Of a stretch of DNA of 64,000 bases, positions 1 to 64,000 are shown piece after piece; the stretch's first letter is position 1; each line of letters starts with the position of its first letter. The translations under genes were made by a program, and so were the position numbers. Location of the stretch: contig NZ_QAJP01000005.1 in NCBI RefSeq assembly GCF_003852535.1, positions 330,403 to 394,402 on the forward strand, given 5' to 3'. The notes beneath the pieces are model-generated. The model ran no database searches, was not told the origin of the DNA, and was given only the letters and a program-made list of their open reading frames with translations. This DNA comes from Herminiimonas sp. KBW02 (GTDB lineage Bacteria; Pseudomonadota; Gammaproteobacteria; Burkholderiales; Burkholderiaceae_D).

Positions 1-498
1 GCAAAAGCACTGAATGATGCGATGCCTTTGGCGTTGGCGATGTTGCCAGCGGAGCAGCGACCAGTGGTCACGCATCAGTCGGGCAAGAAGAATATCGATG
101 CTTTGCGCGCCAACTATACGCAAGCAGGCGTGGAAGCAGAAGTCCTCGATTTTATCGATGACATGCCACGTCGTTATGCAGAAGCAGATCTGGTGATTTG
201 CCGCGCTGGTGCGATCACGGTATCGGAATTGACTGCTGCAGGTGTGGCCAGTGTGCTGGTGCCGTTGCTGGTATCGACCACGACGCATCAACGCGATAAC
301 GCGCAGTGGATGGAAAAACAAAATGCGGCTATCCATCTGCCGCAAACCGAATTAAGCGCGCAGGGTTTGGCAGAACTGCTGCAAAACATGACGCGCGAGA
401 AATGCAAGCAAATGGCCGAGGCAGCGTATGCCCAGGGTCGCCGCGATGCGAATGCCGCTATCGCCGATGTACTTGAAAAGTTAGTGAAGATCACATGA
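1..498 (+). CDS. murG: MurG, C-terminal part (cut by window start)
   Basis: The last 165 codons of the glycosyltransferase that adds GlcNAc from UDP-GlcNAc to lipid I, making lipid II on the inner face of the cytoplasmic membrane. The reading frame is open from base 1, so the N-terminal domain lies outside the window. The visible half is the UDP-GlcNAc-binding domain, with the family stretch [15 protein letters not shown] followed by a VPLL segment and a region rich in Thr, His and Gln before the C-terminal helices. The stop overlaps the start of murC by 4 bases, as is usual in the division and cell wall cluster, so translation is probably coupled. Identification is firm from sequence and from the following murC-ddl-ftsQAZ order. 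Confidence 0.95.
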
Positions 499-1895
499 AG
501 CACAAAGTCAAAAATATTCATTTCGTCGGTATCGGCGGCAGCGGCATGAGTGGTATCGCTGAAGTGCTGTTGAATCTCGGCTACACGGTGTCAGGCTCCG
601 ACCTCGGCAGTAATGCCGCGACCCGTCGCCTGAGCGAACTGGGTGCCAAAGTGATGCTGGGCCATGCGGCTGAGAATGTAGAAAAAGCGGATGCCATCGT
701 CACTTCGACCGCGGTCAAGGAAGACAATCCGGAAGTCATCGCCGCACGCGAGAAACACATCCCTATCGTGCCGCGCGCTGTGATGCTGGCCGAACTGATG
801 CGTCTGCGCCGCGGTATCGCGATCGCCGGTACCCACGGCAAGACCACCACCACAAGCCTGGTTGCCAGTGTGCTGGCCGAAGGCGGCCTGGACCCTACCT
901 TTGTGATCGGTGGTTTGTTGAATAGCGCGGGTGCCAATGCCAAGCTCGGTACCGGTGAATTCATCGTGGCCGAAGCAGATGAGTCGGATGCGTCCTTCCT
1001 GAATCTGTCGCCAGTGATCGAAGTCATCACGAACATCGATGCCGATCATATGGAAACCTATGGCCACGACTTTGAAAAACTGAAACAGGCTTTCATCGAA
1101 TTCACGCAACGTCTGCCGTTCTATGGCGTCGCAGTGCTGTGCCTGGACGATGCGACGATACGCGAAATCATGCCGCGCATCTCCAAGCTGATCACAACTT
1201 ATGGCTTCCACGAAGACGCGCAGGTACGCGCCATTGATGCGCAAGCGATAGCTGGCCACATGCATTTCACCGTGCTGCAGCAAGGTTATGCACCGATGAA
1301 AGTCAGCCTGAATCAGCCTGGCATGCATAACGTACAGAACGCCTGTGCCGCGATTGCGATTGCACGCGAACTGGGTGTCGCTGATCAGGCAACACAAAAA
1401 GCACTGACCGAATTCAATGGTGTGGGTCGTCGCTTCACACGCTATGGAGAAATAAGCATACCGGCTGTCAACGGCAAGTCTGCTGGCTCGTTTGCTCTGG
1501 TGGACGATTACGGGCATCACCCGGTGGAAACTGCAGCAACGATAGCCGCGGCACGTGGTGCTTATCCGGGCCGTCGCCTGGTACTGGCATTCCAGCCGCA
1601 TCGTTATACGCGTACCCGTGATTTGTTCGAGGACTTCGTCAAGGTTTTGTCGACCACCGACATGCTGGTACTGGCTGAAGTGTATGCCGCAGGTGAGCAG
1701 CCTATCGTTGCCGCCGACGGCCGCACGCTGGCGCATGCGCTGCGGGTGGCCGGCAAGGTAGACCCGGTGTTCGTGGAAAAAATTGCCGATATGCCGGCGA
1801 CCATCATGAACATCATCAAGGATGGTGATGTGGTGATCACGATGGGTGCAGGATCGATTAGTGGCGTGCCAGCCAAATTGGCAAAGCCTGAGTGA
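495..1895 (+). CDS. murC: UDP-N-acetylmuramate--L-alanine ligase MurC
   Basis: Joins L-alanine to UDP-MurNAc with ATP, the first step of stem peptide assembly in the cytoplasm. The 466-residue protein has the usual Mur ligase layout. An N-terminal Rossmann domain has the signature [16 protein letters not shown] at about residues 9-24. A central ATPase domain has the P-loop GTHGKTTTT at about 112-120 and an [10 protein letters not shown] stretch. The C-terminal domain holds DDYGHHPVE and FQPHRYTRT. The start overlaps murG by 4 bases and the stop overlaps ddl by 4 bases, so the three genes are tightly coupled. The paralogue mpl at 50390 shares the fold but recycles tripeptide instead. Confidence 0.97.
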
Positions 1896-2881
1896 AGATG
1901 ACCATGACTACAGAGCAAATGAAAAAGGAATTTGGCAAAGTCGGCGTACTGTTCGGCGGTCGCTCTGCCGAGCGTGAAGTTTCGCTGATGTCGGGCAAAG
2001 GCGTGCTGGCGGCTTTGCTGTCCAAAGGCATAGACGCGCATCCGTTTGATCCGGCTGAACGCAGCCTGGCGGAACTGGCAGCTGAAAAATTTGATCGTGT
2101 CTTTATCGCCTTGCATGGCCGCTTTGGCGAAGACGGCAGCCTGCAAGGTGCGCTGGAACAACTGGGCATCCCTTACACCGGACCAGGTGTGATGGCGTCG
2201 GCGATTGCGATGGATAAAGTCATCACCAAACGCGTGTGTCTGAGCCAGGGTGTGCCTACGCCGAAGTTCACGGCGCTGGAAGTGGAAGCGACGACGCCAG
2301 AGCAATTGCAGGCGATTGCAGCCGAATTCGGTATGCCGCTGATGCTGAAGGCACCGCATGAAGGTTCGACCATAGGTATCGCCAAGGTCGAAACCGCGGA
2401 AGGGATGCAAGCTGGTTTTGATTTGTGCGCCAAGTACGACGACGTGGTGCTGGTTGAGCAATTCGTCAAAGGACGTGAGCTGACCGTGCCGGTACTGGGT
2501 AGTGGTCGCAATGCACGTGCGTTGCCAATAGTGGAAATCAGGGCGCCGCAAGGTAACTACGATTATGAGCACAAGTATTTTAGTGATGACACTGAGTACC
2601 TGTGCCCGGCACCGTTTGACGCAGCATTTACCAAGCGTGTGCAGGCGTTGGCGGTCAGCGCGTTCAATGCGGTGGGTTGCACCGGCTGGGCGCGGGTTGA
2701 TTTCCTGGTGCGTGAATCGGATAACGAACCCTTTCTGCTGGAGATTAATACTTCGCCGGGCATGACCGGTCACTCGCTGGTGCCGATGTCGGCCAAGGTG
2801 GCGGGTACTGCTTATGAAGATTTGTGCGTGGAAATCCTGCGCATGGCCAGGCTGGGCCTGAAACCAGTGCAACACAAGTAA
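1892..2881 (+). CDS. ddl: D-alanine--D-alanine ligase
   Basis: Makes D-Ala-D-Ala, the end of the stem peptide, from two D-Ala and ATP in the cytoplasm. It is 329 residues with an ATP-grasp fold. Visible motifs are [17 protein letters not shown] near the N-terminus, [13 protein letters not shown], the HEGSTIGI loop, and the C-terminal metal-binding stretch [18 protein letters not shown]. The start chosen is a GTG whose last two bases lie in the murC stop (a GTGA overlap); in-frame ATGs 6 and 12 bases on are alternatives. It is the DdlB type normally found in this cluster, and ftsQ follows after 27 bases. Confidence 0.95.
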
Positions 2882-2908
2882 TCAGAAAACGGGACGATAG
2901 ATAACGCT

Positions 2909-3676
2909 ATGTGGCAAGACATCAGAACCCTGAACGCAACCGCCAATGCCTTGTTCGGCCTGGTTGCGCTCGCGCTGGTTTCTTGCTGCCTGTGGTGGAT
3001 AGCGCAACGGCCTTATTTCACCTTGAAGGTGATACGCATAGAAGGTGCGGAGCAGGCGCAGTTGCGACATATCAATCCGTTGACGGTGCGCAGTGCGGTG
3101 CTGGCGCGTATCAAAGGAAACTTTTTTACGGCTAACCTGGATACGGTACGTCAGACATTTGAATCAGTGCCTTGGGTGCGCAAGGCAACGGTGCGTCGCG
3201 ACTGGCCGAACCAGTTGACAGTCACGCTGGAAGAGCACACGCCGCTCGGTACCTGGGGTGAGGATGGACGTTTGCTTTCGACCAAGGGCGATGTGTTCAC
3301 CGCCAACCTGGCCGAGGCGGAAGAAGATGCAAACCTGCTGGCCTTTAACGGCCCGGTCGGAAGTGAAAAAGAAGTGGTGGCGCGCCTGAATGATTTGAAT
3401 GAATGGTTCGCTCCGCTGAACTTAAGCACCGAAGCGCTTTCATTGTCGGGCCGCTATGCGTGGACCGTGAAGTTGAGTAATGGCGTGACAGTGGAGTTGG
3501 GCAGGGAGAAAAGCAGTACGACTTTGAAGGAACGCGTGGATCGATTGGTGGGGATATATCCGCAATTGCTCGCACGCTTGCAGGACAGAATCGAAAATAT
3601 TGATATGCGTTATCCGAACGGACTGGCTCTGAAGGCGCAGGGCTTGAAGGTCGGATCGGACAGTAAAAAAAAGTAA
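2909..3676 (+). CDS. ftsQ: Cell division protein FtsQ
   Basis: A bitopic inner-membrane protein of the divisome that links the early cytoplasmic ring to FtsL, FtsB and the septal synthase. It is 255 residues: a short cytoplasmic N-terminus, one membrane segment at about residues 13-33 (ALFGLVALALVSCCLWWIA), then a periplasmic POTRA domain starting near FTLKVIRIEGA. The FtsQ/DivIB region includes VPWVRKATVRRDWPNQLTV and a later GRYAWTVKLSNGVTVELGR segment. The C-terminus is Lys-rich. It lies between ddl and ftsA, 10 bases before ftsA, which supports the call. Confidence 0.94.
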   Translation: MWQDIRTLNATANALFGLVALALVSCCLWWIAQRPYFTLKVIRIEGAEQAQLRHINPLTVRSAVLARIKGNFFTANLDTVRQTFESVPWVRKATVRRDWPNQLTVTLEEHTPLGTWGEDGRLLSTKGDVFTANLAEAEEDANLLAFNGPVGSEKEVVARLNDLNEWFAPLNLSTEALSLSGRYAWTVKLSNGVTVELGREKSSTTLKERVDRLVGIYPQLLARLQDRIENIDMRYPNGLALKAQGLKVGSDSKKK

Positions 3677-3686
3677 GCGGAAAAAC

Positions 3687-4919
3687 ATGACTAAAGACGC
3701 AAAAAACCTGATCGTCGGTCTCGACATCGGCACCTCGAAAGTGGTGGCTGTAGTGGCGGAAGTAATGCCCAACGGCCGACACGAAGTGATTGGTCTGGGC
3801 CAGCACGAATCCAAGGGGCTGAAGAAGGGGGTCGTCGTCAATATCGAAGCGACCGTCGAATCGATACAGCGCGCACTGGAAGAAGCAGAGCTGATGGCGG
3901 ACTGCAAGATCCGCAATGTGTATACCGGTATCGCCGGTAACCACATCCGCAGCTTTAATTCCAGCGGCATGGTGGCGATCAAGGACAAGGAAGTCACGGC
4001 GACCGATGTGGCGCGCGTGATCGAAACCGCGAAAGCCGTCAACATTCCTACCGATCAGCAATTGCTGCACACCGTGCCGCAGGAATTCATTGTCGATAAT
4101 CAGGAAGATGTGCGTGAACCTATCGGCATGAGCGGTATCCGACTCGAGGTGAAGGTGCACATCGTGACGGGCGCAGTGTCTGCAGTACAGAACATCGTCA
4201 AATGTATCCGTCGTTGCGGTCTCGAAGTATCCGATCTGATTTTGCAGCCTATGGCTTCAGCCGAAGCAGTGTTGACGGCGGATGAAAAAGAACTGGGTGT
4301 GGTGCTGATCGATATCGGCGGCGGCACGACTGACGTTGCGATTTTCACCGAAGGTGCGATTCGTCATACCGCAGTGATTCCGATTGCCGGTGACCAGATC
4401 ACTAACGACATCGCGATGGCGGTGCGTACGCCGACCGCAGAAGCGGAAGAGATCAAATTACGTTACGGCATGGCCAAGCAAGTGCTGGCTGATCCGGGCG
4501 AAACGCTGGAAGTGCCGGGTCTTGGTGATCGCGGTACCCGTGCCTTGTCACGTCAGGCCTTGGCTGCAGTCATCGAGCCGCGTATCGAAGAACTGTTTTC
4601 GCTGGTGCATCAGGTGGTGCGTGAGTCCGGTTACGAAGAAGTGCTGTCGTCCGGCATCGTCCTGACCGGCGGCACGGCAATGATGCCGGGTATGGCGGAA
4701 CTGGCAGAAGATATTTTCTTAAAGCCTGCGCGTTTGGGTACGCCCGAATACAACGGCCAGTTGGCAGATGTAGTCCGTAGTCCGCGGTATGCAACCGTAT
4801 TGGGTTTGTTGTTGGAAGCGAAAAAGCAGTATCTGCGTGGACACATCGTCACGCGTCAGGATGGCTCGACGGTCGCAGTTTTCCGTCGCATGAAGGAATG
4901 GTTTTTAGGTAATTTTTAA
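3687..4919 (+). CDS. ftsA: Cell division protein FtsA
   Basis: An actin-like ATPase that tethers FtsZ filaments to the inner membrane and recruits later division proteins. The 410-residue protein opens with the phosphate-1 motif LIVGLDIGTSKVVAVVAE. It has the phosphate-2 stretch VVLIDIGGGTTDVAIFTEGA around residue 210 and the adenosine motif SGIVLTGGTAMMPGM near 320. The last residues (VAVFRRMKEWFLGNF) form the amphipathic membrane-targeting helix typical of FtsA. A gap of 135 bases separates it from ftsZ, room for separate control of ftsZ. Confidence 0.97.
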   Translation: MTKDAKNLIVGLDIGTSKVVAVVAEVMPNGRHEVIGLGQHESKGLKKGVVVNIEATVESIQRALEEAELMADCKIRNVYTGIAGNHIRSFNSSGMVAIKDKEVTATDVARVIETAKAVNIPTDQQLLHTVPQEFIVDNQEDVREPIGMSGIRLEVKVHIVTGAVSAVQNIVKCIRRCGLEVSDLILQPMASAEAVLTADEKELGVVLIDIGGGTTDVAIFTEGAIRHTAVIPIAGDQITNDIAMAVRTPTAEAEEIKLRYGMAKQVLADPGETLEVPGLGDRGTRALSRQALAAVIEPRIEELFSLVHQVVRESGYEEVLSSGIVLTGGTAMMPGMAELAEDIFLKPARLGTPEYNGQLADVVRSPRYATVLGLLLEAKKQYLRGHIVTRQDGSTVAVFRRMKEWFLGNF

Positions 4920-4987
4920 GTTCGTATTTGGTTTCGTAGTAAGTATTTAATTTTGTCTTAACTCATTTTGTAATAACCCGCAGTTAG

Positions 4988-5026
4988 CAGTTGCTAGTTG
5001 TCACACCGCGTGAGAACTATCAACTG
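4988..5026 (+). repeat. Imperfect inverted repeat in the ftsZ leader
   Basis: Two 17-base arms, 4988-5004 (CAGTTGCTAGTTGTCAC) and 5010-5026 (GTGAGAACTATCAACTG), pair at 15 of 17 positions around a 5-base loop, ACCGC. The element ends 28 bases before the ftsZ start codon and just before the ribosome-binding region TAAGGAAA. No T-run follows, so it is not a usual terminator. It could be an operator or an mRNA stem-loop. The pairing is read directly from the sequence; any role is inference. Confidence 0.6.
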
Positions 5027-5054
5027 GAAACTGCATAATCTTTAAGGAAATATC

Positions 5055-6239
5055 ATGGAAATCGACATGCTCGAAAATGTGGCACAAGGAACCGTGATCA
5101 AGGTGGTTGGCGTTGGTGGTGCTGGTGGCAACGCTGTACAACACATGATCAATAAAGGCGTGAACGGCGTTGAATTCATCGTCGCCAACACCGATGCGCA
5201 AGCATTGCAATTATCGAAGGCGCACAACATCATCCAGATCGGTGAAACCGGTCTGGGCGCTGGCATGAAGCCTGCGGTAGGTCGTCAGCTGGCGGAAGAA
5301 ACCCGTCCACGCATCGAAGACGCATTGCGCGGCGCGCACATGGTCTTTATCGCAGCAGGTATGGGCGGCGGCACCGGTACCGGTGCAGCACCTATCATCG
5401 CGCAAATCGCGAAAGAGCAAGGCGCGTTGACAGTGGCGGTAGTTTCCAAGCCATTCTCGTACGAAGGCCGCAAGTGCATGGACATCGCCGACGAAGGTCT
5501 GGAAGCATTGGGCCAGCACGTTGATTCGCTGATCATCATCCTGAACGAAAAACTGGAAGAGATCTACGAAGACGACAGCATGATCGAATGGCTGCAACAC
5601 GCTGATGACGTATTGAACAATGCTGTTGCCGGTATTGCAGAAATCATCAACGTACCAGGTCATATCAACGTCGACTTCAATGACGTGAAAACGATCATGG
5701 GCGAACAAGGCAAGGCGATGATGGGTACGGCAACTGCACAAGGTATTGATCGTGCACGTATCGCAGCTGAGCAGGCAGTTGCCTCGCCATTGCTCGACGG
5801 CATCGACTTGTCCGGCGCGCGCGGCGTACTGGTCAACGTGACCGCCAGCCGTGGCCTCAAAGGTAAGGAAATCAAGGAAGTAATGGCTACCGTGCGCGCA
5901 TTCGCAGCACCAGACGCATCGATCGCGCAAGGTATCGCGTACGACGATGAAATGGGCGACGATATCCGCGTGACTGTGGTGGCAACCGGCCTGGGTCGTG
6001 CGCGTAAAGGCGTACAACTGGTACAGACTCCGATGTTGCGTACCGGCACCCATAACGAACCTATGATGGCCAACACCGGCATGCTGCAAGGCGCAGCGCA
6101 ACCTGCCGCTTCGTTCGACGGTTTGAAGGCGCCGGCAGTATGGCGTCGTGAATCGGCGTCCGATACGGTACGTGCGCTGGAGAAAAACGGCATGGAAACC
6201 TACGATATTCCTGCCTTCCTGCGCAAGCAGGCTGACTGA
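5055..6239 (+). CDS. ftsZ: Cell division protein FtsZ
   Basis: A tubulin-like GTPase that polymerises at mid-cell to form the division ring. It is 394 residues. The GTP-binding motif GGGTGTG is at about residues 103-109 within FIAAGMGGGTGTGAAPIIA, and the synergy-loop stretch NVDFNDVKTIM is near 205. A variable linker of about 60 residues leads to the conserved tail YDIPAFLRKQAD that binds FtsA, ZipA and ZapD. A zapD gene is also present (15610-16365, minus). The start ATG has TAAGGAAATATC upstream. A terminator follows at 6337-6364. Confidence 0.98.
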   Translation: MEIDMLENVAQGTVIKVVGVGGAGGNAVQHMINKGVNGVEFIVANTDAQALQLSKAHNIIQIGETGLGAGMKPAVGRQLAEETRPRIEDALRGAHMVFIAAGMGGGTGTGAAPIIAQIAKEQGALTVAVVSKPFSYEGRKCMDIADEGLEALGQHVDSLIIILNEKLEEIYEDDSMIEWLQHADDVLNNAVAGIAEIINVPGHINVDFNDVKTIMGEQGKAMMGTATAQGIDRARIAAEQAVASPLLDGIDLSGARGVLVNVTASRGLKGKEIKEVMATVRAFAAPDASIAQGIAYDDEMGDDIRVTVVATGLGRARKGVQLVQTPMLRTGTHNEPMMANTGMLQGAAQPAASFDGLKAPAVWRRESASDTVRALEKNGMETYDIPAFLRKQAD

Positions 6240-6250
6240 TTCCGTATGGC

Positions 6251-6307
6251 ATTTTGCGGGTAGTTGGACGGTAGGATAGCGATTTCTTGTCAAACTACCT
6301 GCAAAAT
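6251..6307. repeat. Inverted repeat downstream of ftsZ
   Basis: Arms at 6251-6268 (ATTTTGCGGGTAGTTGGA) and 6290-6307 pair at 16 of 18 positions across a 21-base loop. It begins 12 bases after the ftsZ stop and precedes the canonical terminator at 6337. It has no T-run. It could stabilise the 3' end of the ftsZ mRNA or be a binding site upstream of the peroxiredoxin gene. Function is not shown. Confidence 0.45.
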
Positions 6308-6336
6308 TGAACGGAACAAGGCATACTTCGGTTTCT

Positions 6337-6364
6337 ACGCCGCGCCAAGTGCGCGGCGTTTTCT
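6337..6364 (+). terminator. Intrinsic terminator after ftsZ
   Basis: A GC-rich 9-bp perfect stem, ACGCCGCGC (6337-6345) with GCGCGGCGT (6351-6359), loop CAAGT, followed by TTTTCT. It lies 97 bases past the ftsZ stop and 40 bases before the peroxiredoxin start, so it should end the division-cluster transcript. Confidence 0.8.
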
Positions 6365-6403
6365 AGTCGGCTATGCCGGTAAAACTAATCAAAGGAATTC
6401 GCA

Positions 6404-6907
6404 ATGACAATCAAAGTTGGTGATCAGCTGCCAGAAGCGCGGCTCGCAGAATACGTCGATGTAGCAACCGAAGCTTGCTCCGTTGGCCCAAGCAAAGTCA
6501 TGGTGCACGAAGCAACCAAAGGCAAAAAAATCGCAATTTTTGCAGTTCCTGGCGCATTTACGCCAACCTGCTCCGAAACACATGCTCCTGGCTACATCCA
6601 GGCAGCTGACCAGTTCAAAGCCAAAGGCGTTGATGAAATCTGGTGCATCTCGGTTAACGATCCGTTCGTTATGGGCGCATGGGGCCGCGAACAAAAAGCA
6701 GCTGGCAAAGTACGTTTCATCGCTGACGGCAGCGGTACTTTCACCAAGGCACTGGGTCTGGAATTCGATCTGACCAAAGGCGGCCTGGGTGTACGTTCGC
6801 AACGTTACTCGATGCTGGTTGAAGACGGCGTCGTCAAACAATTGAACGTTGAAGACAGCGGTCACCTGGAAGTATCGACAGCAGAAAAACTGCTGGCACA
6901 AATCTAA
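6404..6907 (+). CDS. Prx5-type peroxiredoxin
   Basis: A thiol peroxidase that reduces hydrogen peroxide and organic hydroperoxides, probably cytoplasmic since no signal peptide is seen. It is 167 residues with the Prx5 active-site stretch VPGAFTPTCSETHAPGY, which puts the peroxidatic Cys at residue 56. Further cysteines at 25 and 81 are possible partners, so whether it works as a 1-Cys or atypical 2-Cys enzyme cannot be settled here. No glutaredoxin domain is fused. It sits between ftsZ and lpxC with its own terminator on either side, so it is probably a single-gene transcript. From general knowledge, a redoxin gene at this place recurs in Burkholderiales. Start ATG with AAAGGAAT upstream. 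Confidence 0.92.
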   Translation: MTIKVGDQLPEARLAEYVDVATEACSVGPSKVMVHEATKGKKIAIFAVPGAFTPTCSETHAPGYIQAADQFKAKGVDEIWCISVNDPFVMGAWGREQKAAGKVRFIADGSGTFTKALGLEFDLTKGGLGVRSQRYSMLVEDGVVKQLNVEDSGHLEVSTAEKLLAQI

Positions 6908-6931
6908 GTTCCTGTTTCCACAGGAAAATAT

Positions 6932-6961
6932 AAAAAACGGCGCCTGGTGCGCCGTTTTTTT
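6932..6961 (+). terminator. Intrinsic terminator after the peroxiredoxin gene
   Basis: A 7-bp perfect stem, ACGGCGC (6937-6943) with GCGCCGT (6949-6955), loop CTGGT, preceded by an A-run and followed by seven Ts. It starts 24 bases after the stop codon. The flanking A- and T-runs would let it work on both strands. Confidence 0.9.
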
Positions 6962-7058
6962 ATGCCTGCGCCAACAGCAAGCGAGTCCCGCAGTGCTGCC
7001 CGGCTGTTGTTTTAGATGTCAGCAGGCGTAACAGTGGCGGGTGATTTCCGGCTTAGGT

Positions 7059-7067
7059 TGCTATAAT
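7059..7067 (+). promoter_or_regulatory. Extended -10 promoter of lpxC (probable leaderless start)
   Basis: The sequence TGCTATAAT is a perfect extended -10 element (TGnTATAAT). There is no convincing -35 box at the usual distance, which extended -10 promoters can do without. Transcription would start about 6-7 bases beyond 7067, at or next to the A of the lpxC ATG at 7074. No Shine-Dalgarno sequence can fit between them. Confidence 0.6.
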
Positions 7068-7073
7068 CGCAGC

Positions 7074-8009
7074 ATGTTAAAACAACGCACCATCAAACAA
7101 GTAGTCAAGTCCGTTGGCGTCGGTCTGCATTCCGGCACCAAGGTCGAACTGACCATGCATCCTGCACCGGTTGATGCCGGTATCATATTCCGTCGCATCG
7201 ATCTCGATCCGGTGGTCGAATTGCCTGCGCAGGCGACTATCGTCGGCGATACGCGTATGGCTTCCACGCTGCAAAAAGGCGAGGCCAAGGTTTCCACCGT
7301 TGAGCACCTGATGTCGGCTTGCGCTGGTCTTGGAATAGACAATCTGTATGTCGACCTGACGGCAGAGGAAGTGCCGATCATGGACGGCTCGGCCTCTTCC
7401 TTTGTCTTCCTGCTGCAGCAAGCTGGTTTGCAGGAACAGGACGCGCCGAAGAAATTCATCCGCATCAAGAAAACGGTGGAAGTGCGCCAGGGTAGCGGTG
7501 ATCGTGAAATCTGGGCGCGACTGGAGCCATATGAAGGCTTCAAGCTCAAGTTCTTTATCCAGTTCAATCATCCTGCGGTAGACGGCACCGGCCAGACTGC
7601 AGAAATTGATTTCAGCTTCGAGTCCTATGTAAAAGACGTGGCACGCGCCCGTACTTTCGGTTTTATGCAGGATATGGAAACCTTGCGCGGCATGGGGCTG
7701 ATCCGTGGCGGCTCATTGGAAAATGCAATCGTGATGGATGAATACCGCATCCTCAATACCGATGGTTTACGCTACGACAATGAGTTTGTGCGGCACAAGA
7801 TCCTGGATGCGATCGGTGATTTATATCTGGTTGGCCATCCGCTGATCGCCAGCTACAACGCGCATAAATCCGGTCATATGCTGAATAATCTGCTGGTGCG
7901 GGCGTTGCTGGAACAGCCCGATGCGTATGAAATCGTTACGTTTGAAAAAGTAGAAACCGCACCTACCGATTATGCCCGTCAGGCCAGCCTTGAATGGGCG
8001 CTGACTTAA
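7074..8009 (+). CDS. lpxC: UDP-3-O-acyl-N-acetylglucosamine deacetylase LpxC
   Basis: A zinc enzyme that catalyses the committed step of lipid A synthesis, removing acetate from UDP-3-O-acyl-GlcNAc in the cytoplasm. The 311-residue protein begins [21 protein letters not shown], the family's normal start, so the GTG 33 bases upstream is not used here. The zinc ligand region STVEHLMSA (His near residue 79) and the C-terminal stretch [19 protein letters not shown] with its His and neighbouring Asp are visible. It is the usual last gene of the division and cell wall cluster. A TGCTATAAT promoter ends 6 bases before the ATG. Confidence 0.97.
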
Positions 8010-8023
8010 GCAGTTCTTCCCCT

Positions 8024-8057
8024 GGATTATTTGATGCTCTGCTGCATCAAATAATCC
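8024..8057. repeat. Perfect 14-bp hairpin between lpxC and the DciA gene
   Basis: Arms GGATTATTTGATGC (8024-8037) and GCATCAAATAATCC (8044-8057) are fully complementary around TCTGCT. It lies between the 3' ends of two convergent genes, where a bidirectional terminator would be expected, yet neither side has a T-run. It may be a non-canonical terminator or a 3'-end stabiliser. Confidence 0.65.
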
Positions 8058-8079
8058 GAGTCAAATCACATCCCGGATT

Positions 8080-8580
8080 TCATTTGGCACTGCGATGACG
8101 TTGCATCATCGTTCCGAGTGCAGCCTTCAATGCCTTGTTACGCGGACTGTCTTCCAGCGCCTCGCCCAGTTCTGCGAACGCGGAAAGCGCTTGTTTGGGC
8201 AGTACCAATTGCTTGGAAGCTGTTGATTTTATAAGGGTTTTGGCAACTTGCACTTTGAGGCGGATTGCGTTAACCTGCCAACCCCGCTGCTGTAATTCAT
8301 CTTGTAATTTTGGTAATTGTTGTTTCAGTCGTGCTGCCAATGCTGCATTTGGCGTAGACAAAACCAGCTGGTTCGCCTCAAACTGCAGCACCGCACAGTG
8401 TGCAAACATGGCCGGTAACGCAGCAGCGCAATCGTTCTGCAGCGACGCCATGCGTGCAACTGCCGGTAACAGTGCCGCAAGCTTGTCGTGCGAGCGCAAG
8501 AATTCCGCAGCGCCCTTCGCAGGTTTTTGCGTAGTGGTGCTTTGTTTGAATGGGATAAATGAGGATGGTCGCATCGTCAT
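8080..8580 (-). CDS. DciA-like (DUF721) protein
   Basis: A 166-residue protein of the DUF721 family. In bacteria lacking DnaC or DnaI, members called DciA help load the replicative helicase DnaB onto DNA. The sequence has the family pattern: an N-terminal basic and Thr/Ser-rich segment, then an Ala/Leu-rich helical region (NDCAAALPAMFAHCAVLQFEANQLVLSTPNAALAARLKQQLPKL has the typical core, which spans residues 49-92) and a C-terminal tail. A second ATG two codons in (MRPSSF) is an alternative start. It is convergent with lpxC and divergent from the M23 peptidase gene, 48 bases away. The role in helicase loading is inferred from the family. Confidence 0.75.
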   Translation of the reverse strand: MTMRPSSFIPFKQSTTTQKPAKGAAEFLRSHDKLAALLPAVARMASLQNDCAAALPAMFAHCAVLQFEANQLVLSTPNAALAARLKQQLPKLQDELQQRGWQVNAIRLKVQVAKTLIKSTASKQLVLPKQALSAFAELGEALEDSPRNKALKAALGTMMQRHRSAK

Positions 8581-8628
8581 GAAACCTTATCACACCTCGT
8601 CCAGAAGCGGCGAGCCTAGGGAGTCGCG

Positions 8629-9573
8629 ATGCAGATAATTTTGTTGCACCCTCGTTTTACCCATGCCAAGTCAGTCACGCTGACGCGGCGACATTTGCTG
8701 GCGCTCTTTGCCAGCTTCGTAGTCGCAGTCATACTCGGCGCTTCCTTCCTGTCCTACCTCGTATTCAGCAATGCTGCCAGCATGCCGTCGCCAGTGCGCG
8801 AACTGGTAAGCGGTGGCGCCGGCGGCGAAGAAGCCAATAAAGACAAATTCCTTAAAGAAAACCTGGCGCTGATGGCGCGTCGCCTCGGTGAAATGCAGGC
8901 GCAACTGATGCGTCTCGATGCCTTGGGTGAGCGGGTGCAAGGTCTGGCCGGGGTAAAACCGACCGAATTCAATTTCCGTGAAATGCCTGGTCGTGGCGGC
9001 ATAGAGCCGATGGACGGCACCAGCAGCCGCGATCTCACCATGTCCGAATTCAAGGCGTTGCTCGATGCCATGGCGCATGACGTCGAACGCCGTGCCGACT
9101 ATATGAATGTGGTTGAGTCGACGCTGATGGGCGACAAGATCAAATCCAAGCTGCTACCGACGATCCAGCCGGTTAACGTCAGCTATAACGCCTCGACCTT
9201 TGGTCGTCGCCTGGATCCGTTTTCGGGGCGCAGTGCGATGCATGAAGGGATCGATTTTGCTGCGCCTATCGGTACGCCTATTGTGGCGGCCGCAGGCGGC
9301 GTGGTGACCGTGGCTGAATTCCATCCGCAATACGGCAATATGATGGAAATCGACCATGGCAATGACATGATTACCCGTTATGCGCACACCTCCCGCCTGT
9401 TGATGCAGGTCGGTGACATCGTGCGGCGCGGCCAGCATATAGCCGATATCGGTACCACCGGGCGTTCGACCGGGCCGCATCTGCACTTCGAAGTGCGGGT
9501 CAAGGGGGTGGCGCAGGATCCGCATAAATTCCTGTTGGCAGGTGCAAATCAGGCGCGACTGGCTGCGAAATAA
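8629..9573 (+). CDS. M23-family peptidoglycan endopeptidase (membrane anchored)
   Basis: Probably a periplasmic LytM-type enzyme or regulator that cuts or helps cut peptidoglycan cross-links. The 314-residue protein has one N-terminal membrane segment at about residues 23-48 (LLALFASFVVAVILGASFL), a helical region at about 80-170, then the M23 domain. Zinc ligands are visible in MHEGIDFAAP (HxxxD) and the C-terminal HLHFEVR (HxH), together with the family's GTPIVAAAGGVV and GRSTGPHLHF. Both metal motifs are intact, so catalytic activity is likely. It stands alone between the DciA gene and secA. Confidence 0.88.
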   Translation: MQIILLHPRFTHAKSVTLTRRHLLALFASFVVAVILGASFLSYLVFSNAASMPSPVRELVSGGAGGEEANKDKFLKENLALMARRLGEMQAQLMRLDALGERVQGLAGVKPTEFNFREMPGRGGIEPMDGTSSRDLTMSEFKALLDAMAHDVERRADYMNVVESTLMGDKIKSKLLPTIQPVNVSYNASTFGRRLDPFSGRSAMHEGIDFAAPIGTPIVAAAGGVVTVAEFHPQYGNMMEIDHGNDMITRYAHTSRLLMQVGDIVRRGQHIADIGTTGRSTGPHLHFEVRVKGVAQDPHKFLLAGANQARLAAK

Positions 9574-9820
9574 GGTTTTATACCCGAGCGAGAACTAAGG
9601 GTATTCAAGTGGCGGGCGAACAAAAGTCACTGTGACGGGTCAGATCAGACGCTGCTTAGTGCAAAAGCGATTGCAAAAGCTATTGTTTCCGGACTGATAA
9701 GCCCAATATGCTGGAAACGACATGATAAAATCCACCATTTAGCCCAAGCCCAATTCGATGCAGGCAAGGTATAGCTTGCTGCATCAGGTTGTTTCAAGGC
9801 GCCTTTTTTAGAATCCAAGC
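9574..9820 (+). promoter_or_regulatory. secA upstream region with promoter-like and hairpin sequences
   Basis: A gap of 247 bases with no gene. It holds a possible promoter, TTGTTT (9683-9688) and TATGCT (9707-9712) with an 18-base spacer. It also has a tandem 12-base repeat, TGCAAAAGCGAT then TGCAAAAGCTAT (9660-9683), ending at that -35. A hairpin follows, GATGCAGGCAAG (9757-9768) with CTTGCTGCATC (9775-9785), 11 bp with one bulged G, about 35 bases before the secA ATG. No secM-like gene is present, so any control of secA would differ from the enterobacterial SecM arrest. Confidence 0.35.
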
Positions 9821-12583
9821 ATGTCATTACTGACTCAGATTTTCGGTAGCCGCAATCAGCGCTTACTCAAGCAATACCAGAAGACCGTTCGTGAAATCAA
9901 TGCTCTTGAACCGGCGCTGGAACAATTATCCGACGAGGCCCTGAAGGCCAAAACCCCGGAATTCAAGGAGCGTCTCGCGAAGGGCGAGGACATCGACCAG
10001 CTCCTGCCGGAAGCATTTGCGGTTTGCCGCGAAGCCAGCAAGCGTATCCTCAAGATGCGCCACTTCGACGTGCAACTGATAGGCGGCATGGCGCTGCACT
10101 ACGGGAAAATCGCCGAAATGGGTACGGGTGAAGGTAAAACCCTGATGGCAACGCTGCCAGCCTACCTGAATGCATTGGCCGGCAAAGGCGTGCACGTGGT
10201 GACGGTCAATGATTACCTGGCCCAGCGCGATGCCGAATGGATGAGCACCCTGTACGGCTGGCTCGGCCTGACGACTGGTATCAACCTGTCGCAAATCGAT
10301 CACGAAGCCAAGCAGACCGCGTACAACTCCGACATCACCTACGGTACCAACAACGAATTCGGCTTTGATTATCTGCGCGATAACATGGTCTACGACACGG
10401 GCGATCGCGTCCAGCGTGGCCTGCATTACGCGATTGTCGATGAAGTTGACTCCATCCTGATCGACGAAGCGCGTACCCCGCTGATCATTTCCGGTCAGGC
10501 TGAGAACCACACTGACCTGTATCACAAAATCAATGAAGTGCCGCCGCTGCTGTCCTTGCAAATCGGTGAAGAGACACCGGACGGCAAAGGCAAGATAGAA
10601 GTGCCGGGCGACTACACCAAGGATGAAAAATCCCATCAGGTCTTGCTGACCGAAGCCGGTCACGAAAAAGCCGAACAAATCCTGACACGTATGGGCTTGC
10701 TGCCGGAAGGCGCCTCGCTGTACGACGCTGCCAACATCACCCTGATCCACCATTTGTACGCTGCCTTGCGCGCGCATACGCTGTATCACAAGGATCAGCA
10801 CTATGTAGTGCAAAACGGTGAGGTTGTGATCGTCGATGAATTCACTGGTCGTCTGATGACCGGTCGTCGCTGGTCCGAAGGGCTGCACCAGGCGGTGGAA
10901 GCGAAGGAACACGTCAAGATCCAGAACGAAAACCAGACACTGGCTTCGATCACCTTCCAGAATTACTTCCGTATGTACACCAAGCTGTCCGGCATGACCG
11001 GTACAGCGGACACTGAAGCTTACGAATTCCAGGAAATCTACAAACTGGAAACCGTCGTTATCCCGCCGAACCGTCCTAGCCAGCGCAAGGATCGCCAGGA
11101 TCAGGTTTACAAATCGTCGGAAGAAAAATACGGCGCGATGCTGAAGGATATTCAGGATTGCTACGAACGTGGCCAGCCGGTACTGGTGGGTACGACTTCG
11201 ATTGAGAATTCCGAGCTGTTGTCCGGCATCCTGACCAAAGCCAAATTGCCGCATAACGTGCTGAATGCGAAACAGCATGCACGCGAAGCGGAAATCATTG
11301 CACAGGCAGGTCGTCCGAAAGCCATCACCATCGCCACCAATATGGCGGGTCGTGGTACCGATATCGTCCTCGGCGGCAACGTCGGCAAACAGGTGCAGAT
11401 CATCGAAGCCAATGAGGCTTTGAGCGATGCGGATAAAGCAGCGCAAGCGCAAACCTTGCGTGATGAATGGCAGTCCTTGCACGATCACGTCGTGAACGCA
11501 GGTGGCTTGCACATCATCGGTACCGAGCGCCACGAATCGCGTCGCGTTGATAACCAGTTGCGTGGCCGTTCCGGTCGCCAGGGTGATCCGGGTTCTTCGC
11601 GTTTCTACCTGTCGCTGGATGACGCCTTGCTGCGTATCTTTGCCGGTGACCGCGTACGCGCGATCATGGATCGTTTGAAAATGCCGGAAGGCGAACCGAT
11701 CGAAGCAGGTATCGTGTCGCGTTCGATTGAATCGGCACAACGCAAGGTGGAAGCGCGTAACTTTGATATTCGTAAGCAATTGCTCGAATACGATGACGTC
11801 GCCAATGACCAGCGTAAAGTGATTTACCAACAGCGTAATGAATTGCTCGAAACCACCGACGTTTCCGAGATGATCACTTCCTTGCGCCAGGGTGTCTTCA
11901 CCGACTTGTTCCGCACCTATGTGCCGGAGCAATCGATGGAAGAACAATGGGATCTGCCGGCGCTCGACGCTGTACTGCGCGACGAGTGGAAAGTCGATTT
12001 CTCGCTGGTTAAAGTGCTGGAAGGCGAGCCGAATATCACTGACGAAGACATGCTCGAACGCCTGGTGAAATTCACCGACGACATCTATGCGCAGAAAATC
12101 GAGATCGTCGGCAAGGATGCCTTTGCCGGATTCGAGCGCAGCGTGATGTTGCAGGCGGTCGATTCGCACTGGCGTGAACATCTGGCGGCGCTGGATCATC
12201 TGCGTCAGGGTATCCATTTGCGTGGTTACGCGCAGAAGAATCCTAAGCAGGAATACAAGCGCGAAGCATTTGAACTGTTTGGCCAGATGCTGAACCTGAT
12301 CAAGGATGAGGTCGTCAAGATCGTGATGACGGTACGCATCCAGTCGCGTGAAGAAATTGATGCGGCAGAAGAGCAGTTGTCGCAGTCGCATGTCGAGAAC
12401 GTGCACTACCAGCATGCTGATTTCGACGCTGATGCAGCGCCGGAAGAATTGCTCGCGCCGACTGCAGTTGCAAGCGAAGCGAACCACACACAAGTGAATG
12501 CCTTGCCTAAGGTCGGTCGCAACGATCCATGCCCTTGCGGTAGTGGCAAGAAGTACCAGCAATGCCATGGTCGCCTCGCTTAA
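9821..12583 (+). CDS. secA: Preprotein translocase ATPase SecA
   Basis: The motor that pushes unfolded preproteins through SecYEG, using ATP at the inner membrane. It is 920 residues, a normal proteobacterial length. Visible parts are the first nucleotide-binding fold with Walker [12 protein letters not shown] at about residues 100-110 and [15 protein letters not shown] at about 207-221, and the preprotein cross-linking domain from about 225. The second fold has [15 protein letters not shown] near 505-520 and [20 protein letters not shown] after it. The C-terminal zinc site [13 protein letters not shown] near 904 binds SecB and lipid. A clear terminator follows. Confidence 0.98.
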
Positions 12584-12608
12584 TCGCGACCTGATGCGTT
12601 GAAACCGG

Positions 12609-12635
12609 AAGGGCGGGCTTATCCCGCCCTTTTGC
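12609..12635 (+). terminator. Intrinsic terminator after secA
   Basis: A 9-bp perfect stem, AAGGGCGGG (12609-12617) with CCCGCCCTT (12623-12631), loop CTTAT, followed by TTG and a CTTT run. It starts 25 bases after the secA stop. Confidence 0.8.
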
Positions 12636-12756
12636 TTTGGTAGTCCGCCTGTGGGCCTGATGCATGCATATGCCCGCTAGCGATTACAATATTGATCTGA
12701 TCTGTAGTCCGCTTTGGTAGTCTGTCTTATTAACCCTCTGATATAGAAAACTTGCG

Positions 12757-13992
12757 ATGGCCGTTAATCTTCCTCTCCCTATTCCTGAAAATCTGACCGC
12801 TGTAGCCGGTATTGAACTCGGTCATGCCGAAGCAGGCATACGAAAAGCCAATCGCAAGGATGTGCTGGTCATGAAGCTGGCACCGACCGCAACCGTCGCC
12901 GGTGTGTTTACGCAAAACCGTTTTTGCGCGGCGCCGGTGCAAGTCTGCAAAGAACATCTGGGCAAGCTGCAAGCCAGCGCACCGATACGCGCACTCGTGA
13001 TCAATACTGGTAATGCCAACGCAGGCACCGGCGAAACCGGTCTGGCGGATGCGAAGGCGACCTGTAGCGCACTCGCTGGCCTGCTGGGCTGCGACGCGTC
13101 GCAAATCCTGCCATTCTCGACTGGTGTGATCCTGGAGCCGCTGCCTATCGAGAAACTGAAAGCCGGTTTGCCACAAGCTATCGCCAATCTTAAATCGGAT
13201 AACTGGCACAACGCTGCCTTGTCCATCATGACCACCGACACCCAGCCGAAAGCTGCTTCGCGTCAGGTCAGCATCAATGGCCAGACCATCACACTGACCG
13301 GTATCAGCAAAGGTGCCGGCATGATCAAGCCGAACATGGCGACCATGCTGGGCTTTATGGCGATGGATGCGAAAGTGGCGCAGCCGGTGCTTGATCATTT
13401 GACTAAGGAAGTAGCAAATCGCTCATTCAACTGCATCACCATCGACGGCGATACATCGACCAATGACTCCTTCATCGTGATTGCGACCGGCGCTGCCAGC
13501 GTTGAAGTGAATGCGATCGATACGCCGGAATACCAGGCACTGGCCGCCGCAGTACTGGGCTTGTCGCAAGAGTTGGCGCAAATGATCGTGCGTGATGGTG
13601 AGGGTGCAACCAAGTTCATCACCGTCACGGTAGAAGAAGGCAAGAACGTTGAAGAGTGCCGCAAGATTGCTTACTCGATTGCGCATTCACCATTGGTTAA
13701 AACCGCTTTCTTTGCATCTGATCCTAACCTCGGTCGTATCCTGGCTGCGATTGGTTACGCTGGCGTTGATGATCTCGACGTGACTACCCTGAACCTGTAT
13801 CTGGACGATGTATGGGTCGCCAAAAATGGCGGCCGCAATCCGGATTACCAGGAAGCGGATGGTCAGCGCGTGATGAAGCAAAGCGAAATCACGGTGCGCG
13901 TCAAACTCGGTCGCGGTAAGGCAGACGCCACCATCTGGACCTGCGACTTGTCGCATGAGTATGTAACGATCAACGCTGACTATCGTTCCTGA
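12757..13992 (+). CDS. argJ: Bifunctional glutamate N-acetyltransferase / N-acetylglutamate synthase ArgJ
   Basis: Moves the acetyl group from N-acetylornithine to glutamate, so arginine synthesis runs as a cycle; many members also acetylate glutamate from acetyl-CoA. The 411-residue precursor is cleaved by itself into two chains. The cleavage site is seen in [15 protein letters not shown], with the new N-terminal Thr at residue 196. The [12 protein letters not shown] stretch near 82-92 and the C-terminal [16 protein letters not shown] are typical. Whether it has both activities cannot be told from sequence. The DUF815 ATPase gene follows after 44 bases and may be co-transcribed. Confidence 0.95.
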
Positions 13993-14036
13993 TCTGCTTT
14001 TGATTCGCTTCTGATTAATTAATACGCTCGATTACG

Positions 14037-14909
14037 ATGACACAACTTGAACAGTTTTTAACGCGGGCTGAAGCCTTACTCGAACGTCTCGAATCTTTCC
14101 TGCCACCGGCGTTGCCGACACCGGACTGGAATGCGGGAATCGCTTTTCGCTGGCGCAAATCCAGCGGCAATGGTCGCGGTTATCTGCAACCGGTGGCGCA
14201 TTTGGCGCCTATCGCTTTGGACGATCTGCACAATATCGGACCGCAAAAACAGCAGATAGAACAAAACACCCGGCAGTTTGTTGAAGGCGTACCTGCCAAC
14301 AATGTCTTGCTGACTGGCGCGCGCGGTACCGGCAAGTCTTCACTGATCAAGGCTTGTCTGAATCAGTTTGCCGATCAGGGCCTGCGTCTGATCGAAGTTG
14401 ACAAGGATGACCTGGGTGATCTGGCTGATATCGTGGATCTGGTTTCCGGTCGTCCTGAACGCTTCATTATCTTCTGCGACGATTTGTCGTTTGAAGAAGG
14501 CGAGGGCGGATACAAGGCATTGAAGGTGGCGCTGGATGGCAGTATCTCTGCGCAGTCGGACAATGTCCTGATTTATGCGACCTCGAATCGTCGTCATTTG
14601 CTGCCGGAACGCATGTCGGACAATGCCGGTTACAAGACCGACGATAACGGCGATCTGCATCCGGGTGAAACCGTGGAAGAAAAGATTTCGCTGTCCGAAC
14701 GCTTCGGCCTGTGGGTGACGTTCTATCCGTTCCGTCAGGATGATTATTTGGATATCGTCGCGCACTGGCTCAAGCACTTCGGTTGCAACCCGCAACAGAT
14801 AGAAGAGGCGCGTACCGAGGCCTTGCAATGGGCCTTGCAACGTGGCTCACGTTCCGGTCGTGTGGCCTGGCAATTCGCCAAAGACCACGCCGGAAAAATG
14901 CCCAAGTAA
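14037..14909 (+). CDS. DUF815-family AAA+ ATPase
   Basis: A 290-residue ATP-binding protein of unknown role, recognised as DUF815 by its core: Walker A LLTGARGTGKSSLIKA at about residues 92-107, Walker B FIIFCDDLSFEEGEGGYK near 142-159, and the sensor region VLIYATSNRRHLLPERM near 177-193. A C-terminal lid is rich in Arg and Trp (QRGSRSGRVAWQFAKDH). There is no signal peptide or membrane segment. In Burkholderiales it commonly lies between argJ and a mutT-like gene, as here; this is recalled context. No substrate is known to me. Confidence 0.85.
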   Translation: MTQLEQFLTRAEALLERLESFLPPALPTPDWNAGIAFRWRKSSGNGRGYLQPVAHLAPIALDDLHNIGPQKQQIEQNTRQFVEGVPANNVLLTGARGTGKSSLIKACLNQFADQGLRLIEVDKDDLGDLADIVDLVSGRPERFIIFCDDLSFEEGEGGYKALKVALDGSISAQSDNVLIYATSNRRHLLPERMSDNAGYKTDDNGDLHPGETVEEKISLSERFGLWVTFYPFRQDDYLDIVAHWLKHFGCNPQQIEEARTEALQWALQRGSRSGRVAWQFAKDHAGKMPK

Positions 14910-14918
14910 TCCACTACG

Positions 14919-14941
14919 GGTGCCTGGCCTGACCGGGCACC
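14919..14941 (+). repeat. Stem-loop between the ATPase and mutT genes
   Basis: A 9-bp stem with one G-U pair, GGTGCCTGG (14919-14927) with CCGGGCACC (14933-14941), loop CCTGA. Only a broken pyrimidine stretch (TTAGCTTTCTTC) follows, so at best a weak terminator; it may reduce read-through into mutT. Confidence 0.45.
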
Positions 14942-14966
14942 TGCTTAGCTTTCTTCTGGTCTCCCC

Positions 14967-15398
14967 ATGTCCGAAACCAAATCCACCCCCATCGATGTCG
15001 CAGTCGGCATACTCATGAAGCCGAATGGTGATGTCTTGCTCGGCCAGCGGCCAGACGGTAAGCCATATGCCGGTTACTGGGAATTCCCAGGCGGCAAAGT
15101 CGAATCCGGTGAAGCCATCATCGATGCGCTGAAGCGCGAATTTGTCGAAGAACTCGGAGTGGAAGTGCTGTCAGCGGAGCCATGGTGCGGCGTTGAACAT
15201 GTTTATCCGCATGCGCATGTGCGCCTGCATTTCTACATTAGCCAGGAGTGGCGCGGCGAGCCGCAGAGCCTGGAAAATCAGGCGTTTGCATGGCAGGGGA
15301 GTGTCGGGGTGGAGCCGCTGCTGCCAGCTACGATACCGTTGATAGAGTGGCTCGATAAGCTACGTTATCCGGGGACATCCCCGGCAGCATCCGTTTAA
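14967..15398 (+). CDS. mutT: MutT-type Nudix hydrolase (probable 8-oxo-dGTP diphosphatase)
   Basis: Likely cleans the nucleotide pool by cutting 8-oxo-dGTP to the monophosphate, preventing A:T to C:G transversions. The 143-residue protein has the full Nudix box GGKVESGEAIIDALKREF followed by VEELGV (about residues 39-62). The preceding stretch LLGQRPDGKPYAGYWEFPGG is typical of MutT rather than of other Nudix branches. It sits after the DUF815 gene and converges with yacG 14 bases away. Substrate specificity is inferred from the family. Confidence 0.85.
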   Translation: MSETKSTPIDVAVGILMKPNGDVLLGQRPDGKPYAGYWEFPGGKVESGEAIIDALKREFVEELGVEVLSAEPWCGVEHVYPHAHVRLHFYISQEWRGEPQSLENQAFAWQGSVGVEPLLPATIPLIEWLDKLRYPGTSPAASV

Positions 15399-15412
15399 AG
15401 CCTCAGCCCTGT

Positions 15413-15607
15413 TCAGGGTTGCGGTGGTGGTGGAATATCATCATCCAGGTCGTCCAGTGGATTGACGACCGGAATCACATACTTCTCTTCGGCCCAGGCG
15501 CCGAGATCTATCTGTTTGCATCGGTTGGAGCAGAACGGGCGGAATTTACTCAGCTCTGTCCATTCCACTTTGGTGCCGCAGGTAGGGCAATTGACTGTCG
15601 TAACCAT
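15413..15607 (-). CDS. yacG: DNA gyrase inhibitor YacG
   Basis: A small zinc protein that in E. coli binds the C-terminal part of GyrB and blocks gyrase from binding DNA. Here it is 64 residues with the four-Cys site [10 protein letters not shown]...FCSNRCK, two ligands at 9 and 12 and two at 28 and 32, then [12 protein letters not shown] and a short acidic, Pro-rich tail. It lies 2 bases downstream of zapD, the same order as in many proteobacteria (coaE, zapD, yacG), so it is surely in one transcript with zapD. Confidence 0.93.
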
Positions 15608-15609
15608 AA

Positions 15610-16365
15610 TCAGAAACTACACAAGCTCAGTTCAAAAGGTACGTCGCCTTCAAAGGCTTTCGGTTTCATGTCGCCGTCCTGCGAGGTAAAGCGTACCCAC
15701 AGCATGTATTTATTGGCGGAAATCTCAGGAATCGCGCCCAGCGTTTCATCGATATTCAGGCGCAGCATCTGATAAGCCTTGCCTTGCAGCATTTGTTGAT
15801 AGCTGCCGGTTTGCGCAATCATTTTGACCGGACGACCGGATTCGCGCAGCAGGCGCAAGACCATGCCGATTGCGTCGAACAGCGGTGCCAGCGGGGTAAA
15901 CCATTTATGGATGTCAGCCAGGCGTTGTTCTGCCGAATCATGCTGCCACGCATAGTACGAGGGCAGATCGAATTCACAGGCGCCGCCCGGGATGATGGTG
16001 CGGCCGCGTATGCTCATCAGCCATTCGTTTTCACGGATGTGCTGGCCGGTTTTGCCTTGCGAGGCGATCAATGCGCTACTGATGCGATCCAGGTCAAACA
16101 GGATGGCATCCAGCATTTCTGCTTCGACGTTCGGATTGGATTTGAAACCGAGTAGGGTTTGTTTTTGACGTTCCAGCTCTTGCAACAGGTCGGATTTGAG
16201 GTCGGCACGACCAGCCACCTCCAGCATTTCGAACATGGTGGCAAGGGCAACGTGGTGATGCTGCGGATGATCCTGACCGATAAAGAAAGCGAATTTCTCG
16301 TACAGGTCTTCTAGCCGCAACAACGTGCGAATACGCTCGTTGAAAGGGTATTCGTAGACAATCAA
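15610..16365 (-). CDS. zapD: Cell division protein ZapD (DUF1342)
   Basis: A cytoplasmic protein that binds the C-terminal tail of FtsZ and bundles its filaments. The 251-residue sequence starts [20 protein letters not shown], the highly typical start of the family, followed by a long helical domain and a C-terminal beta domain with [19 protein letters not shown]. It is upstream of yacG with a 2-base gap and 179 bases downstream of coaE, in the usual coaE-zapD-yacG order. The 179-base gap holds no clear terminator or promoter, so transcription from coaE may continue. Confidence 0.95.
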
Positions 16366-16544
16366 AGTGGCATCCCTTAAAAGTTAAAACCGGGCAATAC
16401 GAGCTAATGTTGTGATTCTGAACGAAGCCGCGACAAAATACAAATGATGCAACGATTTTGTTTGGCATTCATTAAAACGGGCTGCGTTTTTGTTCTGATT
16501 CTGGTGCCGGATTGCAGCTATAGACAGCGGCCCGGTGCTAACGT

Positions 16545-17171
16545 TCACTCGGCCTGCGCCAGCTTCAGATAGTGGCGGTGCAACTCCAGCACTTGCGGTA
16601 ATAGCGCTGTGCTATCACCCTCGTTATTGATCACATCGTTGGCCGCTGCCAGACGCTCTGCACGACTGGCCTGACTGGCGATAATGGCACGCACTTGCTG
16701 CTCACTGAGCTTATTGCGCTGCATCACACGACGTATCTGTACTTCTTCCGGGCAATCAACAGTCAGCACTCGCGATACACGTTGCTGCCACAGGCCCGAC
16801 TCCACCAGCAGCGGCACTACGAAGAGCAGATAGGGGCCTTCGGCCTGGTCTGCCGCTGCGCGTGTGAACTGGCGTATTAGCGGGAACAGGATCGCTTCCA
16901 GGCGCTTTTTATCATTCGGATCGGCAAATACGCGTTCGCGCATGGCCGCTCTGTCCATCGCACCGTCCGGCAGAATGAGTCCGGCACCGAACGCTGCGCG
17001 GATAGCCGGGATGGCAGCACCGTCGGGCGCGGTCAGTTGATGCGCTATCAGGTCGGTGTCGACGACAGCCGCGCCTTGTTCGGCAAACAGATCGGCCACC
17101 GTGCTTTTACCACTGCCTATGCCACCGGTCAGGCCTACGGAAAAGCGATTGAATGTGCCCAGTTCGTCCAT
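16545..17171 (-). CDS. coaE: Dephospho-CoA kinase
   Basis: Adds the 3'-phosphate to dephospho-CoA, the last step of coenzyme A synthesis, in the cytoplasm. The start chosen gives 208 residues and puts the P-loop GLTGGIGSGKSTVADLF at residues 13-29. The frame stays open for another 97 codons upstream, but those codons overlay pilD in another frame and are not homologous to anything expected, so the shorter start is preferred. It begins 5 bases after the pilD stop, the common pilBCD-coaE arrangement, and is probably co-transcribed with it. Confidence 0.94.
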   Translation of the reverse strand: MDELGTFNRFSVGLTGGIGSGKSTVADLFAEQGAAVVDTDLIAHQLTAPDGAAIPAIRAAFGAGLILPDGAMDRAAMRERVFADPNDKKRLEAILFPLIRQFTRAAADQAEGPYLLFVVPLLVESGLWQQRVSRVLTVDCPEEVQIRRVMQRNKLSEQQVRAIIASQASRAERLAAANDVINNEGDSTALLPQVLELHRHYLKLAQAE

Positions 17172-17176
17172 GCTGC

Positions 17177-18040
17177 CTAGTAGAAGCCCAGATAAGTTTC
17201 GGCCAGTGATTTGCCATATACCAGGGCTATCATACCGGCCGCAGCGAGATAGGGGCCAAACGGAATCGGGATGTCGCGCCCGCGCTTGGCCAGCACGATG
17301 AGGGCGATGCCGACTACGGCACCGACCAGCGACGATAAGAGAATGATGACGGGCAGCATCTTCCAGCCGAGCCAGGCGCCGAGTGCGGCCAGCAGTTTGA
17401 AGTCGCCATAGCCCATGCCTTCCTTGCCGGTCAGCAGCTTGAACAGCCAGTAAATCGACCATAGGGTGAGGTAGCCAGCCGCCGCACCGATGACGGCTTC
17501 ATGCAGCGGGACAAAAGTGGCGTTCAGATTCAACAGCAGGCCCAGCCAAAGCAACGACAGTGTCAGATCATCCGGCAGTAGTTGCGTATCGGCATCAATG
17601 AAGGTCAGTGCGATCAGCAAATAGGTAAAGAGCAGGGTGCTCAACCCCAGCAAGCCACTGCCGAAGTGCCAGATCAGGAACGCCGACAGCACGCCGCTCA
17701 ATAGTTCGATGATCGGATAGCGTATTGATATTGGTGTTTTACAGGCAGTGCATTTGCCGCCTATTGCGAGGTAGCTGACGACCGGGATGTTTTGCAGTGC
17801 GCTGATCTGATGGCCGCATTGCGGACAGGCCGAGCGCGGCACGACGAGGTTGTAACGATCTTCGTGCGGCAGCGGCTGGCCGCTCTCACTGGCGACATAA
17901 TTGTCAGATTCACGTTGCATCATCTTCGGGATGCGGTGGATCACGACGTTCAGGAAGCTGCCTATCAATAAGCCAAATACGCCTGCGACGATAGCAGGTA
18001 ATGCGCTGCCCGCAGGGGCAGACCAAAGTAAATCCATCAT
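17177..18040 (-). CDS. pilD: Type IV prepilin peptidase / N-methyltransferase PilD
   Basis: An inner-membrane aspartyl protease that removes the leader of prepilins and methylates the new N-terminus. It is 287 residues. An N-terminal membrane segment is followed by the cytoplasmic domain with its two Cys pairs (CPQCGHQI and CTACKTPI) and then about seven membrane segments. Both catalytic Asp regions are present: FIDADTQLLPDDLTL, and the GYGDFKLLAALGAW version of the GxGD motif. It overlaps pilC by one base, and coaE follows. Confidence 0.96.
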   Translation of the reverse strand: MMDLLWSAPAGSALPAIVAGVFGLLIGSFLNVVIHRIPKMMQRESDNYVASESGQPLPHEDRYNLVVPRSACPQCGHQISALQNIPVVSYLAIGGKCTACKTPISIRYPIIELLSGVLSAFLIWHFGSGLLGLSTLLFTYLLIALTFIDADTQLLPDDLTLSLLWLGLLLNLNATFVPLHEAVIGAAAGYLTLWSIYWLFKLLTGKEGMGYGDFKLLAALGAWLGWKMLPVIILLSSLVGAVVGIALIVLAKRGRDIPIPFGPYLAAAGMIALVYGKSLAETYLGFY

Positions 18041-19272
18041 CAGACCACAGAACCCAGTTTGAAAATAGGCAGGTACATGGCGACTACCAGGCCGCCTATC
18101 AGTACGCCCAGTATGACCATAATCAGCGGCTCCATCAGACTGGAGAGCGAGGCGACGGCTTCATCCACTTCATCTTCATAGAAATCTGCGACTTTGCCCA
18201 GCATGTTGTCGAGCGAGCCGGATTCCTCACCGATGGAAACCATCTGCGTCACCATATTCGGGAAGACGTCCGAGTTCTGCATCGCCACCGTCAGGCTGGT
18301 GCCGGTGCTGACTTCGGTCTGTATCCGTTTGGTGGCGTCCAGATAAACAGCGTTGCCGGAGGCGCCGCCTACCGAGTCGAGTGATTCGACCAGCGGTACG
18401 CCAGCCGCAAACATGGTGGCCAGGGTACGCGTCCAGCGTGCGATGGTGGCCTTGCGTATGACGGCGCCGAAGATGGGCAGTTTCAGCAATAACTTATCCA
18501 TCGAACGCTGCATTTTGAGCGAGCGTTTCCACGACTGGAAGAACAGGTAGAGGCCGCCGAACAGCAGACCGAAAATAATGTACCAGTTGGCCACCATGAA
18601 ATCAGACATGGCCATCACCATCAGCGTCGGGGCCGGCAGATCGGCGCCAAAGCTTTTGAATACTTCCTTAAAGGCCGGAACCACCCAGATCATGATGACG
18701 GCGGTCACGATGAAAGCGACGGCCAGGATCGATACCGGATAAAACATCGCGGACTTGATCTTGGCCTTGATGGCCAGGGTTTTTTCCTTGTAGATCGCGA
18801 GCCGGGTCAGCAGGTCTTCCAGGATACCGGCTTGCTCACCGGCGCCGACCAGATTGCAAAACAGCGGATCGAAGTAGAGCGGAAATTTGCGGAAAGCCTG
18901 ATTCAGGCTGGTACCTGTTTCGACATCGGAGCGGATGTCCTGGACCAGCTTGGATACGGCCGGGTTGTCATTGCCCTTGGCGACGATATCGAAGGATTGC
19001 AGCAGCGGCACACCGGCTTTCATCATGGTGGCCAGCTGGCGCGTAAATAAGGTGATGTCCTTTTCGGAAACCTTCTTGCCGCTGCGATAGGTTTTCTTTT
19101 TGACCTTGGTGACCAGCACGCCCTGACGACGCAAGGTTGCGCTGACTACCGATTCGCCACCGGCACGTAATTCGCCGCGCACGATCTTGCCGGATTTGTC
19201 CTTGCCCTCCCAGGCGAAGACAGACTCCTTGGGTAGTGTTGCGCTTCCGACCTTACGTGCGGATGTTGCCAT
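18040..19272 (-). CDS. pilC: Type IV pilus platform protein PilC
   Basis: A polytopic inner-membrane protein that forms the base on which the pilus is built and works with PilB and PilT. The 410-residue sequence has two GspF domains. The first is at about residues 75-200 (FTRQLATMMKAGVPLLQSFDI), followed by a membrane segment. The second repeats the pattern (WTRTLATMFAAGVPLVESLD) near 275-400, and there is a C-terminal membrane segment. It lies between pilB, 15 bases upstream, and pilD, which it overlaps. Confidence 0.96.
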   Translation of the reverse strand: MATSARKVGSATLPKESVFAWEGKDKSGKIVRGELRAGGESVVSATLRRQGVLVTKVKKKTYRSGKKVSEKDITLFTRQLATMMKAGVPLLQSFDIVAKGNDNPAVSKLVQDIRSDVETGTSLNQAFRKFPLYFDPLFCNLVGAGEQAGILEDLLTRLAIYKEKTLAIKAKIKSAMFYPVSILAVAFIVTAVIMIWVVPAFKEVFKSFGADLPAPTLMVMAMSDFMVANWYIIFGLLFGGLYLFFQSWKRSLKMQRSMDKLLLKLPIFGAVIRKATIARWTRTLATMFAAGVPLVESLDSVGGASGNAVYLDATKRIQTEVSTGTSLTVAMQNSDVFPNMVTQMVSIGEESGSLDNMLGKVADFYEDEVDEAVASLSSLMEPLIMVILGVLIGGLVVAMYLPIFKLGSVV

Positions 19273-19287
19273 GCATAGACCTCTTTA

Positions 19288-21012
19288 TTATTCGTTGGTG
19301 CAGCCGAGAACTTCTTCCAGGCTGGTCAGTCCCAGTTTGACCTTTACCAGGCCTGATTCACGCAAGTTACGCACGCCGTCCTTTTTGGCTTGCGCTTCAA
19401 TTTCCATCGACGTACCGTGATTCAGGATGATGGCTTCGATCTCTTCGCTGATCGGCATGATTTGATAGATGCCGACCCGGCCTTTGTAACCACTGCCGCT
19501 GCAACGTTCGCAGCCGACCGGTTTGTATGGCAACCAGGTGCCGTCCAGATCATCTTCGCTAAAGCCTGCTTCCAGCAGTGCTTCGTCCGGAATCACCGTG
19601 GTTTGTTTGCAGGAGCAAAGCCGGCGTGCCAGACGTTGCGCGGTAATCAGAATGACGGACGATGCAATGTTGAACGGCGCGACTCCCATATTCATCAGGC
19701 GTGTCAGCGTCGCTGGTGCATCGTTGGTATGCAGCGTGGAAAACACCATATGTCCGGTTTGCGCTGCCTTGATCGCGATATCGGCGGTTTCCAGGTCGCG
19801 GATCTCACCCACCATGATGATGTCGGGATCCTGCCGCAGGAATGCTTTCAGCGCGACCGGGAAGGTCAGTCCGGCGCGGTCATTAACGTTGACCTGATTC
19901 ACGCCTGGCAGGTTGATCTCGGCCGGATCTTCCGCGGTCGAGATATTGATGCCGGGTTTGTTCAGGATGTTGAGACAGGTGTAGAGCGAAACGGTTTTGC
20001 CGGAGCCGGTCGGGCCGGTGACCAGCACCATGCCGTAAGGGCGCTGGATCGCAGTGAGCAGAGTTTCCTTTTGATCCGGGTCGTAACCCAGCGCTTCGAT
20101 CCCCATTTGCGCCTGTGAACCGTCGAGAATACGCATGACGATTTTTTCGCCGAACAGGGTAGGCAAGGTGCTGACGCGGAAGTCGATGGAGCGGGTCTTG
20201 GACATCACCAGCTTCATGCGGCCGTCCTGCGGTACGCGTTTTTCCGAGATGTCGAGTTTGGAGATGACCTTGATGCGCGATGCCAGCTTTTCCTTGATCG
20301 CCAGCGGAGGTTGCGCGATATCGCGCAGCACGCCGTCGACGCGGAAGCGGATACGGTAAAACTTTTCAAACGGTTCGAAGTGCAAATCCGATGCACCCAG
20401 GTTGATCGCATCGACCAGGATCTTTTGCAGGAATTTGACGATAGGCGCATCGTCGATATCGGCAGTGCCGCCATCGACCGGGACCGCCAGTTCTTCCTCG
20501 ATGAAATCGATATCAAGGTCTTCGCCTATCAGCTCATTCAGGCCTTGCTCGGCACTTTGACCGAGTTTGTCGATGATTTTGAGCAGTGTCAGGTGATCGA
20601 CGATGATGGGTTCGACCGCCAGCTGCGCCTGGAATTTGATCTGATCCAGCGCCTGCGAATTGGTGGGATCCGAGATCGCAATCGAGACTTTATTGCCGCG
20701 TTTGGCCAGCGCGATCACGTGCTGGCTTTGCATCAGCTTTGCATCGATGATTTTTTCGGGCAGCAGGCTGGTATTGAAGGCTGCCAGATCCAGCAGTGGA
20801 TAGCCGAAAGTTTCAGAGCAAAAGGCAGCGAGTTTGCCGGAATCGATCACGTCGCTTTTCAGCAAAATATCAATAAACGGACTTTTTTCGTTGGCAGCTT
20901 GTTTGCTAATGGCGTCGGCTTGCTGTTGCGTCAGCCGCCCAGCTTGCAAGAGTGCGCGGGCGAGGCCTGGCATTGCATTATTTGATGCCGAACTAGGAAG
21001 GACTGCAGCCAT
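19288..21012 (-). CDS. pilB: Type IV pilus extension ATPase PilB
   Basis: The cytoplasmic hexameric ATPase that powers pilus assembly. It is 574 residues: an N-terminal MshEN/GspE_N domain, then the secretion ATPase core with Walker A VTGPTGSGKTVSLYT near 330, the Asp box and Walker B (LRQDPDIIMVGEIRD), and a His box with STLHTNDA. The C-terminal part has a four-Cys zinc site (CSC...CERC) near 467-512, typical of PilB/GspE. The retraction ATPase genes pilT and pilU are not in this window. A candidate promoter lies just upstream. Confidence 0.97.
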   Translation of the reverse strand: MAAVLPSSASNNAMPGLARALLQAGRLTQQQADAISKQAANEKSPFIDILLKSDVIDSGKLAAFCSETFGYPLLDLAAFNTSLLPEKIIDAKLMQSQHVIALAKRGNKVSIAISDPTNSQALDQIKFQAQLAVEPIIVDHLTLLKIIDKLGQSAEQGLNELIGEDLDIDFIEEELAVPVDGGTADIDDAPIVKFLQKILVDAINLGASDLHFEPFEKFYRIRFRVDGVLRDIAQPPLAIKEKLASRIKVISKLDISEKRVPQDGRMKLVMSKTRSIDFRVSTLPTLFGEKIVMRILDGSQAQMGIEALGYDPDQKETLLTAIQRPYGMVLVTGPTGSGKTVSLYTCLNILNKPGINISTAEDPAEINLPGVNQVNVNDRAGLTFPVALKAFLRQDPDIIMVGEIRDLETADIAIKAAQTGHMVFSTLHTNDAPATLTRLMNMGVAPFNIASSVILITAQRLARRLCSCKQTTVIPDEALLEAGFSEDDLDGTWLPYKPVGCERCSGSGYKGRVGIYQIMPISEEIEAIILNHGTSMEIEAQAKKDGVRNLRESGLVKVKLGLTSLEEVLGCTNE

Positions 21013-21046
21013 GTATTTACGCCAGGAGCATCAAGAGGTGCATTAG

Positions 21047-21075
21047 ATAATGCCTCTAGGCACCTGTTTTGTAAA
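21047..21075 (-). promoter_or_regulatory. Candidate sigma-70 promoter of pilB
   Basis: On the minus strand TTTACA (21070-21075) and CATTAT (21047-21052) are separated by 17 bases. The -10 overlaps a short hairpin (GCATTA with TAATGC). The start would be near 21040, giving a leader of about 28 bases. No sigma-54 site (GG-10-GC) was seen. Confidence 0.4.
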
Positions 21076-21238
21076 GATATCCTGCGGGAAATGTTACTTT
21101 CTGCGCATAAAATGCAACGCCTGTCACCGCCTGTTTGGCGAGCAGCGTTTTAACAGTGTTGGCGACTGCTGCGGATGCGGGATGTGATGGTGTAATCGCA
21201 GGCGGTGCGCATGCACGGAGCATGGCACCGCTATCGTT

Positions 21239-22228
21239 TTAGTGATTGCGGTTGACCGCGAAGGCGCTCAGTTTGAGCAAGGCATCCTTATAGGCATTCT
21301 CCGGCAAGCCGGCGATGGATGCGGTGGCGCGAGCGGATGCTTCTTCCGCCTTGCGTTTGGTGTAGTCGAGCGCACCGGATGTGGTCACGGCCTGCAATAC
21401 TGCGTCGAAATGCTGTTCGTCGCCGTTTTCGATGCAGCTGCGCACCAATTCCCGCTGTTCCGCGGTGCCGTGCTCCATCAGATAGATTAGCGGCAGGGTC
21501 GCCTTGCCTTCACGCAGGTCGTCGCCGACGTTTTTGCCGATGTCGTCAGCCTGACCAGAGTAGTCGAGCACGTCGTCTATCAGCTGGAAGGCGGTGCCCA
21601 GTGAGCGGCCATATTCCGCTGCTGCTTCGATTTGCTCGTCCGTCGCGCCAGCGATGAGCGTGCCGAGCTGGGCTGCGGCTTCAAACAGTTTGGCGGTTTT
21701 CGAGCGGATGACCTGCGTGTAGCGTTCTTCCGATACATCAGGATCATGCATGTTTAACAACTGCAGCACTTCGCCTTCGGCGATGACATTGGTTGCGTCC
21801 GCCAGGATTTGCATGATGCGGATATCGCCAACCGACACCATCATCTGGAAAGCGCGCGAATACAGGAAATCGCCTACCAGCACTGAGGCGGCATTGCCGA
21901 ACAGGGCGTTGGCGGTCTTGCGGCCGCGACGCAGCGACGACTCATCGACCACGTCATCGTGCAGCAATGTTGCCGTATGGATAAATTCCACGACGGCTGC
22001 CAGTTGATGGTGATCGGTGCCGCGGTAGCCATAAGCGTTGGCCATCAGCAGGACCAGTACCGGACGGATGCGTTTGCCACCGGCGCTGATGATGTAGTCG
22101 GCGATTTGATTGACCAGTGCTACTTCAGAGTGCAGCTTCTGACGTATCACGGTATCGACGGCATTTAAATCAGCTGCGATGGGTTGTATAAGCAGGTTTT
22201 GAGCGGAGGGTGCGGAAGCGGAAACCAA
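21239..22228 (-). CDS. ispB: Octaprenyl (long-chain polyprenyl) diphosphate synthase IspB
   Basis: Builds the isoprenoid side chain of ubiquinone by adding isopentenyl units to farnesyl diphosphate, in the cytoplasm. It is 329 residues with both Asp-rich motifs: LLHDDVVDESSLRRG (first, near residue 91) and FQLIDDVLDYSG (second, near 218). GGKRIRPVLVLL near 50 is also typical. Chain length (C40 here) is inferred from the closest family, not proved. It is divergent from rplU, as in many proteobacteria. The 226-base gap to pilB has no terminator that I can see. Confidence 0.93.
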   Translation of the reverse strand: MVSASAPSAQNLLIQPIAADLNAVDTVIRQKLHSEVALVNQIADYIISAGGKRIRPVLVLLMANAYGYRGTDHHQLAAVVEFIHTATLLHDDVVDESSLRRGRKTANALFGNAASVLVGDFLYSRAFQMMVSVGDIRIMQILADATNVIAEGEVLQLLNMHDPDVSEERYTQVIRSKTAKLFEAAAQLGTLIAGATDEQIEAAAEYGRSLGTAFQLIDDVLDYSGQADDIGKNVGDDLREGKATLPLIYLMEHGTAEQRELVRSCIENGDEQHFDAVLQAVTTSGALDYTKRKAEEASARATASIAGLPENAYKDALLKLSAFAVNRNH

Positions 22229-22240
22229 GTTGAGCCTGAT

Positions 22241-22264
22241 TAATAAGCGTTAATAAGCGTTAAT
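22241..22264. repeat. Tandem 10-base repeat in the ispB leader
   Basis: TAATAAGCGT occurs twice in a row (22241-22250, 22251-22260) followed by TAAT, making 2.4 copies. It lies between the ispB start (22228) and the -10 at 22272, so it would be in the 5' untranslated region. One copy is the likely unit for slippage. Confidence 0.75.
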
Positions 22265-22271
22265 TTAGGGA

Positions 22272-22277
22272 ATTATA
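22272..22277 (-). promoter_or_regulatory. -10 element of an ispB promoter
   Basis: A consensus TATAAT on the minus strand, 43 bases upstream of the ispB start codon. A matching -35 is poor (AACGTT at 17 bases), so this rests mainly on the -10. Confidence 0.4.
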
Positions 22278-22370
22278 CGACGAGCCGGGGCAGAAACGTT
22301 GCTTGCCCGCCACGAAGCAGGGGTTATGGAGGCTCTGGAAAGCTGTCTTTTTACTACAGTAATACAGGCT

Positions 22371-22399
22371 TTGACCGGGATCCTAAGTCCATGTATAAT
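22371..22399 (+). promoter_or_regulatory. Strong sigma-70 promoter of rplU-rpmA-obgE
   Basis: TTGACC (22371-22376), a 17-base spacer and TATAAT (22394-22399) make a near-perfect vegetative promoter. The start near 22406 leaves a leader of about 75 bases before the rplU ATG at 22481. It fits ribosomal protein genes, which need high expression. Confidence 0.88.
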
Positions 22400-22480
22400 T
22401 GGAGGTTTTCCCGATTCCGTCTGCGCAGTTCTGGTCGGTCTCAAGAGAAAAAGTCCTTAAATCATTTGATGAGGTTTCAC

Positions 22481-22792
22481 ATGTACGCGGTCATAAAAAC
22501 CGGTGGCAAACAATATAAAGTTGTCGCTGGTGAAAAATTCAAAGTAGAACAGATACCGGCAGACATTGGATCCGAAATCACCTTAGATCAGGTGCTCGCA
22601 TTGGGCGCTGGAGAAACCATCAAGTTTGGTGCTCCGCTGGTCGCTGGTGCTACGGTCCTTGCTACGGTTGTCTCCCATGGTCGTCACGACAAGGTAAAGA
22701 TTTTCAAGATGCGTCGCCGTAAGCACTACCAGAAGCACCAAGGCCATCGCCAAAATTACACCGAATTGCAGATCGTTTCGATCAACGGCTAA
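22481..22792 (+). CDS. rplU: 50S ribosomal protein L21
   Basis: A structural protein of the large ribosomal subunit. The start [14 protein letters not shown] is the conserved L21 N-terminus and gives 103 residues, the usual length; the open frame 30 codons further upstream reaches into the promoter and is ignored. The C-terminal [21 protein letters not shown] is also typical. Followed after 38 bases by rpmA. Confidence 0.98.
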
Positions 22793-22830
22793 GCCGCTGA
22801 CTCGGACTAACCAGATACAAGGAGTCAGAA

Positions 22831-23088
22831 ATGGCACATAAAAAAGGCGGCGGCACTACGCGAAATGGTCGTGACTCAGAGTCAAAACGACTGGGCGTTA
22901 AAGTCTACGGTGGTCAGGCCATCAACGCAGGCGGCATCATTGTTCGCCAACGCGGTACCAAAATGCACGCAGGCGAAAACGTCGGTATCGGCAAGGATCA
23001 CACCTTGTTCGCACTGACCGACGGCAAAGTTGCATTTGTTACTAAAGGCGCGTTGAAACGTCATTACGTCACTGTAGTACCTGCTTAA
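22831..23088 (+). CDS. rpmA: 50S ribosomal protein L27
   Basis: A large-subunit protein whose N-terminal tail reaches the peptidyl transferase centre. The 85-residue protein begins [20 protein letters not shown], the standard proteobacterial form without a cleaved leader. ACAAGGAGTCAGAA upstream is a good ribosome-binding site. It is followed by a terminator-like hairpin before obgE. Confidence 0.98.
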
Positions 23089-23128
23089 TTCATTTAAGCT
23101 CGCAAGGTAAGGCGAAAGCCTTCAATCG

Positions 23129-24288
<1,160 letters not shown>

Positions 24289-24308
24289 AAGTATTAAAAA
24301 GCTGTAAG

Positions 24309-24331
24309 GGATTGCCGGTAATCGGCAATCC
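24309..24331 (+). repeat. Stem-loop between obgE and proB
   Basis: A 9-bp perfect stem, GGATTGCCG (24309-24317) with CGGCAATCC (24323-24331), loop GTAAT. No T-run follows, so not a standard terminator. Confidence 0.5.
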
Positions 24332-24385
24332 TGCATCCTCACCGTTCAGGTACATCAAAACTAAAACAGAGCCGGGTTACTAAGC

Positions 24386-25504
24386 ATGGACTCCGTCATT
24401 CAAGAAGCCAAACGCGTCATCATCAAAGTCGGTTCTTCCCTCGTCACCAATGACGGTAAGGGCCTGGATGCACTAGCCATCCAGAAATGGGCGGCACAAA
24501 TCGCGCGTTTGCGCGCACTGGGTAAGGAAGTCGTGCTGGTGAGTTCCGGCGCTATCGTCGAAGGCATGCAGCGCCTCGGCTTTGACAAGCGTCCGGTGGG
24601 TATCCATGAATTGCAGGCATGTGCTGCGGTCGGGCAGATGGGCCTGGCGCAGATATATGAAACCAGTTTTCGTCAGCACGATGTACGGACGGCGCAGATT
24701 TTGTTGACGCATGCCGATCTGGCTGATCGCGAACGCTATCTGAACGCGCGCTCTACCTTATTCACGCTGCTGCGTCTGGGCGTCGTCCCCATCATCAATG
24801 AAAACGATACTGTCGTCACCGATGAAATTAAATTTGGCGACAACGACACCCTGGGTGCGTTGGTAGCGAATCTGATCGAAGCGGATGCATTGATCATTCT
24901 CACCGATCAGCGTGGTTTGTTCAGCGCTGATCCGCGTAAAGACCCGAACGCGGTCTTCATCCATGAAGCCAAGGCGGGTGATGTCGCGCTGGAAGCGATG
25001 GCTGGTGGTGCTGGCAGCAGTCTCGGACGCGGCGGCATGCTGACCAAAATCCTGGCGGCCAAACGTGCCGCCTTGTCCGGTGCGCATACCGTCATCGCCT
25101 GGGGCCGGGAAGATAATGTCCTGACGCGTCTGGCTGGTGGCGAAGCTATCGGCACGCAATTGACGGCACAAACCGCGCAACTGACGGCGCGCAAGCAATG
25201 GATGGCGGATCACTTGCAAACAGCCGGTGCAGTGGTGCTGGATGCTGGTGCAGTGCAAAAGTTAACGGCTGAAGGCAAGTCGCTGTTGCCTATCGGTGTG
25301 ACCGATGTGACGGGCAGTTTTGGTCGTGGCGATGTAATTACGTGTGTCGATCAGACTGGTCGTGCGCTGGCACGCGGGATCAGCAATTACGCAAGTTCGG
25401 ATGCGCGTCGCATCATGCGCAAACCTTCATCGGATATTGCTGCGATACTCGGTTTTGTTGAAGAACCTGAGTTGATACATAGGGACAACCTGGTCCTGCT
25501 GTAA
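24386..25504 (+). CDS. proB: Glutamate 5-kinase
   Basis: Phosphorylates glutamate, the first and feedback-controlled step of proline synthesis. It is 372 residues: an amino-acid kinase domain starting [14 protein letters not shown], with [24 protein letters not shown] near residues 135-158 and [15 protein letters not shown] near 213. A C-terminal PUA domain follows from about 275. The rplU-rpmA-obgE-proB order is common in betaproteobacteria. Confidence 0.96.
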
Positions 25505-25515
25505 TCTCTGGTGCA

Positions 25516-25547
25516 GTCAGGCGCGAGCGGCATGCTGAGCGCCTGAC
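25516..25547. repeat. Stem-loop between the convergent genes proB and CNP1-like
   Basis: A 9-bp perfect stem, GTCAGGCGC (25516-25524) with GCGCCTGAC (25539-25547), 14-base loop, followed by a mixed T-rich stretch (GTTAGACTTTATTC). A weak shared terminator is plausible. Confidence 0.5.
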
Positions 25548-25566
25548 GGTTAGACTTTATTCTGCT

Positions 25567-26127
25567 TTATTCGCGTAACAAATCATCAGTCAGCGTGCGG
25601 CGGTACTTCATGCGCTGCAACATATCCTTTTCATTCCCGACTATCGTCAGATTGCTGCAAAAGTAATCCTGCGCCAATGCTGCGTGCTGGCGATTGACCT
25701 TGCTGCGCACGATAGGCTCCCACTGATTGCGGCGTGATGGTGCCCATGTGCCATCGTCGCGGCCCAGTGCATAAATCTTTTTCTCGAAGCTGGCGCAGCG
25801 TATGCCTTCATAGCTGATGTTTTTGGCGCCGCCCTGGCTGACTGCAACCAGCGTGTAGCGGATCACACCATCTTTGCCGATCGCCAGCGATTTGGTATCA
25901 ATCGCAAATTCCTGGGTAGCGGTCGGGCCGACATAGAAGGGCTGCAGGTTTTCGGCCTTGGGTGCAGGTGGCAGTTCAGCTTGCAGCTCTATCCATTCCT
26001 TGGGCTCGTCGTCAAAGCCCTTGTTGTATTCCAGCTGTTGCGCGCTGGCAATCTGGGCGACGGTCAATAACGCTGCTGTTAGCAGTGCCGGCATCAGTTT
26101 GCGCGAGGGGAGGAAAGACTTATTCAT
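25567..26127 (-). CDS. CNP1-like family secreted protein
   Basis: A 186-residue protein with an N-terminal signal peptide ([22 protein letters not shown], cut likely after ASA) and a C-terminal domain that I recognise as CNP1-like, named for a neisserial protein. Its biochemical role is not known to me. The domain contains the string [20 protein letters not shown] and two Cys (IRCASFEKK and YFCSNLT). I chose the start MNKSFLPS, which overlaps the end of rppH by 8 bases; the frame is open further upstream but only inside rppH. It is probably translated by coupling with rppH, though no functional link is known. Confidence 0.7.
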
Positions 26128-26716
26128 TGTCAGGTTTGGTTTTTGCGGTAGATGGTTCGTCAGGTTTGCGCGATGCGTGCGTCTGGCGCAGGTAGCGCGC
26201 GGTATTGTGCTGCGGCGGGACATGTTGCGTCGGGCGTGACAGGAAACGTGATAATTCCTGCAAGGCGCGCTGGTAAACATCCCGTTTGAATTCGATCACG
26301 ACATCCAGCGGCACCCAGTAATCATGCCAGCGCCAGGCATCAAATTCAGGGTGTTCGGTCATGCGCAGATTGACATCGCAATCGCGTCCGACCATGCGCA
26401 GCAGGAACCAGATCTGCTTCTGGCCCTTGTAATGACCGCGGATTTCCCGTTTGATGAAATGATCCGGCACCTCGTAACGGAGCCAGTCGCGGGTGCGACC
26501 TATGATTTTGACGTGCTCCGCCCGCAAGCCGACTTCTTCTTCCAGCTCGCGATACATCGCCTGCTCAGGGGTCTCGCCAAATTTAATGCCGCCCTGTGGG
26601 AATTGCCACGAATGCTCGCGCACCCGCTTGCCCCACCACACTTCATTCCTGGTGTTGATCAGAATGATGCCGACGTTAGGGCGAAAGCCTTCACGGTCCA
26701 GCATGTTGTACCTCAA
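26120..26716 (-). CDS. rppH: RNA pyrophosphohydrolase RppH
   Basis: Removes pyrophosphate from the 5' end of mRNAs, which opens them to RNase E decay. The 198-residue protein begins [28 protein letters not shown] and has the Nudix box [20 protein letters not shown] followed by VGL, close to the E. coli enzyme over about 160 residues. The C-terminal tail of about 40 residues is longer than in E. coli, basic and low in complexity. It is divergent from proS. Confidence 0.94.
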
Positions 26717-26906
26717 AACTTTCTGCGGCTAACGGACCCTCAATCGAACATCGTCACCTGTACGGCCTTATACCGTCGGCCCGCGCAATGACGCGCGAAC
26801 AACGGAGAGAGCAATCAATTGTACGAAGAGTGGGTGCATCAGCCAGCTAATCCTTTAAAATTGAGTTGATTATAACCCTCTCTCTTTTTAAAAAGAATTC
26901 ATCGTC

Positions 26907-28640
26907 ATGCGCGCATCCCGTTTTTTCATTTCCACTCTCAAAGAAGCTCCTTCCGACGCAGAAATCGTCAGCCACAAGCTGATGATGCGCGCCGGCATGA
27001 TCAAGCGCATCGGTTCTGGTATTTATACCTATATGCCCATGGGTTTGCGCGTGATCCGCAAGGTCGAGGCGATTATCCGTGAGGAAATGAATAATGCCCA
27101 CGCCATCGAGCTGCTGATGCCATTAGTGCAACCGGCCGAGCTGTGGCAGGAAACCGGCCGCTGGGACAAAATGGGTGCCGAGCTGATGCGCGTCAAGGAC
27201 AGGCATGGTCGTGAATTCGCGATCCAGCCTACCTCGGAAGAAGTCGTTACCGACGTGGTACGGACCGAAATCAAGTCCTACCGCCAGTTGCCTATCAATT
27301 TTTATCATATCCAGACCAAGTTCCGTGACGAGCGCCGTCCGCGCTTCGGCCTGATGCGTGGTCGCGAATTCACCATGAAGGATGCCTATTCCTTCGACCG
27401 TGATATCGATGGTCTGAAGCGTTCGTATCAAATCATGTTCGATGCCTACGTCAAGATTTTCAATCGCTTCGGCCTGCAGTTCCGTGCTGTGGCAGCCGAC
27501 AACGGTGCGATCGGCGGTTCCGGCTCGCATGAATTCCACGTGATTGCAGATACCGGCGAAGACGCCTTGGTCTACTGCCCGAACTCCGACTACGCCGCCA
27601 ATATGGAAGCGGCTGAAGCCTTGCCACTCAACACTGAGCGTGCAGCGCCGACCCAGGCCCTGACCAAGACTGCGACACCGGGCAAAGCCAAGTGCGAAGA
27701 CGTGGCAGCCTTGCTGAACCTGCCTTTGGCGCAAACCGTGAAATCCATCGTATTGACGGTGGAAACAGAAGATAAAGGCGTGACCAGCAAGCAAGTCTGG
27801 CTCCTGCTGCTGCGTGGTGACCATGAATTGAATGAAGTTAAAGCTGCGAAGATTCCTGGTATTGCCGGTTATCGCTTTGCCAGCGAGGCAGAAATCGTTG
27901 AGTGGTTCGGTACGCCACCTGGCTACCTCGGCCCTATCAACACCAAGAAGCCGGTCAATGTGGTGGTCGATCGTACCGTTGCCAATATGCATGACTTCGT
28001 CTGCGGCGCGAATGAAGTTGATTTCCACTTTACGGGTGTGAACTGGGGACGTGATTTGCCGGAAGCGCAGGTATTCGATATCCGCAATGTGGTCGAAGGC
28101 GATCCGTCACCGGATGGTAAGGGTACGCTGGCAATTCAGCGTGGTATCGAAGTCGGCCACGTATTCCAGCTCGGTACCGCTTATTCGGAATCGATGAAAG
28201 CGACTTACCTCGACGAAAACGGCAAGCCACAATTGATTCAGATGGGTTGCTACGGCATCGGCGTGACCCGCATCCTGGGCGCAGCGATCGAGCAGAATTT
28301 TGATGATAAGGGCATCATCTGGCCGACCGCACTGGCACCGTTTGAAGTGGTGCTGTGCCCTATGGGTTACGACCGTAGCGAAGGCGTCAAGGCTGAAACC
28401 GATAAGCTGTACGAAGGCTTGCAAGCGGCAGGCGTCGATGTGATCCTGGATGATCGCGGTGAGCGTCCGGGTGCCATGTTTGCGGACTGGGAATTGATCG
28501 GTGTGCCGCACCGTATCGTGATCGGCGATCGCGGCCTGAAAGAAGGCAAGCTGGAATATCAGGGCCGTCGCGATGCGGCAGCGACGCCGGTTGCGCTGGA
28601 AGAGATGCTGGCTTTCGTTAAAGCCAAGCTGGCTGAGTAA
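26907..28640 (+). CDS. proS: Prolyl-tRNA synthetase
   Basis: Charges tRNA-Pro. It is 577 residues of the bacterial type: a class II catalytic core, with the editing (INS) domain inserted at about residues 225-400 between motifs 2 and 3, and a C-terminal anticodon-binding domain. Visible are the start [20 protein letters not shown], motif 2 [21 protein letters not shown], and [16 protein letters not shown] (motif 3). The upstream region contains a TATAAC at 26871-26876, a candidate -10. Confidence 0.97.
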
Positions 28641-28648
28641 TCACCACG

Positions 28649-29398
28649 ATGCGTCAGGACAGCATGCATGTGATGAGGCACGACTTGAGTAGTCATCAAG
28701 TTACCTCGCCCATATGTGCTGTGTCCGATACATCGTTGCCGGGCTATCGTAAATATTGGACTGGTCTTGCTTGCTCCTTGATGTTCGCGTTGCTGAGTAA
28801 TACTGCAGACGCGGGCAATCAGAAAGAAGAGGCGATGGCCGATGGTGTCCGCATAGCCTTATCGCGTGCGATTACTGATCCGCGGCCACCGATACCGCAA
28901 TTCGCCGGCATCGATGAACGACTCGAGTATTTGCACTGGCTGGGTGAGATGTCGGACCGGTTGTACAAGAAGCTGCCGGATCGTCAGATTCGCCTGGAGT
29001 TCCTGCGCACGACCTGGTATGAAGCGCGGCGTGCAGGTCTGGACCCTGCGCTGGTGCTGGGCTTGATACAGGTTGAGTCAGCCTTCCGCAAATATGCGGT
29101 ATCGCCGGTCGGTGCGCATGGCTATATGCAAGTGATGCCGTTCTGGACGCGCGTCATAGGGGATGGTGATCGCAGCAAGCTGTTCCATATGCAAACCAAT
29201 TTGCGTTTCGGTTGTTCTATCCTGCGCATGTATCTGGATATGGAGCGTGGTGATTTGTATCTGGCCCTGGGTCGGTATAACGGTAGTCGTGGACGCCCGG
29301 AATATCCGAATGCCGTGCTGGCTGCATGGAAGAAGTGGGAGCATCAGCGCGCACCTATTACCAGTGTGGTGGCAGAAACCGGTGCGGAGCGGAAGTAA
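28649..29398 (+). CDS. Lytic transglycosylase (SLT domain)
   Basis: Probably a periplasmic enzyme that cuts the MurNAc-GlcNAc bond of peptidoglycan. The 249-residue product has a hydrophobic stretch LACSLMFALLSNTADAG at about residues 39-55, consistent with a signal peptide. The SLT domain is at about 120-220, with catalytic-region motif GLIQVESAFRKYAVSPVGAHGYMQVMP. The start is uncertain: ATGs at 28649, 28664 and 28673 are possible, all with the signal segment kept. It follows proS by 8 bases and is likely co-transcribed. Confidence 0.82.
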   Translation: MRQDSMHVMRHDLSSHQVTSPICAVSDTSLPGYRKYWTGLACSLMFALLSNTADAGNQKEEAMADGVRIALSRAITDPRPPIPQFAGIDERLEYLHWLGEMSDRLYKKLPDRQIRLEFLRTTWYEARRAGLDPALVLGLIQVESAFRKYAVSPVGAHGYMQVMPFWTRVIGDGDRSKLFHMQTNLRFGCSILRMYLDMERGDLYLALGRYNGSRGRPEYPNAVLAAWKKWEHQRAPITSVVAETGAERK

Positions 29399-29430
29399 AG
29401 CAGCGTCGCAGATTCAACTGACAGATACAA

Positions 29431-29459
29431 AAACGCCCGCGCGATGCGGGCGTTTTTGT
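29431..29459. terminator. Bidirectional terminator between the transglycosylase and SWIB genes
   Basis: A 10-bp perfect stem, AAACGCCCGC (29431-29440) with GCGGGCGTTT (29446-29455), loop GCGAT, with A- and T-runs on both sides. It serves the plus-strand transglycosylase gene and the minus-strand SWIB gene. Confidence 0.92.
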
Positions 29460-29475
29460 TTGGCGCAGAGGCAAA

Positions 29476-29916
29476 TTATTTCAGGTGGCCAGAGATGAGT
29501 TTTGTCATCTCAAACATGGACACTTGTTTTTTACCGCCAAAGACAGCTTTCAGCTTTTCATCCGCATCGATCATGCGTTTGTTAGCTTCGTTTTGCAGTT
29601 TGAACTTCTTGATGTAGTCCCACACTTTTTTGGTGACTTCAGTGCGTGGAGCTGGCGATGCACCGATAACAGCGGCCAGAACTGCGGACGGGGTTACTGG
29701 TTTCATGAATGCGGCGTTAGGCTTGCGTGCGGCTGCTGGCTTTTTCGCTGCAACTTTTTTCGCTGCTGGCTTTTTAGCGGCTACTTTTTTAGCAGGAGCG
29801 GCTTTCTTTGCCGGCGCTGCTTTTTTTGCTGGTGCTGCTTTTTTCGCTACGGGTTTTTTCGCAGCTGGTTTCTTGGCGGCCGGTTTAGTGGCCGCTGGTT
29901 TTTTGGCTGTTGCCAT
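29476..29916 (-). CDS. Histone H1-like tail fused to a SWIB domain
   Basis: A 146-residue DNA-associated protein in two parts. Residues 1-65 are a Lys/Ala/Pro-rich tail with repeats of the AAPAKK and AAKKP kind, as in histone H1 C-termini. Residues 70-146 form a SWIB/MDM2-type domain (FMKPVTPSAVLAAVIG..., with VWDYIKKFKLQ and FEMTKLISGHLK). SWIB domains are best known from eukaryotic chromatin remodellers and from chlamydiae; in betaproteobacteria they occur as small nucleoid proteins. The start MATAKK is preceded by AAGGAGGT, a near-perfect ribosome-binding site. Role in nucleoid structure is inferred. Confidence 0.85.
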   Translation of the reverse strand: MATAKKPAATKPAAKKPAAKKPVAKKAAPAKKAAPAKKAAPAKKVAAKKPAAKKVAAKKPAAARKPNAAFMKPVTPSAVLAAVIGASPAPRTEVTKKVWDYIKKFKLQNEANKRMIDADEKLKAVFGGKKQVSMFEMTKLISGHLK

Positions 29917-30264
29917 CTTCAAACCTCCTTCACATTGTGTTGGGAAATTGCGCCAATTCACGCACCGTCAATAGTGGTGTGGATTTTCTTGCTACGCAAG
30001 TGTTTTTTGTGCGTTTCCCTCTGTATTTGTAGGCTGCAAGCCACGTATAGCGTAGCGTCGGAAGTGCGGATGGCTTATTCGATTCGGCAGCGCAGTTTTT
30101 TCATCTCTGTATGCGACATAAAACCGGCAGATTTTTGCGATGTCGCCGACGGGAAAATGACGACGTATCCGCCCGATTTTTGTGCGTGCTTTTGCAAAGA
30201 GCAGGGCAGAATAAGAAAAAGCCCGGTCTCTCGAGCCGGGCTTTTTCTATAAATGGCGAAAAAA
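29917..30264. other. Gap upstream of the SWIB gene
   Basis: A stretch of 348 bases with no gene that I can support; the long plus-strand frame across it is the antisense of the SWIB gene run on. It holds the ffh terminator at 30214-30248 and the ribosome-binding site of the SWIB gene. I see no clear sigma-70 promoter, although one for the SWIB gene should be here. Confidence 0.6.
30214..30248 (-). terminator. Intrinsic terminator after ffh
   Basis: A 13-bp perfect stem, AGAAAAAGCCCGG (30214-30226) with CCGGGCTTTTTCT (30236-30248), 9-base loop. It lies 17 bases beyond the ffh stop (minus strand), with T-runs included in the stem, and could act on both strands. Confidence 0.9.
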
Positions 30265-31632
30265 TCAGCGCATGCCGGGCAGCATACCCTTCATACCGCG
30301 CATCATTTTCATCATATTGCCGCCTTTGAGCTTCTTCATCATGCTCTGCATTTGATCGAATTGCGCCAGCATGCGGTTGACTTCCTGCACCTGGACGCCT
30401 GCGCCGGTGGCGATACGGCGTTTGCGCGAAGCCTTGATCAGCTCAGGTTTTGCACGTTCTTGCGGCGTCATGGAGTTGATGATGCCTTCCATCCGGACGA
30501 CCTGTTTGTCGGCCATGCCCATATTGGCACCGGCAGCTGCCTGTTGCAGTTGCGCCGGCAGTTTATCCATCAGGTTGGACATGCCGCCCATTTTCTTCAT
30601 TTGCGCCAGTTGCGATTTGAAGTCGTTCAAATCGAATTTGCCGCCGACCTTGATTTTATTGGCCAGGCCCTGCGCCGCTTCCATGTCGACGCCTTTGCGC
30701 GCTTCTTCCACCAGCGCCAGGATGTCGCCCATGCCGAGGATACGGTCGGCCATACGGGCCGGATCGAACGCTTCCAGGCCATCGAGTTTCTCTGCAACGC
30801 CAGCGAATTTGATCGGTTTGCCGGTGATGTGGCGTACCGAAAGCGCGGCACCGCCACGTGAATCACCGTCCAGTTTGGTCAGCACGATACCGGTCAGCGG
30901 CAGTGCATCGCTAAAGGCTTTGGCCGTATTGATCGCATCCTGACCCAGCATCGCATCGACCACGAACAGGGTTTCTATCGGTTTGACGGCGCCATGCAGG
31001 GCTTTGATTTCCTGCATCATCGCTTCGTCGATGCCGAGGCGACCAGCAGTATCGATGATCAGTACATCGTGGTAATGGCGTTTCGCATAGTCCAGCGCAG
31101 CCAGTGCGATGTCGACCGGTTTGTCAGTCGCTTGCGACGGGAAGAAGTCAGCGCCGACTTGTGCGGTGACGGTTTCCAGCTGGCCGATCGCGGCCGGGCG
31201 ATAGACGTCGGCGGAAACGGTCAGGACTTTTTTCTTCTTTTGCTCGCGCAGGTATTTGGCGAGCTTACCGACGGTCGTGGTTTTACCTGCACCTTGCAGG
31301 CCGGCCATCAGGATGATGGCTGGCGGTTGGGTCGCGAAATTCAGTTGCGATGCTTCAGGGCCGAGATCGCCACCCATGATGGCTGCCAGTTCGCGTTGCA
31401 CGACGCCGACCAGTGCCTGGCCAGGTGTGAGCGAGCCGACTACATCTTCGCCCATCGCTTTTTCTTTGACGCGGCTGATGAACTCGCGCACGGCGGGCAG
31501 GGCAACGTCGGCTTCGAGCAGGGCCAGACGGACTTCGCGCAGCATTTCTGCAGTATTGGTTTCCGTCAGGCGCGCTTCTCCGCGCATGGTTTTGACGGCT
31601 TTGGCTAAGCGTTGGGTGAGATTGTCGAGCAT
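30265..31632 (-). CDS. ffh: Signal recognition particle protein Ffh
   Basis: The SRP GTPase that binds signal sequences with 4.5S RNA and delivers ribosomes to FtsY at the membrane. It is 455 residues. The N domain is at 1-85. The G domain has G1 GLQGAGKTTTVGKLA near residue 105, G3 DTAGRLGIDEAMM and G4 TKLDGDSRGG. The Met-rich M domain from about 300 has RRIATGAGVQVQEVNRMLAQ and the final GNMMKMMRGMKGMLPGMR. The 4.5S RNA gene was not found in the window. Confidence 0.97.
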   Translation of the reverse strand: MLDNLTQRLAKAVKTMRGEARLTETNTAEMLREVRLALLEADVALPAVREFISRVKEKAMGEDVVGSLTPGQALVGVVQRELAAIMGGDLGPEASQLNFATQPPAIILMAGLQGAGKTTTVGKLAKYLREQKKKKVLTVSADVYRPAAIGQLETVTAQVGADFFPSQATDKPVDIALAALDYAKRHYHDVLIIDTAGRLGIDEAMMQEIKALHGAVKPIETLFVVDAMLGQDAINTAKAFSDALPLTGIVLTKLDGDSRGGAALSVRHITGKPIKFAGVAEKLDGLEAFDPARMADRILGMGDILALVEEARKGVDMEAAQGLANKIKVGGKFDLNDFKSQLAQMKKMGGMSNLMDKLPAQLQQAAAGANMGMADKQVVRMEGIINSMTPQERAKPELIKASRKRRIATGAGVQVQEVNRMLAQFDQMQSMMKKLKGGNMMKMMRGMKGMLPGMR

Positions 31633-31977
31633 GGATAGTGGCTGGTGTGAGTCTGACTAAACGGTGGTGCCATGGGCGACAGCGGCAAAACGGCTTGTGG
31701 CGCAGTATGGCGAAAGTCTCATTTTAACCGATGCGCTGGCGGATGCGCCGGCTCGCCTGAGATAGTTGCAGGCCTGCTATCTATATAGTGTGTGCCGCTG
31801 AGCATTTGCTCGGGCCAGCCCTTGCCTGCCAAATTTTTATCATCCAAACGCATCTAGTGCGCGCGTTTGTGTCCGGCTAGTGGTAATGTCACGGGAGCAA
31901 TTTCATGGCGGACACAAAGCTGCTGCCAGCCGCTTGTACCGAGCGGGCACAAGCCTTACATGGTGTAAACTTAAGCG
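31633..31977. other. Divergent gap between ffh and the YpjD-like gene
   Basis: A stretch of 345 bases without a supported gene. A weak promoter-like pair for the plus gene is TTGTAC (31934-31939) and TTACAT (31956-31961) with a 16-base spacer. Short frames here have no recognisable product. I see no strong hairpin or known RNA. Confidence 0.5.
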
Positions 31978-32787
31978 ATGTACACATACTTCTTTGTCTT
32001 GGCTGCATTGTTCTACGCAGCTTGCGCATTCTTGCCGTCGAAGCAACGTACGGCAATTTCTACCGGCACCCTGATCGGCTGGCTGTTGCACGGGGCTGCG
32101 TTATGGGTCGATATGATCGGGCATGGTGCCTTGCGTATGGGCTTTGCCATCATGCTATCCGGTGCACTGTGGATTTCGGTTGCGATTTACTGGCTGGAAA
32201 ATCGTAATTTCAGTCTCGATGGTTTACGTATTCTGGTCTTGCCGAGCGCCGCCATCGGGGTATTGCTGCCGACGGTTTTCCCCGGCAGCATGATTCCGCT
32301 GGACGGCAAGTCCGCACTTTTCCCCTGGCATATTGCGATTGCGATGCTGGCTTACAGCACGCTGACCATTGCTGCTTTCCACGCGGTCTTGATGGCTTTG
32401 CAGGAATCCAAGCTGCATACCCGCCTGAGTGTGCAAAAGACGGGCTGGTTTGCGCTGGCCATCGATCGCCTGCCAGCCTTGCTAACGATGGAAAAACTGC
32501 TGTTCCGCCTGATCGGCATAGGCTTCTTTCTGCTGACGCTGACGGTATTGTCGGGCGTGGTGTTTTCCGAAGAATTATTCGGCAAGGCATTTAAGTGGGA
32601 GCATAAAACCATCTTCACGATGCTGTCCTGGATCTTGTTCGGCGTTTTGCTGGCCGGACGCCGATGGCGTGGCTGGCGTGGCAAGACGGCACTCAGCTTT
32701 ACGCTGACCGGTTTTACCACCCTGTTCCTGGCGTATGTCGGCAGCCGTTTTGTATTTGAAGTGATACTGCACCGGAGCCTGGCATGA
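31978..32787 (+). CDS. YpjD/CcsA-like inner-membrane protein (cytochrome c assembly family)
   Basis: A polytopic membrane protein of 269 residues with about eight membrane segments, matching the cytochrome c assembly protein family (as in E. coli YpjD). The core SALFPWHIAIAMLAYSTLTIAAFHA includes a His that may hold haem, and KWEHKTIFTMLSWILFGVLL holds a second in its WEHK stretch. Real haem handling is not shown for this branch. It is divergent from ffh, a common neighbour pair in this group. It overlaps the next gene by 4 bases. Confidence 0.82.
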   Translation: MYTYFFVLAALFYAACAFLPSKQRTAISTGTLIGWLLHGAALWVDMIGHGALRMGFAIMLSGALWISVAIYWLENRNFSLDGLRILVLPSAAIGVLLPTVFPGSMIPLDGKSALFPWHIAIAMLAYSTLTIAAFHAVLMALQESKLHTRLSVQKTGWFALAIDRLPALLTMEKLLFRLIGIGFFLLTLTVLSGVVFSEELFGKAFKWEHKTIFTMLSWILFGVLLAGRRWRGWRGKTALSFTLTGFTTLFLAYVGSRFVFEVILHRSLA

Positions 32788-33038
32788 AGTTGTTGTTATG
32801 GGCAGGCGTGATCGTTGCGGTGATTTGGATCCTGCGCAGCAAAAAGTCGAGCAAGGCCGCGCCACCGAAGACGCCGCCTCCAGCGCCAACGCAAGCACCG
32901 TCGGCGGCAGGCGAGGCGGAAAAGATGCTCAGCTGCGCCTATTGCGGCACGCATTTCCCGGCATCCGAAGCAGTGTCGGGTAGTTCCAATCTGGTCTTTT
33001 GCAGCGATGAACATCGCCGTCAGTATCTGGCGCGCTGA
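32784..33038 (+). CDS. PP0621-like small membrane protein with zinc-ribbon motif
   Basis: An 84-residue protein with an N-terminal membrane segment (LLLWAGVIVAVIWIL), a Pro/Ala-rich linker and a C-terminal CAYCGTHFPASEAV...FCSDEHRRQYL that looks like a four-ligand zinc ribbon (CxxC plus CxxxH). I recognise it as the PP0621 family; its role is unknown. It overlaps the preceding gene by 4 bases and lies 3 bases before pilS, so it is in the pilS transcript. That position hints at a link to pilus regulation, but no evidence beyond context is seen. Confidence 0.72.
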   Translation: MKLLLWAGVIVAVIWILRSKKSSKAAPPKTPPPAPTQAPSAAGEAEKMLSCAYCGTHFPASEAVSGSSNLVFCSDEHRRQYLAR

Positions 33039-33041
33039 TAC

Positions 33042-34742
33042 ATGGCGAATAACAAACCGGTAGCAGACGATACGCGGGATACTTTCTGGCGTACTTTGCA
33101 AGCCTTTGCGCTGACCCGTACCCTGATTGCCGCAGTTTTGCTCAGTTACTTCGGCATGGGTTCTGCCAAGCTGTGGCTGCACAAAGATAACTTCTGGGGC
33201 GCCTGCGTGGTGTACCTGGTACTGGCACTGTTGTTTGTGGTCTTATCCTTGTACTGGCGACGGCGCTTCCTGTTCCAGGTAGTGGCGCAGGTATCGGTTG
33301 ATATCGTCGCCATCTCCATGCTGTACCTGACCGCCGGTGGGATCAAAAGCGGTCTCGCCATCCTCTATTTATTCCCGCTTGCTGGTGGTGCGATTCTGGC
33401 GCCGCTGGTGCTGGCGCTATTCTTCGTGTCTACTGCGACGCTGGTACTGCTGGCAGAAAACGGCTACCAATTACTGAACGACAGCGCCGACATTTCATCT
33501 TCGCAGGTGGGTTTGTACGGCGCCGCATTCTTCATCATTATCTTTGCCATCAACCGGCTGGCCGCACGCCTGATCAAACAGGAAACGCTGGCGCGGGGAC
33601 GCGGTCGTGCCTTGCATGTGCAGCAGGCGATCAATCGCCTGGTGATTGCAGATATGGAGGACGGTATTTTGGTGGTTGACCGTAAAGGGCGCGTCCTCAC
33701 CAGTAACCCGGCGGCGGCCCGTATGCTGGGTTTGTCTTTCCCGCATACAGGCGATTATGGCAAGTTGTCCGATATGGTGTGGCTGGCGCCAATAGCTGCA
33801 GCTTATTCGGCCTGGGGGGCAAGGTCCGGTTTGCGCGCACCGACGCAGCCAAACACGCAGCAGCAGACACCGACTTTTGTCTTCATCAAACACACGGAAG
33901 AAAATACGTTGCAAGGCGGCAGCACCATCATGGGCGGCCGCCGGGAATTGATGACGCATTTGAAGTTACGGTTCGCACGGGTGGATGCGGATGGTTTACA
34001 GGAAGACCGGGTCGTGATTTTCCTGCAGGATGTCAGCGAAATCGAAAACCAGGCACAGCAATTAAAGCTGGCCTCGATGGGGCGGCTGACCGCCAGCATC
34101 GCGCATGAGGTGCGCAATCCCTTATCGGCGATAGGGCATGCGACTTCATTGCTGAAAGAAGATGAACTCAGTGCCGGCCAGCAGCGTCTGCTCGCCATCA
34201 TCAGTGACAATGTGACACGCCTGAACAGGATGATAGAAGACATCCTGAAGCTGTCGCGCAAGGCGCACCAGTACCACGAGCCGCTATGCCTGGCTTTGTT
34301 GTTTGAAGATATCCTGAGCGAGTTAAATGAACTGCACGAGATCAAGGATGGCATGATCGCGGTGTCGGACATGAAGCCGTATAAAGTCCGTTTCGATCCG
34401 TTGCATTTGCGCGAAATCGTCTTGAACTTACTGACAAATGCGTTACGCTACGCCAGTGGAGCACCTGCCAGCATACGTATATATATAGTGGCGACGCCAG
34501 GGCATCGCCTGGAGTTGCATGTACAGGATGACGGCGCGCAGATCACTTCTGCGGTACGCGCCCATTTGTTCGAACCGTTTTATACGACTTCCAACAAGGG
34601 CACCGGCCTGGGCCTGTATCTGGCACGGGAGCTTTGCCTGAATAACAGCGCGATGCTGAACTATGAATGCCGGACAGATGAAGAACAAGGTTCGCCTTCC
34701 GGTCGGTTTGTGATTACTTTTGCCACTAACGAAGCTGTTTAA
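33042..34742 (+). CDS. pilS: Sensor histidine kinase PilS
   Basis: The membrane sensor that with PilR controls pilin transcription. The 566-residue protein has about six N-terminal membrane segments (residues 22-180), a PAS-like domain near 200-290, the HisKA domain with SIAHEVRNPLSAIGHA near 355 (H-box) and a C-terminal ATPase domain with NLLTNALRYA (N-box) and NKGTGLGLYLAREL (G-box). In Pseudomonas PilS senses PilA within the membrane; the same here is inferred. It starts 3 bases after the PP0621-like gene and precedes pilR by 29 bases. Confidence 0.92.
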   Translation: MANNKPVADDTRDTFWRTLQAFALTRTLIAAVLLSYFGMGSAKLWLHKDNFWGACVVYLVLALLFVVLSLYWRRRFLFQVVAQVSVDIVAISMLYLTAGGIKSGLAILYLFPLAGGAILAPLVLALFFVSTATLVLLAENGYQLLNDSADISSSQVGLYGAAFFIIIFAINRLAARLIKQETLARGRGRALHVQQAINRLVIADMEDGILVVDRKGRVLTSNPAAARMLGLSFPHTGDYGKLSDMVWLAPIAAAYSAWGARSGLRAPTQPNTQQQTPTFVFIKHTEENTLQGGSTIMGGRRELMTHLKLRFARVDADGLQEDRVVIFLQDVSEIENQAQQLKLASMGRLTASIAHEVRNPLSAIGHATSLLKEDELSAGQQRLLAIISDNVTRLNRMIEDILKLSRKAHQYHEPLCLALLFEDILSELNELHEIKDGMIAVSDMKPYKVRFDPLHLREIVLNLLTNALRYASGAPASIRIYIVATPGHRLELHVQDDGAQITSAVRAHLFEPFYTTSNKGTGLGLYLARELCLNNSAMLNYECRTDEEQGSPSGRFVITFATNEAV

Positions 34743-34771
34743 ATGTTCTTCAACCCTACACGCTGCGTACT

Positions 34772-36193
34772 ATGACTTCTCCTCGTATTCTTATTGTTGA
34801 TGATGAGGCAGACCTGCGCGAGTTGCTGGAAATTACACTCGTCAAAATGGGCCTGGATATCGATAGCGCATCCGATCTGGCGACGGCGCGCAATTACCTG
34901 AAACAGCATGAATATGCATTGGTATTGACGGATATGCGTTTGCCGGATGGTCTGGGTATCGAGCTGGTACAGGAAATTACAGCGCAATATAAAAATACCC
35001 CGGTCGCTGTCATCACCGCTTTCGGCAGCGCCGACAATGCAGTGGTGGCGTTGAAAGCCGGTGCCTTCGACTATCTGTCGAAACCGGTCGGGCTGGAGCA
35101 ATTGCGCGTCATGGTGCGCTCCGCCTTACGTATCAGTCAGACGGATGAGCAGCCGAGTGCAAAAGTGGCGGCACCGCCGGCGCTGCGTTTGATGGGACAG
35201 TCGGAAGCTATGCAGGCTTTGCGGGCGCAAATTGCCCGGCTGGCGCGCAGTATGGCGCCGGTTTCCATCAGTGGTGAGTCCGGCAGCGGCAAGGAATTGG
35301 CGGCGCGCGACATTCATGTCCAAAGTGGTCGCAGCGACAAACCGTTTGTCGCTGTTAACTGCGGTGCGATTCCGGAAGCGCTGATGGAAGCGGAATTCTT
35401 TGGTTACCGTAAAGGCGCGTTTACCGGTGCGGTCGATGACCGGGATGGTTTCTTCCAGGCGGCCAACGGTGGCACCCTCTTGCTGGATGAGGTGGCAGAC
35501 CTGCCGCTGGCGATGCAGGTGAAGCTGCTGCGCGCGATCCAGGAGCGCCGGGTGCGCAAAGTCGGCGCGACGGTGGAGGAGCCGGTCGATGTACGTATTA
35601 TTAGTGCGACGCACCAGAATCTGCTCGATTGCGTGGGGCGCGGTACCTTCCGTCAGGATTTGTATTACCGCCTGAATGTCATCGAATTGAATTTGCCGCC
35701 TTTGCGCGAGCGCCTCGACGATATAGCCTTGCTGGCGCAAGCCATCCTGGCCCGCCTGGATGCAGGACAAGTCAGGCTGGCGCCGGCAGCGCTGGACGCT
35801 TTGCTGGATTATTCATTCCCCGGCAATGTGCGCGAACTGGAAAATATACTGGAACGTGCGCTGGCCTTTGCCAACGATGGTGTAATCGAAGTAACTGACC
35901 TGGTATTAAAGGCTGCACATACGCCGAAGGTGGTGCTTGCACCGGAAGTCACGGAATTGACCGCAACGCCGGTCGAGTCTAAAGCGATAGTGCAGGATGC
36001 TCCGGTGTTGACGGCCATTAACGATATACCCGGCTCCTTGCCGGATCACCTGGATGAGGTGGAGCGTGAAATCATCCGGCGCGCCTTGAGCAAGACCCAG
36101 TTTAACCGTACCCAGGCGGCTGAACTGCTCGGCATCAGCTTCCGCCAGTTGCGTTATCGGATGCAGCGGCTGGACATCAACGCACCGGAATAA
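34772..36193 (+). CDS. pilR: Sigma-54 response regulator PilR
   Basis: The activator phosphorylated by PilS that turns on sigma-54 promoters such as pilA. It is 473 residues: a receiver domain with the acidic pair in LIVDDEADL and the phospho-acceptor in VLTDMRLPDG near residue 54, a AAA+ domain with Walker A GESGSGKEL and the sigma-54 contact loop GAFTGA, and a C-terminal Fis-type helix-turn-helix (TQFNRTQAAELLGISFRQLRYRM contains it). No pilA or sigma-54 site is in this window. It follows pilS and precedes ampD by 4 bases. Confidence 0.95.
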   Translation: MTSPRILIVDDEADLRELLEITLVKMGLDIDSASDLATARNYLKQHEYALVLTDMRLPDGLGIELVQEITAQYKNTPVAVITAFGSADNAVVALKAGAFDYLSKPVGLEQLRVMVRSALRISQTDEQPSAKVAAPPALRLMGQSEAMQALRAQIARLARSMAPVSISGESGSGKELAARDIHVQSGRSDKPFVAVNCGAIPEALMEAEFFGYRKGAFTGAVDDRDGFFQAANGGTLLLDEVADLPLAMQVKLLRAIQERRVRKVGATVEEPVDVRIISATHQNLLDCVGRGTFRQDLYYRLNVIELNLPPLRERLDDIALLAQAILARLDAGQVRLAPAALDALLDYSFPGNVRELENILERALAFANDGVIEVTDLVLKAAHTPKVVLAPEVTELTATPVESKAIVQDAPVLTAINDIPGSLPDHLDEVEREIIRRALSKTQFNRTQAAELLGISFRQLRYRMQRLDINAPE

Positions 36194-36197
36194 GACT

Positions 36198-36815
36198 TTG
36201 GACACATCCTCAGCGCAGTTCCAGATCGACGCCGCAGGCTGGGCCGTCGGCGCGCAGCATTTGCCTTCGCCCAATTTTGACGCACGCGCGGAAGGAACAG
36301 AAATTGCATTGCTGGTGATACATAACATCAGTTTGCCGCCATCGCAGTTTGGCGGGCCGTATATTGCTGACCTGTTCCTGAACAAATTGGATTATGATGC
36401 CGACCCGTATTTTGATCAGTTGCGTCCTTTGCGCGTATCTGCGCACTTCCTGATTCGGCGTGACGGTACGGTGCTGCAATTCGTTTCTGCGCATGACCGG
36501 GCCTGGCATGCCGGGGTTTCGTCATTTTGCGGGCAGGAGCGGTGCAACGATTTTTCGATAGGCATCGAATTGGAAGGCACCGACTTTGCTGCTTTTGCGG
36601 ATGTGCAATACACCGCGCTGGCGGCTTTGACGGTAGCGCTGAATGCGGCTTACCCGCTGAAGCATGTAACCGGGCACGAAGATATTGCACCTGGTCGCAA
36701 AACGGATCCGGGTCCTTTTTTCGATTGGGTCGAGTATCAAACGCGCTATCGTTGGCAGAAAAAACAGGCAAATACCGGTGAGGCCGCACCGGATTTGGCT
36801 TTCCGCTTAATGTAA
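36198..36815 (+). CDS. ampD: 1,6-anhydro-N-acetylmuramyl-L-alanine amidase AmpD
   Basis: A cytoplasmic zinc amidase that removes the peptide from anhydro-muropeptides during cell wall recycling. The 205-residue protein has the fold's ligands in LLVIHNISLPP (His near residue 42), VTGHEDIAPGRKTDPGP (His near 157 and Asp near 167) and a GIELEGTD stretch. The only suitable start giving the full N-terminal segment is a TTG at 36198, four bases after the pilR stop, with CCGGAA upstream; this is unusual and would lower translation. There is no signal peptide, in accord with AmpD and not AmiD. Confidence 0.88.
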   Translation: MDTSSAQFQIDAAGWAVGAQHLPSPNFDARAEGTEIALLVIHNISLPPSQFGGPYIADLFLNKLDYDADPYFDQLRPLRVSAHFLIRRDGTVLQFVSAHDRAWHAGVSSFCGQERCNDFSIGIELEGTDFAAFADVQYTALAALTVALNAAYPLKHVTGHEDIAPGRKTDPGPFFDWVEYQTRYRWQKKQANTGEAAPDLAFRLM

Positions 36816-36881
36816 AAAATACAGTGATGCAATCCCATATATTCTTATAAAAAAATATATCTGAAACTGCTGAAAAATTGA

Positions 36882-36910
36882 TTGCATCCTCGCGTTTCGC
36901 GCACTAGAAT
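36882..36910 (+). promoter_or_regulatory. nrdA promoter
   Basis: TTGCAT (36882-36887), a 17-base spacer and TAGAAT (36905-36910). The -10 lies inside the first NrdR-like box, so repressor binding would block RNA polymerase. Predicted start near 36917. Confidence 0.68.
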
Positions 36911-36946
36911 TAGTGCAGATCGAGATTTTTGCACTAGATGTAGTGA
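36901..36946 (+). promoter_or_regulatory. Pair of NrdR-like boxes
   Basis: Two 16-base palindromes, GCACTAGAATTAGTGC (36901-36916) and GCACTAGATGTAGTGA (36931-36946), start 30 bases apart, about three DNA turns. Size, inverted ACTA/TAGT halves and spacing agree with NrdR boxes upstream of ribonucleotide reductase genes. NrdR represses them at high dATP/ATP. The nrdR gene itself is not in the window. Confidence 0.75.
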
Positions 36947-37151
36947 GTTTTTCGGTCTCGCCTCAAGTTTGTTCAGGTAGATGCACCTTCAAGCAATTTG
37001 TTAATTCATATGAAGTAAGGGCTCTGGGCAGATGCCATATATAAGTAAAACAATGTCGGCATGGGCGTTCAACGTAGATATCTGCGTTCCTTGCTGCGGC
37101 TTTGGTTTGAGCCTGGTTCCGCAGCTGTCATCAAGACAAAACAATTTCGTG

Positions 37152-37178
37152 AAACCGGCAGTAGCCGGTTTTCTCTCT
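37152..37178 (+). terminator. Terminator-like hairpin in the nrdA leader
   Basis: An 8-bp perfect stem, AAACCGGC (37152-37159) with GCCGGTTT (37164-37171), loop AGTA, followed by TCTCTCTT. It is 57 bases before the nrdA ATG. The pyrimidine run is broken by C, so strength is doubtful. It may attenuate transcription. Confidence 0.5.
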
Positions 37179-37227
37179 TAAAAAAAGTACGGCAATATTG
37201 CCAGCAATCCCTATTGAAGGAGTCGTA

Positions 37228-40119
37228 ATGCTCTCTACGCAAGAAATTTCAGCCAAGTCACCGACAGAAATTGGCAACATCGCGTCCCTCGCGATTGCAC
37301 CGTCGACCTCCAATACACAGACCGCTGGTCTGGGCGAACATCGCATTATTCGTCGTAATGGTGCAGTTGTTGGTTTTGAGCCATCGAAAATCTCCATCGC
37401 AGTAACCAAAGCGTTTTTGGCCGTTAACGGTGGTCAGGGTGCAGCTTCGGCGCGTGTGCGTGAACTGGTTGAGCAACTGACTTCGAATGTCGTCAACGCC
37501 CTGGTACGTCGCCAGCCAGCCGGTGGCACCTTCCATATCGAAGACATCCAGGATCAGGTTGAACTGGCGCTGATGCGTTCTGGTGAACACGATGTTGCGC
37601 GCGCTTACGTTTTGTACCGCGCCAAGCGTATGGAAGAGCGTGCGCAGCAGCAAGCCGCGAAGCCAGTCGAAGAAGCACATCAATTGCATGTGACCGAAGA
37701 TGGTCAGCGTCGTCCGCTGGACATGAATCAAGTGCGTGACCTGATCAATGCAGCTTGCCTGGGTCTGGAAAAACACGTGGATGCCGAAGCGATCCTGCAC
37801 GAAACAGTTAAAAACCTGTACGACGGCGTACCGGTTGAAGAATTGCACAAGTCTGCCATCCTGGCTGCCCGCGCGCTGATGGAAAAAGACCCTGCATACA
37901 GCACTGTCACCGCACGCTTGTTGATGCACACCATCCGTAAAGAAGTATTCGGTCTGGAAGTGGCACAAGCTGACGCGCCTGAGCAATACATCGAATACTT
38001 CCCGAAATTCATTAAAAAAGGTATCGAAGCAGAATTGCTGGATGCCAAGCTCGGCCAGTTTGACCTGAAGAAACTGGGTGACGCCCTGGTTCCTGAGCGC
38101 GACCTGCAGTTCGGTTACCTCGGTCTACAAACTCTGTACGACCGTTACTTCCTGCACATCCGCGATACCCGTATTGAAATGCCGCAAGCTTTCTACATGC
38201 GTGTAGCGATGGGCCTGGCACTGAACGAAATCAACCGCGAAGAACGCGCCATCGAGTTTTACAACCTGCTGTCCAGCTTCGACTTCATGAGCTCGACACC
38301 AACCCTGTTCAACTCCGGTACCCAGCGTTCGCAATTGTCGTCGTGCTACCTGACCACCGTTGCTGATGATCTCGACGGTATCTACGAAGCGATCAAGGAA
38401 AACGCATTGCTGGCTAAATATGCCGGCGGCCTGGGTAATGACTGGACCCCGGTCCGTTCGCTCGGCGCGCATATCAAGGGCACCAACGGTCGTTCGCAAG
38501 GCGTGGTTCCATTCCTGAAAGTCGTCAACGACACCGCCGTTGCGGTTAACCAGGGCGGTAAACGTAAAGGCGCAGTCTGCGCTTACCTGGAAACCTGGCA
38601 CATGGATATCGAGGAATTCCTCGACCTGCGTAAAAACACCGGCGATGACCGTCGTCGTACGCATGACATGAATACCGCTAACTGGATTCCTGACCTGTTC
38701 ATGAAACGCGTCATGGAAAAAGGCGAATGGACCCTGTTCTCGCCATCCGATGCACCAGACCTGCACGACAAAGTCGGCAAAGCGTTCGAAGCGGCTTACA
38801 CCGGTTACGAAGCCAAGGCGGCACGCGGCGAACTGAAACTGTTCAAGAAAATCCAGGCTCTGGATCTGTGGCGCAAAATGCTGTCCATGCTGTTTGAAAC
38901 CGGCCATCCATGGATCACATTCAAAGATCCTTGCAACATCCGTTCGCCACAGCAACACGTGGGCGTGGTTCACAGCTCGAACCTGTGCACCGAGATCACA
39001 CTGAATACCAACGATTCGGAAATCGCAGTCTGCAACCTGGGTTCGGTCAATATGCCTGCCCACATGAAAGACGGCCAGCTGGATCACGTCAAACTGCAAA
39101 AAACGGTACGTACCGCGATGCGCATGCTGGATAACGTGATCGACATCAACTACTATGCAGTCAAGAAAGCACGTGATTCCAACCTGCGCCACCGCCCGGT
39201 CGGCCTCGGCATCATGGGTTTCCAGGACTGCCTGCACATGATGCGCATTCCTTACGCTTCGGATGAAGCAGTACAGTTTGCCGACCGTTCGATGGAAGCC
39301 GTTTGCTACTACGCTTACTACGCATCGACCGAACTGGCCGAAGAACGTGGTCGTTACAGCTCCTACCGCGGTTCGCTGTGGGATCGTGGCATCCTGCCGC
39401 AAGACTCGCTGAAACTGCTGCAAGAAGAGCGCGGCGGGTACCTGGAAGCCGACCTGACAGAAACCCTGGATTGGGCACCGTTGCGTGAACGCATCAAGCA
39501 ATACGGTATGCGTAACTCGAACTGCGTGGCGATTGCACCGACCGCAACCATTTCGAACATCATCGGCGTTTCGGCATGTATCGAACCGACTTACCAGAAC
39601 CTGTACGTCAAATCGAACCTGTCCGGTGAATTCACCGAGATCAATGAATACCTGGTGCGTGACCTGAAAGCCCGTGGTCTGTGGGATGAAGTCATGATTT
39701 CCGACCTCAAATATTTTGACGGCAGCCTGGCCAAGATCGACCGCATCCCGCAAGACTTGCGCGACATCTACTCAACAGCATTTGAAGTTGAGCCTAAATG
39801 GCTGGTTGAAGCAGCATCGCGTCGTCAGAAATGGATCGATCAGGCGCAATCCCTGAACATCTATATGGCTGGCGCATCCGGTAAAAAACTGGACGACACC
39901 TACAAACTGGCATGGTTGCGTGGCCTGAAAACCACTTACTACCTGCGTACCATGGGTGCAACGCATACCGAAAAATCGACTTCCAAAACCGGCGCCCTGA
40001 ATGCAGTTGACTCCGGTGCTCCATCGGCGGCGTCGCAAGCTGCAGCAGAAACAGACGGTCCTGCTTGCATGTTGCGTCCTGGTGATGCAGGATTTGAAGA
40101 GTGCGAAGCTTGCCAATAA
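37228..40119 (+). CDS. nrdA: Class Ia ribonucleotide reductase, alpha subunit
   Basis: Makes deoxyribonucleotides from ribonucleoside diphosphates in complex with NrdB. The start MLSTQEIS, behind GAAGGAGTCGTA, gives 963 residues; a GTG or ATG ten codons upstream overlaps the leader and is less likely. An ATP-cone lies at about residues 38-130 (HRIIRRNGAVVGFEPSKI), then the barrel with SSNLCTEITLNTNDSE and NLGSVNMP. The C-terminal Cys pair is in EECEACQ at the end, after an Ala/Ser-rich linker. The intact ATP-cone predicts dATP inhibition. nrdB follows after 162 bases. Confidence 0.97.
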   Translation: MLSTQEISAKSPTEIGNIASLAIAPSTSNTQTAGLGEHRIIRRNGAVVGFEPSKISIAVTKAFLAVNGGQGAASARVRELVEQLTSNVVNALVRRQPAGGTFHIEDIQDQVELALMRSGEHDVARAYVLYRAKRMEERAQQQAAKPVEEAHQLHVTEDGQRRPLDMNQVRDLINAACLGLEKHVDAEAILHETVKNLYDGVPVEELHKSAILAARALMEKDPAYSTVTARLLMHTIRKEVFGLEVAQADAPEQYIEYFPKFIKKGIEAELLDAKLGQFDLKKLGDALVPERDLQFGYLGLQTLYDRYFLHIRDTRIEMPQAFYMRVAMGLALNEINREERAIEFYNLLSSFDFMSSTPTLFNSGTQRSQLSSCYLTTVADDLDGIYEAIKENALLAKYAGGLGNDWTPVRSLGAHIKGTNGRSQGVVPFLKVVNDTAVAVNQGGKRKGAVCAYLETWHMDIEEFLDLRKNTGDDRRRTHDMNTANWIPDLFMKRVMEKGEWTLFSPSDAPDLHDKVGKAFEAAYTGYEAKAARGELKLFKKIQALDLWRKMLSMLFETGHPWITFKDPCNIRSPQQHVGVVHSSNLCTEITLNTNDSEIAVCNLGSVNMPAHMKDGQLDHVKLQKTVRTAMRMLDNVIDINYYAVKKARDSNLRHRPVGLGIMGFQDCLHMMRIPYASDEAVQFADRSMEAVCYYAYYASTELAEERGRYSSYRGSLWDRGILPQDSLKLLQEERGGYLEADLTETLDWAPLRERIKQYGMRNSNCVAIAPTATISNIIGVSACIEPTYQNLYVKSNLSGEFTEINEYLVRDLKARGLWDEVMISDLKYFDGSLAKIDRIPQDLRDIYSTAFEVEPKWLVEAASRRQKWIDQAQSLNIYMAGASGKKLDDTYKLAWLRGLKTTYYLRTMGATHTEKSTSKTGALNAVDSGAPSAASQAAAETDGPACMLRPGDAGFEECEACQ

Positions 40120-40281
40120 GCGGCTGACAAGCTGGAAACCAGGCGCTGACAGGGCGGTATGAAACCGGCAGGTCAGCGCAAGATTGAACTAGATGTAAAG
40201 AAAGCAGACAAAGGACTATGCGCTTTTGTTCTGCAATGACGGTGTAACGACACCCGCAGAATACGAATAAGGAAATAAGTC

Positions 40282-41475
40282 ATGCTAAGTTGGGATGAAG
40301 AAGTAGCTCCGGCAGCACCGGCGCCAGGCGCGCAGGCAGGATTGCAACCGGCTTTGCAGCAAGTGCGTGAAGCAGCCGCACAACGCGTGCAGGCACAACA
40401 GGAAGTGGCGCTGGATCCTGCGCTGGTAGCGAAAAACGCTGCTGCAGTCGATCCGACCCGCCGTATGGATGCCGCCGACAAGCGCGTCATCAACGGGCAA
40501 ACAGACGTTAACCAACTGGTTCCGTTTAAATACAAATGGGCATGGGATAAATACCTGGCTGGTTGCGCTAACCACTGGATGCCACAAGAGATCAATATGC
40601 AGCGTGATATTGAACTGTGGAAAAACCCGAACGGCCTGACCGACGACGAACGTCGTCTGGTGAAGCGTAATCTCGGCTTCTTCGTCACAGCCGATTCACT
40701 GGCTGCCAACAACATCGTGCTCGGTACCTACCGCCACATTACAGCACCGGAGTGCCGTCAGTATCTGCTGCGTCAGGCATTTGAAGAGGCCATCCACACC
40801 CACGCCTATCAATACATCGTTGAATCGCTGGGTCTGGATGAAGGCGAAATCTTCAATGCTTACAATGAAGTCGAGTCTATCCGCGACAAGGATCAGTTCC
40901 TGATCCCATTCATTGAAACGCTGACCGATCCTGAATTCAAAACCGGCACGACTGAGAATGATCAGAAATTGCTGCGCTCGCTCATCGTGTTTGCCTGTCT
41001 GATGGAAGGTCTTTTCTTCTATGTCGGCTTCGCACAAATTCTCGCGCTCGGTCGTCAAAACAAGATGATGGGTGCTGCAGAGCAGTATCAATACATCCTG
41101 CGTGATGAATCGATGCACTGCAACTTCGGCATCGATTTGATCAACACGATCAAGCTCGAAAATCCGCATTTGTGGACGCCGCAATTCCGCGAAGAGATTA
41201 AAACGTTGTTTTTACGCGCAGTAGAGTTGGAATATCGTTACGCAGAGGATACAATGCCGCGTGGAGTGCTTGGTCTGAACGCACCGATGTTCAAAGGCTA
41301 TTTGAGATTCATTGCAAATCGCCGCGCACAACAAATCGGTTTGGAACCGATGTTTGAACAAGAAGAAAATCCATTCCCATGGATGAGCGAAATGATCGAT
41401 CTGAAAAAAGAGCGCAACTTTTTTGAGACCCGAGTCATTGAGTACCAAACTGGTGGCGCGCTCAACTGGGAATAA
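40282..41475 (+). CDS. nrdB: Class Ia ribonucleotide reductase, beta subunit
   Basis: Carries the di-iron site and tyrosyl radical needed by NrdA. The 397-residue protein has an unusual N-terminal extension of about 60 residues rich in Ala and Gln before the conserved core. Metal-ligand segments are visible in [36 protein letters not shown] and [17 protein letters not shown]. The end TGGALNWE is in the region that docks to NrdA. The gap before it has a hairpin (GCGCTGAC at 40143-40150 with GTCAGCGC at 40172-40179) but no clear terminator, so it is probably co-transcribed with nrdA. Confidence 0.95.
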
Positions 41476-41487
41476 ATAATTAAAAAT

Positions 41488-41507
41488 CGCGTTGCCTGAG
41501 CAACGCG
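41488..41507. repeat. Short GC-rich hairpin after nrdB
   Basis: An 8-bp perfect stem, CGCGTTGC with GCAACGCG, loop CTGA, 12 bases after the nrdB stop. No T-run on the plus strand. On the minus strand ATTTTTAATT follows, so it could stop antisense transcription. Confidence 0.55.
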
Positions 41508-41637
41508 AAATAAGCAGCAAAAAGAGTAGTTCCAAAGATGCAGTCGCTCAAACAGTAATTGCAAAGACTGCGTAAAACAGGAAAGGCAACAACCAAATTT
41601 AATGAACAGTAGAAGACCTATACGATCTCATCTGCTC

Positions 41638-41678
41638 AAACCGCAACACTTGATTCAGTCAGGTGCGGCGGTTTTTTT
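41638..41678 (+). terminator. Intrinsic terminator of nrdB (first of two)
   Basis: AAACCGC (41638-41644) pairs with GCGGTTT (41668-41674); inside it CACTTGA (41647-41653) pairs with TCAGGTG (41659-41665) using one G-U. Seven Ts are at 41672-41678. Confidence 0.8.
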
Positions 41679-41715
41679 CTTTAAAAAAGGTTTGTTTTTT
41701 CTGAAACAGTATTCC

Positions 41716-41745
41716 AATGCCGGCGTATGCGCTGGCGTTTTTTTT
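41716..41745 (+). terminator. Intrinsic terminator (second of two)
   Basis: GCCGGCG (41719-41725) pairs with CGCTGGC (41730-41736) with one G-U, loop TATG, followed by eight Ts from 41738. Two terminators in a row suggest that strict isolation of nrdAB from the histone gene matters. Confidence 0.75.
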
Positions 41746-41905
41746 GGCTATAGCCGTAGCACAGCTACGTTAGACGCATAGCCAAGCAAGGCTGAAGTGC
41801 TGCATAAGTGAGGGGATGCAGCAGTTCAGCTGGAGCCGAATTCATTAGCGCAAGCAACAAACACGCTTGCGCCGATGAATAATTCGCCCAAACCATCGCG
41901 ATGGT
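41746..41905 (+). ncRNA. Row of strong hairpins upstream of the histone gene (structured leader or small RNA)
   Basis: Four elements: GGCTAT/ATAGCC enclosing CGTAG/CTACG (41746-41783); a long hairpin in which GCTGAA and TGCTGCAT (41791-41805) pair with ATGCAGCA and TTCAGC (41816-41830); ATTCAT plus GCGCAAGC (41840-41855) pairing with GCTTGCGC plus ATGAAT (41865-41880); and the palindrome ACCATCGCGATGGT (41892-41905). It is either the 5' leader of the histone mRNA or a separate RNA. Pairing is directly visible; being an RNA is inference. Confidence 0.45.
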
Positions 41906-41963
41906 GCGGGAGAGTTTCAAACCTAGAAGCTTGATTTTTTCCATCACGTGAAGGAGAAACAAA

Positions 41964-42608
41964 ATGGCAACAGCAGCAAAAAAACCAGCAGCTAAGAAAC
42001 CAGCTGCAAAGAAAGCAGCAGCTAAAAAACCAGTTGCAGCAAAAAAACCAGCCGCCAAAAAACCGGTAGCTAAAAAAGCAGCAGCTAAAAAGCCAGTGGC
42101 TAAAAAAGCAGCAGCTAAAAAGCCAGTAGCTAAAAAAGCGGTAGCTAAGAAAGTTGTCGCTAAAAAGCCAGTGGCTAAAAAAGCAGCAGCTAAAAAGCCA
42201 GTAGCTAAAAAAGCGGTAGCTAAAAAAGTCGTTGCTAAGAAAAAGCCAGTAGCTAAAAAAGCAGCAGCTAAAAAGCCAGCAGCCAAAAAAGCTGTAGCTA
42301 AAAAAGTTGTCGCTAAAAAGCCAGCAGCTAAAAAAGCAGCAGCCAAAAAGCCAGCAGCTAAGAAAGCCGTTGCTAAAAAAGCTGTAGCTAAAAAGCCAGC
42401 AGCAAAAAAAGCGGCCGCTAAAAAGCCAGCAGCTAAGCCAGCAGCCAAAAAAGCTGTAGCTAAAAAGCCAGTTGCTAAAAAACCTGCAGCTAAAAAAGCA
42501 GCGCCTAAAAAGCCTGCAGCGAAGCCAGCAGCAGTAGCAGCACCTGCAGTTAAGACGGTGTTGAATCCGGCAGCAGCATGGCCGTTTCCAACGGGCACAC
42601 GTCCGTAA
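41964..42608 (+). CDS. Histone H1-like Lys/Ala/Pro-rich protein
   Basis: A 214-residue, very basic protein built almost only of repeats such as AAKKPVAKK and [10 protein letters not shown], with a non-repetitive end ([12 protein letters not shown]). It has no folded domain. It resembles the bacterial histone H1-like proteins of Bordetella (BpH1) and others that bind DNA without sequence preference and compact the nucleoid. Codon use is AAA- and GCT/GCA-rich, unlike its GC-rich neighbours, owing to the repeats. GAAGGAGAAACAAA precedes the ATG. A phase break at KKKP near residue 93 suggests past expansion or slippage. Confidence 0.9.
41967..42550 (+). repeat. Long low-complexity coding repeat (histone gene)
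   Basis: About 580 bases of near-repeats of the GCTAAAAAGCCAGTAGC kind and variants, encoding [10 protein letters not shown] units. Long direct repeats like this can recombine and change length. Reads shorter than the block would not place uniquely. Confidence 0.9.
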
Positions 42609-42652
42609 ATCCAGGTTCGCCTGGATGCGCCTGATTAAATTCAGGCACAATC

Positions 42653-42689
42653 CCGCTGTGTGGCTTTTGTCGCACAGCGGTTTTTTTTT
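42653..42689 (+). terminator. Intrinsic terminator after the histone gene
   Basis: An 8-bp perfect stem, CCGCTGTG (42653-42660) with CACAGCGG (42673-42680), 12-base loop, followed by nine Ts. It ends 11 bases before the yggT start codon, and the yggT ribosome-binding site AAGGAG comes directly after it. Confidence 0.9.
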
Positions 42690-42700
42690 AAGGAGCTTCC

Positions 42701-43243
42701 GTGCTGGATAGTGTATTTACGCTGATTATTGATACGGTCGCCATCGTGCTGGCCGGTGCCTTGCTGCTCAGATTCTGGATGCAGGCTGTGCGCGTGCGTC
42801 CACCGATGGAGCTGGCACAATTTACCTATCAACTGACCGACTGGCTGGTACGCCCGCTGCGCCGTGTATTACCGGGTGCTGGTGGTTACGACTGGGCCAG
42901 TGTGATTGCTGCCTTTCTGGTGGCATTGGCAGCGACGGCAGTTGATCTGTTGCTGCGTGGTGGTTTCAGTGCGCAAACGCTGCTGCTTTTGTCCTTGCTA
43001 CGCGTCGTGCAATGGGCCTTGTATGGCTTGATCGGCCTGATTCTGATCGAGGTGATATTTAGCTGGGTGAATCCGCGTGCGCCGCTGGCACCGTTTGTTC
43101 GTGCCTTGAATGATCCGCTGATGCGGCCGTTGCGCCGGGTGGTGCCCTTGATCGGCACGGTGGATTTATCGCCGCTGGTTGCGCTGATCCTGCTGCGCAT
43201 TGCGATTCAGCTGGTCACTACCGTGGTGGCAGCGCTGCTGTAA
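42701..43243 (+). CDS. yggT: YggT-family membrane protein
   Basis: A 180-residue inner-membrane protein with two YGGT repeats. The first is at about residues 5-90 (VFTLIIDTVAIVLAGALLLRF...RPLRRVLPGAGGYDW). The second is at 100-175 (LLSLLRVVQWALYGLIGLILIEVIFSWVNP...PLRRVVPLIGTVDLSP). Proteins of this family affect osmotic tolerance in E. coli; the mechanism is unknown. It starts with GTG 7 bases after AAGGAG. A terminator ends just before its ribosome-binding site. Confidence 0.9.
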   Translation: MLDSVFTLIIDTVAIVLAGALLLRFWMQAVRVRPPMELAQFTYQLTDWLVRPLRRVLPGAGGYDWASVIAAFLVALAATAVDLLLRGGFSAQTLLLLSLLRVVQWALYGLIGLILIEVIFSWVNPRAPLAPFVRALNDPLMRPLRRVVPLIGTVDLSPLVALILLRIAIQLVTTVVAALL

Positions 43244-43250
43244 AGATATA

Positions 43251-43280
43251 TGCGGTTCCCGCCGCTGAGCCGGAACCGCA
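43251..43280. terminator. Weak shared terminator between yggT and the PfkB kinase gene
   Basis: A 9-bp perfect stem, TGCGGTTCC (43251-43259) with GGAACCGCA (43272-43280), 12-base loop, between convergent genes. Only GGTATTTCC follows on the plus strand, so termination strength is uncertain. Confidence 0.5.
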
Positions 43281-43292
43281 GGTATTTCCTGC

Positions 43293-44225
43293 TTACAGAC
43301 GATAGCCGAAGGCTTGCTGGAAGCGATCGTCGATCTCTGCACGTGTCAGCACGTGGTTTTGCGGGCCCTGATGCGCGATCTTGATCGAACCCATCAGGCT
43401 GGACAGGCGTCCGGTAGTCGCCCAATCCATATTGTTGGTCAGGCCAAACAACATACCGGCCCGGAATGCGTCGCCGCAACCAGTCGGGTCGAGGACCTGT
43501 GCGGCTTTCACGCATGGAATATTCAGGTGCTCATTGCCGGTGAAAATCTCTGCGCCTTGTTCGCCACGGGTAACGACCAGGGCGCTGACACGTTCTGCGA
43601 TCTGTTTCAGTGACAAGCCGGTGCGCTCGGTCAGCAATTCTGCTTCGTAATCATTGACAGCGACATAGGTTGCCAGCTCAATGAAGTTTTTCAGTTCATC
43701 ACCATTAAACATAGGCAAGCCCTGGCCCGGATCGAAGATCAGCGGGATATTCAGGTCGGCGCAGTGCTGTGCGTGTTGCAACATGCCGTCACGGCCATCC
43801 GGCGCGACGATTGCGATGGCTACCGGGCCGGCGTCTGCCACCTTGTTGTAATGGGAATAGCTCATTGCGCCCGGATGGAAGGCATTGATCTGGTTGCCGC
43901 CTGCATCCGTTGTGATGAATGCCTGGCCCGTGTAGGCATCGTCGATGGTTTTCAGGCATTGCTGCGAAATCTGCAGTTGTTCGAGGCGTTCGCGATAGGA
44001 TGCGCCGTCCTGACCGATGGTCGCCATGATGAGCGGATCGCCGCCGAGCAATTGCAGGTTGTATGCGATGTTGCCGGCGCAACCGCCGAACTCACGGCGG
44101 ATGGTCGGGACCAGAAAAGACACATTAATCTTATGCAACTGCTCGGCCAGCAAGGCTTCGGAGAAGCGGCCTTCAAAGGACATGATCGTATCGAATGCAA
44201 CGGAACCGCAGATTAAGGATTTCAT
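43293..44225 (-). CDS. PfkB-family carbohydrate (or nucleoside) kinase
   Basis: A ribokinase/adenosine-kinase-type enzyme of 310 residues; the substrate is not evident. It begins MKSLICGSVAFDTIMSFEGRF and has the N-terminal GG pair (FGGCAGNIAYNLQLLGG) and the anion-hole and catalytic base in DPTGCGDAFRAGMLFGL near residue 255. The frame is open 15 codons upstream, but this start fits the family. It lies between yggT (convergent) and the DUF3426 gene, with no pathway partner nearby. Adenosine, a sugar or another nucleoside are all possible. Confidence 0.85.
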   Translation of the reverse strand: MKSLICGSVAFDTIMSFEGRFSEALLAEQLHKINVSFLVPTIRREFGGCAGNIAYNLQLLGGDPLIMATIGQDGASYRERLEQLQISQQCLKTIDDAYTGQAFITTDAGGNQINAFHPGAMSYSHYNKVADAGPVAIAIVAPDGRDGMLQHAQHCADLNIPLIFDPGQGLPMFNGDELKNFIELATYVAVNDYEAELLTERTGLSLKQIAERVSALVVTRGEQGAEIFTGNEHLNIPCVKAAQVLDPTGCGDAFRAGMLFGLTNNMDWATTGRLSSLMGSIKIAHQGPQNHVLTRAEIDDRFQQAFGYRL

Positions 44226-44317
44226 ATTAAGTATGTAAAAGGCCAGAGATAAGAAATTGGTCGCAATCATACACTGTGCCGCTGTATTGCGGCGCGGTGC
44301 TCAGTGCGGGAGTGGTC

Positions 44318-45559
44318 TCAAGGGTAAAACAGGTAGACGCGGTAACCGGAGGCTTTCAACTGCGACAGTTCAAACGATAATTTGACGCTGCGTTCGCTGT
44401 TGGCGCTAAAGCCTATGCGTACATCTTCACTATTACGGAGATAGTCGGCAGGGGTGAAGACGCGTCGCAGCAAGGCTTTTTCATTGATATCGTTGAGCGT
44501 CAATTCTATGTGCGGCCATTCCTGATACGTACTGCTGTAATTGCGTAGCAGCGTAGTGAGTACAAACGTATCCTTGTCATTGGCCAGCGTCTGCAGTTCG
44601 CTGGACTCGATGGAGACCTGATCGATCTGCGCCGGTAAATCGATGCGGCAGCCCAGCAGTTCACAGGCCTGGATCAGCGTGGGTTTGGCTTGCGGGAACC
44701 AGCCGGCGATCTGGTTGCGGAATATATAGCTGGCTTGCAGTACGGCAGCGAGTAGCAAAATGAAGCAGCTGACGCTGAGGAAGATGCGCAGCTTGCGGCT
44801 CAGGCGTTGCTTGCGACGACCGCGCTTGAGGAAGTCGGGTTCGTCCTCGGCGTCGACTTCATCCAGTGCATCGTCGGTCGCCGTCTTGGCGGATTTCCGG
44901 CTGCGACGCCATGGTTTGCGCTGCAAATCATTGATCGCCTGGTCCAGCTCCTTGGGGTCGTATGTGGCGGCAGTATTTTCAGCGTTGATTTCATCCGGTA
45001 ATTCGCGGGTGAAATCCAGCAAGGTCATGCGCTGCAGCGGATCTTCCGGCTTGTTTGCTTCGTAGTCCGGATCCGGGACATAGATGTCTGCATCACGTTC
45101 AAAACCGGCCGGGATATCAAAGTCGATTTTGCTGGCCGCAGCTGCGTTAACGCCTGCTTGTTCGACTACTTGCGCGACTACCTGCTCTTGGTCTGTGACA
45201 ACTTCATCGTCCGCAGGTGCAGCTTCATCTGCTTCTGCAGCATCCGGATTGGTTTCAGGTGCAAATACGCCTGGTGTGGCGGCGTCGCTGGCCTCGTCTT
45301 CTTCCGTAACAGCTGCAACCGTGGCCGCTGGCGCATGCGGTGTATCGACGACGGCGGGAGTAACGGGAGCTGCCTCTGGCGGAGTGGCAGGAGCAGCAGG
45401 CGTTGGCGCTGCTGCATCCTCCGATGGCAAGAGATTCTCTATGCCGTTAAATATTTCCTTGCAGTAGCCGCAGCGCACAAGGCCTGCGCGCAACTTCAAT
45501 TGGTCATGCGCGACGCGAAACGTCGTTTGGCAGTGGGGACATTGAGTCGCGAGTGCCAT
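44318..45559 (-). CDS. Zinc-ribbon / DUF3426 membrane protein
   Basis: A 413-residue protein of unknown role. It starts MALATQCPHCQTTFRVAHDQ with the MJ0042-type zinc ribbon (two CxxC pairs: CPHC and CGYC). A long acidic, Ala/Pro/Val-rich disordered region (about residues 60-210) follows, then a basic segment (KRGRRKQRLSRKLRIF), one membrane segment (FLSVSCFILLLAAVLQ near 275) and a periplasmic DUF3426 domain. The first 25 codons of the longer open frame fall in the prmA tail and are not used. prmA is 13 bases upstream, a common pairing, so they form one transcript. Confidence 0.85.
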   Translation of the reverse strand: MALATQCPHCQTTFRVAHDQLKLRAGLVRCGYCKEIFNGIENLLPSEDAAAPTPAAPATPPEAAPVTPAVVDTPHAPAATVAAVTEEDEASDAATPGVFAPETNPDAAEADEAAPADDEVVTDQEQVVAQVVEQAGVNAAAASKIDFDIPAGFERDADIYVPDPDYEANKPEDPLQRMTLLDFTRELPDEINAENTAATYDPKELDQAINDLQRKPWRRSRKSAKTATDDALDEVDAEDEPDFLKRGRRKQRLSRKLRIFLSVSCFILLLAAVLQASYIFRNQIAGWFPQAKPTLIQACELLGCRIDLPAQIDQVSIESSELQTLANDKDTFVLTTLLRNYSSTYQEWPHIELTLNDINEKALLRRVFTPADYLRNSEDVRIGFSANSERSVKLSFELSQLKASGYRVYLFYP

Positions 45560-45572
45560 AAGTGCGTGAGCC

Positions 45573-46505
45573 TTAGGCCTGGCCGGATTGCGGACCGGGT
45601 GGAAGGTGGCCGGCGAGTGCAACCCAGCCTTCATGTTCGGCCCAGACGCTGAGCGCGATGAAAGGGGCGTACGCCGCGGTGACTTCTTCGACCTGGGTCG
45701 CGAGTACGCCGGACAGTATCAGTTTGCCGCCCGGACGCACGCGTCCGGATAACATCGGCGCCATGACCTTGAGCGGGTTGGCGAGGATATTTGCGACCAC
45801 CACGTCAAAAGTGTGCGCATGGCCGGACACGGCAAACTCATCCGGCAGATAGTAAGCGACGTCGCAATGATTGCGTTCGGTATTGAAGACGGCCGACTTG
45901 ATTGCTTGCGGATCGATATCGATACCGATGACGTCGGTCGAACCCAGTTTGGCTGCCACCATTGCCAGGATGCCGGAGCCGCAACCATAGTCGAGCACGC
46001 TCAGGCCGACTGGCGGATGTGCTTCCAGCCATTCCATGCAAAGGCGTGTGGTCGGATGGCTGCCTGTGCCGAAGGCCAGGCCTGGATCCAGTTCCAGTAC
46101 CAGCGCCTGCGGATCAGGTGCATCGTGCCAGCTCGGTACGACCCAGATGTTTTTGCCGATATGGATAGGTTCGAATTGCGATTGGGTTAAGCGTACCCAG
46201 TCCTGCTCTTCCACTGCACGCAGCGTAAAGACGACATCTGCAACTGCGAGGCCGACGGCTTGCGCAGCTTCGGCCACGATGCTGGCCTGATCGGCTTCTA
46301 TCGGCGTCAGGGCCACGACGCGGCTATGTTCCCACGCTGCTTCTGTCGGTTCCATGCCGGGTTCGCCGAATAAAGGTTGTTCGGCGTCGGTGCCGAAGTC
46401 AGCGTCTTCGACCGAGACTGATAACGCGCCAGCCTCCATCAGCGCATCGGATAATGCTTCCGCATGCGTACGGGCGACTTCGATCACAATTTCGGTCCAG
46501 CTCAT
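45573..46505 (-). CDS. prmA: Ribosomal protein L11 methyltransferase
   Basis: Trimethylates lysines and the N-terminus of L11, using S-adenosylmethionine. It is 310 residues: an N-terminal substrate-binding domain ([20 protein letters not shown]) and a C-terminal Rossmann domain with the SAM motif [19 protein letters not shown] near residue 175, [16 protein letters not shown] before it and [10 protein letters not shown] after it. The zinc-ribbon/DUF3426 gene follows. A -10-like TATAAT lies upstream at 46535-46540. Confidence 0.95.
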
Positions 46506-46534
46506 GAATACCTCGATGTACTTTACTGTCAGCC

Positions 46535-46540
46535 ATTATA
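46535..46540 (-). promoter_or_regulatory. -10 element upstream of prmA
   Basis: A consensus TATAAT on the minus strand, 29 bases before the prmA start codon. No good -35 is present at 16-18 bases, so it may need an activator or be fortuitous. Confidence 0.4.
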
Positions 46541-46583
46541 GGGGCTGTACGCCCGCAAGGGGCGGGGTGATGATAGTTTGTAT

Positions 46584-46620
46584 TCGCTGTAACAATCAAA
46601 CCGGTTGATTGTTACAGCGA
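46584..46620. repeat. 16-bp perfect inverted repeat between accC and prmA
   Basis: TCGCTGTAACAATCAA (46584-46599) and TTGATTGTTACAGCGA (46605-46620) are exact inverse complements around ACCGG. No T-run lies on either side. It is 29 bases past the accC stop on the minus strand and 79 bases upstream of prmA. It may be an operator, a factor-dependent terminator or an mRNA end stabiliser. Confidence 0.75.
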
Positions 46621-46648
46621 TAGGCTCGACGCCTGGGGATGATGCTGA

Positions 46649-48010
46649 TTACGATTTCGGCAAATCAGGTTTGTTTGCCAGTTTTTGCTCGAGGTAATGA
46701 ATGTTGGTGCCGCCTTCGATGAAGCGGGCATCCACCATCAGTTCACGATGCAATGGGATGTTGGTTTGTATGCCTTCGACTACCATTTCGGACAAAGCGA
46801 TTTGCATGCGCTTGATCGCTTGTTCACGTGTCGCGCCGTAAGAAATGACTTTGCCGACCATGGAATCATAGTTTGGCGGTACGTAGTAACCGGCGTAAGC
46901 GTGCGAATCAACACGGATGCCGGGACCACCAGGTGCATGCCAGGAAACGATCTTGCCTGGCGACGGTGTGAACTTGAACGGGTCTTCAGCGTTGATACGG
47001 CATTCGATAGCGTGGCCACTCAGGATCACGTCACGTTGACGGAAGCGGAGCTTTTCGCCGGCAGCAATGCGGATCTGTTCTTGTACGATATCAATGCCGG
47101 TAATCATTTCTGTCACCGGATGTTCAACCTGCACACGGGTATTCATTTCAATGAAGTAAAACTCGCCGTTTTCGTACAGGAATTCAAACGTACCCGCGCC
47201 GCGATAACCCATTTTGCGGCAAGCTTCTGCGCAACGATCGCCGATGCGTTCTATGGTTTTGCGTGGGATGCCAGGCGCCGGTGCTTCTTCCAGGACTTTT
47301 TGATGGCGACGTTGCATAGAGCAATCGCGTTCGCCCAGCCAGATGGCGTTTTTGTGTTCGTCGGCAAGGATCTGGATTTCCACGTGACGTGGATTTTCCA
47401 GGTACTTCTCCATATAGACTTCCGGATTGCCGAAAGCGGTGCCAGCTTCTGTCTTGGTCATGGTGACCGCGTTCAGCAGTGCTGCTTCGGTGTGCACGAC
47501 GCGCATGCCGCGTCCGCCACCACCGCCAGCTGCCTTGATGATGACCGGATAGCCGATCTTGCGTGCGACCTGGACGATTTCTTTCGGATCGTCCGGCAAT
47601 GCACCTTCAGAACCTGGTACGCATGGCACGCCAGCCTTGATCATTGCCTGTTTGGCCGACACTTTGTCGCCCATCATGCGGATCGATTCCGAGCGTGGGC
47701 CGATGAAGACGAAGCCGGATTGTTCTACACGTTCAGCAAAATCAGCATTTTCAGACAGGAAACCGTAGCCGGGATGGATCGCCTCGGCGTCGGTCACTTC
47801 TGCCGCGCTGATGATGGCCGGCATGTTCAGATAGCTTAATGTGGATGGTGCAGGGCCGATACAAACGGACTCGTCGGCCAGCTTGACGTATTTTGCATCG
47901 CGGTCCGCCTCGGAATGGACAACCACGGTTTTGATGCCCATTTCGCGGCAGGCGCGCTGTATTCTGAGCGCGATTTCGCCGCGATTGGCGATGAGGATTT
48001 TTTCAAACAT
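46649..48010 (-). CDS. accC: Biotin carboxylase subunit of acetyl-CoA carboxylase
   Basis: Carboxylates the biotin on AccB with ATP and bicarbonate, the first half of malonyl-CoA formation. The 453-residue ATP-grasp protein begins [20 protein letters not shown], with [14 protein letters not shown] near residue 82, the Gly-rich loop [15 protein letters not shown] near 159 and [24 protein letters not shown] near 275-298. Gene order aroQ-accB-accC is the usual one. Confidence 0.97.
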
Positions 48011-48108
48011 AGTGGAAATTGGACTCGTCGTTATAAGGATGGAATCGAATCAGCAAAATGGGAGGGGCGGCGTATACGTTTGTTGTCTGCAGCCCCTGCA
48101 ACCATTTA

Positions 48109-48576
48109 TTAGCCGATGATAAACAACGGTTGGCCAAACTCGACCGGTTGGCCGTTTTCGACCAGGATTTCCTTGATGACGCCGGAAGCATCAGCATCGA
48201 TTTCATTCAAGAGTTTCATCGCTTCGATGATGCACAGGGTGTCGCCTTCTTTGACGACCGAGCCAACTTCAACGAATGCTGGCGAGCCTGGAGCGGAGGA
48301 GCGGTAGAAGCTGCCGACCATAGGCGATTTAACGACATGGCCTTTGATTTCCACTGGTGCTGCTGCAACTGGTGCTGCAGCGGCGACTGGTGCTGCTGCC
48401 GGTGCTGGTGCATATTGTGCAGGCGCGCCTTGCGGTTGCATCATGACTACCTGGCTTTGCGGAGCTGCCGAAGATTTGACGATACGGACTTTGCTTTCGC
48501 CTTCCGTGACTTCCAATTCAGCGATATCTGATTCTGCGACCAGATCAATGAGGGTCTTGAGCTTGCGTAAATCCAT
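48109..48576 (-). CDS. accB: Biotin carboxyl carrier protein of acetyl-CoA carboxylase
   Basis: Carries the biotin of acetyl-CoA carboxylase between the AccC and AccAD sites. It is 155 residues from [20 protein letters not shown]; the frame runs 16 codons further upstream but past the ribosome-binding site. A Pro/Ala/Gln-rich linker leads to the biotinyl domain, with the target Lys in [11 protein letters not shown] near residue 121. It lies 98 bases before accC and has a candidate promoter in the 79-base gap after aroQ. Confidence 0.97.
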
Positions 48577-48623
48577 GTGAATTTCCTTGGAAATTTTAGT
48601 TTTTATGATTGAAGATGGCGGCA

Positions 48624-48653
48624 ATTATAAGTCATTTGCCGACAAATGGTGAA
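48624..48653 (-). promoter_or_regulatory. Candidate promoter of accB-accC
   Basis: On the minus strand TTCACC (48648-48653), an 18-base spacer and TATAAT (48624-48629), 47 bases before the accB start. It lies between aroQ and accB, so accBC can be made without aroQ. Confidence 0.5.
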
Positions 48654-48655
48654 AT

Positions 48656-49093
48656 TTAGAGCTTTTTGAGCGCAAAAGAGATAGCTGCTGCATATCCTTC
48701 GGTGCCCAATCCGCAGATCACGCCGACAGCGATGCCGGACAGATAGGAATGATGGCGAAATGCTTCGCGCTGGTGAATGTTGGAAACGTGAATTTCCACA
48801 AATGGTATGGCAACGCCTGCCAATGCATCGCGCAATGATACGCTGGTATGCGTAAGTCCGCCCGGATTTATCACGATGGCGTCTATACCTTCTTTTTTCG
48901 CGGCCTGGATGCGGTCTATCAACGCACCTTCGTGATTGCTCTGGAAGGTAGTCAACTTCGCACCGGCTTGCGCAACCTGTTCGCTGGCAGCGCGTTCCAC
49001 ATCAGCAAGTGTGGTGGCGCCATAGACTTCAGGCTCGCGCGAACCCAGTAAATTCAGGTTCGGGCCGTTTAATAAAAGAATATTTTTTGCCAT
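48656..49093 (-). CDS. aroQ: Type II 3-dehydroquinate dehydratase
   Basis: The third step of the shikimate pathway, removing water from 3-dehydroquinate. The 145-residue protein has the family's start [38 protein letters not shown] with its substrate Asn near residue 76, and [19 protein letters not shown] with the catalytic His region. The pathway partner aroE is far off at 56069. The position before accB is a common one. Confidence 0.97.
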
Positions 49094-49176
49094 GGAGATG
49101 CAACTCCGTTTGCAGACGATGGCGGCATTTTGCCGCTAAATGGCGTTGATTGGCAAGGAAAAAACTTGCTTGTGGC

Positions 49177-49698
49177 TTAAAGAGCAGCGATGTCGGCACG
49201 CAACTGATCCATCTTCAGGCGGCCCAGATAGGTCTTGCGCACGTCGCCTTTCGGGCCAATGATCACGGTAAAAGGCAGGCCGCCAGCCTGGTTGCCGAAT
49301 TGGCGCGACAGTTCGCTGCCGGTCAGTCCGGCTATATAAAGCGGGTAGGTGATTTTATATTTGGCGGCGAATTCGCGGATATTGCTCGGCGAGTCTATGC
49401 CGATGCCGAGGATCTGGATGTTCTTTCCGGCCAGCTCTGTTTGTAATTCCGTCAATTCAGGCATTTCTTCCACGCAGGGTGCACACCACGTTGCCCAAAA
49501 GTTAACGATCAGGGTTTTGCCATGGTATTCACCCAAGCTATGTGTTTTGCCGTTGCTGTCTTCCATGTTCTGCGCGAAGAAGTTGGCGACGGCGGGAGAT
49601 TCGGGATTGGCCGGACGGTGGTGTTTGGCACCGAAGTAGATGCCGAAGGCAGCAAAGAATACGGCGATAGTGGCGAACAAAAAGACATTACGTTTCAT
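49177..49698 (-). CDS. TlpA-like thioredoxin, membrane anchored
   Basis: A periplasmic thiol-disulphide reductase of the TlpA/ResA type, 173 residues. A signal or membrane anchor (NVFLFATIAVFFAAFGIYFGA) is followed by a thioredoxin fold with the active site NFWATWCAPCVEEMPEL near residue 73. A cis-Pro in GGLPFTVII is present. The usual partners for cytochrome c maturation are not adjacent, so its substrate is unknown. It is 2 bases after the gene upstream, so the two are co-transcribed. Confidence 0.85.
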   Translation of the reverse strand: MKRNVFLFATIAVFFAAFGIYFGAKHHRPANPESPAVANFFAQNMEDSNGKTHSLGEYHGKTLIVNFWATWCAPCVEEMPELTELQTELAGKNIQILGIGIDSPSNIREFAAKYKITYPLYIAGLTGSELSRQFGNQAGGLPFTVIIGPKGDVRKTYLGRLKMDQLRADIAAL

Positions 49699-49700
49699 AT

Positions 49701-50315
49701 TTACTCATTTTCCTCGGATAGCAGTGCGCGCACTGATTCTATATCAGCACGCTCGGCACGACCGGATGGGGATTTCTTTAGCGCACCGCGCAGATCGTCT
49801 TGGTTATATAGCGCCAGGTGCACGCCTTCCTGTTGCCACAGAAAACTCAGGGTTTCTACAGGTTCGTTATGGCCTTTGAAGTGGTTGGATTCCGAGACGT
49901 CGAAGTCCACGCCCTTATTTAATAGATAGATTTCTACGTCTTTCGGGCTTTCCGCGAACAATTGCAGGTGGATTTCCGAGTGTTCGCCTGCGGTACCGTT
50001 CAGGATTGCGCCGGTCAGGTGCGGCTGGAACGGCGCCAGTTCGGTCATCAGGCGCACTGCGAGTTGGCGTAAATGCAATAAACGAGCGGGCTGGGTGTCG
50101 CCGAAAAACAGCTCGTTATATACGCGCACTTCGTCTTCGATCTGGCTGTTGTCCGGCAGCACATTACCACGCACCTTGCTGTTGCCCAGTATCTGTTTGA
50201 CGGCTTTGCGTTTGGCCGTGCCGTAGTCAACGCCATCTTCGGCGATCAGGCGTGCAGCGGCTGCGGCTATTTCAGCACGCAGCAATTCAGTATCGGTCAA
50301 AGGGGGTGTCGGCAT
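49701..50315 (-). CDS. Conserved protein of unknown function
   Basis: A 204-residue cytoplasmic protein that I do not recognise with certainty. An Ala-rich N-terminal helix (IAAAAARLIAEDGVDYGTAKRKA) is followed by a region LPDNSQIEDEVRVYNELFFG and a mixed domain containing LTGAILNGTAGEHSEIHLQLFAESPKDVEIYLL. That domain resembles a nucleotidyltransferase-like substrate fold, but without a clear GS...DxD motif. In related genomes it is sometimes named after the mpl gene next door, probably wrongly. It is divergent from mpl, 74 bases away, and upstream of the TlpA-like gene. Confidence 0.6.
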   Translation of the reverse strand: MPTPPLTDTELLRAEIAAAAARLIAEDGVDYGTAKRKAVKQILGNSKVRGNVLPDNSQIEDEVRVYNELFFGDTQPARLLHLRQLAVRLMTELAPFQPHLTGAILNGTAGEHSEIHLQLFAESPKDVEIYLLNKGVDFDVSESNHFKGHNEPVETLSFLWQQEGVHLALYNQDDLRGALKKSPSGRAERADIESVRALLSEENE

Positions 50316-50389
50316 GGTGCGATTGATACTCCCGCCGACATAGGCCCGTCGTCGGGTAAAATCTCGTTAATTCAATCCGAAATTGTACA

Positions 50390-51763
50390 ATGCATATCCA
50401 CATACTTGGCGTTTGCGGCACCTTCATGGGTGGTTTGGCAGTTCTGGCTAAGGCCGCTGGCCATACGGTTACCGGATGCGACGCGAACGTCTATCCGCCT
50501 ATGAGTACCCAGCTTGAAGCGCAAGGCATCAAGCTGATCGAAGGTTACGGTCCTGAACAGATCAGCCTGTCTCCCGATTTATATGTCATCGGCAACGTCG
50601 TCTCGCGCGGCAATCCATTGATGGAAGAAATCCTCAATCGTGGTCTGCCATATACTTCCGGTCCGCAATGGATAGGTGAGCACATCCTGCAAGGTAAGTG
50701 GGTGCTCGCTGTTGCCGGTACGCACGGTAAAACCACGACTTCGTCGATGCTGGCGTGGATACTGCAAGATGCAGGCTACGATCCCGGCTTCCTGATCGGT
50801 GGCGTGCCGATGAACTTTGGCATCTCCGCGCGCCTGTCCGGCAGCGGCAAGGAATCGTCGTTCTTCGTGATCGAGGCGGATGAGTACGATACCGCCTTCT
50901 TCGACAAGCGCAGCAAGTTCGTGCACTACCACGCGAAGACGGCGATCCTGAATAACCTGGAATACGACCACGCTGATATTTTCCCGGACCTGCATGCCAT
51001 CGAAACGCAATTCCATCACCTGGTGCGCACCGTGCCCGGCGTAGGTCGCGTGATTGCGAATGGCCGCGAAGCTTCGTTGCAACGCGTGTTGCAACGTGGG
51101 TGCTGGAGCGAGAGTGAATGGTTTGGCGGCAAGGATGGCTGGTCGCTGACCACGCACGACGATGGTAATTTCGATGTGATCTTCAATGGTGAGTTGCAAG
51201 GTACGGTGCACTGGTCGCTGACCGGCGAACACAACCGCATGAATGCGCTGGCTGCCATTGCTGCTGCGCGCCACGTTGGCGTATTGCCGGCACAGGCGAT
51301 CGCCGCGCTCGGACAGTTTGAAAACGTCAAACGACGCATGGAGCTGCGCGGTACGGTCAATGACATCGCTGTCTATGATGACTTTGCGCATCATCCGACT
51401 GCTATTGCGACGACGGTCGAGGGCTTGCGCAAAAAGGTCGGCAACGCACGCATACTCGCCGTGCTGGAACCGCGCTCGAATACGATGAAGCTGGGCACCA
51501 TGAAAGAAGCATTGCCCGGCAGCCTGGTTGATGCTGACCTGGTCTTTGGTTATGGTGCCAGCGGCAGCGGCAAGGATGCGCTGGGCTGGGATCTGGCGGA
51601 AGCTCTGGCGCCGTTGGGCGACAAGGCACGTGCGTTTAATGACTTGCCAACTCTGGTGCAAGCCATTGCACAAAGTGCACAAACGGGCGATCAGGTTCTG
51701 GTCATGAGTAATGGTGGCTTTGGCGGCGTGCACCAAAAGATTCTGGATGCGCTGGCTAAATGA
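50390..51763 (+). CDS. mpl: Murein tripeptide ligase Mpl
   Basis: Joins recycled L-Ala-D-Glu-meso-DAP to UDP-MurNAc, letting wall peptides be reused. The 457-residue Mur ligase begins MHIHILGVCGTFMGGLAVLA, typical of Mpl, with P-loop [14 protein letters not shown] near 109-122, FVIEADEYDTAFFDKRSKFVHY and YDDFAHHPTAIATT. It goes with AmpD (36198), which releases the tripeptide. It overlaps the next gene by 4 bases (ATGA). Confidence 0.96.
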   Translation: MHIHILGVCGTFMGGLAVLAKAAGHTVTGCDANVYPPMSTQLEAQGIKLIEGYGPEQISLSPDLYVIGNVVSRGNPLMEEILNRGLPYTSGPQWIGEHILQGKWVLAVAGTHGKTTTSSMLAWILQDAGYDPGFLIGGVPMNFGISARLSGSGKESSFFVIEADEYDTAFFDKRSKFVHYHAKTAILNNLEYDHADIFPDLHAIETQFHHLVRTVPGVGRVIANGREASLQRVLQRGCWSESEWFGGKDGWSLTTHDDGNFDVIFNGELQGTVHWSLTGEHNRMNALAAIAAARHVGVLPAQAIAALGQFENVKRRMELRGTVNDIAVYDDFAHHPTAIATTVEGLRKKVGNARILAVLEPRSNTMKLGTMKEALPGSLVDADLVFGYGASGSGKDALGWDLAEALAPLGDKARAFNDLPTLVQAIAQSAQTGDQVLVMSNGGFGGVHQKILDALAK

Positions 51764-52344
51764 TTTTGTATCTGCACGGTTTCCGTTCTTCCCCGCTGTC
51801 ATATAAAACCAGTCTGCTGGCTGCCCGTATGCAGGCGCTGGGGCGCGGTGCCGAATATATTTGTCCGCAACTGCCTGCTTCGCCACGTGAGGCGATCGCA
51901 CTGGCATTGTCGATTGCGCAGGATATTCCGCCTGCCGGGCTCACGCTGATCGGTTCTTCGCTCGGTGGTTTTTATGCGGCCTGGCTGGCAGAGCGACTGG
52001 GCTGTCGGGCTGTCATGCTCAATCCTGCCGTGCACGCAGCACGCGATCTGGCGAGCCAGGTTGGTGTCAAAACGCAATATCACTCGAATGAGGCATTTGA
52101 ATTCAAGCGCGAGTATATTGATGAATTGGCGGCGCTGGCGGTACCTGCGATTACGCAAGCGGAGCGCTATTTCCTGATAGCAGCAACTGGTGACGAATTG
52201 CTCGACTGGCGCGAAATGGTCGCGCAGTTCGCAGGCGCCAGGCAGCGCGTGATAGAAGGCAGCGACCACGGTATTTCAGACTTTGCAGATTATGCAGATG
52301 AGGTGCTGGCCTTTTGCGGTGTTGACGTTGGAGCAGGGCAGTGA
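51760..52344 (+). CDS. YqiA-like alpha/beta hydrolase (esterase)
   Basis: A 194-residue hydrolase of the YqiA/UPF0227 group. It starts MILYLHGFRSSPLSYKT (oxyanion region), has the nucleophile elbow LIGSSLGGFYAAWLAE near residue 66, an Asp region LIAATGDELLDWREM near 145 and a His in VIEGSDHGISDFADY near 170, so the triad appears complete. The natural substrate is unknown. It overlaps mpl and ubiC by 4 bases each, so all three are coupled. Confidence 0.85.
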   Translation: MILYLHGFRSSPLSYKTSLLAARMQALGRGAEYICPQLPASPREAIALALSIAQDIPPAGLTLIGSSLGGFYAAWLAERLGCRAVMLNPAVHAARDLASQVGVKTQYHSNEAFEFKREYIDELAALAVPAITQAERYFLIAATGDELLDWREMVAQFAGARQRVIEGSDHGISDFADYADEVLAFCGVDVGAGQ

Positions 52345-52937
52345 AGAGCGAGGCCGGAACACATCGCTCTGTCATGCACGCGAATTGGTTTTCGCATGTC
52401 AACGGGGTGCAGCCGTCGTCGCAGATGCGTGGCTGGCTAACTGATGAGATGTCGCTGACGATGAAGCTGGTGGCGCGCTGCGAGCAATTCCGTATACGCC
52501 GCCTGGTGCAACAACAGGCGATGGTGTTAGCGGATGAATATGAGATGGTCGCGTTGCCGCGTCGTCTGCAGGTGCAGGAACGCGAAGTATTGCTGTGCTG
52601 CGATGAAAACCCAGTCGTCTATGCGCACACAATAGTGCCGCTGTCAGCGACCGCTTCTGACTGGCCTTTTTTCGGCACGCTGGGTGAGCGCTCATTGGGC
52701 ACCACCCTGTTTGGAGACCCCAAGGTCTGGCGCGGTGAGCTTGAATATGCGCGTCTGTCGGCACAGCATCCATTGGTGGTGCGCGCGGCGGCAGCGCTCG
52801 GTCAGGCATTGCCTGCACCGTTATTTGCGCGTCGTTGTTTGTATCGTCGCGGCCAGGGTTTGTTACTGGTGACAGAAGTTTTTCTCCCTAATCTGGCTAC
52901 GATCCGGCAGAATCCGCACGCCGAGAGGAAAAGCTAA
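52341..52937 (+). CDS. ubiC: Chorismate lyase
   Basis: Cuts chorismate to 4-hydroxybenzoate and pyruvate, the first step of ubiquinone synthesis. The 198-residue sequence has the family's WLTDEMSLTMKLVARCEQFRI start region, LPRRLQVQEREVLLCCDENPVVYAHTIVP and GERSLGTTLFGDPKVWRGELE, which holds substrate residues. The start is a GTG that overlaps the esterase stop; ATG at 52374 (MHANWFSH) is an alternative. It fits with ispB (21239), which makes the side chain. Confidence 0.88.
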   Translation: MKSEAGTHRSVMHANWFSHVNGVQPSSQMRGWLTDEMSLTMKLVARCEQFRIRRLVQQQAMVLADEYEMVALPRRLQVQEREVLLCCDENPVVYAHTIVPLSATASDWPFFGTLGERSLGTTLFGDPKVWRGELEYARLSAQHPLVVRAAAALGQALPAPLFARRCLYRRGQGLLLVTEVFLPNLATIRQNPHAERKS

Positions 52938-53047
52938 ATAACACAGCGCAAGCATGCGCTTAATCCATGCAGCAATCTATCCCGTGTTACGCGGGAGTGA
53001 TTGCAGGTGCAGCAGTTCAAAGAACTATTAAATAAGCAAAGTATTGA

Positions 53048-55117
53048 ATGAATCTATTTTTTGATGAATCCGGCGACTTCAAAGCCGGCGTCGCGATGTC
53101 GCAGCAAGGTGAGGCGTATCAGGTTGAACTGCCTACGGGCAAACGCAGCAAAGTGAGATCCAAGGATGTCCTGCTGCAATTTGCCAGCCCAGCGCCAGCG
53201 GAATTCATGACGGATGCGCAAGCCATTGCCGCGGATATCGATCTCGATTTTCTGTGGGAAGTGGCGGGCCAGGAAGAATTTGGTTTTGCAGAATTGGGTA
53301 CTGAATATTTTGGCCATGAACCCAAACCGCATGAAGCGGCCGGGTTGATACTGCGTTTGCATGCGGCGCCGATTTACTTCTATAAAAAAGGCAAGGGCCG
53401 TTACAAGGCGGCGCCGGAAGCATCGTTGAAAGCGGCGTTAGCGGGCGTCGAGAAAAAACGCCAGCAAGCTTTGGTGCAAGCGCAGTACGTAGAAGAATTA
53501 AAAGCCATGCGCTTGCCGGAAAGCATGCGTCCTATCGTGTTGCAGCTTTTATTCAAGCCGGATAAAAACTCCATCGAGTACAAGGCACTGGATGCCGCCT
53601 GTACGGAATTGCAAATGGCGCCGCAGCGCCTGATGCTGGCAGTAGGTGGTATTCCATCGGCCAAGGATTTGCACTTCTCCAAATTCCTGTTTGAGTCTTT
53701 CCCTAAAGGCATAGGCTTCCCTGACATCAGCTTGCCGGTTTTGCCGGAATTGCCTGTGGCCGATGTGCAGGCATTTTCGATTGATGATGTCACTACCACA
53801 GAGATCGATGATGCGATGTCGGTGACCCGCCTGCCGGATGGCAAGGTGTGTGTCGGCATCCATATCGCTGCTCCTGGGCTGGGTATCAAGCGCGACGATG
53901 CGCTGGATGTGATTGCACGTCAACGCCTGTCTACCGTGTATATGCCCGGTGACAAGATCACCATGCTGCCGGACGAACTGGTGGAAGAGTACACGCTGGC
54001 AGAAGGCCGGGTTTGCCCTGCGCTGTCCTTGTACGTCACGCTCGATCCGAGCGACTGGTCAGTAATCAGTAGCGAGACACGCGCCGAACGCGTGCCTATC
54101 GCGGCCAATCTGCGCCACAACGATCTCGATGCCTATGTCACCGAAGACAACCTGGCGGCGGACGTCGGCGATTATCCGTACAAGGAAGATATTGCGCTGC
54201 TGTGGAAATGGGCGCAGGTGCTGGAGCAGGGACGTATGGCCAAGCGTGAAAGCTTTGGCTTGCGGCCGGAACAAAACAATCGTGTCGATTTCAACTTCTA
54301 TGTTGAAAACGATGTGGTTTCGATTCAGCGTCGCAAACGCGGCGCACCGCTGGATAAAATCGTCGCCGAACTGGCGATCCTGACCAATAGCAGCTGGGGC
54401 AAGTTATTGCACGAGCACGGTGTGCCGGGTATTTACCGCGCGCAGGGTGGCGGTTCCGGCAATGGCTGGGCGGCAAAAATGCAAGTGCGTATGCAAACAC
54501 ATGCAGCGCCGCATCAGGGCCTGGGCGTCGATCAATATGCATGGAGCACTTCGCCCTTGCGTCGGTATACCGACCTTGTTAATCAATGGCAAATCCTGGC
54601 ATGTATAGAACACGGTGTGACTGCACCGCTGGTCGCGCCGTTCAAACAGCGTGACGCGGATTTGTTTGCAATTGTGTCGGCATTCGATGCTGCCTACAGC
54701 GCGTACGGTGCATTCCAGACAGACATGGAACGTTACTGGTGCTTGCGCTGGCTGAGCCAGGAAAAAGGTGCAGCCGAGACCCTGAAGGTCGAGGCGGCGG
54801 TACTGAAAGAAGAAATACTGCGCCTGATGGATATACCATTGGTCATCAAGCTTTCCGGCATGCCGCAACTGGCTCGCGGTTCGCAGGTCAAGCTGGATTT
54901 GCTGCGCTGGGATGAAGTGGATCTGACCGTTGAAGCGCGCTTGCTCGATATCATTCAGGATGCGGGTGCGAACGCAGCAACTGCTGATGAGCTGGATGAG
55001 GACATGACGGACGATATGATGGAAGGCGATGCCGAGCCGGTACCGCCGGAGCCGGAATTGCAGGAAGCGCCGCCGCCAAATGCAGAGCCCGCACAAGAAG
55101 GTAATGCGAATCCGTAG
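53048..55117 (+). CDS. RNB-domain ribonuclease (RNase II-like)
   Basis: A 3'-to-5' exoribonuclease candidate of 689 residues. The N-terminal part (to about 220) is not a normal cold-shock pair but a helical domain, like that of the Deinococcus RNase II. The RNB core from about 240 has the metal site as IDDVTTTEIDDAMSV (D246, E252, D254, D255), where E. coli RNase II has Asp at the E252 position. STSPLRRYTDLVNQWQI holds the catalytic Arg region. A degenerate S1-like region and an acidic, Pro-rich tail of about 45 residues end it. No neighbour gives a specific role. Confidence 0.85.
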   Translation: MNLFFDESGDFKAGVAMSQQGEAYQVELPTGKRSKVRSKDVLLQFASPAPAEFMTDAQAIAADIDLDFLWEVAGQEEFGFAELGTEYFGHEPKPHEAAGLILRLHAAPIYFYKKGKGRYKAAPEASLKAALAGVEKKRQQALVQAQYVEELKAMRLPESMRPIVLQLLFKPDKNSIEYKALDAACTELQMAPQRLMLAVGGIPSAKDLHFSKFLFESFPKGIGFPDISLPVLPELPVADVQAFSIDDVTTTEIDDAMSVTRLPDGKVCVGIHIAAPGLGIKRDDALDVIARQRLSTVYMPGDKITMLPDELVEEYTLAEGRVCPALSLYVTLDPSDWSVISSETRAERVPIAANLRHNDLDAYVTEDNLAADVGDYPYKEDIALLWKWAQVLEQGRMAKRESFGLRPEQNNRVDFNFYVENDVVSIQRRKRGAPLDKIVAELAILTNSSWGKLLHEHGVPGIYRAQGGGSGNGWAAKMQVRMQTHAAPHQGLGVDQYAWSTSPLRRYTDLVNQWQILACIEHGVTAPLVAPFKQRDADLFAIVSAFDAAYSAYGAFQTDMERYWCLRWLSQEKGAAETLKVEAAVLKEEILRLMDIPLVIKLSGMPQLARGSQVKLDLLRWDEVDLTVEARLLDIIQDAGANAATADELDEDMTDDMMEGDAEPVPPEPELQEAPPPNAEPAQEGNANP

Positions 55118-55177
55118 CAGCAGACCGGCTTTGCCGTAAAATTCATTCTTTTAAATACTATTGTCCAACGCCTGCAC

Positions 55178-56068
55178 GTGAAGTCACTTTTCCAGAACCG
55201 CTTTTTGACTGCTGCCGTCACGATTTCCGTGCTGGCGCATGCGGCGTTGCTGGCCGTGCACTTCACGCCGCCTGAAGCCTTCAAGTTCAAGCCGACTGAT
55301 CCTGGGCTGGAAGTCATTCTGGTCAATGCCAAGCATGACAAGCAACCGTTGAAAGCGGATGCGCTGGCGCAGGCGAATCTGGATGGTGGCGGCAATGCCG
55401 ATGCCGGACGTGCCAAATCGCCTTTGCCTGATTTGCGCAAGAGCGAGGATGGCGATAGTGCGAAGGCAGCGCGTCGCAAGATAGAAGAACTGGAACGGCA
55501 TCAGCAAAAACTGCTGGCGCAGATGGAAACGAAAACACCTGTACACACGCCAAAAGTCAGCGATGTGGAACCGGTGAAGGATGTGCCGCTACAGCGTAAC
55601 GCGACGGATATGCTGGACAGCGCAAAAGCCTTGTTGCGGCGCGAAGCGGAAATCTCGCGCAGCATAGAGGAATACAACAAGCGGCCGAAGAAAACCCAGG
55701 TTACGCCGAGTACGCGCGAAGTTGGGTATGCGGCTTACTACAAAGCCTTGCAGGATCGCATCGAAAAAAACGGCACATTGAATTTCCCGCAAAAAGACGG
55801 CAAGAAACTCTATGGCCAGTTGGTGGTGTACATCCCTATCTTCCAGGATGGCACCATTTATATGAAGGAAGGCGGACCACGGGTCGAGCGCACGTCGGGT
55901 AATCCGGCGCTGGACCAGGCTGCACTGAATATCGTGCGGCGCTCCGCACCTTTTGGCAAGTTCCCGGACAATATGCGCTCAGTCGGCAAGGACGATGTGT
56001 GGGAAATTATTACGCGCTTCAACTTCACGCGTGATGATGCATTGCAAACCGAAACACGAGGGCAATGA
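55178..56068 (+). CDS. TonB-family protein
   Basis: A 296-residue envelope protein with an N-terminal membrane segment (LTAAVTISVLAHAALLAVHF), a Lys/Glu/Gln-rich helical linker with a likely coiled coil at about residues 85-150, and a C-terminal TonB-like domain (VYIPIFQDGTIYMKEGG...FGKFPDNMRSVGKDDVWEIITRFNF). TonB transmits energy to outer-membrane receptors with ExbB and ExbD, neither of which is nearby. It starts with GTG; ATTCTTTTAAATACT lies upstream. It could instead belong to another system; it is 6 or fewer bases from aroE. Confidence 0.8.
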   Translation: MKSLFQNRFLTAAVTISVLAHAALLAVHFTPPEAFKFKPTDPGLEVILVNAKHDKQPLKADALAQANLDGGGNADAGRAKSPLPDLRKSEDGDSAKAARRKIEELERHQQKLLAQMETKTPVHTPKVSDVEPVKDVPLQRNATDMLDSAKALLRREAEISRSIEEYNKRPKKTQVTPSTREVGYAAYYKALQDRIEKNGTLNFPQKDGKKLYGQLVVYIPIFQDGTIYMKEGGPRVERTSGNPALDQAALNIVRRSAPFGKFPDNMRSVGKDDVWEIITRFNFTRDDALQTETRGQ

Positions 56069-56074
56069 GTGAGT

Positions 56075-56890
56075 ATGACGACGGATCATTATGCAGTGAT
56101 CGGTAATCCGATCGCACACAGCAAATCGCCGGATATACATGCGCGCTTTGCGGCGCAGACACAGCAAGATTTGCAATACGATCGCTTGCTGGCGCCGCTC
56201 GACGGCTTCCTGGCGACAGTGCAGCAGTTTGTGCGTGCAGGCGGCAAGGGTTTGAATGTGACGGTGCCGTTCAAGCTGGAAGCGTATGCAATGGCGACCC
56301 GCCTGACTGAGCGTGCTCGCGCCGCTGGTGCGGTGAATACCCTGAAATTCGAAAACGGTGAGATGCTGGGCGATAACACGGATGGTGTTGGCCTGGTGAC
56401 AGACATCGTGCGTAACGCGGGTGTTGCCGTCGCTGGTAAAACAGTATTGTTGCTGGGCGCAGGTGGTGCGGCACGCGGTGTCATTCTGCCTTTGCTGCAT
56501 GAGAAACCTGCCCGCCTGGTGGTCGCGAATCGTACCCACTCCAAGGCGGTGGAGCTGGTCGAGCGCTTTGCGCCACAGCCCTGTCTGGAAGTCAGCGATT
56601 TTGCTGTGCTCGACGATGCGTTTGATATCGTGATCAATGCGACGGCGGCCAGCCTGGCTTCAGAAGTGCCACCCATTTCGCCGCGTGTGTTTGCGCCACG
56701 CACCCTGGCCTATGACATGATGTATGGCGCAGCGCCGACCGCTTTCATGCAGTTTGCCACGCAGCACGGTGCATCTGCGCGGGACGGCCTGGGCATGCTG
56801 GTGGAGCAGGCGGCGGAATCGTTTTATTTGTGGCGCGCAGTGCGGCCAGAAACCGCTGCAGTGTTCGCCGAACTGCGCGACAAACTTTAA
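56075..56890 (+). CDS. aroE: Shikimate dehydrogenase
   Basis: Reduces 3-dehydroshikimate with NADPH. The start [19 protein letters not shown] gives 271 residues; a GTG two codons earlier lies one base past the TonB-like stop and is an alternative. The substrate-binding segment [17 protein letters not shown], the catalytic Lys in [13 protein letters not shown] near residue 66, and the NADP loop [16 protein letters not shown] near 126-141 are present. It follows the TonB-like gene and precedes mtgA. Confidence 0.95.
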
Positions 56891-56965
56891 AGCGCGCAGT
56901 ATCCTGCGTTTGCTCCCGTTCTTGGTTTTTCCGACGCTTTTTCAGAATCAGCAGACTATATAAAA

Positions 56966-57661
56966 ATGAAAATACTGCGCAAGCTGCTGTTTTGGCTGAT
57001 TGTTGTGCCGGTGCTGCTGGTGTTGCTGTTGCAACTGTATTTCTTCCTGCAGATAGGCTGGTGGGTCAACCATAATCCGGATTCGACCAGCTTTATGCGG
57101 TATCAGCTTGCCGTCCTGCAGGACAAGAATCCGAAGGCGCAGCTCAAGCAAAAATGGATACCGTATAAACGTATTTCCAACAACCTGAAACGCGCCATCA
57201 TTGCATCGGAAGATTCCAACTTCTCCGAACACGAGGGCGTTGATTGGGATGCCTTGCAAAAAGCCTACGAGAAAAATATCAAAAAAGGCAAGGTCGTGGC
57301 CGGTGGCTCTACCATCACGCAGCAACTGGCCAAAAACCTCTTCCTCTCCGGTGAGCGTAGCTACCTGCGCAAGGGCCAGGAAGTCATCATCACCTATATG
57401 CTGGAATACTGGATGGACAAAGAGCGCATCTTTGAAATCTATCTGAACGTGGTCGAATGGGGTGTCGGCGTGTTTGGCGCGGAAGCCGCGGCCCAGCATT
57501 ACTACGGTGTATCTGCCGCGCAACTCAGTGCGGCGCAGGCTGCACGACTGGCGGTGATGCTGCCGAATCCCCGCTTTTACGATGCCCACAGGGGGACTGC
57601 TTATCTGGGGCGTCGCACGGATCTGATCCTGCGCCGCATGAACTCCGCGGCCTTGCCCTGA
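56966..57661 (+). CDS. mtgA: Monofunctional peptidoglycan transglycosylase MtgA
   Basis: Polymerises lipid II into glycan strands at the periplasmic face of the inner membrane. It is 231 residues: an N-terminal membrane anchor ([21 protein letters not shown]), then a GT51 domain with [20 protein letters not shown] (catalytic Glu near residue 78), [20 protein letters not shown] and [26 protein letters not shown]. There is no transpeptidase domain. The aroE-mtgA order is common in betaproteobacteria. Confidence 0.96.
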
Positions 57662-58070
57662 GCGGCTACATGCCGTTGTCATATTGCTTGTGTAAAAGAC
57701 TAGTGCAGAGACAAGGTGGCGCCGGTAATACAGTTGCGGGGGAAAATGCTGCAGTGCGCTATTCGCGGCTTGCTAGCCGTTAGACTTATCAGTACACTTG
57801 CGCTGTTTTCGTTTCCGGAGCCCTGAATTGGGTAGTCCTACTTATAGTTGTCCGCCGTCTTGCGACGGTCATTCCGCGAGATAGTGCTTTAGCGATCCCT
57901 TCCTTTAGCGCCTCTCGCCGGATACGGTGAGTGGTCGCGTCCTGGCCTGTGTAGTTTGTTGCATGGCCGCGTTCCCTCAAAAAAATTAATAAACTGCAGA
58001 GTTGGCGCTGCAGGATATGTTGTGTGTTGCATCAACCAGATTGATGTTTCCGGCGCGACAGGGAGAGCTA
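57662..58070 (+). promoter_or_regulatory. Long gap and possible leader upstream of corA
   Basis: A stretch of 409 bases without a supported gene. It holds two small hairpins, CCGTC (57855-57859) with GACGG (57864-57868) and CTCGCCG (57914-57920) with CGGTGAG (57925-57931), a repeated TTTAGCG, and an A-run (57979-57985). A -35-like TTGCAT is at 57959-57964 without a good -10. The known Mg2+ M-box consensus was not recognised. Confidence 0.4.
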
Positions 58071-59036
58071 ATGATCAATGTATTTGTATTGCAAAATGGT
58101 CGCCTGAACCAAATCAATATCGACAGCCGTGAGGATCTGGAACGGGCCACGCCGGTCTGGGTCGACCTGACCGATCCGAATGACGATGAGCGGGCCTGGG
58201 TTAAAAGCATCTATGGCGTGACCTTGCCGGGCGAAGACGACGTCAAGGATATCGAAGCTTCCGCCCGTTATTACGAAGGCGAAAACGGCGACCTGCACCT
58301 GCGTACCGATTTCCTGCTGGAAGAAGATGATGGCCCGTCACGTGTCGTGACCGTGGCGTTCATCCTGGCGCGTGACATCCTGTTTTCCGTACATTCCGAA
58401 GATTTGCCGATTTTCCGCCTGGTGCGCATGCGTGCGCGCTCGCGTCCCGGTTCAATTACCGATTACAAGGATGTCTTGCTCGATCTGTACGCAACCGATG
58501 CCGAGTATTCGGCGGATGCGCTGGAAGGCGTGTACCAGAGCCTGGATGAAGTCAGCCGCAGCGTATTGCAGGAAGGGCTGAGCGATGAGGACGCAGCGGT
58601 CGCGCTGAATGCCATCGCGCATGAAGAGGATTTGAACGGTCGTATTCGCCGCAATATGATGGATACACGACGTGCGGTCAGCTTCCTGATGCGTGGTCGT
58701 TTATTGAATGCGGAGCAGTTTGAAGAAGCGCGTCAGATTATGCGCGATATCGAATCACTGGATGGCCATACCGCCTTCCTGTTCGACAAGATCAACTTCC
58801 TGATGGATGCGACGGTCGGTTTCATTAACATTAACCAAAATAAGATCATCAAGATCTTCTCGGTTGCGTCGGTCGCTTTCCTGCCACCGACACTGATCGC
58901 CAGTATCTACGGTATGAACTTCAAGGTCTTGCCGGAACTGGACTGGACTTTCGGTTATCCGCTGGCCATCGTCATGATGATCGCATCGGCGGTCACACCG
59001 TTCTGGTACTTCCGCCGCCGTGGCTGGCTGAAGTAA
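58071..59036 (+). CDS. corA: CorA-type magnesium/cobalt channel
   Basis: A homopentameric channel for divalent cation uptake in the inner membrane. It is 322 residues from MINVFVLQNGRLNQ, preceded by GGGAGAG; the open frame 23 codons upstream lacks family similarity. The cytoplasmic domain is at 1-255. Two membrane segments follow, the first ending in the selectivity motif YGMNF near residue 284, and there is a short C-terminal RRRGWLK. It is convergent with hemL. Confidence 0.96.
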   Translation: MINVFVLQNGRLNQINIDSREDLERATPVWVDLTDPNDDERAWVKSIYGVTLPGEDDVKDIEASARYYEGENGDLHLRTDFLLEEDDGPSRVVTVAFILARDILFSVHSEDLPIFRLVRMRARSRPGSITDYKDVLLDLYATDAEYSADALEGVYQSLDEVSRSVLQEGLSDEDAAVALNAIAHEEDLNGRIRRNMMDTRRAVSFLMRGRLLNAEQFEEARQIMRDIESLDGHTAFLFDKINFLMDATVGFININQNKIIKIFSVASVAFLPPTLIASIYGMNFKVLPELDWTFGYPLAIVMMIASAVTPFWYFRRRGWLK

Positions 59037-59051
59037 CGCACTGCATGCTTG

Positions 59052-59073
59052 CCACGCACCGTCCGGTGCGTGG
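59052..59073. terminator. Hairpin between corA and hemL
   Basis: A 9-bp perfect stem, CCACGCACC (59052-59060) with GGTGCGTGG (59065-59073), loop GTCC. It lies between convergent genes. AATACTTCC follows, no real T-run, so it may be only a partial terminator. Confidence 0.55.
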
Positions 59074-59087
59074 AATACTTCCTCAGA

Positions 59088-60386
59088 TCAATCGTCGCAG
59101 TCGTCTGCCAATTGGGCAAAGGCGGCGCGTGCTGCCTTGATGCTGCTGTCTATGATGGCGTCGTCATGTTGCGCTGACACAAAGCCGGCTTCAAACGCAG
59201 ACGGCGCGAGGTAGACGCCGGCATCCAGCATCGCGTGGAAGAAAGCGTTGAAGCGTGTCTTGTCGCACTTCATCATGGTGTCATAGGAGACCGGCACTTC
59301 AGCCGCGAAATACAAGCCAAACATGCCGCCGACCGAGTTGGCGCAGAAGGCAATGTCGGCTTCGCGCGCTGCAGCGCTGAAGCCTTGTACCAGTTTGGCA
59401 GTTTGCGCTGTCAGGTTTTCATAGAAGCCCGGGGCCTGTATCAGTTTCAGTGTCGCCATGCCCGCAGCCACGGTGACCGGATTGCCGGACAGCGTACCCG
59501 CCTGGTACACGCCACCCAACGGTGCCAGATGACGCATGATGTCAGCGCGACCACCGAAAGCAGCGACCGGCAAGCCGCCACCGATGACTTTGCCGAGTAC
59601 CGTCAGATCCGGTGTGATGCCGTACAACGATTGCGCGCCGCCGAGGGCGACACGGAAGCCGGACATCACTTCATCCAGGATCATCACTGCGCCGTACTGG
59701 GTGCAGACACGGCGCATGGTTTGCAGGAATTCAGGGGTGGCGGGCAACAAATTCATATTGCCGGCGACCGGTTCAACGATCACGCAGGCGATGGAGTCGC
59801 CCATTTCCCTGAATACGTTTTCCAGTTGCGCGGAGTCGTTATAGTCTAGTACCAGCGTGTGCTTGGCAAAGTCTTCCGGCACACCGGCTGAGGTCGGATT
59901 GCCAAAGGTCAGCAAGCCGCTGCCTGCTTTTACCAGCAGCGAGTCGGCGTGGCCGTGATAGCAGCCTTCGAATTTGATGATCTTGTCGCGTCCGGTTGCA
60001 CCGCGTGCCAGGCGCAAGGCGCTCATCGCGGCCTCCGTACCGCTGGACACCAGGCGCACCTGTTCTATCGAAGGAACCAGGCGACAGATCAGTTCTGCCA
60101 TGTCGATTTCGCCTTCAGTCGGCGCGCCGAAACTCAGGCCGCGGGTAGCGGCTTCCTGTACTGCCTTGACCACATCCGGATGTGCATGACCGACGATGGC
60201 CGGACCCCACGAGCCTATGTAATCGATGTAGCGCCTGTCATCAGCGTCCCAGAAGTAGGGGCCTTCGGCACGGGTGATGAAGCGCGGGGTGCCGCCGACC
60301 GAGCGGAAGGCGCGTACCGGCGAGTTGACGCCGCCCGGCGTACTCAGTTGTGCGCGGGCGAAGAGTTGATCGTTCTTGGATGTCAT
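59088..60386 (-). CDS. hemL: Glutamate-1-semialdehyde 2,1-aminomutase
   Basis: Makes 5-aminolevulinate for haem through the C5 pathway, with pyridoxal phosphate. The 432-residue protein begins [32 protein letters not shown], with [18 protein letters not shown] near 146 and the cofactor Lys in [19 protein letters not shown] near 272. A ThiD-like gene lies 24 bases upstream (60411), a pairing common in this group. Confidence 0.97.
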
Positions 60387-60410
60387 GCAGAGACCGTAGC
60401 GGTAAAAAAA

Positions 60411-61259
60411 TTATTGTATGGGTGGTGGCAGGATATCGATGTTTTCATCGAATTCGCGCGCCCAGAAATAGCGATCCAATACCAGCTTGCCCATGCCCAG
60501 GCGTTGCGCATTGGCGATGGATGCAATGGTGAATTCCTGTGCTTCAAATACGGCTTCCGGGACATCGAGGCCGTTCGCCAGCAATGCGGCGATGGTTGCC
60601 GCCAGCGTGCCGCCGGCACCGCTGTAGGAGCCGGAGATACGTTGCCAGTTATCGTGGCGGATGACGCCGCTTTCATCGAACAGGGTATTGGCGACATCGG
60701 TCAGGTCGGACGGGGTGCCGGTAACGAACACATACTCGCACCCCATTTCGATCAGGCGCATCGCATCGACCGCCATCATGTCTTCTTCCGACGCTTCGCG
60801 CCAGGTTTCTGCCAGGCGTGACAATTCGACCGCAGAAATGATCAACACTGTGGTTTGCGGGATCAGCAACTCGCGAGTCGCCATCAACATATCCTCGCCA
60901 TCCGGCCCCTGATCGGGCAGGGACGACAGGAAAGGATCGAAAATCAGCGGAATGTCCGGATAGTCGGACACAATCTCGGCAATCGCCGAGACGTTTTCTA
61001 TGCTGCCGACCGCGCCGACCTTGAAGGCGGCGACCGGCATATCTTCAAGTACGACGCGGGCCTGATCGGCAACCCAGTCGGAATCGATGATTTGTGTATC
61101 TTCGATACGGGCGGTGTCGCCTATAAACAGCGAGGTGATCACCGACAGGCCGTGGCAGCCCATCGCGGCAAAAGAGGCCAGATCAGCCTGAATACCAACA
61201 GCGCCGACCGGATCGGTAGGGCCAAAGGTCAATATAAGCGGAGAAGTTTGGTTTTGCAC
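60411..61259 (-). CDS. ThiD-like kinase with altered active site
   Basis: A 282-residue protein of the ThiD (HMP/HMP-P kinase) type. It keeps LTFGPTDPVGAVGIQADLASFAAMG at the N-terminus, but the usual SDPSGGAG is changed to TDPVGAVG. The anion-hole motif reads GAGGT (residues 214-218), where ThiD has GTGCT and other kinases of this superfamily have GAGD, so the catalytic Cys or Asp is Gly217. The KGGH stretch is also missing (VTGTPSD). It may be a weak, altered or regulatory enzyme rather than a true ThiD. It neighbours hemL and is divergent from rubredoxin by 54 bases; thiamine genes are not near. Confidence 0.7.
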   Translation of the reverse strand: MQNQTSPLILTFGPTDPVGAVGIQADLASFAAMGCHGLSVITSLFIGDTARIEDTQIIDSDWVADQARVVLEDMPVAAFKVGAVGSIENVSAIAEIVSDYPDIPLIFDPFLSSLPDQGPDGEDMLMATRELLIPQTTVLIISAVELSRLAETWREASEEDMMAVDAMRLIEMGCEYVFVTGTPSDLTDVANTLFDESGVIRHDNWQRISGSYSGAGGTLAATIAALLANGLDVPEAVFEAQEFTIASIANAQRLGMGKLVLDRYFWAREFDENIDILPPPIQ

Positions 61260-61313
61260 GGCGGGTATATTAAGATAGCTGACTATGCATTTTAACTTGA
61301 AGGGCTGTCAGAC

Positions 61314-61508
61314 GTGAGCAATAACGAAACATCAAACGAACAATTTCAAACTTGGATGTGCCTGATCTGCGGTTGGATATACGACGAAGCCGCCGGTTTG
61401 CCGGAAGAAGGCATTGCGCCGGGTACACGCTGGGCGGATGTGCCTATGAACTGGACCTGTCCGGAATGTGGCGCGCGCAAGGAAGACTTTGAAATGGTAG
61501 CTGTTTAA
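61314..61508 (+). CDS. rubA: Rubredoxin
   Basis: A small iron electron carrier. The 64-residue protein has both CxxCG ligand pairs, MCLICGWIYDEAAG (near residue 16) and WTCPECGARKEDFEMV (near 50), with an N-terminal hydrophilic stretch of 13 residues. Start GTG or ATG: the GTG at 61314 precedes the string SNNETSNEQ. It is divergent from the ThiD-like gene; no partner oxidase is nearby, so its electron path is unknown. Confidence 0.92.
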   Translation: MSNNETSNEQFQTWMCLICGWIYDEAAGLPEEGIAPGTRWADVPMNWTCPECGARKEDFEMVAV

Positions 61509-61603
61509 GCCAGGTATTACTCCTGTCCAGCGTTGTGACTTCGGCAATTTTTGTTTAAAAACCACGGGTGTTGGCACAGGCCTCCGTGTTGGCTTGAAGA
61601 ATC

Positions 61604-61633
61604 TTGCTTTTTGTTACGGATGCGCCGTATATT
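61604..61633 (+). promoter_or_regulatory. Candidate promoter of the pilGHIJ cluster
   Basis: TTGCTT (61604-61609), an 18-base spacer and TATATT (61628-61633), 27 bases before the pilG ATG. TTGACA at 61634-61639 is too near the start codon to be used as a -35 for pilG. Confidence 0.45.
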
Positions 61634-61659
61634 GTTGACACAGTTCAACGAGACGAATC

Positions 61660-62061
61660 ATGACAATAGCGCTGGATAATGCGGATATGAAAATCATGGT
61701 GATCGACGATAGCAGCACTATTCGTCGGTCCGCCGAGATATTCCTTGGTCAGGCAGGTTATAAGGTCGTGCTGGCTGACGACGGCTTTGACGCACTTGCC
61801 AAGATGAACGATCACAAACCAGCGCTGATCTTCTGCGACATTCTGATGCCGCGTCTCGACGGTTATCAAACCTGTGCACTGATCAAGAAAAGTGCAAAAT
61901 TTCATTCAACGCCGGTCATTATGCTGTCATCCAAAGATGGTTTATTCGACCGTGCGCGTGGTGCTATGGTCGGTTCCGACGCCTACCTCACCAAGCCATT
62001 CACAAAAGACAGCCTGCTCAAAACCGTGCGTGAACACGCGCTCGAGGCAGTCGCAAGGTAA
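61660..62061 (+). CDS. pilG: Twitching-motility response regulator PilG
   Basis: A single receiver domain, 133 residues, that with PilH controls pilus extension and retraction downstream of the PilJ receptor and the ChpA kinase. Visible are the acidic pair IDDSSTIRRS near 16, the phospho-acceptor in LIFCDILMPRLDGYQT (Asp near 58) and SSKDGLFDRARG plus LTKPF with the conserved Lys. It heads the pilGHIJ order known from Pseudomonas. ChpA is expected beyond the window. Confidence 0.93.
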   Translation: MTIALDNADMKIMVIDDSSTIRRSAEIFLGQAGYKVVLADDGFDALAKMNDHKPALIFCDILMPRLDGYQTCALIKKSAKFHSTPVIMLSSKDGLFDRARGAMVGSDAYLTKPFTKDSLLKTVREHALEAVAR

Positions 62062-62081
62062 ATTCGATCTAAAGGTTTCAG

Positions 62082-62447
62082 ATGGCTATTCAAAAAATTC
62101 TGGTCGTGGACGACTCACCGACTGAGCGTTACTTTCTTACCGACATCCTGATTAAAAGAGGTTTTTCCGTCTCTACCGCAGAGAACGGCGAAGAAGCGCT
62201 GCTGAAAATCAAGGCAGACAAACCGCAATTGATATTGATGGATGTGGTGATGCCGGGCCAGAACGGCTTTCAGGTAACCCGTTCCATCGCACGTGATCCG
62301 GAAACCCAGGATGTACCTATCATTATCTGCACCAGCAAAGGCCAGGAAACGGATCGCATCTGGGGCTTGCGCCAGGGCGCACGCGATTACATCGTTAAAC
62401 CTGTGGATCCGGCTGAATTGCTATCCAAAATTGCAGCGCTCGGATAA
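62082..62447 (+). CDS. pilH: Twitching-motility response regulator PilH
   Basis: A receiver-only protein, 121 residues, acting opposite to PilG. The stretch ILVVDDSPTERYFLTDIL opens it, LILMDVVMPGQNGFQVTRSI holds the phospho-acceptor Asp near residue 51, and ICTSKGQETDRIWGLRQGA and IVKPVDP the conserved Thr/Ser and Lys. It lies 20 bases after pilG and 10 before pilI. Confidence 0.94.
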   Translation: MAIQKILVVDDSPTERYFLTDILIKRGFSVSTAENGEEALLKIKADKPQLILMDVVMPGQNGFQVTRSIARDPETQDVPIIICTSKGQETDRIWGLRQGARDYIVKPVDPAELLSKIAALG

Positions 62448-62457
62448 GTAGCTCCTC

Positions 62458-63033
62458 ATGAGCCAGCCTACGTCGGATTTTCAAACGGATAGTGCATCCC
62501 CGAAATCGGATATCACCGCGCGCCGTACGCGTTTGCGTGAATTCCAGGCGCAGTTGGTGGAGCGCATGCAGACCGCACGCAGCGGTACCGATGCACGGGT
62601 AAACCAGCTAGGCGTGATGATAGGTGAGCAGCGCTGGCTGTTGAATCTGCAGACCGCGGGTGAAATCGTCTCGGTCGGGACGATTACCCCTGTACCGTTG
62701 ACGCAGCCGTGGTTTCTCGGCCTGACCAATATACGTGGCAACCTGATCAGCGTGATCGACTTCGCGCGTTTCCAGGGACTGCCTGCTACCAACATAGAGA
62801 AAGACAGCCGCATTGTGGCCTTCGGTCCGACGCTGGCATTTAACAGCGGCTTGCTGGTGTCGCGCGTGCTGGGTTTGCGCAACGTTGCGCAAATGGAGTT
62901 GCATGCCGATAGTGCTGATGCAGATGCACCGTGGGCCAGCAAACGCTACCTCGACCAGGACGCGCATGTCTGGATCGAGCTCGATCTTTCTTCAGTAATA
63001 CAAAATCCCCAATTTTTGCATGTCGGCCTGTAA
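62458..63033 (+). CDS. pilI: CheW-like adaptor PilI
   Basis: An adaptor that couples the receptor PilJ to the kinase ChpA. It is 191 residues: a variable N-terminal segment (about 50 residues with RARTRLREFQAQL-like basic helix), then a CheW domain with LGVMIGEQRWLLNLQTAGEIVSV and FLGLTNIRGNLISVIDFARF. It follows pilH and precedes pilJ by 53 bases. Confidence 0.92.
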   Translation: MSQPTSDFQTDSASPKSDITARRTRLREFQAQLVERMQTARSGTDARVNQLGVMIGEQRWLLNLQTAGEIVSVGTITPVPLTQPWFLGLTNIRGNLISVIDFARFQGLPATNIEKDSRIVAFGPTLAFNSGLLVSRVLGLRNVAQMELHADSADADAPWASKRYLDQDAHVWIELDLSSVIQNPQFLHVGL

Positions 63034-63086
63034 GCCTCGAAACAATAGTCCGAGCGCTTCATCAATAGAGAATCAGGAGAATCAGT

Positions 63087-64000
63087 ATGGCGTTTAAATT
63101 ACCGCTCTTTTCCCAAAATAAAAAAGAGACGGCTGCGCAAGGCGATGATGCCAATAATGCTGCGCCAACTGAAGATGCCGTGCATGCAGAGACTGCTGCG
63201 CCGAATACCGTTACACGTGCAAACATCAATCCGAACGCGACTTACATCGGCGACGTATTGCAAAAAAGCGGCGACATTACACTGCCGCTGATCGGCAATC
63301 TGCCGCTACAACAACAGGTTCGTATTTTGCTGATCGCACTTGGCAGCTCGCTGGTGCTCGGTGCCTTATTCGTCTGGCTGAGTGCGGACTCTTCCACTTT
63401 AAGTTCGACCCAGACCCAGATCGCCGGTGATGCGCTGATGCACTCGCAGCGTGTGGGTAAGGCGACACCGAATGCGATTCAGGGTAACAAGGAAGCGTTC
63501 AAGCAGCTGGCTGACAGCCGCAAGGAATTCAATAACGATCTGGCTATCCTGTCCAAAGGTGGCGTGTATCAGGGGCGTAGTATCAGCCCGCCGGATGCAC
63601 AGATGGATACGATGCTGAAAGAAACGCAAAAACTGTGGACCGGTACTGACAAGGCTGCCGGCACGATTCTCAATCTGGAAAAGGAATTGACCGGCTTTGG
63701 TAGCACTTTGCAGATATTGAACGGTATCTCGCCTAACTTGCTGGAACTGACCGAACAGATCTCGACCCTGAAAGCACAGGGTGGTGCGTCGCCGCGTGAA
63801 ACAGCGCAGGCTGGTCAGCTGGTCATGCTGACACAACGTCTGGCACGCAGCGCGAACGAATTCCTGACGTCTGAAGGTGTGAACCCGGAGACAGCCTTCT
63901 TGCTGGGCAAGGATACCAACACCTTCCGTGAAATTGTCGAAGGCTTCCTGAATGGTAGTGAAACGCTGCGATTGAGCAAAACTACAGAGCCGGATACACG
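63087..64000 (+). CDS. pilJ: Type IV pilus methyl-accepting receptor PilJ, N-terminal part (cut by window end)
   Basis: The first 304 codons of the pilus chemoreceptor, read to the window's end without a stop. It begins MAFKLPLFSQNKKE, has an Ala/Glu-rich cytoplasmic N-terminus of about 75 residues, a membrane segment (RILLIALGSSLVLGALFVWL) near residue 80, then a periplasmic PilJ-type domain (TQTQIAGDALMHSQRVGKATPNAI and LVMLTQRLARSANEFL). The HAMP and signalling domains would follow. GAATCAGGAGAATCAGT precedes the ATG. Context pilGHI-pilJ fixes the identity. Confidence 0.93.
   Translation, partial: MAFKLPLFSQNKKETAAQGDDANNAAPTEDAVHAETAAPNTVTRANINPNATYIGDVLQKSGDITLPLIGNLPLQQQVRILLIALGSSLVLGALFVWLSADSSTLSSTQTQIAGDALMHSQRVGKATPNAIQGNKEAFKQLADSRKEFNNDLAILSKGGVYQGRSISPPDAQMDTMLKETQKLWTGTDKAAGTILNLEKELTGFGSTLQILNGISPNLLELTEQISTLKAQGGASPRETAQAGQLVMLTQRLARSANEFLTSEGVNPETAFLLGKDTNTFREIVEGFLNGSETLRLSKTTEPDT

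Follow-up and report, generated by a model that had tools for sequence, protein, structure and literature searches.

A conserved two-helix RNA precedes a histone H1-like gene in Burkholderiales and may act as its leader

The window, by which we mean the whole stretch of 64,000 nucleotides of Herminiimonas sp. KBW02 that was analysed, carries a gene for a histone H1-like protein downstream of nrdB. The gap between the two genes holds, in this order, T1, T2, P0, P1, P2, P3, a Shine-Dalgarno sequence and the ATG of the histone gene:

40282-41475, + strand: nrdB, ribonucleotide reductase small subunit, the usual upstream neighbour (protein-family match and synteny)
41638-41678, + strand: T1, first U-tailed hairpin after nrdB (sequence and fold; kept in a 24-locus alignment)
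41716-41745, + strand: T2, second intrinsic terminator (terminator scan; kept in the 24-locus alignment)
41746-41783, + strand: P0, hairpin of variable sequence (folds of near loci)
41791-41830, + strand: P1, hairpin (alignment A1)
41840-41880, + strand: P2, core helix AUUCAUUAGCGCAAGC / GCUUGCGCCGAUGAAU with a variable loop (55-sequence and 158-core comparisons)
41881-41916, + strand: P3, helix with base AAUUCGCCC / GGGAGAGUU and the palindrome 41892-41905 as its tip (55-sequence and 158-core comparisons)
41951-41956, + strand: AAGGAG, the Shine-Dalgarno sequence of the histone gene (conserved in aligned relatives)
41964-42608, + strand: histone H1-like protein of 214 amino acids, Lys/Ala-rich (Pfam PF07382 HC2, E 8.4e-43)

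The histone H1-like protein also matches the NCBI family NF038053 (hist_H1_lk_Burk) with 123.4 bits at a cut-off of 80. T1 is absent from the list of a simple terminator scan, and no convincing promoter was found for the gap, the promoter scan giving one match that lies inside nrdB and does not rise above shuffles. Just before T1, the segment AATTTAATGAACAGTAGAAGACCNATACGATCTCATCTG (41596-41637) is strongly conserved in near relatives and a few other genera; together with T1 it could form a small RNA or a 3'UTR-derived RNA of nrdB. In 16 Burkholderia-group loci (L131-L238) a second conserved stretch, ACTTTGCGAACCCTTCAGTGGGATGGGCAAACTTCCCC, is found some 150 nt 5' of P1, in the interval from nrdB to the leader.

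The original prediction, made from the letters of the window, described two tandem U-tailed hairpins or terminators followed by four structured elements, and both hairpins were found where it had placed them. Its coordinates for the long hairpins P1 and P2 are right, and hairpin P0, directly 3' of the second U-tract, is the fourth element. The palindrome ACCATCGCGATGGT is indeed present at 41892-41905; comparison of relatives makes it the tip of the longer helix P3 and not an element of its own. The gap had also been singled out for unusually strong pairing, and the folds agree. The whole gap (41638-41963), terminators included, folds with -131.7 kcal/mol and a z of -8.11 on the + strand and a z of -6.53 on the - strand. 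In a scan of the + strand (798 windows of 160 nt, 25 shuffles each) the segment from 41761 had the second lowest z of all, -5.65, and those from 41921, 41601 and 41681 were also among the lowest six. The lowest z belongs to the segment from 42561, which contains the histone gene's own terminator. This region 3' of the histone gene (42561-42720), with its hairpins and terminator, reaches a z of -6.03.

The core of the RNA is formed by P2 and P3. P3 begins at the base right after P2, and the two abutting helices may therefore stack coaxially. The outer six pairs of P2, AUUCAU/AUGAAU, are invariant in 158 distinct cores (a set without L123 and L126, which lack the sequence anchor) and, as they never vary, are uninformative on pairing there; some of the inner pairs covary. 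Pair 13-39 is A.C in 153 of the 158 cores and lies beside a U.G, which makes a conserved internal mismatch, and it is G-C in five sequences. The loop of P2 ranges from 4 to 59 nt across loci. In alignment A3 (55 distinct sequences, without L037 with its long insertion) 87.7% of the cells pair and 15 of the 30 pairs are changed on both sides, including 10 of the 14 in P3, whose five basal pairs are standard in all 55 sequences. The covariation score of A3 was 0.242, vs 0.047-0.085 with the partner slid. Alignment A1, with 26 of 29 aligned loci (L035-L037 left out), gave 90.6% paired cells and a score of 0.131 vs 0.028-0.055. A first automatic alignment, A2, contained antisense matches and was used for no count.

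In a tree-based test on the 158 distinct cores, in which changes were placed on the tree under independence, the summed pairing was 18.62 against a null of 15.99 +- 0.63 (maximum of 300 nulls, 17.68), and a stricter per-pair test (APC-corrected G statistic, null simulated on the tree) gave no pair below E = 0.76; both nulls are rough, as the tree was built from the same short sequences. The top ten pairs of the stricter test comprised five predicted ones, the top pair among them, and five that were not predicted. Lack of covarying pairs in relatives had been named beforehand as half of the outcome that would speak against the RNA. Such pairs were found at the level of helices, whereas the stricter per-pair test called none significant. 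Folded singly, the window's own sequence gives the base of P3 a probability of 0.26, with P2 extended instead and the tip of P3 formed. In single folds of the other loci the P3 base has a mean of 0.19 in family f3 and 0.5-1.0 in most groups (f1 to f50 are family labels assigned by the search tool; f1 is taken as Oxalobacteraceae from its named contigs). Comparison across species favours P3 over the single-sequence alternative.

The same comparison places the RNA on the + strand, because G.U cells at conserved pairs would be mismatches on the other one. The ten core pairs that are most regular (numbers 14-18 and 47-51 of the core) hold 252 G.U cells and no A.C cell; when all 30 pairs are counted, the loose ones too, the totals are 546 G.U and 289 A.C, 153 of the latter being the one constant mismatch. 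This asymmetry, together with a P2 loop that varies from 4 to 59 nt, makes it very improbable that the region is conserved as a DNA-level element, e.g. an operator or binding site, for which its palindromic letters could otherwise speak.

Two further hairpins, P0 and P1, lie upstream of the core. P0 closes the folded segment in 13 of 17 near loci, the window's own included; it is not formed, or the segment is too short, in L020, L022, L024 and L065, and it is not general beyond near relatives. P1, helix 1 of A1, has 92.0% paired cells, with 4 of 15 pairs changed on both sides in 25 distinct sequences. Read by eye, the P1 hairpin keeps one sequence in most of the family and has another in f31 and f4; its position is taken by a terminator in f9 and in the small-genome f31 group, and it is absent in two f17 loci. 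On this comparison of loci, P2-P3 is the smallest common unit. P1-P2 could also be read as coding for a leader peptide, MQQFSWCRIH, with an ATG, TTG or GTG start in part of the family. This frame is intact in only 15 of 25 distinct testable sequences, the others having an internal stop, no start, or TGG at the stop, and we rejected it with a likelihood close to nil.

A genome collection was scanned with a DNA pattern built from the letters of P2 and the beginning of P3. It matched at least 120 loci; 119 of those listed have a K/A-rich open reading frame downstream according to a script, and the 120th listed (L242) has an H1-like start, its remainder being masked. The organisms named among the listed matches are Burkholderiales or betaproteobacteria and include Burkholderia, Paraburkholderia, Caballeronia, Pandoraea, Bordetella, Achromobacter, Herbaspirillum, Massilia and Undibacterium. 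Among the core-bearing loci, many of them repeats of one place, the script found a K/A-rich frame downstream in 236 of 240. Its exceptions are L078, L101 and L242, with the coding part masked, and L023, a chance match on the other strand where the true site precedes the histone gene. Within the histone gene the repeats vary in length and a C-terminal tail of 13 residues is widely conserved. The tail is dispensable for retention of the RNA: L124, L125 and L129 of the small-genome f31 group have the RNA and no tail.

The upstream neighbour is less constant. A crude motif search placed nrdB within 1.6 kb upstream in 138 of the 157 distinct loci with at least 1200 nt of upstream sequence; the median distance from the nrdB stop to P2 is 310 nt (149 distances). 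The remaining 19 loci have no nrdB motif within 1.6 kb (four have one further off) and keep both RNA and histone, and the RNA therefore follows the histone gene. The proposal that a structured RNA belongs to this gene is supported by covarying helices, by their constant position and by their retention where nrdB is not close upstream.

The frequent proximity of nrdB would also suit a processing or stability element, in which the RNA parts the nrdAB message from that of the histone through cleavage near P1/P2 by RNase III or E, P2-P3 protecting the new 5' end. Two f17 loci, in which the gap between nrdB and P2 is 29-30 nt and no terminator was seen, fit such a role, as does P1, which by eye varies in sequence or is replaced by a terminator as a cutting site might be. 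Against it stand the 19 loci that keep the RNA with no nrdB close upstream, the near-invariant P2 letters, which suggest recognition beyond stability, and the two U-tailed hairpins that part the genes in the window; we regard it as unlikely.

A separate trans-acting small RNA that stands before the histone gene by chance would agree with the strong + strand fold and with the upstream terminators that isolate the region. The terminator scan, however, lists no terminator after P3 in the window, and the position before the same gene is constant over several families while the neighbours change. The original prediction had left open the choice between such a small RNA and a leader of the histone mRNA; the small RNA is the less likely of the two and, taken by itself, distinctly improbable. 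An intrinsic terminator or attenuator at P3 was considered as well and is disfavoured, none being listed there by the scan of the window. P3 is followed by three or four U and then other bases in most of 56 loci, and by a longer U-run in f3.

Its own genome has a single copy of the full stretch; 13 further matches among those listed are 15-36 nt long. When 60 relatives were first compared, a block of some 175 nt upstream of the histone start proved conserved, and other genera of the family have it as well. R1, a covariance model of 26 sequences, matched 356 of 392 genomes sampled from the family (332 of the 346 good-quality ones) and 41 of 399 genomes of the order, 12 in the family and 29 outside it. 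Twenty-six of these 29 precede an H1-like gene (f3, f4, f9, f17, f19 and f31), with the contig ending inside the histone gene at some loci; the other three (E 0.0012-0.006) do not, and look like chance. R2, a model of the P2-P3 core from 55 sequences, matched 39 of 300 genomes of the order, 9 in the family and 30 outside. All but three of the latter lie before a histone gene (27 of 30); in G600 the first codons pointed to the gene, although the script had picked another frame. The three (G057, G451 and G573) are chance matches, and G573 carries its histone gene at another place, behind a leader of the f20 type (L322) that R2 did not detect.

Nothing convincing was found outside the order in a class sample of 274 genomes, where the one match is the window's own genome, or in a phylum sample of 200, where the four matches are three members of the order and G1079 (E 0.007, not before a histone gene). 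The filters used for the large samples were stricter and lose weak matches; the misses are therefore upper bounds. L130, L326, L327, L329, L335, L336, L338 and L342 are chance matches.

Histone genes of f49, a distant family, were found through the protein family, independently of the RNA, in 36 of 90 genomes. They have the arrangement (A/G)UUCA...UGAAU with a second helix directly after it. In 25 of 30 loci (L302 was wrongly anchored; L281, L282, L299 and L308 were not anchored) 90.6% of the cells are paired and 16 of 25 pairs are changed on both sides. The covariation score of 0.414 vs 0.081-0.105 with the partner slid marks the clearest compensatory changes of any set. Since UUCA, GAAU/GGAU and a few of the following letters are set by the anchors, pairs made of them are no evidence; the covarying pairs lie beyond the anchored letters. 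RNAalifold alone predicted 22 pairs in these helices. By eye, 13 of 17 f20 loci have this arrangement too (L315 and L323 are not clear, L324 and L325 have no readable upstream sequence), and one locus reached E 0.005 with R2. Place, helix order and the shared junction suggest that all these leaders, those of f20 and f49 included, are one RNA by descent. In f24, f26, f29, f39 and f50 the histone is present and no recognisable core was seen, so the gene can do without the RNA.

This distribution also bears on a small-molecule riboswitch as the controller of the histone gene. Riboswitches commonly serve several genes or loci of one pathway, although this does not strictly define them. Here a single full copy was found in the genome, and a single gene type at the true matches among the core-bearing loci read. 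The near-invariant letters where P2 meets P3, and the internal U.G/A.C mismatch in P2, would fit such a switch; no conserved expression platform or switching arm common to the families was found in predicted folds, and we think a riboswitch improbable.

No known family accounts for the RNA, as had been expected from the letters: Rfam 15 gave 0 matches at the gathering score for the whole window and 0 for 12 related loci, and permissive scans gave only matches below that score. Among the papers listed by literature searches, none describes the RNA in its title or at the start of its abstract, which does not establish its absence from print. We judge it to be a new family of a known kind, the structured cis leader. 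Leaders of this kind are familiar from the autogenous control of ribosomal protein operons, with one dedicated structured leader per gene, compact helices and few invariant letters. The likeness lies in the one-gene leader and the invariant letters; the product here is a repetitive polycation. Eukaryotic histone mRNAs also carry a dedicated hairpin, the 3' stem-loop, which differs in being at the 3' end, in its sequence and in its proteins, so that it is an analogy only. The Burkholderiales-1 motif (Weinberg 2010, PMC2864571), with the same order in its name, enters this judgement through its table entry alone, which has no Rfam number. The excerpts used of PMC4603805 describe other structured leaders in the order, the sucA RNA motif and an SAH riboswitch in Burkholderia; these serve other genes, and neither matches the region in the Rfam scans. 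In Chlamydia, according to the part of PMC4355289 drawn on here, a bacterial histone H1-like gene is controlled after transcription, at the start codon of hctA mRNA by the small RNA IhtA, which gives such control a precedent. IhtA acts in trans on hctA, whereas the present element lies in cis to an HC2 gene.

Helices that covary and keep a constant position before a single gene, as expected of a structured cis leader, were found here, with the per-pair test pointing the other way. We consider it probable, with moderate confidence, that the region acts as a cis-acting structured leader of the histone H1-like (HC2) mRNA and controls its translation or stability. In such a leader the near-invariant base of P2 (UUCA/UGAA in the families compared), beside the base of P3, would be the recognition site of a trans-acting factor, most likely an RNA-binding protein and possibly the histone itself. 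Binding or the folding state would set access to the Shine-Dalgarno sequence, about 35 nt downstream of P3, or alternatively the decay rate of the histone mRNA, and the supply of histone would follow growth. For this model we infer that the element is placed in the histone transcript, and with it where that transcript starts, the factor, its trigger, the direction of control, the regulation itself and the link to growth.

Bacterial H1-like proteins can be abundant and controlled by growth phase, and we found no account of how their level is set in this order. Excerpts of two reports illustrate both traits: Hsero_0382 ranks second in abundance among the proteins on PHB granules of Herbaspirillum seropedicae (PMC3783465), and expression of BpH1, the Bordetella homologue, occurs during exponential growth and is repressed in the stationary phase (PMC2848022), in keeping with the proposed link to growth. 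An element conserved over several families offers a concrete target for mutation and a covariance model that can be deposited, and an RNA of a single gene with near-invariant letters points to a recognition partner. A bolder and doubtful extension is that the element, lying between nrdAB and the histone gene in much of the order, is recognised by a dedicated protein and couples the supply of H1-type histone to growth or to the synthesis of DNA precursors, as an independent bacterial counterpart of eukaryotic histone-mRNA control.

Pairing downstream of the core was examined in predicted folds. The Shine-Dalgarno sequence is moderately paired, with a median unpaired value of 0.35; its partner is in most cases (142 of 175) the local spacer and not P2-P3, and its conserved occlusion was rejected as not general. 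Pairing of the linker before P2 with the start-codon region was likewise rejected as a general switch, the signal differing by family. It is clear in f4, where 14 of 15 loci pair at the tested position, with an A-U/U-A exchange in L081 and a broken pair in L182; moderate in f1 (mean z -2.1); weak in two f17 loci (-0.9); and absent in f3, f9, f31 and the small-genome f31 group. The "own coding" control of this test is invalid for f1, and in other groups pairing with the own coding sequence is often equal to, or stronger than, that with the start region. As a lead, the pairing of linker and AUG in f4, and partly in f1, may resemble in cis what IhtA is described as doing to hctA in trans in the cited part of PMC4355289.

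Two features surround the Shine-Dalgarno sequence itself. A U-run opposite AAGGAG (41935-41956) gives a predicted pairing that resembles a fourU thermometer. Just before the Shine-Dalgarno sequence, or within its start, lies an 8-base palindrome (41944-41951 and equivalents) whose letters differ by family, being TCACGTGA in f1, TTCATGAA in f3 and TTGATCAA in f49.
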